A stretch of 64,000 nucleotides of DNA, from positions 2,418,001 through 2,482,000 of the forward strand of contig CP099840.1 of the NCBI GenBank assembly GCA_030062745.1, written 5' to 3'. A model generated the notes under the pieces. It ran no database searches, was not told where the DNA came from, and saw nothing but the letters and a program-made list of their open reading frames with translations. This stretch comes from Capitulum mitella. Lineage: Eukaryota; Arthropoda; Thecostraca; Pollicipedomorpha; Pollicipedidae. Below are positions 1 through 64,000 of the stretch, in pieces (the stretch's first letter is position 1; the number at the start of each line of letters is the position of its first letter). Made by a program: the position numbers and the translations under genes.

Positions 1-415
1 GGGGCTGCCGGCATAATTCCCATAGCGGCCACTGCGGAACCAATTATTTCGTCGCAAGGTCGACTGCCGTAGAAGGAAGTGAATCAGATCCGTCGAGATT
101 ACATCTGCACTTATTTTAAACGCGCGCTGTAAAACTCCCGACCATTAGGAGCCAAAGCTCCCGGCCATTACGCAATTTCGCTGAGCCTCCCTGCACGCCC
201 AGAAACCAGACTCGGCCAGCTGGCGTGGCCGCCAAACGAGCGCCAATCTGCTCGATCCTGGGCGCTGCCAGGCCGCCCTCGGCGAACAAAGGCGCCCGGG
301 TCGCGGCGCCAGCGTCGCACGCACGCTGCACGCGGCTCCCTCATGGACTACCTCGCCTCGACCTTGCACTGCTAATAAGTCGGCGTGTCTTTTAATTTGG
401 CCGGGTCTTTTCCAG

Positions 416-587
416 GCACTTCAGCGGCGCAGTTTAGAGCGTTTCCAGGAGGGCGCAAGGCATCTGAAGACTTTGACTGCCCTGAAGACTTCGGATACTA
501 TCCCCATCCTACAGACTGCTCTAAATACTACGTTTGTGTGTTCGGTGGAGCGCTAGAGGAAGTTTGCTCCAATGGACTAGTGTATAG
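416..587 (+). CDS. Cda5: CDA5 exon: chitin-binding type-2 (peritrophin-A) domain, first part
   Basis: The exon opens after a pyrimidine-rich acceptor (tcttttccag) and ends at ag|gtgagt. It reads [20 protein letters not shown] and then enters a six-cysteine peritrophin-A fold with aromatic residues typical of chitin contact ([17 protein letters not shown]). The last cysteines ([13 protein letters not shown]) come from the next exon at 1538-1774. The exon starts two bases into a codon, so at least one coding exon with the start codon and signal peptide lies before the window; nothing in 1-415 supplies it. Confidence 0.9.
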
Positions 588-3500
588 GTGAGTTCCGTCG
601 GAGAGGTTTGGTTGCATGAACTCTTGTCTCCGACTGCTGATATCTCATAACGAGTTCGTGATAATGCAAAGACTCGCAAGTGCGCGAGACCTCGACCTCA
701 TAACGAGATGGCTGCTTGAATGGATCGCAGAATTGGTGTCACTTCAATTAGGCAACTGGATGTGAATGTCAGCGTCATCGTGAAGCATGCTTAAGATTTA
801 CGAGCTCCCATAACAGCCTTACTCGCGCCTTGCCAGGGGTAACTTCCTGCATTGCGACCTAATTTCAGCACCGACCTTCGGGTCTGTGATTTGAAACGTG
901 CGATAGTCTGCCCACCTTCCTCACTGTATCGCTGTTGGTGCTCTGCACTTCAGCTTGAAAATCTTTCGGTTCTGACGTATTGATCTGTGATCCTGTTTCA
1001 GCCCGGTTCCGGTTCAAATTGATCATATTTAACTCTGGTCAGTTTACTGCTAACGGATTTTTCAGTTCTAGGGCGCCATTTCGCGATCTTTCATCAGTTC
1101 TCATCGGACGTCACGAGACTACGCTTCAGTTGTGATCCACCGTTAACATGGTCCTGCTTTGGGTTCGACCACAATAATGTGATCCGGTTTAAGTCCTGGT
1201 CTGCTGATATATTGGCTTGTTTCAGTTTCGGCCTGTTGATCCACACTTCCACTCCAGTCCTGACCTGGTAACCGCTATTTCAGCTCTGACCTGTCGATCT
1301 TTTTTCAATTCAATCATTCTCTTGTTTCAATACTGACTTCTGTTTGCGTTTCAGTCCTGACCTGGGCCGCTGTTTCAGCTCTGACCTGTTCTCCTTTCAG
1401 TTTCAGTTCGTTTCAGTCCTGACGTGTTGACCTGCGCTCGCGTCTCAGTCTTGACTTGGGACTGTTGTTTCAGCTCTGACCAGTTGACCTGTGCTCCCGT
1501 TTCAGCTCTGACCTGCTGGCCTATGCCCGCGTTTCAGCTCCGACCTGTTGACCTGCGACTGGCCGCGCAATGTGGATGCCTGCGGCCGGAGCGGCGACGC
1601 CCCCCGGGAGTCGGCCTCCGGCGCGGCCGCCGGCAAGACCACCTCTCGGGCCGGTGGTGCCCGCGGCGGCGCCCGCGCCCCCGCCCCCGCCGCCGCCCGA
1701 GGCGCCTCCTCGGTCGTCCGGGCGCCTGCGGTGGCCAGGGCGCGCCAGGCCCCCGCCCCCAGCCCGTCGGCCAGGTGAGCAGAGACGGACGCCCCCGCGG
1801 TCGGCCGCAACGCCGGGTCGAAGTTTTTGGAATGGGCGGAATAATACGGGATCGTAAGTTTTTATCAGACATCCCTTGCCCTGCGTTCGAAAGCTAGCTA
1901 ATATTGCACTGTGTTTCCTTTCTTGCCTCGCATACCCCTGTGTTTCACGAGGCATGAAACGTTGTCCGCCTCATCGTTTTACACGTATAATGTCAACTGC
2001 TGTTCCCCTTTTTTGACAGTTATGCATGTCTGCATGTATAGACAGTTGCGACACAGAGCATTGTCGGACGGCTGTTATGGTGTCACGTGGAATGCGAAGT
2101 CCTTGCAGACCACCGTCATCGTTCAGTCTGTCTTGGATTCTTTTTGCTCATGTCGGCAACTCATTTTTAAGTCGATTGGTTTCTGTTTAATCGTCTGATT
2201 CATCAGAAGAAGTGTGAGAAGCTTCAAACTGGGCAAATCTAAACAGATCAAGTTTTTCAAGCAGTTTTCTTCAAAATGTCTGGAGCCCCATGTCTCGCAT
2301 TTATTTCACGTCAATGATACAACCTTCCCTGTGGTTATTCCAAAGTTATGTACTCATGCGGGTGGATTGGGGCATCGTACTAGCTACCGGGATAATGCGT
2401 CATAACATGCAACGCTGCCGTCAGAATCGAACAATGGAACTATTTCGACATTTAACAGCCTGGGCAATAGTACGCCTCCAGCCAAACCAAGTCCATCGAC
2501 TCTGATCGCTCATGGAGCCCGGCAAAAACTGGCCTTTGTGTCGCACAGTTTTTTGTCGCTAGCGACTGAATGGCTTAATTATCTCTCTTTTAAATCCATT
2601 TAGGGAAACAAAGTAACCGAACATTAGCACCATAACAAATGCTAGTTTTTGTGTTGGTAAACTACCAACAAACGAACTTCATTGTTATCGCACTGTGTGA
2701 CGTTTGATGGGATGGCGGGGGAGTTAGGGCAAGGTCTAGAAAACTATCCGTAGCCTGGCTACTTAATCCGATTTGCACCAGTTTTTGCTGAGATCTTGTC
2801 TCATTATCTAGGGGCCAACCCGACTACGAAATGTCGACAAACACGAGCCAGTCAAGTGGGCAAGGTCGTTGGAACAGTTTTGAAACGCGTCTCATTGTCA
2901 TCATCACGACGTCTGACTGATCACGCTCAGAGATAGGTTTTCCACACAATAGACACGCATATCCGATGCGGAGATCAATCCTCGAGATACGGCCCTATCT
3001 GTTCGGCCACCCTCATCTGGCGAGTTTGAGGCGTGAACGAAGAGCTCGGGCAGAATACCCCAGCGTCGTTGGCACCTGATTACCATCTCTGCCCTCGCCC
3101 GTCGGGCGATGACGCCGATACCGCGACGCGAACACCGCCGCTCGTTTACAGCCAGCTGCGGGCCACGTCTGCGTGGCGGCGGTCCGCCCATGCCGCGGCC
3201 GAACCGCTCATCGGTGCCATCCATCCCCCGCCCCGAGCCGAGCTCTGATCGGACGGACTCGCCGCCAGGCCGGCGCCGGTCCGCAACAACCTGGACGAGC
3301 AGTTCGGCCGGTTCGCGGCCAGCTCGCCGCGCCAGGTCGCAGTCCAGCTCGCCGCGGCAGTTCGCGTCGAGCTCGACGACGGCGCGCGGCGCGCCCGACG
3401 CGCTCGCCGAGCAGGCGCGTCTGCTGGACGGCGTCGACCGCCGCCCCGTCGACCTGGACGCCCGCTTCGACGGCGACACCAACGTAAGGCCCGGTCCGGA

Positions 3501-6500
3501 GGCCCCCGCGGCGCGCCGTCCGCCGCCGGAGCGGGACTCCTGTTTCGAGCCGGGTCCGGTGGGCGGGCGGCGCGTGGGGTCACCGCGCGGTGTCCGTCCC
3601 TTTTCTGTTGTCCGACGGATAGCATCGACCGTGGGCGACGTGTCTGTGTGGCAACCGGCGGCGCAGGCCCGCCGTCACTGATCCCAGATTGTGCGGCACG
3701 AGGCTGCCCTGTCCTTTCTCTGGGCCCGACCGTGCGGCAGCGTAACTAACCCGCCGCGCTCTGTCTGTTCGTGCCTCGTTTAGCGCCCGGTCCGCCCCCG
3801 GTGGTGGGGCGGGGCGTCACGAGAGCCGGCGCAGCCCTCCTACCTTCCCGACGGCGCGTGCCGTCTCCGGCCCTTTGGCTGCACCGCCCGCCTGCAACGG
3901 CGGGCACGTGTCGACCCAGCTGAGCCGGGCCATTCGGGAGCCTCTGCGGCCATGGTCGGGGTCAGCCGGCGTGCGGACCAAAGTCCGCACGGCGCAACTT
4001 CTGAGGTTTTACCGCCCGCGCTCCCCGCGGAGGATGGCCTCTCCGGCCGTGCTGAGTGAGACAAACGATGAATGAGTCAAAGGCGTCTCATGTCTGCATT
4101 CAAAAGCCGTGTGGTTTTTGCCAAATTTACGCAAGTTATCGTAGAGAGAGGCCTGCATGGATGAAAATGAATGCGTTGCACATCGTGCGATGCGCTTTGT
4201 CCGAAGTTTACATAACTTGCCTGGCACAAAGGCGGTCACGTTCTATCGTAATTTAATCCAGCAATCAAACGGCCAGAACTGCTTTAACTGCTCACCGCCC
4301 ATGGTTGCGGCCCAGCTGGCGGACCCTTGGTTTAGTAAGACCCGTTTTCACCAGGTACTCCAATGCTCCTTGACCTGACCAGAGAGGCTTCCTCCAGACC
4401 TCTGACTTTGTGAGTCACGCCGTTCCGGCCCTGGCCTGGGGGTCCACTGTGACCTGCGGTGCCCGCTGCCCTGACCTGGGAGGTTCTTCTTTACCCTCGA
4501 TGCGTTGCCCTAGCCTGGGACGTTCTCCGTAACCCCCGGTACGCTGCCCTGATCTGGAAGATTCCCGACGTCCCTCTTTTCGCTCTCCAGACCCGGGGGG
4601 AGGGGCGTCTGCGAGGCTCTGTGCGCGGCGCCCCCTGTCGTCTGTCGTCGTGTCGGTGAGGGCTGTCGCTGCCGTCACCTCGTCGGCCGGGAGAGCTGCC
4701 TCTGACGCCGCCGCTGTCGTTCGCAGAAGATCGTGACCCGGCGCCAGCAGCGGCTGCTCAGCCCGGACTCGAGCAGCGGCCGCGGACGCTTCCAGCAGCC
4801 GGCCGTGCAGAGTCTCCAGTGAGTGTCCCGCTGCCCGTCGCGGCCTCGAGTCCTGAGTCCCCTCGGCGCGGCGTCCTGATCCGGACCAAACAGGGGCGTG
4901 CACTGATATGCAAAGCGGCCGGCAGAGGACGGGGTCCGTGTTTGTGTCCACGCGGGCGACGTGCGTTCGTGGGCTTGAGATTTGTCGAAGGGTGAAATCT
5001 CGTCTTTCACGGTGTCGACGCTCCGTGGGTGATCCGCGGTCCGTTGTTTGTTTTCGCTCGGACATCAGACACGCCCTGATGGCCTCCAGGAATGATTACA
5101 GTGAGGAGACTGACTGACCATTCCCTGTCCTTGTGGTGAATGGTTGTTGACCACGAAGACACGGTGGATGCCGTGAGGGGAAGGGAAATTGATAACGTTC
5201 ACCATGTGCAGATCAGAAGGGCAACAGAAAACCGGTCTCGGAGCGTAAGGTTAATTGGACATTGCAAGAGTGGCATCCGGTCATACTTGCAGGCTCATTT
5301 TGCCTAGCACTCGTAATGCACACAGCACTTTCAGTCACAGCTACATGAAGGCTTTGTGGACATTGCAGGTGTCATATTCGTCTCCGTAATATTTCGTCAT
5401 GGAACTGAAGTACGCAATTCAATTAACTCGTCAGATGTCCTGGGAACACAACTGGAGGCCACCTCCTGTCAGAGAGCATCGCACGTTTTCCCAACAACTC
5501 AGCCGCCCGTCAGGTGACATGAGCCGATCTGACAAGCTTAACGCGTACCTCTCCAGGGCTGTGCATTCCCCCGCGTCCTCACGCTCGAGCGTGCCGCTTT
5601 GCCTCACGTCTCCGAGCGAGGCGGAACCCCGAGCGACGCCGAGCGACGCTGCGGGAGTGCACGACATCGCTGCACGCGCTCCTCGCGCAGCCGGCGCCGG
5701 CCGGCACGAGTCAGACTTCATTGCAGAGATGTCGCCAGTGCGCGCGTGACCTTAAGACGTGGAGCGACCTTGTTCGGCCGTTCGCAGTGCTCGTTGATGT
5801 TCGGTGAAGCTGAGCAGCGCCGGGCCCGGCGAACGCATTCGACGCATTCGATCCTTCGATTTGATTTGTCGATAGCACGCAGCGTTGCGTGCACTTTTCG
5901 GTAGGTTTGCGTTTAAATCGCAACTATGTGGGAACATTCGACCACATCAGGTAAGTTACAGTGGCTGCCGGGTATGCAGACGCAGTGCATTCCCCTTAAC
6001 CGTCTAATGTACTATAGCTAGTCACGAAGGGAATTGACTGTACTTTAGTACTTCGCGCCGCTACAGCGGCTGCGTTGTTCTGAAATACAGAGATCAAAGA
6101 AACCCCGCCATCAAACGCCTGCGAAGTTCACTGTGTCGTAGGCAAACACGGGCGGCTACAACCGTATCAAAGGCGCAGCCTCGCCGCTTTCTAGTGTGAC
6201 CACATTCAGCACACACCGCTCGGGAGTCCTTTGTTCGGCTTCATTTGGTCCTCCCACACTGGTCGGATCGCCCACCCTCACAGTCAGTCACGGCCAATCC
6301 AGAGGGCGTCGCTTCCGACGACTGTGCCGGCTTTTCGACACCGGACCAACACGCGCCCACCGTTGACCTAGAACCGCCGCTGACTTGACAGATGCTGCAG
6401 CATGTGTAACATCACTTGACCTTCGACAGAGCGCGACCGCCCCGCCTGGAGACTCCCGGGCGCTGTAATTAATGTCGCTCCTCTCGTCACATTCTCCGCG

Positions 6501-9500
6501 CCGGCAGCTGGTCACGCGCAGCCTCTGTATTTTAGCCGCACCCCTCTGACAAACGACGCCGACCGCCGGCGCCGAGCCGTGACCGACCGTGACGTCACGA
6601 CCGACCGTGACGCCACGACCGACGCCGACGTCACGACCGACGCCGACGTCGCGACCGACGGCGACGTCACGCTGCGCAGCCGCGTGCTGCACGACCGGCT
6701 GGGCGAGCCGGCGACGAACGAGACGGAGCCGGCGCTGGCGGCCAGCGCGGCCGAGCGGTACATGCTGCACCTGCCGCCGCCCGACCTGCAGACGTCCTCC
6801 AGCCGGCGGAGTCGGCGCGTGTCGCGTCCGTTCATCCCGCAGCCGCTGCGCGCCGGCAACCCGTTCGCGGCGCTGGCACTGCGGCCGGAGGAGCGGCGCT
6901 CCGGCGACCCGTCCGTCTTCGCCAGCTTCGCGCGCTCCTCGCACCGGTCGCACGTGCGCTTCGGCGGCGACGCGCGCTTTCCGCCGCCGTTCGTGCCCGC
7001 CGGCTACGCGCAGGCGCCGTCTGGGGACCGCGGCTACGCGACGGACGACTATTACGGCCGGCCGAGCTACTTTGGCCGGCCGCCGTTCCCCGTGTTCGAG
7101 GACAACTTCCAGACGCAGATCTTCAACAGCAAGACGAAGGAGGTGGTGCGCCGGCCGACGCCGCAGCCGCGGCCGTACCAGCTGCAGAACGACTTCCGGC
7201 CGTCGTTCCCGGCGCCGCCGTACAAGACGTACGAGAAGCCGCGCTACGAGGAGCCGGCGCCGTACCGGCCGAACTCGTACGCCGACCCGGCGTACGCGTA
7301 CGACGCGCCGCCGACGTACGACGCGCCGCCGGCGTACGCCGCCGAGCCGCCGGCGCCGCCGAAGGTGACCACGTACCGGCCGGCCGTGACCCCGCCGCAC
7401 GCCACGACCTACTCTCCCACGACCCCGGCCCGGGGGCGGGCGCCGACGCCCGCGCCGCGTGACCCCTTCGACTCGGACAGCTGGTTCCCGTCGTTCTCGC
7501 TGCCGATCGCTCCGCCGCCGCCGCCGCCGCCGCCGGCGGCGACGGCGACCAAGAGTCCGAGCCAACAGCAGCCGGCCGGCGTACGGCGGAGGCACCTTCT
7601 TCGACCCGCGGCCGAGCGCGCCGCTGCCGCCCTACTCCAGACCGCTCCGACCCGACTCTTATGACGTCTACGACGACTATGACGCTTACTACGGCCCCGC
7701 GCCGACGCGGCCGGCCCTGACATCCAGCGACGGAGATGGCAGGTAACAGTGTGTCCGACAGGTGACGCTGCGTACCCTTTACTGAGGTGGAGGACGGACG
7801 CACCGACGCTCGCTGGCCATTCTCATGCCGATCGTAGCTGTGGCTGTGCATGACCGCAGGCATGTTACATCCACGACCACGCATGAAAAACCCATGACAT
7901 TTCGGCGGCAGTTTGGAGATATTCGTGCAAGGATTCCATCTTGGTTGGATTTTCCCATGGTGAAAGGGGTGAAGCAGCTGGATGAAATCGTGCCTAAACC
8001 TTTTCACGTTTACCTTGACGAAATTGCTGCGCGCGTGTTTGTTTTTAATGTGTGTTTGCTGGATTTGCATGGGTGCGCGGGAGAGCTCATAATTTGAATC
8101 CTCCTCAGCCGTCAGACGGCGTTACAAACACGACCACCATCCATCGTGCCCAGCTGTCGAGCAAAGCGCAGAGTGATGACTTCACTTGTTTCGCGTGAAT
8201 CTGCCTCGTGCCAGGCTTTTGGCCCCATCTCAGTGACGTCAAAGCCCTGTGACCTGCACGTCGCCCCGCCCCGGCCTGACGTCCGCCGTCCGCTGCAGGG
8301 ACAGCCAGTTCCGCGCCAAGGCGACGGCGGCGCCGCCCATCCGGATCTCGACGCTGTCGTCGTTCTCGTTCGGCGACACGGGCACCCGGTTCCCGGAGCG
8401 CGAGCGCGAGCCCGAGCCGGCGGCGCCCAGCTTCGCGCCGCGCCCGTCGCCGTCGACGTTCGTGTCGTCGCCGCGCGGCCCGCCGGCGCCGTCGCCGTCG
8501 CCGAGCCCGTTCCCGCCGCCGACGGTGACGGTGCAGACGGTCGACGTCGGCCAGAGCCCGACGCCGCCCAGCCCGTCCGTGCAGACCTACACCGAGCCGG
8601 CCTACGTGGCCTACGTCAACGACACCATCTACGACGTGTACTACATCTACGACGACGAGGAGGTGCTGTATGAGGACGAGGTCGCCACGGACGCGCCCGC
8701 GCGCACGCCGGCGCCGGCGCGCCAGCCGAGTCCGTTCACGGTGAGAATGGCGACGGGAAGGAAATGGGACGGGAGAGAAGGTGAGAAAAAAGACACTCCG
8801 AATGAAAAGGAGAAGGATGACATCAGCGGCGAGACGTCCAGACTTACTGGGAGGGGCTGACCATTTTAAAATCATTTCGTTTTAGTCAACACCGCAGGAC
8901 AACGTCGAATTTTAGTGTTCAAGAGAGCGCAACGTTCCAGCACCTCATTGGCTCCTTCTATGGTAAATGGAGACATGAGGAAAGAATGAGACAGAGATGA
9001 GGGAAGAAACTGGAGAGAAAGTAAACAGTTTACCGCGTTTAGCAGAGATCAGGTCAGTGCCGCCAGCCGTACGTGTTTGATTTTCGTCTTTAAATATTAT
9101 TGAACACAATTTATGTGGATCTAAAGCGTTCTTTGCCTTTTCTGTTCGCAGACAGTGCGTAACGAGGTTACCCGGGCTCCGACCACCGTCCCGCCGCGGT
9201 AAGTGAATCGGTACACCGTCAACGAGAACAGGTAATGACAGGTAACGTCCTGCAGAGATTCACTGGATTAAACTGTTAACCGGAGTCACACTCGTGAACG
9301 CATCACGACACATTTCAAGGTAAGCAAATGACAATTCAAGCTTTGCAAATGACACAAGCTGAGAACAGGGCACCAATGCACGTGAGTGACACCTCTAAGG
9401 TTTACACGCAGCCTTTTACGTGGCACGTGGCGTTCAGCGCCGCACGTTAGCTCACTATATTTGCATGGCACCCTGTTCGTGATCCGTGGTTCGCGTCCTC

Positions 9501-12500
9501 ATTTCAGATCACGAGCAAAATTGTTTCCGTTCAAGACAATGACATAGCCTTGACATTGATTCCAGAACGTGAAGGCAACAAAATGCTGATAACATGGTAG
9601 ACGAACTCGTAGGTTAGCTGATTTAAGTTCAGCTTCATCACCGTTGCACTTGCATTCAGAAACGACGAAAATAAAGCAACCATATGCCGACGCTTTTATG
9701 AGTCGCACGTTGTCGGCGGGTGCCTCACGAGTGCAGACATAACCGCTACACCGCCTGTAGGCGGACTCGGACACGAAAGAGGCAACGCACAAAGACGAGG
9801 AAACCGACCAAGACCCCCGCCAAAGACGATGACCTGACCAAACCAGTCAAGACGCGCCGACGCCGTCCCAGACCCCGCAAGAAGACCACGACCGCGACGG
9901 TTCCGACGACTACGGCTCCGACGGCCGGCACCAGGTAGACCTGACGCATATCCAACGCTTCTCTGACACAGGGTTAGAGGTCGATTGTAGGATAGCAGAG
10001 CTGGCCTCAGCTGTGTCGACCGAGTCAGACGCAGATTCGGAAAACGAGAACGATTTTAATGTGATCAGGACTGGCAGGCTACATTGGACCTGTTCGACCT
10101 GTTGAATGGGGGCGTGACAGTTACAGCGAAAATGGCCCGTTTAGCTTGTCGGAAATCAGGAAAAGACTCCGAGCATTCGTCAGACAAAATACTGTTTGTT
10201 TGCTTTTTGCTTATTTTGACTTGTCTTATTGTCTTTGCTGGATGTTTATTAATTTCACGTATAATTTATAACAGAAGGGAACTATTGAGCGTGCAATACA
10301 TACTTCCCGAATAAAGCTTTTGCAGTAAAGGCATGGTTTTTGCAGTAAAGACCATTTTTGGCCATATTTATGTATAGCATGCCAATGCCTTACGCGCTGG
10401 CATGCTATCAAACAGATCCCGCCTTATTGTTAAATGGAATTCAGGACCGAAGAACTTCGTTAAGTATTCTTCCGTCAGATATTCCCGTCTTCCTGTGAAA
10501 ACCGTATGGCGACTTCTCACAATGACCTGGACATTCTCTTACGTTTCTTACAACTTCGCAATCCCCATCTGACAATGGATTAAACCACTCTGTCTTCGGA
10601 TGCGGATTAGTTCCCTTCCTTGCAAAGGCATGGCTACCTGGCATGTGCTGTTTGAATGACGCTCGTGGTTTCCGGACAGCATGTCGCATGATCTTGAATG
10701 TGGCAGCGTGCGGTGGCGTGAGACCTCATGATCGCTGGTGTTGCGTTTGTTGGTTCCGTTGAATGGAGCATGGTAACGAGCGAATGTTTTATGTTTGCCC
10801 GGGACGGTGCCAGTTCACTTTTATCCCCACTGTCTTGCAATTGCAACCTGGTGACTCTTGGCCTGCATTCTTGTTTTAGACATTTCGCACTTAGTGCCGG
10901 TGCCCAGAGTAGCCACATTGCTTGCGCCACACTCGTTAGAAACTCATTATACCTCTGCGCTGGTAAGGCTGTGATCAGTCTGACAATCTTTGAGCCGGTT
11001 GACTTACTTTCTTCTTCATTTGGAATCTTTTAACCTGACAATAAGCATACTGCTACGCTTCAGTTCACTTCTGGCAAACTAGGAACACCGCGTTCGGAAT
11101 AAAGTTCCATGGATATCTCCTGACTTCTAATAAATGCACGATTCTACCTGCGCAATATAATCCTGGCAGATTCCGTGATTGTGTACATTCCAATGTCCTA
11201 ATCAGTCATCGTTTCCTTTGGCGGATGCGATAAACTAATGCAAATTCCGAAACGTAGCTGCATGCCTAAAGTTCTAAAACATTTTTCCTGGCTGGACTTA
11301 AAACCCTGTCTATGTGTTCGTCTCTCTCACTGCTCGCCGCCTCCTCGCTCGTCCCGCCACCTGTCTATACGTGTCTGCCTGGCCGTCTGTCTGCCTGTCC
11401 CTCCGTTGACGCCAGTCCGCGTCGGTCAGGGTCCCCGCGGTCGCCCTCCTCCGCGCGTCTCCGCCCTGAGAGGTGTGCATGCTCCTTTCTAGCGGCCGCC
11501 GACCGTCCGAGCGTCTGGTTCAGACCAGGACACGACCCACTGTTCGCCAGCGAGTCAACACCTCCCGAGACCCCAAACCCACCACCGCCACCACTTCCAC
11601 GCGCCGCGTGGTCCGTCCCAGGTGGGTGCATGTCGGTCGCTAACCCACGATCGCTGGCGTTTCCAGCTCTGTGGTCGATCCGTCTGCTCAGGTATGTTAT
11701 GTTGCACGCAGTTGAAATGGATGTCATCGCGGCTCAAGGTTAGCCATGCACTTTTCTCGGGGATTTCCCAGCTACAGTGCGGCAAGGACCTTACTTACAT
11801 GGTCGAATTCTTTGTCATTCTTTTAAAAACCAGGACGAAGTCCTTTTTCCCGAGATAGTTTTTTACCGGCATTCGGATCATTTTCTACTTAGGAATGAAA
11901 ACGCTCTAGTCTATGGCAATATTTCTGGTAATTATCAACAGATCCAAAAAGCAACAAAATTCTGGAAAACTCCGATTTCATTGGACATTTTAAAGTAATA
12001 ATCATGGCACACACGACCCTGCCTTCCTCACGGTGACCAAGCACCCGCCATGTACCTGTTTAGAGTTAGCGAAAACAACGACCTAACGATGATGCCTCGC
12101 TCCAGCTTCAGCTCCACTGGCACCTTCCGCAAGACGCCGACGACCGACTTGACCTCGACCCGTGGCTCCACTTTGGGCTCCACGCTGGGCTCCACCTTCG
12201 CCACCGGCTCCACCCGCGGCTCCAGCCTCGGCTCCACCCGCGGCTCCACCGTGAGCTCCACCTTCGGCTCGACCCGGGGCTCGACCCGGGGCTCGACCCG
12301 GGGCTCCACGCGCGGCTCGACGCGGGGCTCGACGCGCGGCTCCATTGGCACGACCGAGACGGGCCGCCAGACGTTCCCGCAGACGGCGTCGCGGCCTTCG
12401 AGCAGCAGCAGTCGGCGCACGCCCGGCAGCGGCCTGCGCTCCATCGACACGGGCAGCTCGCGCCGGCCCACCGGGTGAGGAGCGGCAGGGACGGGGAACG

Positions 12501-15500
12501 GGGCAGGGTCCGACTCACCGCGTCTCCAGACAGAGGGGGAATGTGCCCGACTCATGGCACCCGGAACTGGGATGTCCGGCGGGGGCCGGTAGCGGTCTCA
12601 GCTCTCAGCAGCTGACGTCCTACCGAGCACCGGTCAACTCGTCCAGCTGAGCTAGGGTGCGTCATGAAGATCATTCACTGAAACTTTTGTTCTGAGAAGA
12701 ATAGCCTGAAACACTGGAACTAACTCAGCCATTTGGTATTTAAGGTAAATCGATGACGTTCTGATCTGTCTAAACTCAACGGAAGATGACATTTTTAAAA
12801 TCGGCTCTCAGGGTGTACGCTCATTCTCCGTAACCCATGCTTTCTTCCGTTTCCAACGACACCAGTTCCCGGAAAAAGTCCAAGAACGGCGTGAGAGGAG
12901 GTCACTCCAGCGCGGCCAAGGTCAACATCTGGGCGCACCCGCCGAGGAGGTAAGGCAAAAGCACGTGGACACTGTCTGGGTGTGTTCTAATGTCAATAGT
13001 AATGCCAATAGGGCACGTACGCGGCGGCTCCAACAACGTTGGAAAAAAGAGATGATTCTGAGATGCCCCATTAAAAGAAACAGTCTACAAAATGTTTCTC
13101 TCCGAGGTTTCGTCCCCACCAACTTTTGAAGTACTTCTATGCACGTAGTGCCTTCTGAGAACGTTGATACTGCCTGAAGGCGTATTTTAAACGACTGCCT
13201 AATGCCAAACCTTTGCGGGGTTGGGATCATGGCGCACATTTCCGTGGTTTCAGGTATTGTGCCCTTTATCACCGTGACTTGCCGTGACCTAGTCCGAATG
13301 TCATCCGTCTGTTTGGCAGGCCCTGACCTGTCATTCTTTAAGTTTTTGACCTGGCTGGAGCAGACGAAAATTGTCACATCGAGAACCCCACCTTAGCATG
13401 GTTCCAGCAATCTTTCTCTGACCTGACCTGGACCATTTCTCCTACGGCCTCGCCCTAGAGTATCCTCAACATCACGATCGGATCTGACCGGACCTGGGTC
13501 GTGTCTCCAACACGCCGGCACCGATGTATCCTCGGCATCACGACTTTACCTGATCTGACCTGACCTGAGCCATCCCTCCTGCGGGTTCGCCCCTGTGTAT
13601 CCTCAGCATCACGACCTGGTCTGGTCTGACCTGACCTGGGTTCGTCTCTCCAACAGGCCGGACCCGGTGTACCCTCAGCCGTATCCCGACGAGCCCGCAG
13701 AGCGCTGCGATGCCCGCTGCAAGCTGCCTGACTGCAACTGCGGGGGCACCGCCACCCCCGGTACGTGCTGGTCCGATGGAGACCGATGATCGCTACCGCC
13801 CGCAAAGACGAGTCTGTCTTAGGCTGGGGCGTACTGCTCCATTGTGAGGCGCGTCGTAACTGGTGTAATCACCACTTTTAGTGGTTTGATTGCTAGTTTT
13901 CAACTAATCTAGCTCGTCATGTCTGATATATCGCCATATATCATATATCATGTTTCACAGCAGCACTGCGATTGGCCTTCTTAAAAACCTAAAACCAATG
14001 TTAAGAGTACATTCAAAAGTACTGGGCCACGTGGATACACGATCACGTCTTTCCATCGGTCCCAGTTGGATTTGTTCTTAGACAAGTTTGCTTGTTGGTA
14101 GTAACCTTGATTTCAGAGAAAAGAAGATATACCTCCACCGCTAACGTTTTCGCGATTGCTGCTAACTGGCTACATGAGGTTTAGGCCCATGGAAAACGAA
14201 ATCAGATCCTGGCGACGTGCAATGCGTGTAATCGTAGGCAGCACTCCATTTCATGCCCTTTCAAGTGCGGCAGCGCCAGCGTGCAGCTGCCGTTTGTGCG
14301 TACTGTGACGTTTCACTGACGTCAGCCGCCCGCTCAGGCAACTTCCGGTCGGCTGACGTGCCGCAGCTGGTCCTGCTGACGTTTGACGACGCTGTCAACG
14401 ACCTTAACAAGGGCCTGTACAAAGACTTGTTTGAGGAGGGGCGTACAAACCCCAACGGTTGTCCGATCGCGGCCACGTACTACGTGTCGCACGAGTGGAC
14501 CAACTACGCGCACGTGCAGAACCTCTACGCAGACGGGCACGAGATCGCCTCGCATTCCGTGTCGTAAGTAGCCGGATCGTTCGGGTCCGGTCGGGTCCGT
14601 TCGGGTCCGGTCGGGTCCGACCGGGTCCGTTCGTGCCGGGTCAGGCCCGTCCATGCCGGCTGCATGTCCCGTATCTGCCTGACGAAGAGCAGTTTTGTCC
14701 GTCTGTCCGTCCGTCCGTTCGTCCGTCCGTCCGTCCGTCTGTCCGTCTGTGTCGGGACTGACACCAGGACTGTCAGGACTGCGTCCAGGCAGGTCGCTCC
14801 CGGTAGGGTCGCAAGGCCCACTGCATGGCCAGGTGGTTCAGGAGAGGGCTCCGTGGGAAAAGTTCGTTCGTCTCCTAGCGAAATCACACTGACCAGTATT
14901 GGCTCTAGATCGCATGTCTAAATCACCGAAACGAGCATTCACGTTTGCTGATGAGTCATTTTGCACATTTAGCATGGTTGCATAAACTAACCGAATTTGC
15001 ATCGCGTAAGGATCAGATAACAGAGGAGGTTCCGGTGGAAACTAATGATTTAAAAAACTACAGAGTCCTTCAAACAGGATAGTGCCACGCAGACATGGAA
15101 CGCTTTTTCTCCATGGGCTTTGGATTTGGGCATGACAACAGTGTCCGGCAAGGTAAGCTCACGGTCACAGGAATACGAACTGGAATCTCGGCAAGAGACA
15201 GCTGTCCAGAAGCACTCGTGAGATCGAGATTATGGCGGGCTGAACACGTGAAGCATGGTGAGAATGAGTCCCATTTTCCTCCTCGGCGTCGGTTGTTTTG
15301 GAAGCTGACAGGTTTTGCTTCGGCCTTGGGCCGCCTCAATTCAATTTGAAAAATATGCCAGTCAGCAGAGCAGTGCAATGAGAGGTGTACCGCGTTGGGA
15401 AGCGAATAAAGGGCGGTATGCAAGGGAAACTTTTGTCCTGCAGCTGGCAGCGGAACTAGCGTCCCTTCGTCTTCGATGTAGATATCGGCAGAGGGTGACG

Positions 15501-18500
15501 AGGTCAAGGTCTGCTTTGGTCCTCGGAAATCAGCAGTCGTATTGAGCAGATGCATGCCCTTATCAATTTCTACAAAGTTATAAGGCATCTTCAGATACGG
15601 TGCTGCCAGCTCTCAGCAAATGGGCAAAATGTGGTCCTCCAGAAAGAACAAGGAATGCTCCGGAAGATGAACTAATCGCATTAACATTTCGAGGAGAAAA
15701 TAATTCGCGTTTCAAACGTTGATCCGATCTCGAGCCAGCGCTCCTCCGTCGCCTGGTGTCCTGCGCTCTCGTCCAGTCTTTCACGCTGTCCGTTCGACGG
15801 TGCCACGCCCGGTTTCGATACCGGCTGCCGTCTGCCATACATCGCTGGTTGACCACCTCCTCCTGACGACTTCCGACGATTCTCACCGATCAGCAATCGC
15901 CGTCAGATGTCCGGACAGTCTGCGCGCTTGACCTCGACCCAACGCACCGACCTCGGCGAGCCTAGCTGACCCGGCCGACCCCGGCTGACCTCAGCTGACC
16001 TCGCCTGACCTCGTCTGACCTCGGCTGACCTCGTCCAGGTGGTCTGGAGACACGCAACGTGCCTCAGCTGGTCCTGCTCACCTTTGATGACTCGGTCAAC
16101 GACCTGAACCGCGGTCTGTACAAGGACATGTTCGAGAACGGTCGCGTCAACCCCAACGGGTGCCCGATCGCCGCCACGTTCTACGTGTCGCACGAGTGGA
16201 CCGACTACAAACAGGTGCAGAACCTGTACGCCGACGGCCACGAGATCGCGTCCCACTCCATCAGGTGAGCGGCCGGCAGGTGGTAGCACCGTCGACGCGC
16301 AGGTGGCGCAGCAGGTCGGAGCGTGTTTGGACCGTCTTTAGGAGCCGGCCAAAGGGGTTGGCAGAACGGAATCGGCGGGTATGAGGCCATTGGTTCCTTT
16401 TCCAATTAGCATTGGTTTCTAAGCGGAACTAAGGATGTTGGGTCATGCATTTTGTCTGTATGTTAGAGCATTAGGTTTCTGTTGCATGCCCGCATTTCAT
16501 GTTTTCTGTGTTATTGTCCGTCGAAACCCGAATGATGGCTCTGCAGGCCTTGAAACTAATGCATGAGCATCATGTCTGTGTTATTCTGATTAAGTTGCAG
16601 GCGAGTAAACTCGAGCGTACAGCGCCTTTGCACGGATCGAATCGGGCGCATAGCCTGTTCAGCACAGCCTGCCATGTTTCTGTCAAATTGTCTGCAACAC
16701 CGACTGCGTTCAATGCTTCACATCAGCTACAGCGCGTCTGCCGTCGAATTGTCGCCCGGCCCGATGTAACCGCAGCGCTGGCTCCAGCTGACGCCTCCTG
16801 TCGCCGTCCGCAGCCACAGCTTCGGCGAGCAGTTCTCCACGTCCAAGTGGGAGCGCGAGATCGCCGGCCAGCGGGAGATTCTGGCCGCCTACGGAGGAGT
16901 CCGACTGGACGACATCCGCGGCATGCGCGCCCCCTTCCTCTCGGTGAGCCGGGCAGCCTGGTGGCGGGCGGTTCCGCCCCCTTAAAACGGCTCCTGTGGT
17001 GGACGGCTCTGCTCCTGAAAAAGGCTCTTATCGCGGGCGGTTCTGCTTCTGGAAACGGCTGGGTTCCGGCTTTAGGTGAAAGATGCTGGTTCACAGGCTC
17101 CATTATTACGCACCACTCTTAAATATTTCTAAGGGTGTGATTGCACTGCATAGGCAGCCCTTAGTGAAGATGCCAGAGGTTGAAGCTTGACAAGATGTCA
17201 CGATTGTGGTGCGTCTTATACTCAGAGTGATCCACCCCACAATAAATGTGAAACTGTTTCTTTCTCCTCGATTAATCTGCTCAAAAGACGCATCATCGTA
17301 AAGAACAAGGGTACCATCAATGAATCTGCCCAACTGTGCTGTGGACAATGAACATCGTAAAACGTCACACCAGTCCCAATAACCACGGCACGATTCCAGA
17401 TCGGAGGTAACCGCATGTTCAAGATGCTGTACAACAACAACTTCACGTACGACTCGTCGATGCCCGTGTACGACAACAACCCTCCCAGCTGGCCGTACAC
17501 TCTGGACTACAAGATCCACCACGAGTGCATGATCCCGCCCTGCCCCAACAAGGCCTACCCAGGTCAGTGACGGTGCCGCGAACGTGTCATGTGATGGACC
17601 GCACACTGGGGTTAAGGTGGCGCTCAGCTGCGCCTAACGATTATCTCGGTAACTGCGGGGTCGGTGCGTGCGTTAAAATCTCGTACACCGGGCCGATGAG
17701 CAGATCCATGTATGCCGCCCATTAAGCAGAACTGTCTACGAAACGGATATAATGCAAAAGATGGCAGCCACGTTTTAAAGGCTGGCAGGACTTTCAATAT
17801 TACCGAAAATGGTAAAAACTTCGCTCGTTTTTGTCCATTGAATTGACCCATATCACTTCTAGACGACGCCCCGAACAAGACAAGAAATCTGTCTTTCTCG
17901 AACTCCAGCAAACGTATCGCCTCAGAAGTGCAACCCAGACGATATTCCCATCGTCTGCCGTACCATGTGCGAATGAGAGGTATCCACTGACTGACCGACT
18001 GACACATCGCTGCGCGGCAGGCGTGTGGGAGGTGCCGATGGTGATGCTGCAAGACCTGAGCGGAGGACGCTGCTCAATGGCGGACGCGTGCTCGACACCC
18101 GCCACCGCCGAGGAGGTCTACAAGATGTTCATCAAGAACTTCGAGCGCCACTACACCTCCAACAGGCGAGTCAAACGCAGCCTTTTCAAGATAGTATGAT
18201 GCAGCTTGTCAAAAAAAAACTCGTCCAAAAAGAAAACAGACGCGAAGACAGACGGTAGATTGGAGAAACTCTTCCGTGCTCACGCTGCTCATCTGGAGAA
18301 GCATCGATCGATTCTCGATGGTCCACCTTACAAATTTTGATAAATGGTCTGTTCTGACGATGCCACTGACGTCATTCCAGGGCTGTGTTCCCGCTGTACT
18401 TCCACGCCGCCTGGTTCACCACCGAACACCACAAGGAGGGCTTCATGGCCTTCCTCGACACCATCAGCAAGATGGACGACGTGTGGCTGGTCACCAACTG

Positions 18501-18978
18501 GCAGGCCATCCAGTGGGTCCGCGACCCGCAGCCGCTGAGCACCGTCAAGAACTTCCAGCCCTTCGGCTGCAGCTATCCCGGTGAGGACCTGCAGATCCTA
18601 TCTCGACGTACAGCTGCAATACCGACGTCGATTAATGGTCGTTGGCTTTGACGCCTGTTAGTAAAGATGTCTTTTTCATACTGACGAAACTGTAGTGGTA
18701 TTCGAGAGCTTTTCAAAGTCCAGGCGGCGGGCATAGGAGCCACCGAGAGGATGGAAAATAAGTGTTCCGCCGCAGTTTGGCCAACTGCAGACGCCGAGCT
18801 GCCAGTGTCCGCCTCCACCTCTGACGGGGCGCCCACGTTCCAGGAACGTCCCAGCCGCTGCACCAAGGCGCGCAAGTGCAACCTGTGGCACAAGTCCGGC
18901 GTGCGGTACATGACCACGTGCCAGCCCTGCCCGGACAAGTACCCGTGGACGGGCAAAACCGGCGTCAGCCCGCGCTGA
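416..18978 (+). CDS. Cda5: Chitin deacetylase 5-like protein, long-linker type (5' incomplete)
   Basis: Secreted or extracellular-matrix protein expected to remove N-acetyl groups from chitin (carbohydrate esterase family 4). Exons joined by GT-AG sites and matching phase: 416-587, 1538-1774, 3303-3483 (5' edge unsure), 4727-4818, 6536-7742, 8299-8740, 9152-9198, 9761-9934, 11493-11621, 12106-12474, 12866-12949, 13657-13760, then 14338-14563 or 16039-16264, then 16814-16943, 17400-17562, 18021-18165, 18381-18580, 18791-18978 (TGA). About 1,430 residues lie in the window; the signal-peptide exon must lie upstream. Order: type-2 chitin-binding domain ([20 protein letters not shown], ending [12 protein letters not shown]), a disordered S/T/P/R/Y-rich linker of over 900 residues, then the deacetylase domain. 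Visible CE4 motifs are TFDD, HSxSH (split over an exon junction), RAPF, YDSSM and FHAAW. The long linker argues for CDA5 rather than CDA4. A one-base frame break lies near 7.5 kb. The family call is firm; linker exon edges are less so. Confidence 0.9.
1000..1537 (+). repeat. Tandem decayed copies of a 3' splice region (CDA5 intron)
   Basis: TTTCAGCTCTGACCTG-type units occur about ten times, becoming closer to the true acceptor (GTTTCAGCTCCGACCTGTTG at 1531) toward the exon. Several copies keep both the CAG and the first exon bases. Confidence 0.75.
4425..4575 (+). repeat. 40-bp tandem repeat in CDA5 intron
   Basis: Four units of about 40 bases, each starting GCCCTG(A/G)CCTGGG or a one- or two-base variant (4,428; 4,468; 4,507; 4,546), lie upstream of the 4727 exon. 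Confidence 0.75.
6536..7742 (+). CDS. Cda5: CDA5 large linker exon, low complexity
   Basis: The acceptor is tgtattttag at 6535 and the donor is ggcag|gtaaca. The start phase fits the exon ending at 4818. The encoded linker opens with tandem TTDxDVT-like repeats (DNA about 6588-6672), then a basic/proline-rich stretch and a tyrosine-rich part with [16 protein letters not shown]-type repeats, as seen in extracellular matrix linkers. From 6536 to about 7,505 one frame is open and protein-like; from about 7,575 to 7,742 a second frame is ([20 protein letters not shown]). The exon length fits its two flanking phases only if one base is surplus. The break sits in or just after a CCG run, so an assembly indel is the simplest reading. 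Confidence 0.75.
8299..8740 (+). CDS. Cda5: CDA5 linker exon, acidic and tyrosine-rich end
   Basis: The acceptor is ccgctgcag and the donor is ttcacg|gtgaga. The single base before the first full codon fits the upstream phase. It reads [20 protein letters not shown], then a Ser/Pro stretch, then [20 protein letters not shown], a Tyr/Asp-rich segment. No folded domain is visible. It feeds in frame into a 47-nt exon at 9152-9198 and a Lys/Arg/Thr-rich exon at 9761-9934. Confidence 0.8.
12106..12474 (+). CDS. Cda5: CDA5 linker exon with GSTR tandem repeats
   Basis: The exon has acceptor cgctccag and donor accgg|gtgagg, in phase with 11493-11621 and 12866-12949. The protein carries about fourteen GST(R/L/F)-type tripeptide-tetrapeptide repeats encoded by a roughly 12-base repeat between 12,160 and 12,350. 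The opposite strand is also open over this repeat and would read (R)VEP repeats, but it has no splice or domain support. The repeated Ser/Thr suggests an O-glycosylated or disordered spacer (inference). Confidence 0.75.
13440..13656 (+). repeat. 70-bp tandem repeat including copies of an exon start (CDA5 intron)
   Basis: Three units share (G/C)TCGCCC...GTATCCTCAGCATCACGACC and end in TCTGACCTGACCTG; the third runs into the true acceptor CTCCAACAG. The exon itself begins GCCGGACCCGGTGTACCCTC, clearly the same phrase as GCCGGCACCGATGTATCCTC at about 13,514. Confidence 0.8.
14338..14563 (+). CDS. Cda5: CDA5 alternative catalytic exon a (mutually exclusive)
   Basis: A 226-nt exon that opens the deacetylase domain: [20 protein letters not shown] at the start, then [17 protein letters not shown] and HEIASHSVS at the end. 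It holds the catalytic and metal-binding TFDD aspartates and the first histidine of the second motif. It enters at phase 1 and leaves at phase 2 (gtgtc|gtaagt), exactly like exon b. Because 226 is not a multiple of three, including both exons or neither shifts the frame, so only one can be used. A CDA5 splice pair of this kind is known from beetles (Tribolium CDA5a/5b). Confidence 0.92.
14575..14750 (+). repeat. GGGTCCGGTC array and (CCGT)n microsatellite after exon a
   Basis: Starting about ten bases after the exon a donor: about six units of GTTCGGGTCCGGTCGGGTCC type (14,578-14,645), then a CCGT/CTGT tetranucleotide run (about 14,697-14,750). Confidence 0.85.
15940..16036 (+). repeat. CTGACCTCG tandem array before exon b
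   Basis: About eight 9-10-base units (CTGACCTCAG, CTGACCTCGC, CTGACCTCGT and similar) run into the acceptor of exon b. CTGAC matches the metazoan branch-point consensus, so the array may offer many branch points. Confidence 0.85.
16039..16264 (+). CDS. Cda5: CDA5 alternative catalytic exon b (mutually exclusive)
   Basis: A 226-nt paralogue of the exon at 14338, with the same phases (acceptor ctcgtccag, donor atcag|gtgagc). It starts [20 protein letters not shown], then [17 protein letters not shown], and ends HEIASHSI. Catalytic residues are kept. Differences cluster in the first eight residues and at surface-like sites ([26 protein letters not shown]), which suggests altered substrate edge or partner contacts rather than a dead copy (inference). 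Confidence 0.92.
18166..18380 (+). other. CDA5 intron with a GC-AG splice pair
   Basis: The exon at 18021-18165 must end at AAC AG to join GCTGTGTTCCCG in the next exon and give [13 protein letters not shown]. The intron therefore starts with GCGAGT instead of GT and ends cattccag. GC-AG introns are a known minor class that needs an otherwise strong donor; CAG|GCGAGT fits that. Confidence 0.8.
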
Positions 18979-19847
18979 GCGCCGCCGCCCGCACCGCCGT
19001 AACTTATACCGACGCCGGCGCCGGCCGCCGCGCCTGTTTGTGTTGACGCTGGCGCGGGCGCGCGGCCGGCCGGCGGCCGCCGCCGCGGGCCGGCCGGCCG
19101 CCGACGCCCGAGTCTCGCGTGCCAATTCCCGTGATACCGCCGGCGGCGGGCGGCCCCGAGGGGCGGCCCCGGCGGCCGCCGCGGGCGGTCCCGGCGCTCC
19201 GCCGCCAGACGGCGCCCTGTGTAGAGCCGCCTCCCTCCGTCCAACTAGCCTGTTTCAGTCTTGCCCGCGACCAGGGCGTTCTGAGGACGCGCGGTGGCAG
19301 CGCGGGTCCGAGCGAGCGCCGCAGAGAATTACCGACTTGGTTCACCCGATCATTGTACCAAGGCATTCAGCATTATGTAGATAACTTCACCCTACGTGAA
19401 AAGTATACCTAGCAAAAGATTAAGCTAGCAGGGTTCAGACACATATTACCATGTGATATGCAGCTTGAAATAAAGGTTAGTGACGTATGCGTGTCTATAT
19501 TCGCAAAACTGTCAACAAGTTCGGTATGAAACAAGAAGCAATACTGGCAGCAGACCTGTGTCAGAATATTGTCATTTGCATCCGTCCAAACAATCCGCAT
19601 TTACAAATCAGCTGGTTCCAGCAACGATTTCCTGCTCCTCTGAACAGCAAAACTTCACAGGCGAAATGAGGCAGATGAAAAAAAAACAAAATCCATCTTC
19701 CCGACTCTTGTATCAGACCAGCAATATTGACACTGTCCCTCAGCCTTCCCTGTGTAATATCGCCCCCCTCGACCCACCAACAAACCAGTGATATTTGAGC
19801 CTCAAATCCCCCACAGCCGACAACGATCGCGTCCCCTGCGGTGACCG
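18979..19847. other. Convergent intergenic space / 3' UTRs
   Basis: This lies between the CDA5 stop and the stop of the minus-strand solenoid gene. It holds a GGCC/GCCG-rich block at 19,020-19,230 and a candidate AATAAA at 19,469. No coding exon is supported. Confidence 0.6.
19469..19474 (+). promoter_or_regulatory. Candidate polyadenylation signal of CDA5
   Basis: An AATAAA hexamer lies about 490 bases after the CDA5 stop, with no other recognisable gene between. The intervening 3' UTR is extremely GC-rich from 19,000 to 19,240 and then becomes ordinary sequence. Confidence 0.45.
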
Positions 19848-22800
19848 TCACCCTGCGGCCACGTGCTGGGTCAGGTCACCCAGCACCGAGCCGCTGATGT
19901 GCTGCAACACCCGCTTTTTGATCGGCGAGTCGTTGGGGATGTTGAAGCAGCCGACGACGAACTGGGAGAGGGCGCCGGCCGAGGCGTCCATGTCCTCCAG
20001 CTGCCAGTCCATGTTGGGCGATGTCGGGCCGTCCGGGGCAGACGTCGCCTTCTTCTCCATCTGACTCGTCATCTGGCCGGCAGCCAACGGCCAGTCAGTA
20101 CACAGCAATGCTGCTGACGGCAGTTCGTGGGCTTTACTGATGAGTAGCGAACACATGACTGAATTCCGATCGGTTCAACTGTGCAGAGCCAACCGTATGT
20201 CATGATTAGTTGTTTCTATACTTCTGATGGGCTTGGGCCAGTGACACCCTTCAAAGACTAAATACTCACAGGCCAGGTGTTCGTCTCAATCCTCCAAATA
20301 AATCCCATTTCATGAAGCAAATGGTCTTGAACGCGCAACCAGGAATTGTACGCATCCAACAGCCACCACTCACACTCGGTGTGTCCCAATGTCGTACATC
20401 CCCCAGCCTTCACCATGACAGAGGGATGACCCAATGCCCCGCCCAGAGCCGGCGCCACACCCGCTCCACGGCCCGCGCCCCGCCCGCGGGCGTACCTCTT
20501 TGATGAACTCGGCGGTGACGAAGAGCGCCAGCAGCTCGAGCGGCTCCCTGGCGGCCGGCTCCGGCACGAGCGTCATCAGGTGCGTCAGCGGCAGGAACAC
20601 CGACGACAGGTCGTCGCCGTACTGCTCCGAGCCGGCCGACGCCTCCAGGGAGCGCTGCGGCGGGGCCGGCCGGGCGGCGCGGTCAGACGCCGCGTCACAG
20701 TGCAGACGCCGTACACAGGGCGACGGACTCTCCTCCCCCGGGGAACACGTGCAGTCAGGCACGGCACGCGTGACCTCGCCGCGCATCGGAGCCGCCAACG
20801 CCGCACAGAGAGACGACCGGAGGTTTTGGTTCGACGACCAATCAAACTCAAAATTTTACATTAATGGGTATTACGTGGGTCATTTCAGCACAGGCAACGT
20901 ATAACTACCAGACGGAAGGTGCGAATAAAAGGCAATTCTATTATTCTTCTATCCCAGGTACGCGCAGTTACACATAAAGGCCACAGACCAGCATGACCGT
21001 GGCCTTCCGCGCCGTGCTCCAGCCTCGAGCAACCTCCCGAGCACCCCCTCCCTCTTGACCACCAGACCATCGCCAGCCCACGACCGACCTTGATCTGGAC
21101 GGCGACGGCGCGCAGACCGGCGGCCAGCCGGTCGGCCGGCAGCAGGAGCGACTCGTCCGGCGGCACGTCGTCGGCCGGCGCCGTCCACAGCGTGACCAGG
21201 TCGCCGTAGTACCAGGCGGCGCGCGCCAGCGGGCGGCGCTCGGCCGGCGCCGCGGCCGCCGCCGCGTACGGCGCCGTGCCGGCGTGGTACTGCAGCAGGG
21301 CCGCGTGCAGGCGCCGCCACTCGTCCGCGCACAGGTACGGCAGGTACTGGCGGCACAGAGCGAGCCTTTGACGGCAGCTGAGCACGCACACGGTTCCGAG
21401 GCGGGGATGGGGAACAGTCGTTTAACACGTGACGTCTGCATGGACAGTAGGTTCGACAGCTCCTGGCGACAACACAAATTGGCGAAGGGTGATAGCGGGC
21501 AGCGCCACGCGTGCTTTCGACACCAGCAGCAGTTTCTGACCTACACTAAACCATACCTTAGTTAGCTTACATACACAGTACATTTTAACAAGTGCAGTGT
21601 TCTGGCGTAGCATGTAGCAAGATACCACAAATCACCTCCAAACCAACATCCTCCCAGTGTCCAGGAGTCCCTCGCTCCAGCTTACTGAGGCGAGGGTGGC
21701 CTTGAGCAGCACGTGGTCGTCCAGCCGCCACGGGGCGGCTGCGTCGTCGGCGAGGCAGTGCAGCAGACTGCCGTGCTCGGCCGGCGGCGGCACGTGCAGC
21801 AGCAGCCGGCACATGTACAGCTCGGTCACCGGGTGGCAGCGGCCGGCCAGCGCTGCCAGACGGCCCTCACAGTCTGCGGGCACGCAACAGGTCATGGTCT
21901 GGCCAGGGCGGGGCCAGGGTAGGGTCGGACACAGGTCCGGGGACACGCACAGGTCAGGGTTTGTTCGGCCAGCTGTATGTTGTGGTACATGTGCCGCAAG
22001 CTTTCCTAAAAATTTCGGCTTCTTCGACAGGCGATTCTGACCTTTTCGTGCAAGCCAATGTCTTCAGGCACTTCAGTGCAACTTGTTCCATTCCCATTAC
22101 ACGTTCGACCGCTACACTCAACTCACCTAGCTCCTGAACGCTGTCCATCATCCTCAGACACTGCAGCGCCAGCTGTCTCTGCTCGATCATCCGCTCGGCG
22201 TCCGTGTCCATGTCGAGCGTCTCGTCCATGGCGATGGCGCTGAACTGCGCCAGAGGGCAGCACCACTGGGCCGAACGGACCGCGCTGCTTCCCATCAGGT
22301 CCTGTAGTAACAACTGCCGCAGTCAGAGACGCTGCAGTCGCGGCAGGCCGCTACCGCCGGCAAGACGACACGCGCTGCAATGATGGGCACGAGCCGGAGG
22401 ATTCAAAGTCGGACAAATCGACAGCAGCATTGAGGACATTTGTTAACACATAGCTCAGGCAACAAGATAATCTGATGAGCTAGATCGAATGAACACATGA
22501 GGTATCCAGCACAACATATGTAGTCCATGGCCTCGTGCTGCGATTCGGGCCAGGACCAGCATAAGCAAAGTACAGACTAGTTGGGGCTTCCGTGTGCACG
22601 AGTCTTGTGATCCCCAGCTACAGACAACACTGCCTTAACACCATGTGGCTGCAGCACTGAAAACAGCAGTGAAAGTATGAGGCAGGGGATCTATGGAACG
22701 CATCACCTGACAGGGTAGCGCCAACTACATCTCCCGGAAACAACATTTGAAACAACAACATGTCTAGAAAGAGGTTGAAATCCGACAAATAAGTCAGATA

Positions 22801-25800
22801 ACCTGGTCGCACCTGCACCAGCTGCAGAGTGAGCCTCTTGGGGACGGGCAGGGCGACCAGGCTCTCCGCCAGCCGTGCGTCCAAGGTCGTCAGGCCGCAG
22901 TCGACCGCCGACACCAGCAGCTGGCCCAGCTGGCGAAACGGCTTCGGCTCCGACGTCTCGGCCAGCTGGTCCAGAACCAGCGTCTCTGGAGACGAGCGGT
23001 ACAGCATCAGTTGGTATCTGAAGGGTATCAATTTCGTGCATACAGAAAGAAGACTGGCTCAGGACTACTCATACACTGTGGACGGTCGAATACATCACAT
23101 GGGGTGTCATGCACAGTAGAAGATGTGCATGACATGGGGATGGGCCATCCCCATGGAGGATCAGCACCAGCCAGTCATTAAAAAAGGAGCACTGAGTCAA
23201 GACTACAAGCCACGCTACAGAGTCCATCGACGGCATCAAGTCCTCATGAAGGACACCACAAACAGCACCTCCAGCGGCAGCTCCGAAGGAGCTCAGCACC
23301 AGACCAAGACCACAGCACCAGAAGCCGAGACCAAATAACCGAACACGTTCAGTCGCGACACCACCACTGGCTGTCCGACTACCGTCATCCAAGAACCGCC
23401 GCCTGGCATGGGGTCGGGGGGGGGGCGGGCTGTACCGAGCGGTCCATCGCCCGCCCCCAGTACCGCCGCCCGGCGGGAGTCGAGGCTCACCCAGCAGTCC
23501 GGTCTGGCCGTCCCTGAGCAGCCGCAGCGGCAGCCGACGCAGCAGGGCCGGCACGGCCGCCGCCATGATGGCCGCCTTGCCGGCGCTCTCGGCCGCCTGC
23601 CGGACCACGGCGAGGAGCAGCGGCCGCGCGGCCTGCAGCAGCAGCGCCGCCAGCTGCCGCGCCGAGCCCTGGAACCGATCGGCCCTCTCAGAGCGCCGGC
23701 CTCGCGTCCGAGCCGGCGCTCACCGCACACCGCGGCCGGCGGCTAACGACTCGGACAGCGAGCGGAGGACGAACAGCGGAGACGGCGGGTTCGGTTTCGC
23801 CGTGGACTAGAGGTCTTTCGACCAGTCCCAGTCATTTCCAGAGCTATGGGATGCAGACTGGTCTTGACTGGCACTTTCACTAAGCCGGAAAAAGGTCTGA
23901 GGGAAAGGATCAGAGGGCCACGGAGAACGAGAGGGCGGATAAGTAACGGAGACGGGATGGCACTCCGCATAGCACAAACTAGCCCCTCCTGCTCTACCAA
24001 CAGTTTCTGAACGTCTCATCTGGGATATGTAAACAGAGAATAGGATTAGTATAGCACTTCTTGTCAAGAGTTTTCCCTTCCAATTCAGAAATGTCCTTTG
24101 TCTGTTGCTGGCGACCAGGGAACGTACCTCGCTGACCGAGCTGTCCTCGCCCCCCACCATCTGTGCCGACAAGGTGCGCAGATCCTGCTCCCATGTGCTG
24201 CTCCTGATGTCCGGGCCAGTGGTCAGGACGTGCTCCACGACCCGCTGGCGATCTTCTGAGGCCGGCTGCTTCAGGAGTTCATCGACTAATACCTGCACCA
24301 CCGGCAGCACGCGTCAGACTTACGGTGAGGACATCATTGGATTACAGCGCGCGAAGGCCTGTGAACCTCGAACGTGGGACTCAGACGGTGCAGCGTGGCT
24401 CCCACACTGATGAGGTTACGGACATCGCGTTAGGAACAACATAATGCGATGACCTGCAGTCCAAACAACATGCAAATGACCCCATCGTGAATTAAAGACG
24501 TGTGACTTCAGACACCACGCTACGGAACATCACAAAAACAACAGCGGCGCACCTTAATCAACCGATCTCGGAGCGGCGTGGGTTCCGAAGCCGACTCCTT
24601 CACCACCTCCAGCAGCTTCCAGAGCTCGTCTGCCGACATCAGGTCGCCGTTCTTCTCCAGACACTCCACTACCTCGGCATCGCGCACGTCCAGCCCCGCC
24701 ACCAGCGCGCGGAAGTGCTTCTTGTGGCGTTTGCCGCGCTCCGCCACGGCGCGCAGTCGCTGCTCGCGGCTGGCCTCCTCGCTGCTGACGTAGTGCTGGC
24801 AGGTCTGGAGCAGCAGGTCGGTGCCGGGCGGCAGGCGGGCGGCGCGGCCCTCCCGGCGGGCCTCCTCCACCAGGTCGGCCACGTCCAGCAGCGTGTCCGC
24901 CACGGCTGCCTGCAGACTCCGGCCGTCCGCCGCCGCCGCCTCGGCCCACTCCAGCCACATGCTGAGCGTCACGCGCTGGAACAGGTCCGCGGCGGCGGCC
25001 ACGGCGGCGCCGGCGGCGGCCGCCAGCGGCGCCGGCGCCGGCGCCGGCTCGGGCTCGGCCGCTGCCGCCTCCAGCAGCTGCAGCAGGCAGGCGGCCAGCG
25101 CCAGCGCCGCGCGGCCGTCGGCGGGGTCCGGCGCCGCGGCCAGCAGCGCCACCAGCCGATCGGCGCCGTCGGCGGCCGCCGCCGGCTGCCGGTCGGCCAG
25201 CAGCAGGCAGGCGCGCAGCACGCACGGCACGGCCGGCCAACAAGGCGGGCGCCGGCCGGCAGCAGGCCGCCACCAGCGCGGCGCAGAGCGCGGCCGCCGC
25301 CGGCCCGTCCGTCTCCGGCAGCAGCCGCAGCAGGCACGGCTCCAGCGCCGCCGGCAGGGCGGCCAGGTACAGCGCCGCCGGCACGGCCGCGCCCTCCAGC
25401 TTGGCCAGCGCCGACTGCACGTGCTCGCTGTCGGCGGCGACCGGCGCGATGCCCGAGCTCATCAGCAGCAGAGCGTGCAGGCTTTGGAGGGATGCCTCGT
25501 CGGCCGACTCTTCGACGATGCACTGTTTCATGTACTCTGCGAACTTGTCGACTGATTCATCTGCCCACAGAGATAAGAGACTAGGTTTAAAATGATGAAT
25601 GCAACAAGCAAAAATGCTATATCTTAAATGTTTCACGGCCTCCGCGACATAACACGGAATCATTATATTCACAAATGGTCTCAAGCTGGGCTTCAGCTTC
25701 AGCATAATGTCAAAAACAATCCAAATCCTGACTAGAAAACACTAAAGGTTTTATTTCTTTGCTACAAGCACCAAGAACATTATAACTGGTATCTGATGTT

Positions 25801-25926
25801 CAGAAACAATATACTTACCAAGATCTTTGTTGAATGTTCTGCTGTCTTTATCCAGGTACTGAATAAGATATCCCTGAATTCTAGCAAGAAGTGGACAAAA
25901 GTCCACCTGAAGATCCATGATTCAAT
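19848..25926 (-). CDS. Large alpha-solenoid-like protein, unidentified
   Basis: Exons in order of transcription: 25819-25926 (candidate start ATG at 25918-25916, with an in-frame TGA just upstream), 24553-25560, 24128-24292, 23491-23668, 22813-23017, 22127-22313, 21686-21873, possibly one near 21,430-21,535, about 21089-21377, 20496-20654, 19848-20060. Most phases match. Exceptions are the 23491/22813 join and the entry into the 21 kb exon, where a small exon is probably missed. The product, roughly 900 residues, is leucine/alanine-rich amphipathic helix throughout (DKFAEYMKQCIVEES, LLLVSKARVALPAITLRQF, YLPYLCADEWRRLHAALLQ) and ends ISGSVLGDLTQHVAAG. No catalytic motif, signal peptide or membrane span is seen. 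I do not recognise the family; HEAT-type scaffolds (for example focadhesin- or Integrator-like) are guesses. One frame break lies near 25,235-25,245. Confidence 0.6.
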
Positions 25927-26029
25927 CTGGAAAACAGAAAACGCATATTACAAAAATGTCAGTGCTACAAAGAACAAACTGTACCCATTATCCCCCTCGA
26001 GCTAGAGTTCGTATTTCATAACCGTGAAT
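25927..26029. other. Sequence upstream of solenoid gene
   Basis: A short stretch between the first recognised exon of the minus-strand gene and the hAT element. It includes one copy of the 8-bp target site at 26022-26029. A further minus-strand first exon could lie beyond the element, near 26,640-26,830, where a small CpG-rich patch occurs. Confidence 0.4.
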
Positions 26030-26451
26030 CAGGGGCGTCGACTTCTGTAAATGATAAGGGGGGCCGAGCCGAGGACCCGACGCCCTAACCTCTCCCAAAT
26101 GTGGGTTCCTCAACGGATTTAGCCCAGTTTTTTGCCATCGGAAATCTTTACGCTTTTTGCTATTTATCAGATAAAAAAATGCATTTATTCCCAAGTTCAC
26201 ATATTGACAGATAGATAGACAGAAGATGGAAAGTTAGATAAGTACATCATTTTAGACTTTGTTCTCTGCCTTCTGCCTATCTCTTGTCTATTGCGGTCAT
26301 TCTTTTCGTCATTTTTTCTTATTTTCCTTTAAAACATTACCCATTAAAACCAGCAGAAAATGGGGGGGGGGGGCAAACCAACACTGGGGGAGCGCAAATC
26401 AACACTGGGTGGGCCTGGGCCCTCTCACAAGAATACAAATCGACACCCCTG
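26030..26451. mobile_element. Non-autonomous hAT element (MITE) with 8-bp target duplication
   Basis: A 422-bp element with hAT-type imperfect terminal inverted repeats: CAGGGGCGTCGACTTCTG at the left and the complement of CAGGGGTGTCGATTTGTA at the right. Both sides are flanked by the perfect 8-bp duplication CCGTGAAT (26022-26029 and 26452-26459), the hallmark of hAT insertion. There is no transposase. It includes a G run of about 13 bases near 26,360. The perfect duplication suggests a fairly recent insertion. A second, reverse-oriented relative is split across 45.4-51.2 kb. Confidence 0.9.
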
Positions 26452-28762
26452 CCGTGAATAACCAGGAACCACTGCTGTAGCACAAATCACCTCTAATGAG
26501 ATTCAATTAAATCGTCGGATGGCCAATCCGACAAAAAATCCTGGGTCTAAATGCTTTGAAGTTGTAAAGCACCAGAAGCATAAGTCTTGTTCTCTGTAAA
26601 AGAAACAAAACTCGCCAAGCAAACCATACCCCATTGCAATGATTAGATTCTTCTTTGCAACGAAAGCATAGTCAGCGCATCTCTTCCCATTCCAGTATGC
26701 GGGGCGGATGAGCTCGTCTGTCGCCGACACACTGAGGCCCGCTCCACACTGGACGAACAGAAGGGTAGGAGGGCAGGACGCTCTGCCAGACCTCGCCGGC
26801 CGCCGCCCAGCATTTTGCCAGCCATGTTGTTTGCCTGGCAATGGCCTAAACAGCTAGTCTGCTTGTGGGATTTTTCGTCAGATTAATACAGTGTATCTGC
26901 TTGGAATCTGGTTGCATTTTCTTGAGGTCACAGCAGTGGAATGCAGGCCAAAATCACCACCATCAGGGGAACTGTCAAATGTGGCCTTGTATCCTTAGAT
27001 CACGGACATGGCTGATCTCCTTTGAACAATGCTTTCTTGGGATGACCACTTAATCCAGCAATTCCCAAACATGACAATGGCCAACAGGATACTGACTGGA
27101 AAGACATGGGAGAGCACTCTGAAGATGTTGGTAGTTTCTCTTTTGAATGACACAACATCTGCTTCACACATCCTGACCATGACCTCACTGTTTTTATCCT
27201 GGCTATCAAGTCCTACATGCCTGTTCTGCCTCTGACTTCCATCTACACTTCTGCCTATGACTTCTACCCACAGTAAAAGTGTGCAAGTTCAAATATGCAG
27301 ACTATGATATCCTCCTTTTTTGTCCTTTGCCATGCAGAGACTGGTGCAAACATGCATAACTAAAACCAGCTGACTGTACTGAATGAAGAAGAAATGGAAA
27401 CCATACACAAGACATCACTGCTGTTTCTCAAACATTTCATACCACTGAGGACATGATTTACAGAACTCAGCATAAAATGCAACATGGTACCAGAGCAGCT
27501 TTATGATTCCAGGTGATTTTTAGGTGGGCAGCTAGACAATGATTTGTCATTACCCTACCTGTCTGAGACACAATTATCCAACTGGGGTACTTCCATTGGT
27601 GATATGTATATGTGATATGTATATATGATATATACTTCCATGATGATGATTATGATGGGTGATTCTGAATGAATTTACAGGAATACATTTACTACATGAA
27701 ACAATGGATATACATACATGCAAAGATATGAAAATATAACAATGAATTTATAGTAATGAATTAATGGGAATACTTATAGCCTAACCAGCAATTAAAGCTG
27801 AGAAATGGTTACTAAAATGTCATTCTTCTTGAATCACATAGTTCAAAATTTGATTAATGAATACTGGCATCATTTAATGACTCATCACTCAGATGTGCCA
27901 TGCATGACCTACTTGTTGATCTCAACATTAGTGATGATGCCATACATAATGACGAATCTCAAAAGTTGGTAGTAATTTGCTCACCATTTTGGAGGCACAC
28001 TAAAAAGACAAGAAAGGTTGACAGTGTTCAGTACCAAATATTTCTATCTTTCCACAGCAAATGACACGCACAGAAAAAGTACCTTAAGGGCAGCCTAACT
28101 TGTGGGATCAAATGAGGACATAGCATTACCACTGACCTCAAGTAGATCACTGATCAGAGTCTCACAAAAAGCACAATTTTTTTTCCTTTCTGAAAATACT
28201 TTGCCTGCTAGTGCCATACTTGCTGCAGAAAACATAAGTCAACAGTAAGATTTTGAATGAGCACCTACACTGAGGGAAAGTAATTGTAATGGTTGCACAG
28301 CCCTTGAAATGCAATACTGATACATGCTAGTTACAATTTCAGCCAAAAAATCTGAAACACATTATTTCCCTGACACAGACTGAGTCATCATTACCATTCC
28401 AGCTGTCAAATGCTCCAGTAGGGATTTTTGACATTTCTGCATTAAATGGTTTGAGTACATGAAATCTTGACTCTGATTAGTTGTTGGTCAGATCCAATGT
28501 CTGATCAAGAGTAATATAAAATGTTTTGAAACAACTAATATGTGACATAAATTGTTTTCAAAATAAAAAATTAATAATAGTAACAATAAGAATGGGAACA
28601 ATTATAAAACATCACAAATATGGGAAGATGAAAAGGTAATTAAACATACATCAAGAAGGCAATTAAGACATAATGAAACAACATATCTGAAAAAGAAAAT
28701 CATGAAACAGCATTGGAGAACATTAGCAAGTGAAATAAAAAAAAACAAATAAAAATTTACCA

Positions 28763-28792
28763 AACCTAACCTAACCTAACCTAACCTAACCT
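28763..28792 (+). repeat. Interstitial arthropod telomere-type repeat (AACCT)6
   Basis: Six uninterrupted AACCT units, the complement of the arthropod telomere repeat TTAGG, flanked by AT-rich unique sequence. Possible origins are break repair with telomerase or capture of a telomere fragment. Confidence 0.85.
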
Positions 28793-29136
28793 GACATAAT
28801 TATCAAATGGCCCCTATTTAGATGTAACCTAATACAGCACTTTGCACAACCTTTTTATTGCACAGAGCCAAGTCTGATTACACCCTTTATTGGCCTGCAG
28901 CCTGGCCTGCTGCCTCAAGAACCCTATACTGCACCTGCTGAGCAGGGTTGCACCTTCGGGACAACATTTCCAACCACATCCCTGTATTAGACATATCTAA
29001 TTGCTGCAGAGCATAAATGCAAAATTGTAATAGTTCTGGAGATATCCCAAAAATCATCTAATGTAATGATATAACAGTATAATAATCCAGCCATTGCCTG
29101 AAGTTCAATTTGTGGCAGCAAAATTACATCTTCATA

Positions 29137-29139
<3 letters not shown>

Positions 29140-29175
<36 letters not shown>
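29140..29175. repeat. TA dinucleotide microsatellite
   Basis: An uninterrupted TA run of about 36 bases inside the CpG-poor desert. Confidence 0.9.
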
Positions 29176-29177
<2 letters not shown>

Positions 29178-31328
29178 TGTCATTAACCTCTTATAGATGT
29201 CTGCAGGGTCTTCACACATTCTTAGTGTCAATAACCTTACCCTTGGAGGTACTACATTTTGCACCATGGAATATTGTTATTCTCTGCCTGCTGATCCCAG
29301 CACTGTAGTACTGGGTGGTACACAATTGCTATGAATTTTGTTGTTATTTTTCCAGAAATTCAGGCCATCAAAAGTATAATTACATACAGGATGCTATATT
29401 CTTTACAGCTGCAGTAGTCATATAGAGAATTATTTGGGATCTGGTTGGTCAGAAACCCACCTTTAGCCAAAAACGTGCTAAATAAGCCCTAAACAATGTA
29501 AGGATATGGCTGTTGTTTTGTTTTCCTCACCTGAGACCACCTAATATACTGCAATGTAGATACTTAGCAACATTGTGTCATCAATGGCAATGCCTTACAA
29601 GCATTTGCAGTGGGACGCCCCACATACAAAACTATGCACAGTGCACGAACGAACCAATCCCTGACCCGGGTAAATAATAATGTTTTGATCTGTGGATGCT
29701 GTTTTGCTCCATAACAATTATATTCATTTCCTGGGCAACTCGACAATTCATACCAAAACTCGCCTAACGCTTTCAGCGCTCCTCCTCAGCAGTAGCCATT
29801 TGTTTTGTTCCCAGCGCGTTACATTCGTGCCCCCTGACCTTGTTACTTTGCTCGTCTGACTGCCAATTAGAGGTGGATATCAAGAAAAGTGCATGCGAAA
29901 AAATAATTGAATTTACGCCGTTGATTGTAAATACAATTCTCTTCAATGAAAAACAGCTATTGGCAGCTGTTTAATGACATTTAATTTCCGTTACAATGGA
30001 TTTTAAGGCAAACAAATGCAAATGTAAAAAGGGTTTAAGTTAAGACAACAAATGAATATGATAAGCAGACAATTAACTGAGACCTGCCAATACACAACAC
30101 TTGACTCAAGACACAGACTCTTGGCTCGAGAGGCTGTGTTACTTACAACAGACAACATGTTAAACTACTAATTCAAAGTTATACAAAAATCCACCCAACC
30201 CACCATAATTTTGTTAAAGCTTTTACAGATGACGCTCAATTATAAGAATCATTCATCATTTAATAATCCTGCTCAGGAGTGTAAAAAACCCTCCACAGTT
30301 GCGAGTATAGAGCAAATAATAGTTTCTGGTCATTCTTTTCATTCACTGCGCATGAAATCAATGTCAGGCTCCAAAAAGTCTGGAAGACCACTTTGCCCTC
30401 CCCATCCTCCACCTCCCATGTCTGAGATCGTGCCAATGTAATGCTTTGAAAGGCTAACAAACAGAAAACGAATTTTTACAGTAGGACTCATTACCCGCCT
30501 CTAGTCAAGCATCAGCTGATCCAGTCTCGCTTCACTTGAACTGTAAGCGCTTAACTCACATACCGGCTTACCCAAGGGCTTATCCGTGCTGTACTCGTGG
30601 TAGGTGCATTTCAGTGCCACGCAAGACGGTGAGCGGTCGGGTAAGCTGGTAACCACATGGTGGGATACAAGGCGTGGGGTATTCAGTAAGGTGATACTGT
30701 GCGGTCTCTGTGTCCTTAATAATATTCAGTGTGGGGGCGTGATAGTTGTGCACTTCCCATGGCTGGAAATATGGAAGGTTTGGGCCGGGAGGGGATTGTA
30801 CAAATGCACGTAAATTTTGCTTGAGGTGTAGGTTGTGCATGATCATTAACATGGGCGTGCGTGCAGAAATCCAAAGCAGAGTTGAGAAGATCACTGGTAG
30901 TTCTGGAAACAACCACTTTTGTATAGCATCATAGCTTGCTGGAAATATTGATTCATGGTTTAAGGGCCCTTGCATAGTGTCAGTTGGGGACATTCTAGGG
31001 CAAGGATGAACAAATTGCATAAGCTAAAAAGAGCTTATGGCTACCCATATTTGGGAACAAAATGAGGCCTGCTTTCATTTGGCATGTACAGTTTATCTGA
31101 AGTCTAAGATGCACTAACTCAGATGTGAATGCAAAGGTAGAACTTCATTTTCCAGTTCAGTTTCTTGTGGAAACATCCTGACTTTCCAAGCCCAAAATAG
31201 TGAAATATAATATGTGAAGAAAAGTAAAAAATAGTTTGCTGTCACAAACTGTCAGCTGGCTCAGCATTTCTTTTTTATTACACATCAGCCTGCAAATCAT
31301 TATTTTGCTGAGAAACAGGCTTTAGGAC

Positions 31329-31967
31329 TTAGGATTTAATGGATTTGGGAAAAGTAGGCTGCAAGAACACCATGGGCTCCTGCTGTCTAAAGCTCACCAT
31401 TTTTGGTCTCTTTGGGTACAAATCTTGTATTTTCAATCTCTCCAATGTTTGTTGAGTCTGTCCTTGAACAAGTTCATTAATGGAGTGCTGACAGCATACC
31501 TGCTGCCTTACCAGCAAGTTTGCTGGGGGTAACAGTTTCAATCCATGACCACATTTCATGAGCCTCTGCAAGGGTGAATAGTTATTCATGCTGCATCCTG
31601 AGTCTTCCTGTTAGGATCTGGAGGACCATGATCATGTCAACATGCCATCTTCAGTACAGCATCAAAAGAAGGTCCAAACTAGCCATTCTTGATATGGGAG
31701 CTCTTGAATGGCAATGACTTGCTTCATATTGTGACACACTATTGAACCCTGGTCATCTCTGAACAATGGTCCTTATACACAGTTTTCATACTCCAAAATG
31801 GGCCTGATAACTGACTTGAATAGGAGAGGAACAGTCTGATTGTCAAGGTTTTCAAAAGTTCTCACCATGCCAAACACCTTGAATGTTTTTGCTGCAACTT
31901 TGGCTGTTTCAAAGTGAAACTTCAGCCTGCCATTGAAGATTATACCAAGGTCCTTTTGACTGGTCAT
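31329..31967 (-). mobile_element. Decayed non-LTR (LINE) reverse transcriptase, C-terminal fragment
   Basis: The 5' part of the minus-strand reading (31773-31967) gives QKDLGIIFNGRLKFH, then LDNQTVPLLFKSVIRPILEY, the classic 'DLGV...LLYKSLVRPILEY' end of LINE reverse transcriptases of the CR1/Jockey kind. Further along, in changing frames, are ELPYQEW, DMIMVLQILTGRLRM and finally APLMNLFKDRLNKHW, matching the usual 'LPYEERL', 'GDMI.VYKI' and 'VNSFKNRLDKHW' blocks in order. At least two frame changes and several stops show it is dead. The 5' end is truncated, as is normal for LINEs. Confidence 0.8.
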
Positions 31968-34133
31968 GGTGTCCAGTACATTCCCAACAGCTGGCTAAGC
32001 AATTTTTGACTAATCAAATAGCTGGCAAAGCAGTCTTCCACCATTGTTTCCTTGGTCAAAGTTGGATTCACACTGATGATGACTTCAAAAGAATAAGGCT
32101 GGCTTTCAGCTTAAAGCTTGAACATTGGTTTGTGATTTGGCACCAGTGTTGTTGACAGACGGGTTAATGAGATCGCAGTTGAACTGATTTGATCTGGTCA
32201 TGCCAAAAACAAACCAAAAATAGCTTAACTGTCCATGTATGTTCAGCTCAAAGTTGTTTGGGCCCAGGCCACTTTTTCACCCTTATCCCCATTGTTTCAT
32301 TATGAGTTTTTTTGCATACTAGACCTTGCATCCCCTTTCTTAAAATCTGAGTTCCACTTACACAGCATCAAGGTGCCATTTTACAAAGTCACTGTCCATG
32401 TGAATTGAAACTGGTGAGAAAGATGAGTTTTACAAGGGATGATAGGCATGGGCACTCTCTAATGGTATGCCACTTCATTTAAGTATTCTGGTTTTGGCCA
32501 GATCTGTTCTGTTTGAGAGCTGTGAATGGCTGGTTCTGTTGTAAGGAATAAAGAATGCAGATAATCCATTGTTACAGTGTACAGACAACTATGGTGTTTA
32601 TGACATGCATATCAGCCAGATTTCTAACAATCACTTCCTGCAGCCTTTTTCATCTGTCAAGGACATTCAGGTCTGACATGCACAAGTTTGCATGCTGTCA
32701 GAGGTCCTACCTGGGTTAATGCATCGTCCTTGCCATGCGGCTGTGCATGCATTGTGTTGTGACACTATGTGGTTGTGCTGGTGAGAGGTCAGATGTGCCA
32801 AGTCAAAATGTTTGTGTGCAGTTATTGTTCTTGTCATTCTATTGCCTTCATAAATGTGCATGACTTGTGTATGTTTATGTGCTGATTGTACCAGTACCAA
32901 ATATACCTTTAAGTCCAGTGGAACAGTGTCAGTTTGGATGTGTCCCAAATAGGTTCTGCCTGCTCCACACCATTGTTAAAGTTGGCCAAAGATCCAACAG
33001 GGAAGCAAAGCCTGTCTGCAAAATATGGCAGGCATCAGTGAGATCTTGTCAGAGCAGAGTTTTTCAGAATGAGTAGTGAGTTGTCATAATGTTCTCTAAA
33101 TTTCCACAGGAGTGGAAGTGAAATTTAAAAAAGCCATCTCAGCCAAAAAAATAGTTGTTGTCACCAGAAATAATGAAAGGTTTTAAGCAACAGAACTTAA
33201 AAGTATTTTCAGGCAGATTCAGGTTTTAATGTGATTCCTTCTGCACTTAATGTACGACTCATAGATGCTGGGCCATTGACTCTCATCATCTCCACTCAGT
33301 CATGTTTTGTGTTTTAACTTATTATTACTGTTATTACAGATATGGTGGTCATCAGCTAATATGTCCATTTGAGAGTGATTGATTTCCATTCCCACAACCA
33401 CAGAAATAGGCAAAGCATGTCACATCTCAGTCTACTGTTTTATTCAATGTTGTGTTCCAGAAAGATCATTAGGTTTGCATGGGTACTTATACCATCCCAG
33501 CATGGTATAAAATTATTAAGCCATACTGTGGTCATGTGATTCAGATGCTATTTGAGGCTTTCTCTGGCTGTGAGTTATGTTTTTTTTTTGCTAACATATT
33601 GTAAGCAGAGATGTAGAATTATGTCAAGATATGCATAAGGGTTGGGATGTTTGCATGCTCTTTTCCAGGTGATATCATTTGTTTATTGGAGCCATTGTTG
33701 CAAAATGGGACCAGCTCCACCTCCTGTCCTACCATGTATGATGTCAAGGATGGGTTACATTGAGATTTCTTGCCATTTTAACACATACTGCACAAAACTA
33801 GCTCTTTTGCTACACCATTTTGCCACTGAAGATCAGGCAAACTTGAAAATAGTTGCAAAATCGTCAAACATGATTTTGATTGTCATTTTGGTATTTTTGT
33901 AATGCTGCACCATTTGCCTTATGAAGTGTTGTGGTGAAGAAAAAGTGAGGGTATCGGAAGCCCCTCCCCAGTAAATCATGGGTTCAGTTCAATACTTATG
34001 GCTAATGCCAGAGCAGTACCAGTTACCGTGTGCATTCAGGAGACGACGTTCCGAACCATTCACATTTGACGGCTCTGCCTGGTGAGTGTGATGGCGGTGT
34101 TGTGACGGTGCCCTGTGTCGGCCAGCCGTCTGG
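31968..34133. other. AT-rich, CpG-poor intergenic DNA, second part
   Basis: There are no convincing exons. The start (to about 32,150) may be more decayed LINE sequence. The rest is unique AT-rich DNA with few CG dinucleotides up to about 34,020, where CpG returns just ahead of the GOLM-like start codon, probably marking that gene's promoter. Confidence 0.5.
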
Positions 34134-37100
34134 ATGATGCGGAGTCGGATGGCGACGTCACGCGGTCCGCAGCGCGTGCTGGCCGCCGTGCTGGCGCTGG
34201 TCCTGGTGGTGTGCGGCCTCAGTTACTGGCGGCTGCAGGCCGTCAACACGGACCTGACGGCCGAGCTGCACCGGCTGGAGGGCCTGCTGCAGACGGCGTG
34301 AGTGGGGCGCTCGCCCGAGTCACGCTCGCGGTCTGGCTCGGCCCTCGTGCAGGCGAAGTGGTCGGGCGACCCGGAGCGGCTAGCCTGCCGCGAAATTAAT
34401 GGGGAGAAGCTTAAGCATGCGACGGCTGTGGCATGTCGGAGTAAAGCTAGGCTGTAGAACTTGTGTAGTGCAAATCGTGACATTCGTCTTTCTGTTTGTG
34501 ATACTTGTGGTCGCCGTCATCTCGGATGACGTGAGATGTTTAAATCATTTATAATACTAGCTAATGCAATGATGCGGATATAGCAATGTGTTTTTTTCTG
34601 TCTGAGCATGTCTCAGAATTTCATCTCTACTGATGTACTGTGTTCCCTTTGCAGTGAAGAGAAATCATTGAAGGGTGATCTGGAAAGGCGAGAAATCAGT
34701 GACGACCTAAAGAAAGCCAATGCCAAGGCTCATCAGATAGCAATTGAAAAGGAAGAAGATGGTATTAGGTGCAAACACATGAAAGAAAATCTAGATGAAT
34801 TGGAGGAGAACAGGGCTGCCCTTCAAAAACAGCTGGATGATGAAAAGGACGAGCAGGTCGGCCGTTGTTAAGGATGTGTTATCGAGCATGGTTCGATATC
34901 GAGACATATTTTCTCTGCTCCTGCACGTTCACTGGCGTCTGTCCAACATTAACATCAGGTCGCTGGTCCGATCGCAACATTTAGCTGTTGTTCATGGATG
35001 ATATGTCTCTTTGCTGAATGCATCACCAAATTGTTGCATATGAACTTCTCTAGGTTCTTGTGGCTAAAGCGCGGAAGTTGCTGGAGGTGTCCTTCAAAAT
35101 TTTCTCGAGCTCAAATGAATTTTAAACATCACATACCAGTCTTAAAGAAATGTGAAATGCAGTTTGTTAGTCTTGACTCTTCAGCACACACTATGCTTTA
35201 TATAAGCAAAGGAAATGCTTTTACAGCTGCTGTTAAGTAATGTATAAATGTTGCTGGAGTGATGCTTTGTTTCGATCCCCATATGTATCCTGTGTAGCTG
35301 GCTCCGGCCACTGACCTCGTTCTGGCCGTCCTCCAGGACCGCCAGCTGAGCGACATGTCCGCAAAGATCGACAACGTCGAGACCCACGCGGCGGAGCTGG
35401 AACAGCAACGGGACAAGGAGCGAGCGGAGCTGGCGAAGGCGCAGACCGAGCTGCAGAAAAACCGGCAGGAGCTGGCCAAGGCGCAGCGCGAGCTGCAGAC
35501 GGCGCGGCAGGAGCTGGCCAAGGCTGGGGGCGACTCGACCTGCCCGGCCAGGCTGGCGCAGGTGCGTGAGGGCCGGTCTGCCCGGTCTGCGCCCTGGTCG
35601 TCTTCTCGCTCCTCCGGTGTCGGGTTGGGCCGGGCGTCTGCATCGGCTCAATTGTCATGGTCCGAACTGGCCCGACTTCGTGGCCGTGTCGTGTTCCGAA
35701 AGGCCGTTCAGGCGCTCATACCTCGTTGTGCGTGAAGGAACAGGTGTAGATTCAAATCTTATTCGGTGATGTTTTGGGCGCACGTGCGTGCATGCACGAA
35801 ATGTGCTAGCTTATAACGTTGTCACCTTCCTTCCAAAGGAACATTGGGCAGTTAGATCGATAGCACAACATATTGCCATCAGCATGAAATGCATTGGTCT
35901 TTGCCTCTCTGCTGTTGAACGTAAAAAGCGAGTCAAACACTTGGGGACCTGGAGCTGCTGTAATATTTATAAAACGTTTCTTTATCGACTCCGTTTGGCG
36001 CGCCATGATTTTGCCCTTTGTATGTGTGTTTGTGGTTTTTTCAAGTGGTAAAAGCGTTTTTGCGTTTCACGAAATGTATCCGTTGGAACCGCTTAGAATG
36101 CTTTTTTCATGGTTCGAAATATCGTGTTATAACAGTACAAAAATAGCGAGTCAGGTCCAGCAAGGCTAACGCGAACTTTCAAGGTCATGTATGCGTTTGG
36201 CCTTGTGCAATAGAAGGTACCGCCGTCTGTGGCCGTCTGCCGGTCGCCGTCAGTGGCCGTCTGCCGGCTGATTCTGCCGTGGCTCACAGTCATTAGGTAC
36301 CGCCGTCTGCGGCCGGCTGCCGGTCGTCGTCAGTGGCTGTCTGCCGGCTGATTCTGCCGCGGCTCATGGTCGTATGCCGGTCCGCAGGTGCAGTCTGATC
36401 TGGAGCGGTGTCGAGCCGCGACCGACCCGTCAGCGCCGCCTGGAGCGTCAGGTGAGCTGCCTGCCCCCTCCCCCCGTCTTGTCCTTTCACCAGACCAGAA
36501 CGCCCTGAGGTGGTGGGGCTCAGAGCTTTCCCAGGAGCCGAAGTTTGGTAAATTTCTATTGGCGGGGTCATAGGAACGTGCCCCTTTTGTGTATGGTTTA
36601 GGGTTCGTCGTCGTGTAAAGCATGATTGAATTTGTGGATTTTCTGCTGCCACATGAATCGCTCATGTAGGAACGGTTGTTTATGGACGATCCCAGTCCGA
36701 TCTTATATTCTCCTCCCTTCCATTTTTTTTTTTTTTTGTACTTGTGAAATGCGTATTCCGCTTCCGTCGATGTTTAATTTTCTTCGGCGCGCCGTCATAT
36801 GGCAGCAGCAGTTGAGCGCTGACCTGTGCGCCATCTTTCCGCCGGCGCCAGGGGCCGTCTCCAGCCGGAAACCGTGGCCGGGCCTGGTGATGCCCCGCGG
36901 CAGGCTGGATCAGCATCTGTTCGAGAGCGCCGGCCTGGACGGCTTCCAGCAGGCGCAGGGCCGGGCCGGTGTGGCGCCGCCGCAGCAGCAGCAGCAGCGA
37001 GTACTTCCGGCCCCGCCGGCCGGCCCGAAGAGCACCAGCTCCAGCCAGAAGCCGCCCAGTGGCGGGCAGTTGGCCAAACCGCAGTCCAACGAGGTGCGGC

Positions 37101-38878
37101 ACTGGGGTTTGGCGTCACTGGGGACAGGAGCTGGCGTCCTGCTGTTCGCGCGCAGCACCGGTCCAGTTCCACACCGAACCAGTCGCGTTTCCGTCAGCTC
37201 AGGCATGCGTGACTGAACCAAAACGCGCCAGCTCAGGCCCTTGTTTCGTTCGTTCACGCGTCTGGGACGTTTTCTCGGCCTCTGGCCGCCAGCGTCCGGG
37301 GCCGGTCGGCCAGCCGGCCCCGGCCGCCGCTGACCGGCCGGCTGACGTTTCCGCGCGGTCCGCAGGAGACGGGTCCGCCGGCGGACGCGGTGGAGGGCGC
37401 TGGCGTGCTGCGGCCTCCGCAGCCGGCCGCCGCCGTGCCGCGGCCGCAGGAGCAGCTGCCGCCTCCGCGTGCCGCGCGGCCCGGGCCAGAGCCGGGCGCC
37501 GCCATCGGTGTGGACGACGCCAAGCTGCAGTACCCGGACGACGTGCTCAAAGGTGGGCCGACCGGCGCCGGGGAACGAGGACATTGCAGGCGACTGGCGG
37601 AGGGCGCTCAATGGCTGTGGTGGTGTGAGCGCCGTTGGATGACAGTTTGACGGTCTTGCCGGTGGCTGCAGCGTATGGGTGGGATGCGGTCTTGTGGGTG
37701 CCCGCCGCAGCGGTCGAGACTTGTCCCTTTCCCGCTGTGTCCTGAGAAGCTGCTTATAGCTCAGAGGATCGTTTGGGCTGCTGGAACTCCGTTTTGAGAA
37801 AGAACCCGGAGGCGCGAGGTCTTCTGCTTGTCTTGGACGGCTATGTTTTAGGACTACGGAAATGATGCCTCGTGTCACCGGCGTTTATAGTTTTCTTTTT
37901 TTAGTTCTTTTGATTTGATTCCTTCACCGTCTATTACATGTGACCTCACGGGACTGCCGATTTCTGTATCCCTTCTGTGCCAGGGCTTTTTCTCATGAAT
38001 GTCTCATTGTTTTTTGTAACAGTGGTGTTTATTAGGCTGATGTCGGTACTGTGTAAACGTATCATTGCTAAACCCGGTAATTTTGGTGCGCCGAAAACTC
38101 AAGATCGAACCGGATTCGGATAACTGCTGTCCCGATCTCGCGCTGGGTCGTCGACTGTGCGAGCAGTGGTTGTTACCTGTTTGTCTCCCCAGACGATATG
38201 GAGGACCCTGACCCGAACCAGGAACAGGACGACGAGGACAAGAAACAGGAGGCGAGGGACGTGGCTCTGATCCGGGGCCTGCAGGAGCTCTCCAACAAGA
38301 GCGGCCAGCAGGAGGATGTCGTCGGTCCGGCCGATAACGGTGCGTTCCCCGCTCTCGTTGGGAGTGGAGGGGGGGTTGAGGAGTTGGGGCAAAACTCCTG
38401 GTCGAGAGCGCGTGATTGACTGGGAATCCCGGTTCCCCTTGAGACCACAGCCCCAGTTTTTCGTCAGGCAGCGTTCTGAAGTGCTCTTTTTGCGCAGTTC
38501 ATTGATTGTCAAGGAAAGGTACATGTCGTGTTCGAGTGAACTTCCGGTTACCTGGTTGCGTTCACCACCCGGTTGACATTTCATGTCTGTGTTTTGAAAA
38601 CTACCGCGATGCGCCAAGTGGGAATAGAAAGCGTCGTGGTTCACGGCTGCTCACATTCAATGGTCCCATTATGATTAAGTAAAATGGCAATCTTATCTTC
38701 ACAATAACCTCTGCATTGACTGAAAATCAGCAGTCGTCGACCGCTGTCGGGAGAGGCCGCCCGTCTGTCTGGACGTCCCTGCTGACCGCGCCGCTCTGCC
38801 GCAGTCGGGGGCGCCGCCGCCGCCGGGCTGGGCGGGCTGGAGCCGGCACCTGTCGCCCAGCAGCCACCCCTGCGGTAG
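34134..38878 (+). CDS. GOLM: Golgi membrane protein, GOLM1/GOLM2 (CASC4) family
   Basis: Eight exons join in frame: 34134-34297, 34655-34856, 35337-35561, 36388-36451, 36852-37093, 37366-37552, 38193-38339, 38805-38878 (TAG). They give 434 residues, close to vertebrate GOLM2. Type II topology: a short basic cytosolic head (MMRSRMATSRGPQR), one membrane span at about residues 14-32 ending SYWRLQ (compare FNYWS in GOLM2), then a long luminal coiled coil (about 35-200, heptad-rich with Glu/Lys/Gln), including CPARLAQVQSDLERC, a cysteine-bearing segment like the family's. The tail is disordered, first Pro/Gln-rich and then acidic (NQEQDDEDKKQEARD). Family members are resident Golgi proteins that sort cargo. 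I chose the first of two adjacent ATGs. The symbol is at family level only; the tail has no recognised domain. Confidence 0.8.
36216..36375 (+). repeat. 80-bp tandem duplication in GOLM-like intron
   Basis: Two adjacent copies, each opening GGTACCGCCGTCTG (36216 and 36296) and carrying GCCGGCTGATTCTGCCG, lie directly before the 36388 acceptor. The second copy runs nearly into the acceptor (ggtccgcag). Confidence 0.85.
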
Positions 38879-40395
38879 ACTGCCGGACCGGACCGGACCG
38901 GGACGTGGCGGCCCTCTGCCGGTCCTCGGTCGTCGTGAGTGCGGTGACGGCGACGAACCGCGCCTCCCGTGAACGTCACGAGACGCCGGCCGGGACCGCG
39001 CGGTCGCCGCGGGACCGCCGCCGGGCCGCGGTCCCGTCGCGGTCTGCCGAGAGTGCCTGCGGTCGGGCCGTGCCGTCGGCGGCGGCGGCCTGTCCGCGTC
39101 GACGACCGCGGCGGAACGCTGCTCACTGCACTGCGGGCGAAGGTGGGACGGATGGGCTGTGCTCCGGCAGCCGGAGGATGGGTGGCGGCGGCCGTATCTA
39201 CCGTCCTGTTACAGCCGGGCATTCAGGGTGGGAGGTCGGCGAGTGCCTGCTGTGGGAAAGGTGTTCCGAGACGTCCGGCCTCGCCGCGGAGTGGGTTTCT
39301 GCAATTTTTATGAATGTGTTGGTGGTACGATTGGGCATTCGAGTGGTGCTCTAGACCTCTCCGTGATCGCTCTGAATGGTGCTGAAAACGCACATTATAG
39401 TCCTCAGCTGCTTTAGTTCGTCGCCTTGCTGATCTCTAAGGGCCTCTGTTTTCGCCAGCTGCACGCGTGTCCGAGGTGTGTGTGTGTGTGTGTGTTCTGC
39501 CTTACTGTTCGTGAGAAGTGGACGGTCAGTTTACAAACGAACGTCACCGAGGTATGGTGGCTGTTCTAGGCTCGCGTCAGGCCTGTGGCGGCCGCCATAT
39601 CACTTCAGCTCTGGGTTAGGTGCAGTCGCCGCCTGGGGCACGCCGGCGGTACCTTGTGTTCCGCCCAGTGATCACCCCGCGTAATTGTCTACTGCACAGC
39701 GAGCACGATCGTGCGCTGCCTTGTGATCGTCCAGAGTAACCTCCCGTTGGGCAGTTCCCGTGAAGGACGGGGCCGCCGGAGGCGATATTCCTAGACGAAT
39801 ACCAACGGGTAACGTGTAATCGGCCGTCTTGGTGGAGGCGCGCATGAAGTGGAAGCGGCTGGTGGGTCTCGTCCTGCACGTCGTGCTGGTCGTTCCACGG
39901 AACTGACGGTCGTGTTTGCTGTCGGAAATGCCGCGTGATATTGTACTATGTAATTTCACCATATGTGAATCACACCCATTGTCTGTGTTTCGATTCCTTT
40001 GTTGTGTCCGCTCTGCGACTACCGTTTGCGATCGTGATGAGATTTTACAAAATATATTACTCGTTGATTGGATTGTAGGCCTTTTGAGGACCATGGTAAT
40101 GAAAGGGTTGAAAGGTACCCAAGCCTAATGGGTTTCGTCATCGTTAAGAACTTCACACGGTCATGATGTGCTGTGTTGAGCGCTGCGGATCTGGGAGCTC
40201 CCATTGGCCAGTACAGTTACTTGGTACGGCATTGTCGAAAGCTGTTTTGTCGTGGTTTATTGGAGGTTTCTCATAGAACATTAATCAGTTCCCTTATTTA
40301 ATGCTTGCTTGAGGAGCCAAACATGGGCCGGAACGGAACAGAACAGGTGACATTGGCCAAAGTTCATCGTTAGGGTCCGAGGGATTCTGAGCATT
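38879..40395. other. 3' flank of GOLM-like gene and intergenic DNA
   Basis: It is GC- and CpG-rich to about 39,300 (likely 3' UTR) and ordinary after that. It contains a GT microsatellite at about 39475-39495. No exon or RNA gene is recognised. Confidence 0.5.
39475..39495. repeat. GT dinucleotide microsatellite
   Basis: An uninterrupted run of about ten GT units. Confidence 0.85.
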
Positions 40396-41793
40396 CACCC
40401 TTGTGCATATTAATTGACTCAGTACAGTTTTTCCATGTTTTTCGAAGATACTGTTTTGTTATGCAATCTCACAATGATTTCCACTATCATAGTCATGTTT
40501 TTTAACAATGTTTGTTCGTAGGCTTTTGTAAGAGCTTTTTCAAAGTGAGTTTGGAACCAGTGTGTACTGCGCATGCGCGAACTTTGGTTGACTGATGCAA
40601 TACACGTCATCGCGTCAGCGGCATTGATTCACTGAGCATTCATCGCACACACAACAGCTCTAACAAAATAGACATCACGCCTAGGAAGCGGACGAAGATT
40701 TTTACTTTATTCGAACATTCTGAGAAGTCACAGAGAGAGATCGCTAAGATAGTTGGTGTCAGTCAGCGCTCAGTCTCACGGATTATAAAACAAGGAGTTA
40801 CTACTGGATCTCTGTCACCAAAACGAAAAGGGAATTGTGGAAAAAAACGAAAAACGACGCCGAGAGATGATCTGTATTTGACACGTCAAAGCAGAACTTG
40901 CACCACGAAAGACTAGTGGTGACCTGCAAAAAGATCTAGCCGGATCTGGAGTTAGTGTGAGTTCGAGCACTGTTCGAAGGAGGCTTTTAGAGACCGGTCG
41001 GAGGGCTCACAGACCACTAAAAAAACAACGTCTTACAGAGAAAATGAAGGCTAAACGTTTGTTATGGGCAAAAAAGTACCGGCACTGGACAACGGAAGAC
41101 TGGCGGAAGGTCATGTTTTCGGACGAAAGCCATTTTTTCGTTCAGGGACAGAGGAGTCAACATGTCCGACGCTCTCCTGGTGAGAAAGTCCGTGAAGGTC
41201 ACATCAACCAAACCGTGAAACGCCCCGAAAAGCAAATGTTTTGGGGTTGTTTCAGTTTCCGTGGCGTGGGATCACTTCATCCTGTCGAAGGAATGATGAA
41301 ATCTGCCCAATACATCGACGTGATACGGAGAAAGGCGATTCCAGACATGCAGAAGGCGTTTCCAGATGGTTCAGGGGTCTTTCAACAGGACCTGGCTTCT
41401 TGCCATACGTCGAAGATTGTGACCAATTTTTTTAAAACAAACAAGATAAATGTTTTGGACTGGCCTGGAAACTCGCCGGATTTAAATCCTGTGCAAAATT
41501 TATGGTCTATCATAAAGACTCGTCCCCGCAAAAAGGATTGTACAACCAAAACCAAGCTGATACAAGCCATAATTCAGGTCTGGTACCACGACGAACAGAT
41601 AAAAGAAAACTGCGAAAACTTGATAGATTCCATGCCCAAGCGGGTTTCACAAGTGATAGACAATAAAGGTGGTCATACTAAGTATTAAAATGTGAAAAAA
41701 TAAGAAGAAATTACTTGAATAAACGATTATTTTGACAAAAACCATAATTTTTAATGTTTTGAGTGTTTGAGTCAATTAATATGCACAAGGGTG
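40396..41793 (+). mobile_element. Tc1/mariner DNA transposon, Tc1-like
   Basis: A 1.4-kb element with near-terminal perfect inverted repeats of about 26 bp (CACCCTTGTGCATATTAATT at the left; the complement at the right end, 41768-41793). The right flank is TA; the left flank is TT where TA is expected, so one base of the target duplication has probably changed. It encodes one Tc1-type transposase, now broken. Confidence 0.93.
40660..41688 (+). pseudogene. Tc1-like transposase, inactivated
   Basis: The N-terminal half is readable as a helix-turn-helix domain (KSQREIAKIVGVSQRSVSRI). A frame change near 40,895 then leads into GDLQKDLAGSGVSVSSSTVR and an open frame from 40957 to 41688. The catalytic core shows MFSDESHFF (first Asp) and QQDLASCHTS (second Asp; usual QQDNAPCH). 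At the third position the usual NPIENLW reads NPVQNLW, so the DD34E glutamate is Gln. No in-frame start codon is found at the 5' end. The frameshift and the lost catalytic residue make it doubly dead, yet most of the protein is well kept, so it is moderately young. Confidence 0.9.
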
Positions 41794-41795
41794 TA

Positions 41796-44192
41796 TTATG
41801 CTGTCTCCGGGCTGGCCGTCGCTCATTGGCGTTCTCTTGCAGGAAGTGTCTAAAGCCCGGATATGTAGAAACTCCACGTTCAAGCTAGCTCAGGAAATCA
41901 AGGGGAGGATCCAGGAGGGAACACATCCCCCTCCCCACAGTCCCAGCCCGTCTTTATAAATCGCAAGTTGATCAACAGGCCAAAGGACTAGCTAACCGAG
42001 CCGCTCCGTCACTCTCTGAAACCCTGGATCCTCCAGCTTGGTACTGGTTGTAGAAGGGAATTTGGAAGTCGCCGTTTTCTGAACTCTGCTAGTTTGGTCT
42101 CCCGTGGTGACAACTCCACCTGATGCTGAATGCCAGTGCTGCTGCTATAGACATCTGGCGAGGAATAAATGAAACAGAAGTTTAAATTTGCTTTATAGGG
42201 GAGCAATGTTCTAAATTTTACCCCAGCCGAAGGTCACGAAAACGCGCTTCTGATGAGAAACACCAGTTTAACTAGCCAATATCTTACACCTTATTTCTTT
42301 ATAGTTCCGTGAAACCTAGCATTTGTCGGAGGATACCACAATTTGAAGTCACACAGCGTGGTCTGGGAATTTCGCGAGACCTTTCTGCGTTCCACTGAAT
42401 CAGTGGATCCAGGAAACCGCGGCTTTTCAAACGGACTGAGGCCGACAGAAGTTTTCACTGTCTGGATAGCGACAGAAGGAACAGAATGGGTTACACATAG
42501 ATCGGTTCTTGTTCTAATGTTCCCTCATGAGTTATTTGTCTGACAAGTAAGTGCTAAAGTGAAACGTTAATTTGTTTTAGAGCTTAACAAAAAAACAGTA
42601 TGAAATACGTATATTTTAAATAAATAGCAACACATCTTCATGTTACGTATCGATTCATAGACCCCTCCAAATTAACATGCATTTTTCAAAGCGTTCTCAT
42701 GTGCGCCACGCATAGCTTTTTGAAAGTTGGTTAGGAATTAGGATTGTACTAGCAGTGGATATCTGACCAAACATAACCAGCAGCAAAATTGCATTATGTT
42801 CTACGAACAAGTGCGCGTGAAGCGGGGAGGCAGGGGTCCCGGCCCCCTCCCCAACTTCTTTTGAAATTTAGCATTTATCCTATGGATGCTGAGTGGAAAG
42901 AACTGACCAAAATGCTTCTCTGCCCCTCCCCCCATTTGCGGAGTTGTCGTGCCCCTGTTTATCAACGTGCTCATTTCGATTGATGATGAGAAAAAATATG
43001 TAGGGGGTGCAATAAATAAAAGAAACGGGGTTACCTCATTTCCTACATTCCTTCATTTGCATGTTACCTTTTGATCTCAACACCAGGTCTACGGAGTTGC
43101 ACTGAAATAATTATTCGAAAGACAGCCAATGAGCCCCATTTTTTCGTGCAGGTATTCCTCAACCTATCGATAGCCTTTAGTTCTAAGTGCATAAACCTTT
43201 ACCTTCGACGAGAAGAGAACGTCGGCAACGTTATTTTGTTCCCCAATATTTTGACCGTTAACAGCGTGATGCACTCGTAAAGAAGGAAAACACCCAGGCA
43301 TCTTTTGGAATTAATGAGAACTCCACTCCAGATATTGTTCCTATTCCGCACCCATGCCAGCTAAAACAGCTTATAAATCATGTGCATAGTAAACTAAAAG
43401 GTGCCGTTGGCACTCCATCGAGACGGGAATCTATGTAGTGTTTTGTTCGGGGGACATGACAAACATTCAGACTTTGATACACAGACAGTGGACATCGAGA
43501 ACACTGAAACATGCTAATTTTTATGTTTAACGATTTAGCAGAAACGGTTAAGCAATCGTATTCAAAAGTATGATGAGGTGAACTCAGGAATGATACGTGA
43601 CTGACCATACAATATGCGCTCCAAGCCGCAGCTGCACCCTGAAGCATATCTCGGATGTCGTGACTGATGTCACTGGCTCCGAGTCACAGCATGGGCACTT
43701 GCGTTTGGCCAAAGACCGAAAGGGTCAACCGGTGCCAAATCACGCCAAATCACGGAGTGACCGCGTCCCGGCGTTGCACGGCACGATGGAGATCCGAAAA
43801 CTCGATCTGGTTCGGTGTCTGCGGAAAAATAGTCCATGTTAATGATCATTTGTGTGAAGGGGTCAGAGTCCGGCAACAGCCTCGGCCTAGCTTGGACTTT
43901 GGTTCCAACTGCACCCACCTAAACATTTTCGGACTAAACTTATATACATATAAACAAAAAAGGCAAGAAAACTTCAGTGACTTTGCACTGCTCGTACCTG
44001 CATACACAGCGAAAATTTGGGTTAGCTGTTAGTGTGCTTTCATTCTCAGGGAACACGTCATAGTCTTGGTTCCAGTGGCGGATGCATGTTTCCAAGGTTT
44101 CAAAGGGGCTACTGAAGAAAGTACCACTTTCCGTCGTATGGCAAGCGCTTAAGCTTTTTTCATGTAACCGTTCTAAAGGGATTGCTCCACGT
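41796..44192. other. Intergenic DNA, no gene recognised
   Basis: Mixed-composition sequence between the Tc1-like element and the first TTAA element. Open frames are all short and without recognisable domains. It may contain further decayed repeats, but I could not delimit any. Confidence 0.4.
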
Positions 44193-44196
44193 TTAA

Positions 44197-45417
44197 CCCG
44201 TCCCCGACTGGGGGGGGCAGTTGACTGCCCCCCCCTGAGGTTTTTCTGGGATTGCGAGAGAACCAACAAACACAGAGCCACGAAACTTTGTGTACCTTTT
44301 GCTCCATCAATTTTACGTCTCGTGTCAAAAATTTTGACCTCAGGTCACGTCAGGTGCCTGACCTAGGTCAGGTCAAACAGACCTATGTCAAAAAACGTTT
44401 AGCGCCCTCTAACTCTGTCGCAAAACAAGATATCTCAATAATACTTTCAGGGATTAATGATCGTGATAGATGCAACAAATCTGCTATCTCAGATTTTTCG
44501 GAATTTTCCGGGTCATTGACCTAAGGTCAAGCCCATTTTTAAGACATATCGCCGTTTTTTCGGAAATTGACGGAATATTCCATAACATTTTTAGTGTGGA
44601 GTGAAGCAGACATCTAGTTGCCGTCATTGGGCAAAGTATCAGTGACTTCCAGCCATTGACCTGAGGTCAGGTCACGAATAACTGTAGTGAGCCAAAATGT
44701 ACCATCGTCAAAATCGGCGATGAATTACTCAGAATGGGTAGAAAATGGCAGAACTAGCTTGCACAGACGTAATTAATACCTGGAACCTCAAAAAGTTTAA
44801 AAAAGTAGCATATTTTGGAAATAAACAGGCTCTCGCGAATAAAGCTCCGCCAACTTTGTAGATTGGCAACTAATCAATTTTTCCAAAATTTAAGCATGAG
44901 AAACCATCACAAGAACCACAAAGATCAATAAAATATACATAGATCGTCTTTTTTCGCGAAAATAAAGGAACGCCAAAATTAGTTCCCGTCAATTTGGTAC
45001 CGCATACGGCCGCGGCGCACACTGACGGCTGACGGGAGAATTACGGTGTCTTTAACTCAACGTTTCGGCGTATATATTGAACAAATCTGGGGAAATTAAA
45101 CGTGTATCGGCATCCGCGGACATTTACTCGTGCGCTGGTACCTTTACCTATGCGTTATTGGTCACAGCCCTTGAGATTCAGGCCATTTCTCGGTCTCATG
45201 CAGTCGGCTATGAGAAAACATATATAGGGCGTAAATTGGCTTACATATTATCTAAAACTAAAAAACGAGACCAGTTTCGAGCTCTACTCGTCACAAGCTT
45301 TCCAACGGTATGCTTATTTTTATCGTGCGACCAACCGTTCGCGAGTTAGAGGGGGGGCAGTCAACTGCCCCCCCCCCAGTCGCCGATGTTCGGGACGGAC
45401 CGACGGTCGTGCGTGGG
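44197..45417 (+). mobile_element. TTAA-flanked non-autonomous element A with hairpin ends (piggyBac-like target)
   Basis: A 1.2-kb element flanked by TTAA on both sides (44193-44196, 45418-45421), with terminal CCC/GGG, as in piggyBac-type insertions. Just inside each end is a 22-24-bp GC-clamped palindrome: seven or more G, CAGTTGACTG (left) or CAGTCAACTG (right), then seven or more C. The interior has no transposase frame but many GGTCA motifs. Element B at 51266 is a same-orientation relative: both have ACGAAACTT about 70-90 bases from the left end. Confidence 0.75.
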
Positions 45418-45423
45418 TTAATG

Positions 45424-45658
45424 CAAGGGTATCGATCTGTATTCTTTTGAAGGGGCCCTGGCCCACCCCATGCTGATTTGGGCCCACTCAATATATGTTT
45501 GGGCTCATCCAATATTTTCTGCCGGTTTTGAAGGTAAATGAGTAATAGTAGCAAAAAATCGGCCGCAGTAGATAAGAGATAGGCAGAAAATAAAGAATAA
45601 ACTCTAAAATGATGCATCTATCTATCTTTTTATCCGTGATACATGTATTTATATATAC

Positions 45659-45707
<49 letters not shown>

Positions 45708-45717
45708 CATATATATA
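45424..45717 (-). mobile_element. hAT MITE relic, left portion (split by pogo-like insertion)
   Basis: Reverse-oriented relative of the 26030-26451 element. It starts CAAGGGTATCGATCTGTATTC (compare CAGGGGTGTCGATTTGTATTC at the other end of the intact copy). It shares the gcctatctcttatctactgc and gggcccac blocks and runs to a TA-rich tract where the 5.3-kb element sits. It begins two bases after the TTAA of element A. Confidence 0.75.
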
Positions 45718-45719
45718 TA
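45647..45719. repeat. TA-rich microsatellite at pogo-like insertion point
   Basis: TATATACA/TATA repeats lie up to the left end of the pogo-like element; similar TA repeats continue right of it (51007-51030), as expected if the element landed in a TA array. Confidence 0.85.
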
Positions 45720-46597
45720 GGGGAGAGTGGGGTAAAGCGCACACCCTAAGGAAAAACGGCAATATCATATGTGGTTGCAATGCTGCAGAGAAATGAAGGG
45801 TACGGTAAGAAGCTCTGATAAATTGGCTAGCTGTTGTAAAACACCTGTTTTGGAGGAATGATTCTAAAATAGATTAAAATCGTTTTTCCCAAAGCGGTTC
45901 AAAATGGCGCTTTACCCCCTATATGGGGTAAAGCGCCCGCTGGTGTGGGGCAAAACGCCCCCAATCATAGCTCCGCCATAACCGCGATATTCTGTACCTT
46001 ACCCCGATATTATTTCTTCAAAAGGGTGAATGAGCAGTCACCATATGTGTTGTTATTCCAAGCACACCTTTGCCAGCAAAACCAAGGAGTTCTGGACCCG
46101 ATGCGTAAGCAGCAGCACGTCAATAACTCTAACCATCTCAAAACGGAAAGCTCACCTAACTTCATCCTCTTCGATGTTGAAAGCGTGATTGCCAAAATTT
46201 ACTGTTATCGAAGTCTCGTTGGCAACACGAGAGTCAAACTTCGTCTGTGTTGGCAAAACTGTACGCCTTTAAATCATCCAAACGTAACAGTGTGTATTCC
46301 TTCACAAAAGGTCTATCAGCACGCATTTCTTGCAAAGTAAACTTGCTAGAATACATACGTGCACGTAGAAACAAGACCTGAACCCCCCACCTGCAGAAAC
46401 GGAATGCCCAAAGGCTTTTCGCTCGCTACAACGTGCGAGGACAAGAACTCAGTATCGCGTTCCTCAGAAATGTACCAACGTATCTACCAAACAGAATCGT
46501 GGCTCCCCACTGCCACAGCGGGAAGCCACGATCCCAGTCTTCAATCACCGAATTACCGAATCACCGAAGAAGGACTGCCATAAAGAACGAAGAAATG

Positions 46598-49500
46598 TTA
46601 AGTTTTAGAACAAAATCGACCCTGCTGTTTCCACGAATGACTTCCACCGGTGGTTACGGCTGCTTTTGCAGATTTTACGGAAGATGTCACCGACATACGA
46701 CTTCTGCTTTTCGTCTGTGTCTGTGCACGGCTCGCAAGCCCAGGAGCTGCACTCCATGCACTGGATCTAGCGCTCACAAGAGCGCCTAAAGAGCATGCCA
46801 CAGACGAAGCAAGTGATATCGCCACTCTTATCGTTGCGCACTGTGCTTTTGTGGCTTTCTTCTTCACTGCCGGCATTTTTTTCTTCTCCTCGAGACGCCT
46901 CTTGTATGGTGAATACGTGAGGAGTTCGGCCTTCTCCGCCTTCCTCGTTCTCGTTCTGACCGCTGTTTTGACTGGCGAAAAGATGTCAGCTAAGCCTGAA
47001 GCTGAGGTGCTAGGTATGGCCGTTGACGCACAGAACCCTGGGGCCTGCTCATAGGTCCTCTTCTCTGCACTGCTCGTAGTCGCCGAGTCTTGCACGGAAT
47101 GCGCTGTTGCCTCCGCTTGCTGTCCTAAGACGATAAAATTGGTGCTGCTGGAAGCGTCCTGCTCTGTCTGGACGGCAGAGGACGTCCTGCTCTGCTGCTC
47201 ACAGACACCCGCGGGACCATCCGGACAGTGGGGATCTCCCTCTTTAGTTAGCATTGACGGAGTGAAGTCTTCGTCGGTGAAGATGCTGGTGTTCAGGGGC
47301 CACAAACCCGTACACCGGAACCCGTTGATAACTTTCTCGATGGTGGCAGCTTTGCTGTAGGCAGCGCAGAAGATTTCCGCGACCTGGTAGTCCGTAATGC
47401 GCTTGCCAGGATGGCAGTGCATCCAACAGTCTGCAGCAGTGTTGGCACTTTTCAGTGCCTTGTAGATAGGGGAGACCGGGGTCAAATGTTGCATTTTTTA
47501 CCTTTTCGATCCTGGAACGAAAATATTTCGGGTTGGAGAACATTTTCCCGGGTTTTCACAAACTCTGATATTTTGCCTTTGTAGTGGATTTGAAAAGATC
47601 CCGAAATAACGACTTTAAGGTATCGAAATTACTGTTTCAAAAAGTCACTTCAGCTGTTACAATTAACCCCAGGTACGGGGTAAATTGTAACAGCACCTAG
47701 GGTCAAATGTAACATGTTAGCGAATGGTGTAGTGGTGTAGTGAAAGCCACTTTTGTCGAAAACAGCCTTTATTGAACAACGTTGTCTCTTACATCCTGAG
47801 CCTTTCCTGGATTAAAATCACAGCTCCAATACAAAAATACGATTTCGCAACGGCGTAAAGCTCAAGTACTCCAGCAGCTTTTCCTGAAATAAATAACAGC
47901 TCTACCTTTATCAGGCCAAAAACCGACGCTTCATCAAAAGCAGAAGACTTCTTCATCATCACTGCAATTTTCCCTGCGTGCTGTCTTCCAAGCCCTCTTG
48001 CCACCAGCCGTCGTCTTCTTCTCTTCATGCTTGTCCTTGTCAAGATTGAGCTTTTTCGATGCTTGTTTGCAATCCTTTCGACTCTCTTTTAGCTCTATCG
48101 CTCTCTTTTCTGGAATGTCAGTCAGAATTGCAGCCTTTCGCTTTCGACCCGCACGGCTGTTTTTTCTTGGACCTGCCTTGGGTAGCGGCCGAATCGCTTC
48201 AGGGGTGAGCTGCTTCGAGACGATCCCCAGTGGACGAGATTGCCCGGTCCCCGATGGACCAGGCTTGTCGATCCCCAACGTATCAGCCTCTGCAGGAATG
48301 ATGCATGATATATATCATCCATGATGCATGGATATAATAATGTATTTTCAATGTAACATTCAGAGGAAGATAAATTAAACTATATACAAATGTCCCATAC
48401 TTCCCCCAGAAATATCCAAATGAAGTCAAACTAGAATTATTTAATCAATAAAGTAACCAATAAATAAAATAATAAAGTATCTTAATAAATCCACTGTGAA
48501 GGTGGAACATCTACGGTAAGACGCGGTGACTAGCCACCAAGAACGTAACCACGTCTTAAAATTAAAACTGACAAAACAGCACCTAGGAGATAAATCAGGG
48601 ACTGGTGACAATAATACCGTAAGTATGATTTTTGGGTGATATTGATATTGAATTTGGGGACAAAATTGCATGTTGGTTAATTCGACGGGGCATGTTTTCA
48701 TAGCCTCCGCCCCCAGTGGTTACATTTATGCCAAGTGCATTGATATTTTACATAAATGTAGGTTTAATGGTCTGGCCATAGGGGTCAGTTGTAACACTGT
48801 TACAATTGATCCCAGCAAAAATGTTACAATGGTCCCCGACACGCCACGCCATCTTTCAGACCAAAATGACGCAAAACAAGTCGGCGTGGGCGGCAACTGA
48901 TGCACTTATTTTTTGACCAGGTACCCCCACCCACCCCACTCAAACTCTTAAACCCGTGTCTAGTAAGATACGTGAATGAGCTGATCATATTAAAAAATAA
49001 ACAAAGTTACAATACACAGTAAAAAGCACAATTGTGAACAGTACAATCGACTCACCCGCCGCACCGGCCTGAAACCCCGTGAGGAAAAGGAACAGCTTAC
49101 TGCGCATGTCCAGTAGTGCCTCCAGCGTCATCCATTTGTAAGTTTCGAAGTTAAAGCGTCTGTTACAATTGCCCCGTGTTACATTTGACCCCGGTCTCCC
49201 CTACTTGCGTCCAATGGCTGCATGCGATGGGTGCAGTGAGGCAGAAGAGTAATCATTACGGTTCCGTACTCTCGGGCAAAGTCGACAGCGGCTAGTGACA
49301 TGTGGCTCTGGTGTCCATCTGTAATGAGGATGTGTTTTGTCTCTTCACTGGGTTTCACGACGCTTGCGAAGTGCTTGAGCCACATCAAGAATGGATCGCA
49401 ATCCATCCAGCCGGAGGGTGTTATTGTGGCTAGTGAACCAGGCGGAGCACCTTTTGAGAGTGTTCCTACCATCCTCTTGCGCTGATAAATCAGCATTGGT

Positions 49501-50118
49501 TGGACGTACTGTCCGCACGCATTGACGGCGCACATGACTGTCACCGTCCTACCTTTCTCTGCGCTAATTACCTTGCCCACTAGGCGTTGTCCCCTGGTAG
49601 CCAACACAGAGTCTGGCTGCTGTACCGTCGTCAGTCCTGTCTCATCAGCGTCCCATATTCGCATCGGGTTCGCCTTGTACGCGTCGAGCTGTTCCCGTAG
49701 TTGTCAAAGAAGCGTTTCACTTGTGGGCGGTTGAATCCTACAGTTCGAGCCAAACTGGTCGCCTCAGGCTTCCGGATAGAGAGATCAGGATGGCGTTGAA
49801 GAAACAACGTAGCCAGTCTCGCCCGGCCATCTTCTGCTCCATGTTAAATCGGTTAGTGATGCCTTCCATCTGGACGAGCTCGTAGGCAAGGCGCCGGACA
49901 TCGGTAGTAGTTAGGCCAAAGAATGCCTTCTCCATTTCCAAAATGTAATTTTTAAGCTTCTCCTCAAATGCTTCATTGATGGCTGGCCTGAGACGTCCCA
50001 GCTTCGGGCGTCCTGGAGATCGGACAACCTTGTCTCTATGGCGGCGGAGCGTCCTGCGGAGGATACTGTATCGGGTCGACACGCTTTTCAGCTTTTCGCC
50101 ATTTCCTAGAGCAGTCAA
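46598..50118 (-). pseudogene. Pogo-like transposase split by an inserted transposon
   Basis: N-terminal part (49738-50118): SVSTRYSILRRTLRRHRDK and YILEMEKAFFGLTTTDVRRL, the DNA-binding region of this family. Core (49204-49664): [14 protein letters not shown] (first Asp), APPGSLATITPSGW, ILITDGHQSHM (second Asp), LPHCTHRMQPLD. After the inserted element the frame resumes in 46598-47468 with YKALKSANTAADCW, HPGKRITDYQVAEIF and GFRCTGLWPLN, then a basic tail (LLTYSPYKRRLEEKKK). Two single-base frame breaks lie near 49,797 and 49,697. Minus the inserted element and one TA, the coding sequence is continuous across the junction. Confidence 0.85.
47469..49201 (-). mobile_element. Second pogo-like element nested in the first
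   Basis: A 1.7-kb element with terminal repeats GGGGAGACCGGGGTCAAATG at both ends (the right one as complement) and TA on each flank (47467-47468, 49202-49203). It shares the GGGGAGA tip with its host element. It retains only the C-terminal region of a transposase on the minus strand (about 47934-48278: LTPEAIRPLPKAGPRK, GRKRKAAILTDIPEKRA, then an acidic end), the usual tail of DDE_1 transposases. It is therefore an internally deleted derivative. Many GTTACAATTG / GGGGTCA repeats lie near its ends. Confidence 0.85.
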
Positions 50119-51008
50119 CGCAGCTTGTAGACTTTCAGCTTGTCTTACAACTTATATATAACTTAACTTATAGCTTGCCCACGTAGTCTTCGTTATGTAT
50201 TTTCGAGACATGACATCTGCAACAGTACACCCCTGAAATCACTGAAAGTTGGTGCATCAGGACAAATCAGCGCAGCCCTTATGCGTATCATTATATGCGA
50301 GGGGAGGGGCAGTATCACCTTGAACTAGGTGATAGGTGATAGCTCTCACCAATTTGCGTCACGCCAGACATTATTTTATTAGTAAAAAACAAGATCATAC
50401 TTTGAAGCGGAGGGAGAGGGAAAAAGTGTACTGACCTTCTACCCCTCGGTCAGTTTTGTCATAGGTACTTTCGCTGCACTGCCAACCAAGCACCGATTCT
50501 AGCTCCTGACTTCCGGAATGCATAGATGCAAGGATGTTTTTTTTTTATTTGCACGAATGTTGGGTAAAGAGCCCATCTAAGTGCGGTTAAAACGCCCACT
50601 GGGCGCTGTACCCCAACCCTGGGGGTGGGCGCTTTGTCTACAGGCGCCATTTACAATTATTTCAAACGTATCAGGATGACGAGACAATCACGACGCAAAT
50701 AGATCATACCATACACATGTTCTTACACAAGGCTTTTTGCAACCATATGTTGCTATGCGTAAGCTAACGGCCAGATACACACAAACGTAATCTTAATGTC
50801 TGTATTTTTTACATCGCAACGTACGAAAACAAACATCGCTTCGCCGTAACTAGCTCAAACTCACCAGGTGCCCCAAAATCCATCCCGCCGCCTTTCCGAA
50901 GGGCTTCTACTTACCAAGAATTCTAAAATGGGGGTACGTCGTTTAGTTTCGCCGCTAGATGGTGGTGGGCGGTTTACCCAAGTGGGCGCCTTACCCCACT
51001 CTCCCCTA

Positions 51009-51187
51009 TATATATATATACATATATATACATGGGGATAAGTGCAATTTTTTATCTGATGCATTTTAACAAAAAACTCATAAATATCCGTTGGTCAAAA
51101 TAAAGTGGGCTAAATCCGCTGAGAAACCCACATTTGGAGGTCAGTTGTCGGGCCCCCGGCTCGCCCCCCCCCCAATCATTTTAGTTA
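51009..51187 (-). mobile_element. hAT MITE relic, right portion
   Basis: Continues the copy begun at 45424. The blocks TTTTTTATCTGAT, GGGCTAAATCCG and AACCCACATTTGG match the intact copy at 26,080-26,190 in reverse complement. The outermost CAGGGGCG end is missing, so this copy is truncated or eroded on this side. Confidence 0.7.
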
Positions 51188-51265
51188 TCCAAGCAGTAGC
51201 TGGCGTTATCAGAAATCGCACTGTTACCTGCATTTCCAGGTCATGTCTCAAAACTCTATATTTAA

Positions 51266-52472
51266 CCCTATTCCCGGCAGGGGGGGGCGGAATCCGCCCC
51301 CCCTCGGGTTTTTTGCTTGCCAATTCCAGGCTTTTTAACGCAGCTTCACGAAACTTGGTGACTTTTCCTAGCTATTCCTTCTACGCGCCGTGACAAAATT
51401 TCGAAATCCTATTTTGCTCAGGGGCGGAGCCAGGCAACGTTTTTGGGAGGCACCTCAGGTCATTTTTGGCCATGTTGAGGGTAAAAGGAAAATGTCTGCC
51501 AAAAACAGAGTTTTTAAGATAGAACTTAAAACTTTATATGAATGTATAGCTAAATAGTTGGGCAATGTGCATATGTAATTTTGTTTATCTGAGGTCACTT
51601 TACAAGGTCAGGTCAAGGTCAAAAGTCAAAATTTGTTTTTTTGCAATAATTTCGGCGCCGTTTTTTCAAATGCCAAACCCGGAATATATATGACGTAGAA
51701 AGGCGCCCTCTACTTGTGTACCAAATTTCAGCTTGATATCAGGTCGGGTCACGGAGCTATGACCTAAAATGTCAGTGCGCGTACCCTATATCGCAAAAGC
51801 CAAAAAATGATTTTTTTGGAATAGAGTGAATTCAATCGATTAGAAACGTTTAAAGATAATATTGAATGCACACGACATCATTCCAGGTGACCCCAAGGTC
51901 ACTGGAGGTCATTTAAGGTCAAAGGTCACAAGTTGATCTGAAGAACGTGTGACCATGACAGTTCCCCCTTTTTTATGTCCCTGGCACCGCCTATGATAAC
52001 ATTATACAAACATTGTAATGCGATTTGTACTTCTTTAGCATAACATGACTAGCAGAAGCTAAAAAAGTGTTTTGGCCTCTTGTCCATTCCGTTATTAGAA
52101 AACTAATCCCCCTATTTTTGAAACCCTGTGAACGCCCATGAATTTTCTCAAAATTTCAAATTTGCATACCCATGGTAAAAGCCCTATCCATAATCTCTCG
52201 TTTCATGCCAGTTTCATCGAAATCGGTCCATAAACAACGGAGTTATAAGAAGTCAAAAAGTACCCCCCATTTTGACATTTTTGCCCCCCTGTATCCACAA
52301 ATTTCAAAATTTTGAAAATTTCTTTTTATAAAAATGTAGTTCACGTGACGGCAAATCGATTGCCGTTTGTTGCGATGAAATCGGATAAGTAGTTCTCGAG
52401 ATCTCAGGGGGGGGCCGAATCCGCCCCCCCTGCCGGGAATCGGCCATACCGTCCAGCCCTCCGGGAATAGGG
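51266..52472 (+). mobile_element. TTAA-flanked non-autonomous element B with hairpin ends
   Basis: TTAA on both sides (51262-51265, 52473-52476) and clear terminal inverted repeats CCCTATTCCCGG at both ends. A palindrome GGGGGGGCGGAATCCGCCCC sits inside the left end and a close counterpart inside the right. The interior lacks a transposase frame but has dense GGTCA motifs (51,590-51,620 and 51,888-51,932). It contains two similar internal modules (about 51,719-51,765 and 52,203-52,250), each with a TTTCA...ATC...GGAG(C/T)TAT pattern. Homologous to element A. Confidence 0.82.
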
Positions 52473-52476
52473 TTAA

Positions 52477-53640
52477 AGGTTTCCAGAGCGACTTTTCGCG
52501 AATTTCCTCCATGTCCCATTCGTCCGTGTCCTCCATCGCCAACTGCTGGGTTGCGTGGCGACACGAACAGGTGCAGGCCAATGAACAATGCAGAAGACCC
52601 ATTTTCTGGTATATTGGGGTCTTGTCAGAATATAGTTTTTCGTTCAAAAGGAAATGTTCCATCTTAACACGTGTTCTGAACTGAGACAACTAAGTCGCAG
52701 CCTGTAGTCTAAGGAGCCAGTCTTTAGTGGCATGTAGGTATAACGTCTGAAAATTTTCCACTTTCTAGAGGTTTAAAGTGATTTTCCACGGTTTTTCCAT
52801 CTCTCATGTTCGGCCCGGTTTGATTGACAGCTGTCGCGTGGCGTCATGAGCGGGTACAGGCCGATGAACTCTTGCGTTTAGTTGTCTGCACAGGTCCGCG
52901 TTGCATCACATCGGCGGAACGGCTACAGAACATGATTTTTAATTAGTTGCAATTGCTTAAACATCCATTTAAAAATATAAATACAGAAAACGTCACCCGC
53001 AGCATTCTCTTGCCCACCAGTTATATTTATGAAAAGTAGACCAAGGTGCACCATTTCCATATATTCATTCCGCTGGATGTTTCTTGGAAAAGTAAGCAAT
53101 GAAACTGCGATCAGCATCATTTTTGGGGCCAACCAAATCTATATGCGAAAATCGATCAAGGTGGAACATACCCTTTAATTGCCTTCTCACACTTAGGTCC
53201 CTTGGTCTGCAGGGACTGTCCTTTTTCTCGATAGGTAATTTCCAAAAGTTCTTTCGGTCATTGGTTTAAAGTGGCATAATTTTCTAGATTATTTAACGGG
53301 CCTACTGTGGGTCAATAATCTCCAAATAATGCCATATCTTGCGATGGCCGGTTTTCGATGAATGTAATTTTAGCTGCACTTTCATTGACGCAAGTCTGTG
53401 AATTGCTGGAGGCTCCTAAAAAAATAATGGGGCTCTGAACAGAATGTCACCATTTTTTCAATAAATGTCATTGTCTTAATGTTGAAATCTCTCAAAAGTG
53501 GGGGTTTAGGTCCTTCCCCCCCCTCGGATCACCAGCTCTATGCCACATATTGCCCTATTTTCATCCACTTTGATTTGTGTTTCATCGCAGACAGCTAAGC
53601 CCTTGACCTCGCCGTAGCTATCACAACGCTTAAGAGCGGA
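52477..53640. other. Intergenic DNA upstream of homeobox gene
   Basis: Ordinary to AT-rich sequence with short open frames only and no domain recognised. Several phrases about 'gtttaaagtg' and 'ttttcca' recur but do not define a repeat I can delimit. Confidence 0.4.
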
Positions 53641-53689
53641 GCGGACAGGAGGAGCGCTTGAGTTAGCCTCAGGTCTTGCCCGGGTCTGC

Positions 53690-53871
53690 CCGCGCCTGAG
53701 CCGCCGCCGCCGCCGCCGGTCCTGCCATCAGTGCGGGCAACGCAGCGCTGCTATTGGTCGATGCAAACAGGCCCCGCCCACCGCTCGGCGATCCATCGGG
53801 GCCCGGCGCTGCGCGGGATTCACGGTCCGAGCACGGAGCAGGAGGGTCTGTGAGGCGGCGGTGCGTAGGCT
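53690..53871 (+). promoter_or_regulatory. Candidate promoter / 5' UTR of homeobox gene
   Basis: The sequence turns abruptly CpG-rich: a GCC run near 53,700-53,720, an inverted CCAAT box (ATTGG, about 53,754), and a GC box (CCCCGCCCACC, about 53,772), all within 120 bases of the start codon. No TATA box is seen at a sensible distance. Confidence 0.45.
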
Positions 53872-55231
53872 ATGTTCGACAACGGCAGCGCCCTTCAGTC
53901 GATCGAAGCCATGTGCAAGGACATGGACAGCGGAGGTGAGAAAGTGGCAGGCTCGGGGAACGTGTGGTTGAGCGTTTTGCGGGACGGTCGGTTACGGTAG
54001 TCTCGATTTTTGATGCAGCATTTCGATGCTTCTCCCAGACAGTGTCATCGTTCAATGAATTTGGCGCCTCGCTTGGCTTCGAAGGCGCATTTTTGCGTTT
54101 TTACTTGCACTTCATGGGACTGACCAACCGCCTCCGTGAGCTGAATGGGAGTGGTTTTCCTTGATAATTAAGACCAGCTTAGTTCCGTGCTGGTCGTAGC
54201 CACCCACTAAGACTATGTCTTTGTTGCATTTCGTATTTTCATCACGCTCCGTCGGTGTTATCTTCAATCGTCTTTGTGTCTTGCGAGACACGGCGATGTT
54301 CTGAGATAGCTCAGTCACCCTGTCCCGTGTGGCTGTTTGGTCTCTCCTCGGTAACTCTCTGGGCCGCTTCTGTGTTCCGTTTAGCTGTCTCCCTCCAACA
54401 GAGGGATGTAATTAGCCTGCTCCCGTTTGTGTGTCTGTCCCGTTCTCACCACGGTAATGCGGTGGTGCTAAAATTTCTGCCTGACTGGCCTCTGTCCGGA
54501 ATACCCTGCCCCTGCGTTGGACTGTACAGTGTGCGACGCACTCTGACGTTCAGTCTGTGGTGGCAGCAGTCGGCTGCCGCGCCTGACACGGGAGCCGGAG
54601 TCGTCTGACCCCGAGCCTCACAGCGCCCGTCCGTTTTGCAGTGGAGCTCGACTCGCCGCGGCCGCCGTCGGCGCCGCCCGGCTCGCCGTCGGTGGGCGAC
54701 TCGGCCGAGCTGAGTCGGCGCGTCTCGGCCGACGACTCGGGCAGCCAGAGCGACTCGGGCGGCAGCGCGGCCGGCGGCAGTCCGGCGCCGCGCCGGCCGG
54801 CCCGCACCGTCTTCTCGGCCGGCCAGATGGCCGCCCTGGAGCGCGAGTACGCCGCCAACCGCTACCTGAGCACGCCGCAGCGGCGCCAGCTCAGCCAGCG
54901 GCTCCAGCTGGCCGAGGCCACCGTCAAGGTCTGGTTCCAGAACCGGCGCATGAAGGAGAAGCGCCAGCAGAGCGAGAGCCAGATGCACTACCTGAACCAG
55001 GTCATGCAGACGTACATGTACCAGCTGCACTGTGCCGGCGTGGTGGCGCCTCTGCCGCACCCTCTGCCGCAGAGTCTGCCACAGAGTCTGCCGCAGACGC
55101 TGCCACTGACGCCGCTGCCGGCTCCCTCCAGCCCAGTGACGTCACAGTCTGGCCACGTGACGTCACCTGTCGATCTGTGTAGGCCGCGAGCCCGACCTCA
55201 CACCAACCTCTTTAGGCCGTACGCGCTATAA
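53872..55231 (+). CDS. eve: Divergent even-skipped-like homeodomain transcription factor
   Basis: Two exons, 53872-53935 and 54642-55231 (TAA), joined gcggag|gtgaga ... ttgcag at phase 1, give 217 residues. The homeodomain spans residues 72-131, with WFQNRRMKEKRQ in helix 3 (Gln50, Asn51). The unusual helix-3 entry EATVKVWFQNRRM matches Eve's ESTIKVWFQNRRMKDKRQ better than any other ANTP-class family I compared. The C-terminus ends LFRPYAL, like the Groucho-binding LFKPY motif known at the Eve C-terminus. PVDLC just before it resembles a CtBP site (PxDLS). By eye only about 30 of 56 homeodomain positions match canonical Eve, so it is very divergent or a paralogue. The N-terminus is Ser/Asp/Gly-rich. 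Eve is a nuclear repressor in segmentation and neurons; that role here is inference. Confidence 0.75.
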
Positions 55232-56060
55232 ACAAACATGATTCCAAATGTCGCGGGTAACTCATCATGCCTCTGTTCCTTCCTTCGTGAAGGTTTACAA
55301 TTTTGCGTTGCCTAGACAGCGCGAATATATTTCCTTAGAATTAGACTGTTTCGTGGTGGAGTGCTTGTCCACGTAATCGGTGCATTATCAGTGGATGTGA
55401 CATTGCACAGCCGGAAAGACCCGAGATACACCACAGAATCGGAATGTCGCCGCGCGTGTTTATCATGCTTTGGAGCGCAAGAATCCTAGTATTGCTCATA
55501 GTTTGCATTCGCTTCGTGTTCTTTGTCACTGGCTCGCGAGGCCAAGCTGATAGCTGAAGTATGACCGCAGTACCTGCAATCCAACCGTAATTTGCCGACT
55601 GTTTTGTTTCGCGTGATTCGCGAACCATAGTTCGTGTGCTAAGACCCTTGAACCTGATGTTGTGCGCCCGTGCTGTTTTGTATATAGGTACCTGATCGTA
55701 GCGCCGTATCGTTTTGTTATCTGTGCCAATACATTTATTCTTGTATCCAGGTAATCAGTGTATTCTGCCGTGGTACTGAAAGCGGAAGATGGGTCATGCT
55801 GGTACCATTTCAACCTGTCGATGCTCCTGCTAATGCTGACAATGCTATAAATCAAGCCAGCCGGACGCATTTCACACACACACGCGGAGCGTACGATGGC
55901 CTTACAAGCCTCGCTGCGGCCTCAAGACAGTGATAACACGTCTGCGCCGGTAAAATATTCGAAGACGACCAGCGACTGACCACATCCTTCAGCAGTCGCC
56001 TCCCCACAGTCGACAGGTTAACACGCAGCTCGAGGCTGGAGTCGCAGGTCTCACGGACGA
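55232..56060. other. 3' flank of homeobox gene
   Basis: Sequence of average composition with no second gene. No clear AATAAA lies close to the stop codon. Confidence 0.4.
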
Positions 56061-56079
56061 TCCCCGGCCAGCGCGGTGA

Positions 56080-58440
56080 TGTCACTCCGTCCGCCCAAAC
56101 CCGGCGGTGGCGGCAGAGCTGACACGCCCGGCGCAGCCGCCGCCGCGCGACGGCGTCGGCCGCCGCCGTCGACGCGTCGCGGCCGGCGGCGGCGGCGCCA
56201 GACCTTTCGCGCGGGATGGCGCGGCTGACGGACGACCGTAACCGCCGCCCGGCGCACCGTCCCCTGTCGCCTGCGCGCCTGTCACGGCCGAGGAGGCCGG
56301 TGGAGCTGCGGCGGTGAGTCCGCCCGACCGCTCACCGGTCTGCGAGACCGTCACTTTACTGTGCGATGCGGGCCGACGTAACCGAACGTTTTTTCAACTG
56401 TGTAGACCACCGCAGGTAAAGACAACGAGCAACAGCTGACGCGCAGACGCCTACCAGACGCTTGCAGAATTTGCCACACTAATTGCGTTGCCTCAAACAA
56501 GCCGCGTTTGGTGCCTGGCCCTCTGTTCGGCTGCCAGGTGATTCATTTTCCCGTTAGTGTCCGCGAACGCAGCTGTTGAGTGTTATGTTAACGACGTGTG
56601 GACCTCGTGGTGAGAAATCGCCCACTTTACAACCTGAGGACTTCACTGTAGACGTGCTATTAGGCTGATTCCACATTTCGCATATTGCGAAGTCGAATGA
56701 GTTTTTAGACTTCAGAACACACTGAACATCCCGTCCGCCGGTTCAAAGCTGGTGAAATTTTAACGCTGTGAAATAATTACAAGTTGCGTTTTTCGCAGTC
56801 AATTGTCCCGAATTTCCCTAAATGATGCAGTATTAAGTTAGACAGATAACGATTGAGAAAGAAGAAGGAAGAAAGGGCAGACCACCAACCGAGGAAATGA
56901 CAGAAAGAAAACGATAAACGGAACGTTGTTATGGATGTCAGAAAATCAGGAAAACCAACAAAGCAAACGTCCTCGACTGCGGATCCTCGCGGCTCGCCAT
57001 GCGCGCCACGAACGCCGCGCGGCAGCCGCCGCCGCCGGACGTAACGTCGCCACCGCGCCATAAATACCGGCGGAGGCCAGCCGTTACGACGCGGCGGTCG
57101 TTCAGATGATGCGCCGATGTGGGCGTCGTTACGGCCGGCCACGGCCACACAAAGCGGCGCCGCCAGCGATCCGCGCGCCGATAGACGCGCCGCCTTTGTC
57201 GCCGCGCCGCTCTCGCCGCGCGGCCGGCTGCCAACATGGCGGCCGCGGCGCCGCGCCGCGCCTGACAAAGGCCGAAGATGGAGGCGCCGGCCGAGCGCGG
57301 TCGTTGCAGCGGCCGACGGGCGCCGGGAGACGAGCGTCGGCTGCGGCGAGTTTGCCGCAGCGGCGCCGCGCCGCGGACGTGCCCGCCGTTGACGCCGGGG
57401 GCGGACTGCGCCGTGCGTGACGCGTCCAAGTTGATCCGGCCGGTTTATTTGTTTCCCAATGAGGGCGTTTAATAGGGCGCACGGCGGCGCTAATTGAAAG
57501 AAAGGCCAGGTTAGATCGGGCGTAAATTCGAGAGGCGGCCCGCGTAATTCGTGTCCGACACTTTTATACCGGGCCAATGAAGGACGGAGCCGTGGGCTGG
57601 TCAAGTCTCGGCCTCTTGCCTTCATTATCGGGCCGCAGCAGCAGGAGAAAATGGCGACTGCTTGCTCCCGCGTGGGGGCGTAAAATAAATGATGCACTTA
57701 CTGGTTTGATAAATGCGAAATGGCCGCGACTGTTGTACGCTGACGGATAGATGTTTGCGGCTGGCAGAAGGCTGCCTCCGAAAGGTCACCGACGGAAGCT
57801 GACCACAGGGGCCAACCCCTTCAAAAGTGCGCGACAATTTTCCGGCTGAAACGGCCAGTCAGTTGGAGGCATTCTGCACGTGCCACGGTCAACGCCAAGC
57901 GAGCACTTCAAAGCGCCGCGTGCCATCAGCGTCGTCCTGTCGCCGGTGTGTAATGCGCCAACGATCGCCGCACCGCCGCCATCCCTCATGACGCGACAAA
58001 TTTCCGCGGAGGTCTTTGTGTTTTATGGAACGCCGGCATTCTGCTGCTGCTGAGCGGCCGCCATTAGGCCGACTAATTGATTAGCGCCCGACTTCAAAGG
58101 CGGCGCCGCGCCGCCCGGCCGCCGCTGTTGGTTTACTCAGCGGTGCTCGGTTGGTGGCTGTTTGGCCTGCGCGAGCTCGGGGCTTGGCGCGGCGCTGTGT
58201 TGTTCCGGTGCGAACGGCTGATTGGCCTCTGTGGCGGGCTGATCGCACGCCGTGAAGGGCTTTCGATCGCCCTCATTACGCCGCTGGCGAGGCGTCGCCG
58301 CGCACCGGGAATTCAAACGGCCGGAGATCCGATTCCGTCCGCCGGACCACCAGCCAAGAGCTCCGCCACAGCGGGACAGCGCCAAATTCCGCGTCCAGCC
58401 GACTTTCGCGAGAGTAAACCCGGTGCCTTTGGGTGCAGAA
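56080..58440. promoter_or_regulatory. CpG-rich islands with homeodomain-type sites
   Basis: Dense CpG blocks at 56,080-56,310, 56,990-57,420 and 58,085-58,430 are separated by moderate DNA. They hold GCCGCCATTAG and a TAATTGATTA (two opposed TAAT cores, a paired-class dimer site) near 58,055-58,083, with a TCF-like TTCAAAGG right after. CTAATTGAAAG lies near 57,490 and CTTTTATACC near 57,560. Open frames inside are compositional artefacts. Enhancer function is inference from position and motifs. Confidence 0.3.
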
Positions 58441-59679
58441 TGGAAAGAAATGCCGCGAAATGTATACATCCTCGTCTGTCGGCCCGTGGCGGAGACATAC
58501 ACACAAGCATATTGATGACATGCGTATTGGGTTTGGTGAGTTTTCGTTCGTGCGGTAACTTACTCTTCCTTTCGGCACCAGCAACCGCTTGCATTCAGTA
58601 CAACTGCATGAACAAGTAGCAATCAATGTTCTTCGTTAATAGTCTTATTATCAGGTCTGCCACCCCTCAGTCCAGGGTGTACCCAGGAAAGGGAAACGGG
58701 AGGGCCCCCATGTATGGACCGTTTTGCGGGCTTTTGTCGGGTAGGGGATCAGCATCAATATACGACCATTTAGCAAGGTACGTTATGCAAACGGCCCATT
58801 GTCGTAGGATACAAATCATAGTCCGCAACGGCAACAAATCCAGAAAGTTATGCTGGAAGGATGGCTACTAATAGCGCATCCAGAATTTGAGAAGGGAAAT
58901 CAAAGAGATCAAAAATGTTATGGAGAACCTAAACGCACGTATCGCCCCAGGACTGTTGATGCAAAAAAATTATTATAAGCTGTGATACAGGGGCAATTCC
59001 GTTAAGTGTCCCTTCCTGTCTTCACGATGCGATCATTGGTCTGTCGCTATAACCAGTCACAAGCTGGACACCAAAAGCGTCCGTTTCCACGAATTTTAGA
59101 TTTACGTGAATTATATGGTGCAAAACAATGTGACGGAAAATTGCGGAGATAGCCAAATGGGACGTTATTTGAATAATTTCAATCCCTTTGCAAAACATTT
59201 TAAAGAAACACAAAACTTCAGCAAAACTGGAAAACGCAACAGGAACATTTTAACTTAAGACGGAGATCTCGGTAAACAACGAAGCGTTACATCCGAAAAA
59301 ACACTTAAACACCTTTCACGCGCGATTTTTTGTCCGCTAAAAACGATGTTGACCTGTGTGTTGAGGCCGAAAGTGTTAACATTGTGTCAACATTGTTGCT
59401 CATTGAATGCGTCTCAATGACCTGAAGGTTTGACATCCTACATTCAGCAATTGTATTTGAACTATATATCCGCATAACGCTACGGGCGTAAAATGCCTTG
59501 TAGCTACGACTTCAACGCTGCTTTATTCTCGTAAAAGTGTCGGTAATACTTTTGTCCGAGATACTTCGCGACATCATTATCATTCCTTTTCGCTGAAGCT
59601 GTGTGCCGGAAGTGCACGAATAATCGATGAATCCAACAGGCACGCCGTAATATTTTAAAGTGGATCCGCAGACGACAGA

Positions 59680-60440
59680 CCCCCTCGGCCGCGGGACGGA
59701 CCCCCTCCGGCGGCGGCCGTCTTGGCCGTCCCCGGACGAATACCAGCCGTCAGACGGCTCCATTATTTCAGCGGCCGATGCGGCGCGCGGCCGCGCTGTT
59801 TTCGCCGCTGTCTGACAGGCGATCGCGGCGCGCCGTTAGCGGCGGCTCAGGTGGCTGACGGCCGCCATTGGCCGCCGCCGATCCATCATCTCCGGATGAT
59901 GTCTTTGTCACGTTTCGGACGCGGCGCGCTGGCCGTGGGTGGTCAATGGGCGCGGCGCCGCAGTGGCCTCGCGTCGCGTCGGTGCGCAGCAGCCGTCTCC
60001 ATGATGGCCAATTTCGGCCGGGATTGTTCGGCGCCGCCGGCGCAATGGGCCCGTGGGGGGCGCGGCGGCCGGCGGCCGCGGCCCCCGCCGCTATCGGCCC
60101 GCGCCGCGTCATTTATTATTGGCCGGCCGGCCGGACCGGCGCGGCCGCGTGTGGCTAATGGAGTTGTAAGCCGCAAGCGCCGCCCCCGCTAATCGTCGGC
60201 GGCGGCCACACGGCGCGGCGCCAGAACCGGTCCTGGGCGCCCGGCCAGATCCGGAGAGGGTCCTCTGCTCACAGCCGCGGCTGGATCTGCAGGACCCGGC
60301 TGGGTATGGGGAGAACCCTCCGCTCCTCGCCGGGGTCTACAGGACCCGGCTGGGTATGGGGAGAGACCCGCCGCCATCAGCCACGGCAGGATTTACAGGA
60401 CCTGGCCGGAGCCAGACGTCCCGAGCCGCCGTTGAGGCGC
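59680..60440. promoter_or_regulatory. CpG-rich island followed by a 60-bp class tandem repeat
   Basis: 59,690-60,200 is a CpG island with several GCCAT cores and a GCTAATCG. From about 60,270 to 60,400 the phrase CAGGACCCGGCTGGGTATGG appears twice, about 58 bases apart (near 60,290 and 60,348), with a third decayed form (CAGGACCTGGCCGG) near 60,396. No exon is supported. Confidence 0.3.
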
Positions 60441-61128
60441 CTCGCACTGGGTTCGTCTAGATTCGGAGAAGCTTAAAATTAGTCAGGGCTCACAACTGAG
60501 GGCACTAGCTAGTAGTGCCGAAGCCAGGCAGCTTGGTGCTGGTGATTTCCGTCTTGTTCGAAACGTTCATTTCCTGTCATTTTCTCTGGACCTCTTGCCC
60601 GCCCTGCACGTTGTGCCAGTGTTCCCGTTTACACCGAATAGTCATTCGAAAAATGTCGAAGTATGGATCGGTTATCCTTCTTCCATGACGTATATGCGAG
60701 CACTTCAGTTCTGTGAGTTAAACAGATAAAATGTGAACTGGTGTCCATTTCAGACAAAACTAGGCGGATGGAGAGCTGTAAGGGGCCCGAGAGAGTAAGA
60801 GAACTTGAAGATATTACTAGACTTCACTGCTGGTCAAGAGAAGAGCCAATAAAGTCTCCGCTCTGTCTCTGACAGTCTTCTGAAATGGCCTCACATTACC
60901 AAATAAGCTACTGATAACAGAAGCATCTTCATTACCGTAAATGAATGCGATGTCATTGTGCACCAGAAAAGCTAGGTAACAACATTGTAAAAGCAATGTT
61001 GACAGCAATGAAGACTGTTAGCATATGCAGTTTTCTGTTTTTCTGAAATCGCGAACTTGCCATTTGAAATAAACCACAAATGTTTGAGCCGATCGTAGAT
61101 TACCTTTATTATTAAGAAAACGAGAGAC

Positions 61129-61315
61129 CAGCGGACAAAGAGAGAGCGACGGACAGGCAGAAAGAGAGAGAGAGACAGAAAGACGGGCGGACTTACAGAC
61201 AGACAGAGGGGGAGAGACAGCGAGGAAGAGGAAGAGGGACAGAAGGGAGGGAGAGGAAAAGAAGGAGAAGGGGAGAAACAGAGGGAGAGAGAGGGAGAGA
61301 GAGAAGTTGGATGTA
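61129..61315. repeat. Purine (GAGA-rich) tract
   Basis: About 190 bases are almost only A and G on the + strand (gagagagagac, gggagagaga types). Many GAGAG cores occur. Confidence 0.85.
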
Positions 61316-61479
61316 AGTGATGTGAAACAGGGGTACGGAGAGAAAGATTGGAAGGAAAGAAATTGTGCGCTGTAGACTTCGTTAACCATTCCCAAGACCG
61401 GCTGTGTGTGCCATTGACTGTACACACACAATCTAACTGTGTCAGGGCATCAGACAAACGTGCGGCACGCCGCTCGTCC

Positions 61480-61930
61480 TTTGTCCGCGCGAAATACGCC
61501 GACGTCAGCGGGGGAAATCCCCCGAACGGGAAGCGGGCTGCCGGCAAGATCGCGCCATTCGCGTCTCGTTAGTTTCGCTGCCGGTCGTGCGCCGCCGATT
61601 CCATCCCGCGCCGGTCGTAGCCGGCCGGTCCGCGTAGTCGCCCGGTCGAGAATTGGCCAATCAGACAAAAGATCCCGGGGGATAGCGCGCTGCCATATTT
61701 CATGCATAATTTCCATTTTATCAGGTGCATGATTGAGTGGCTCTATCTGGCCGGCCCGCGGATGCTCGAGCCGTTTATCCTGTTGTAATCTCGGCCGTCC
61801 CCGGGGACCTATTTCCCCGGCCGGGGGCGCATCTGGGCATGATGCCGTAATACGGCCGGCAATTACCATAGATATAGAGGACGGCGGAGTTTATAAGCGA
61901 TCAGTATCTAGATTGGCCGGCGCGAGACGT
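61480..61930. promoter_or_regulatory. Candidate enhancer-like block
   Basis: A CpG-rich flank surrounds a compact motif cluster at about 61,650-61,900: GGCCAATCAG (CCAAT), ATGCATAATTT (POU-like), TTTTATCAGG, CTATCTGG and TTTATCC (GATA-like), CAATTACC (homeodomain-like). The mix of AT-rich motif cores in CpG-rich surroundings is typical of developmental regulatory DNA, but no conservation data are available to me. Confidence 0.3.
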
Positions 61931-61971
61931 GGCCTCATTTCACGCCGATCTGCGCGCCGCGGCGCAGGCGA

Positions 61972-62255
61972 CGAGCAGACTCAGGGCAGAGAAGACTCAG
62001 GGCAGAGCAGTCTCAGGGCAAAACAGACTCGGGGTAGAAACGACTTAGAACAGAGCAGACTCGGCACAGCGCAGACAGGGTAGATCAGACTCAAAGCAGA
62101 GCAGACTCAAGGCAGAGCAGACTCAAGAAAGAGCTGACTCAAGACGGAGCAGACTCAGGGCAAAGCAGATTCAGGGCAGACTTAGGGTAGAGCAGATTCA
62201 GAACAGAGCAAACTCAGTGCAAAGCAAACTCAGGGCAAAGCAAGTTCAAGAAGCA
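61972..62255 (+). repeat. Minisatellite, AGACTCAGGGCAGAGC-type unit
   Basis: About fifteen degenerate tandem units of 14-20 bases centred on GCAGACTCAGGGCAGA; copy-to-copy changes increase toward the right end. Confidence 0.85.
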
Positions 62256-64000
62256 GATGACTTCAGATGGAATCAAACAGGGATGAGCGAAGAAGCTTTC
62301 CGGGCACGACAGCGTTGCCATCAGTATGAGGAAATACTTCGAAGAAATGCCTCTGAGATGAGCTGGTTCTAGGAAATCGTTGCAGTGAGCAGGTATGTAG
62401 ATAATATGACCGCATGCATAAACCTGCGGTGTTTAGTCGGAACACTGTACTCTCATGTCTGCTGTCCGGCACCACGGCCACTTAACGTCAGAGGAGTTGG
62501 TCCCTCTAATGGGTACATTTCCACCGTGCCGCAGTTTTTCGGCTCGCTCCGGAGCGTTCGTCGCGGCGACGCGCGCCAAGCCGCGCGGCGCCTTTGCCGC
62601 CGCCGGACCGCGCCTGCCGACAGGGAAAAGACGCCCACAAAGGCGGATAATCCGGCCGGGGCAGGCCGACCTGAAACGCGCCGACGGCTCGGCTCGGGCG
62701 GGGCGCCGCCGCCGCGGCCGGGTCAAAGTCGCGCCGGCGTGCGACCGCGCCACACGCGCCGACGTGCGCCGGATTACGGCGCAGAGCTCCCCGCTAATCG
62801 GCGTGTCGGTTCGGGCCGCGGCAGCAATGACAGGACGCGGGCGGCTTATGTCACAAATGTGAGCGATGGTGGGCAAACGCCGCCGCGGCGCGACACCGTC
62901 TAATTAGCCCGGAGCCGACCACCCCGCGACGCCCCCGCCCTTCCCTCGAGGAGGCCGGTGTCGGTGACGGACAGGCCGGAGATGTCGGCCACGCCCCCGT
63001 CCGATGTCTGCCGGGACCGAAACGGGTACAGCACCGGAAGCGGCGCACCCTCAAGGCCCTGGATCTGATATCGAAACTGTCAATGGTCTCTATGTTACGG
63101 CATTCGTCGTGCGGTAACGGTCTAACGTTACGATATGATAGTCGTGATGTTTGAGCTTGTTATTCGTTAAGTGCACAGGAAGCGATCGAAAAGTTTGCCA
63201 AAGAGAAATCGATGGAATTCAAGAGCAGTGCTTAACTTATTAACCTGAGAAGGCCAAACAGAATCGCTAATAAAAATCATAAGAATTAAATGGTAAGATA
63301 TTTCGACATTTTATGATGCTTGAGCGGTCTATCAATAAGGTGTCAACTTGGCTTGGAATAGACATTTGTAATCCCCGTGACCCTGCATGGAATACGACTT
63401 AGTGTTTTTTACCTCTTCTTCTGAAAACGCTCCTCCACGACAGAGCAGGACAAAAGAATTTGATGTGAGTTTACACCAAGGAAAGGAAGTCACTGCCCGC
63501 TTGCCTGGGGCGAGGTGGTCAATGAGTTTGCATAACAAAACGATTGCCGTATTACTGACAGGTATTTCCTACGTTTGTCAGGCCCCTCTCACATTCCAGG
63601 GGTCAATTATCGCCTGCCGTCGAAGCGCTCCCAGCGAGCGAATCAAAACACTCTCACTTGTGAGCATTACCCAAGCGTAGGGAGCAGGCACGGAACCAAA
63701 GATCTGCGGTGTTTTTGGTCCATGTACAATGGCGCAGAGTTTCAGCCTCCTCCTATGAGCCGACTTTTTTCGGACGTTGGGAAACCTCTCTATGGGCGTG
63801 CGAGATGGCATCTCAGGTTTCATTCGTGGGTTTGTGTTCTGAGCCACAGTCGTCGGAACACTGGGAAACAGAGACCCGGCTGGCAGACTTAGAGGCAGTT
63901 TTTTCTATCGAAAATTGTGAAGTGAACGCAGGGGAATATCAGGAAAATTGGGGACATTACTCTCTGTCCTTTCGCAGCCATCTTTAGAATTGGAAATAAC
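62256..64000. other. Distal intergenic DNA with one CpG island
   Basis: 62,530-62,960 is CpG-rich with GATAATCCGG (Otx/Bicoid-type TAATCC), GCTAATCGG and TCTAATTAGC. The remainder to the window end has only short open frames and no domain. Confidence 0.35.

Follow-up and report, generated by a model that had tools for sequence, protein, structure and literature searches.

Chitin deacetylases (CDAs) modify the chitin of arthropod cuticle and gut lining. Dixit et al. are said to have described, in 2008, an alternative exon in Tribolium CDA5. Isoforms of CDA5 are already in print: the available passages of PMC11595049 name TcCDA5a and TcCDA5b of Tribolium, and those of PMC9632012 give multiple isoforms for Drosophila and Diaphorina. 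In Diaphorina, according to the passages at hand, one of five isoforms differs at the 5' end and is without the chitin-binding region. Of 10 insect species listed in the available part of PMC9632012, 4 are marked as having group IV isoforms (fly, beetle, honey bee and psyllid), so that source does not document an old switch common to all insects. For Bombyx, the accessible text of PMC6480692 predicts that CDA2 and CDA3 have splice forms and mentions no such form of CDA5. In the accessible portions of the open-licence literature, we found no CDA5 described as having mutually exclusive exons. A second pair of forms, CDA2a/CDA2b, is documented in several insects (excerpts of PMC9632012 and PMC13302401), and the forms of TcCDA2 have differing knock-down effects (excerpt of PMC6480692).

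Here we analyze a pair of alternative exons, a and b, in a CDA gene within a 64-kb window (the whole stretch of DNA under study). The pair is real, old and maintained. All features described below lie on the + strand.

The gene and its exon pair

The gene, most likely from an arthropod, is a CE4 chitin deacetylase of the arthropod type. Pfam Polysacc_deac_1 is matched at 37.6 bits by isoform a and 40.9 bits by isoform b (cut-off 23.1), and the two isoforms match two solved insect CDAs nearly equally (isoform a, 257.1 bits versus 5zns and 233.2 bits versus 5z34; isoform b, 253.7 and 235.2 bits). Read against the BmCDA1 motifs as given in the available text of PMC6463723, motif 1 (TFDD), motif 2 (HSxxH), motif 3 (RAPxL) and motif 5 (YFH) are present in both spliced products, and the catalytic base and zinc-ligand residues of motifs 1 and 2, as named there, are kept in both isoforms. 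At motif 4, which the same text calls less conserved, SMADA here aligns with AMVDS of BmCDA1.

Far upstream, a chitin-binding exon of the CBM14 (peritrophin-A) type has its coding part at positions 427..588 (Pfam CBM_14, E 1.7e-10; E 6.6e-10 for the open reading frame at 379-588); from its order and strand, this exon would be the upstream part of the deacetylase gene. The roughly 13 kb between it and the catalytic exons hold long Pro/Ser/Thr-rich reading frames, and a long linker between the chitin-binding and catalytic domains is a feature of CDA5. BmCDA5 is listed at 2415 residues in the accessible part of PMC6480692. An LDLa domain had no match in eight selected upstream and downstream coding-like frames or in the 322-residue catalytic peptides. 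On architecture and sequence features of the family, the gene is probably group-IV-like (CDA5-like), which supports the CDA5 label given in the initial annotation.

The exon before the pair (13657..13760, donor CCG/GTACGT) leaves one codon base over. It is followed by exon a (14338..14563; acceptor CTCAG/GC, donor GTC/GTAAGT; TFDDA ... HSV) and exon b (16039..16264; acceptor TCCAG/GT, donor CAG/GTGAGC; TFDDS ... HSI). Both are 226 nt long, as first annotated, with entry phase 1, exit phase 2 and GT-AG borders, and they are paralogous, being identical at 172 of 226 bases and at 58 of 74 whole-codon residues; each encodes the TFDD-bearing part of the deacetylase domain. Each leaves two codon bases over at its 3' end. 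The first base of the exon after the pair (16814..16943; acceptor CGCAG/CCACAG; carrying RAPFL, motif 3) finishes the split Ser codon (TC/C via a, AG/C via b), and the second metal-binding His also comes from this exon, so that the predicted rebuilding of HSxSH in both isoforms is borne out (HSVSH in a, HSISH in b). The catalytic part continues through exons at 17400..17562, 18021..18165 (with a GC donor at its end, CAG/GCGAGT) and 18381..18580 (with YFH, motif 5) to the last coding exon, 18806..18978, which runs to the stop codon and whose acceptor is placed from the frame. Spliced isoforms a and b are each open from 13658 to the stop at 18976-18978 (379 residues) and differ at 16 residues; elsewhere in the modelled catalytic part they are identical.

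Two copies of the exon are present, not three, since tblastn of exon a across the 64-kb window returns exon b (E 3e-41), and the next match (E 0.35) is not exon-like. A search for second copies with seven further peptides encoded by the gene returned only the peptides themselves and short matches (E at least 0.05). A translated self-comparison of the whole window gave many short or low-complexity pairs, and its E-values are unreliable; among the matches listed, no other pair at about 78 percent identity was longer than 30 residues. Rfam (gathering score) and ARAGORN had no match over the window.

Because the exon length is 3n+1, outcomes other than single inclusion shift the frame, as had been claimed: a alone or b alone gives an open catalytic frame. 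With both included, the first stop falls at 16085, with five junctions downstream; with both skipped, it falls at 17530, with three. This arithmetic is the outcome of duplicating any 226-nt exon and is no proof of exclusive splicing. It constrains the translated product, not splicing, so strict exclusivity is not implied by the frame.

We nevertheless consider it quite likely that the spliceosome takes a or b, the two outcomes that keep the frame. The duplicated exon encodes the beginning of the catalytic barrel, starting at the entry segment and running past TFDD to the first metal-binding His, and the spliceosome would pick one copy, never both. Any other outcome produces a frameshift and a stop several junctions early, and RNA of this kind would presumably undergo decay. 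The swap itself would alter the neighbourhood of the active site (16 residues) and not the catalytic residues. Under this reading, both exons are presumably used, exclusively of each other, with decay of misspliced RNA, and isoforms a and b may differ in substrate, partner, tissue or stage.

The stops at 16085 and 17530, with their five and three downstream junctions, would also suit a decay-coupled switch, in which double-inclusion or skipped RNA is frequent and lowers the enzyme dose as an off state. No sequence feature that we see forbids splicing of a to b, as the intron between them is 1475 nt long with ordinary GT-AG sites. However, most frameshifted products give stops of a similar kind, and we regard such non-exclusive use as unlikely. 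The introns before a and after b are 577 and 549 nt, and the donors, compared with the U12 splice-site consensus, are unlike U12 sites; together with the length of the central intron, this makes crowding or a U2/U12 mismatch an unlikely basis for exclusive choice of a or b.

Age of the duplication and constraint on both copies

Several observations indicate that the duplication is not recent. First, where a and b encode the same residue, their codons agree at 38 of 57 positions, no higher than the 36.4-37.7 expected for independent draws. Second, the flanking introns have diverged, with alignment only in 32 nt inside a tandem array (E 0.2 to 0.6), besides ~12 nt around the donors that are also alike. 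Third, the split Ser codon (TCC via a, AGC via b) differs at both alternative bases. These results count against a recent, lineage-specific duplication of little functional meaning, even though a and b are the nearest rows to each other in a 16-row tree (support 93/94) and the longest stretch of matching codons between them, 12, is of borderline length (as long in 382 of 5000 codon-column shuffles); we consider such an origin very improbable. With codon divergence saturated, the choice between exons appears old and not a local accident.

In the tree, the lineage of BmCDA1/BmCDA8 splits off before the duplication. Where a and b differ (16 positions), exon a is matched in 41 and exon b in 46 of 224 cells across 14 outgroup rows, and BmCDA1 and BmCDA8 divide evenly, 4 to 4, so neither copy stands out as the original. 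Relatives were absent from viral contigs by protein or alignment search, from phage records, and from genome contigs in a single-protein search. A DNA pattern search of viral contigs gave 10 loci, 4 of which had short matches only (E 0.49 to 0.96), and an alignment-based search of genome contigs gave 12 relatives, all bacterial.

Recent gene conversion across the whole exon was considered and is unsupported: the longest exact run between a and b, 22 nt, is not unusual, being equalled in 1254 of 5000 shuffles. A short conversion tract is possible.

Between a and b, dN/dS is 0.17 (NG86; 27 synonymous changes over 51 sites, 24 non-synonymous over 171), an estimate from one genome. We simulated a freely drifting copy, with half of the divergence or a smaller share placed on the drifting branch (branch dS 0.46 or 0.30). 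The median was 35 to 47 residue changes, versus the 16 differences observed, and 16 or fewer were reached in 0 of 2000 neutral replicates in each of eight settings. On this simulation, which assumes equal time on both branches, a freely drifting copy is rejected, and both exons are under purifying selection. With the codon agreement and the diverged introns, this upholds the view of the initial annotation that the duplication is old and maintained.

The same evidence bears on the idea that only one exon is in regular use, the other being a non-functional tandem copy that was retained but is seldom spliced. Agreement with the consensus donor is 6 of 9 positions for a versus 7 of 9 for b, and a second AG lies 12 nt upstream of acceptor a's own; the weaker donor and extra AG mean that a could be the weaker exon. 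An uninterrupted copy is also compatible with this idea: in the simulations, neutral copies were free of stops in 13 to 47 percent of cases, which makes the absence of stops weak evidence alone. Against it, neutral branches never showed so few residue changes, a and b are about equally close to the outgroups, and neither donor is out of line with the other five in the gene, which score 5 to 8 of 9. Use of a single exon thus seems distinctly unlikely, and we retain the choice between two maintained exons as the preferred reading.

Tandem arrays beside the exons

Two arrays of 10-nt units flank the a-to-b intron. One (TCGGGTCCGG) occupies 14578..14633, just 3' of the exon a donor; the other (GACCTCGGCT) occupies 15947..16033, stops 5 nt before exon b, and contains several CTGAC words that resemble the branch-site consensus. 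Pairing of the two was sought only after the arrays had been noticed. It reaches -96.3 kcal/mol, versus a lowest value of -93.2 among 300 paired dinucleotide shuffles, and when 100-nt chunks across the locus were paired (1653 pairs), the strongest pairing (-94.3) linked the two array sites. Windows of similar GC paired at least as strongly in 14 of 507 cases with the exon-a array and in 0 of 473 with the exon-b array; for random 100-nt pairs of the window, the 1 percent level is -90.5 and the extreme -106.5. Just after exon a, the sequence resembles its own reverse complement (63 percent over 92 nt) and, being partly self-complementary, may fold on itself. From predicted energies, pairing of the arrays as RNA is a weak lead.

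A fuller proposal is that the switch was inherited from before the crustacean-insect split and that a stem between the arrays helps forbid a-to-b splicing. We hold this combination to be unlikely. Crustaceans and insects parted some 500 million years ago, and if the switch were that old, two active-site versions of CDA5 would have been kept since.

Comparison with known isoform pairs

Several known systems resemble the locus in part. The insect CDA5 isoforms belong to group IV and combine CBM14 and CE4 domains with more than one isoform (available passages of PMC11595049 and PMC9632012); here, a CE4 domain, a putatively linked CBM14 domain and a probable group IV assignment would go with two predicted isoforms. 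This likeness is at the isoform level, as the exon swapped in insects is not named in those passages; the layout shared with beetle CDA5 and the crustacean type, both proposed in the initial annotation, are conjectural. The resemblance to CDA2a/CDA2b, with alternative exon 3a/3b, is that of an isoform pair differing by one alternative exon (excerpts of PMC9632012 and PMC13302401). CDA2, however, belongs to group I and has an LDLa domain, and the divergent stretch of Bemisia CDA2 is ~100 bp (excerpt of PMC13302401), versus 226 nt including motif 1 here. BmCDA1 (5zns/5znt) and BmCDA8 (5z34) have a CE4 domain with TFDD and HSxxH, as here; across this domain their identity with isoform b is 43 and 41 percent, and they belong to other CDA groups. 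BmCDA1 is reported to depend on accessory proteins, a requirement that was tested there by adding moulting fluid (PMC6463723). The Drosophila chitin synthase kkv, likewise a cuticle enzyme, has a pair of mutually exclusive exons but is unrelated; wrong choice of its exons is reported in a study of Muscleblind targets (PMC3315501, in the part available).

If the choice between a and b is maintained, the purpose of two active-site versions from one gene becomes testable. Because all 16 differing residues lie in one exon and the modelled catalytic part is otherwise shared, the enzymes allow a clean, direct comparison. With insect CDA5 isoforms already known, the locus fits as a further case of a CDA isoform pair.

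The exon pair and its gene

The 3′ part of a forward-strand gene encodes a CE4 chitin deacetylase, whose coding exons were positioned by frame and splice borders. Exon 13657-13760 is followed by two alternative exons, a (14338-14563) and b (16039-16264), then by exon 16814-16943, downstream coding exons at 17400-17562, 18021-18165 and 18381-18580, and a last coding exon, including the stop, at 18806-18978. Isoforms a and b alike have 379 residues in an open frame from 13658 to the stop; both match Pfam Polysacc_deac_1 and, at near-equal scores, BmCDA1 and BmCDA8, the two insect chitin deacetylases of solved structure. A forward-strand CBM14 exon at 427-588, located by domain match, is presumably part of the same gene, the exon model itself starting at 13657.

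As the initial annotation held, a and b are paralogous exons of equal length (226 nt), with the same phase at entry (1) and at exit (2). They have 172 of their 226 bases and 58 of the 74 whole-codon residues in common. The next-best match to either in the window has an E value of 0.35, and thus there is no third copy here. Exon a carries TFDDA and HSV, and exon b TFDDS and HSI; exon 16814-16943 supplies the last base of the split Ser codon (TCC through a, AGC through b) and the second metal-binding His, so that the spliced products read HSVSH and HSISH, bearing out the proposed rebuilding of HSxSH by a constitutive exon. In BmCDA1 (PMC6463723), motif 1 (TFDD) provides the catalytic base and one zinc ligand, and motif 2 (HSxxH) the two remaining ligands. 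These positions are retained in both isoforms.

Several other features were observed. A GC donor follows 18165 (CAG/GCGAGT; 18166-18167), and the intron from 18165 to 18381 would be of the GC-AG type. Repeated units of about 72 nt at 13416-13656, upstream of exon 13657-13760, resemble the acceptor and first bases of that exon, as though they were decayed duplicates of its 3′ splice-site region. An open frame at 40882-41688 (forward strand), matching a Tc3-type HTH (PF01498, E 2e-14) and a DDE transposase (PF13358, E 2e-12), is probably a Tc1/mariner-like element. Tandem arrays lie at 36215-36366 (unit about 80 nt, 1.9 copies) and 61973-62242 (about 16 nt, 17 copies).

Age and maintenance of the duplication

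By the NG86 method, a and b differ by 27 changes at 51 synonymous sites (dS 0.92) and 24 at 171 non-synonymous sites (dN 0.155), giving a dN/dS of 0.17. The better test of age is codon agreement, which allows for codon bias. Positions that share a residue between the exons and allow a choice of codon number 57, and the codon is identical at 38 of them; independent draws from the gene's usage predict 36.4 with a and b counted in and 37.7 from the five other exons only, and at least 38 were reached in shares of 0.36 and 0.53 of draws, respectively. Synonymous sites have thus reached saturation, which rules out a recent duplication but yields no date. Between the flanking introns, besides about 12 nt past the donors that are covered by extension of the ungapped exon match, the sole alignment is a 32-nt, 72 percent match inside a tandem array (E 0.2 to 0.6).

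In simulations assuming branches of equal time and simple base frequencies, a copy that drifted freely over half of the divergence or less showed median gains of 35 to 47 residue changes, and none of 2000 replicates in each of eight settings had as few as the 16 observed in total. Between 13 and 47 percent of neutral copies stayed stop-free, so intactness alone is little proof of maintenance. Scored against 14 outgroup rows, the 16 differing positions give 224 cells, of which 41 match a and 46 match b; neither exon looks like a decayed copy. Codon agreement, dN/dS and simulation together uphold the earlier suggestion of an old, maintained duplication.

Searching genome contigs with one alignment retrieved 12 bacterial relatives, 29-38 percent identical in their best segments to this arthropod-type deacetylase. 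These records, L011-L022, are bacterial metagenome assemblies, six assigned to the PVC group by title; 11 match across most of the deacetylase domain and L021 across 184 residues. In a tree of 16 rows and 76 columns, a and b are sisters (support 93/94, narrowly missing the tool's mark of 95/80) and group with the two insect proteins (96/98). By this tree, the duplication would postdate the split from BmCDA1 and BmCDA8; with 8 of the 13 inner branches left open and CDA sampling confined to the groups of these two proteins, a finer reading is unsafe.

Frame logic and the proposed choice between exons

Including both exons brings a stop at 16085, five junctions downstream of which remain, and skipping both brings one at 17530, with three. 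Both events break the frame, as predicted, and only single inclusion would thus yield the enzyme. This logic is no evidence that the spliceosome rejects double inclusion or skipping. The yardstick for site incompatibility at the a-b intron is the U12 consensus. Because this intron spans 1475 nt and has ordinary GT-AG splice sites, neither crowding nor site incompatibility is likely to enforce the choice. Partly complementary 10-nt tandem arrays lie at its two ends (14578-14633 and 15947-16033).

Comparison with published isoforms

The exon pair is real, old and maintained, and is best read as a further case of an already known kind. CDA5 isoforms are already in print: a tree legend shows TcCDA5a and TcCDA5b (PMC11595049), and Cda5 is listed among genes with putative isoform switches in fly wing cuticle formation (PMC4883753). 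Numerous CDA splice variants are described in some crustaceans (PMC8002005), and the alternative-exon principle is on record for CDA2 (PMC9632012; PMC13302401). For the silk moth, the available text of PMC6480692 predicts splice forms for CDA2 and for CDA3, with no such form named for CDA5, which either counts against a pair common to all insects or reflects forms missed there. In the open-licence literature, as far as its accessible text extends, we found no statement of which exon differs between CDA5 isoforms.
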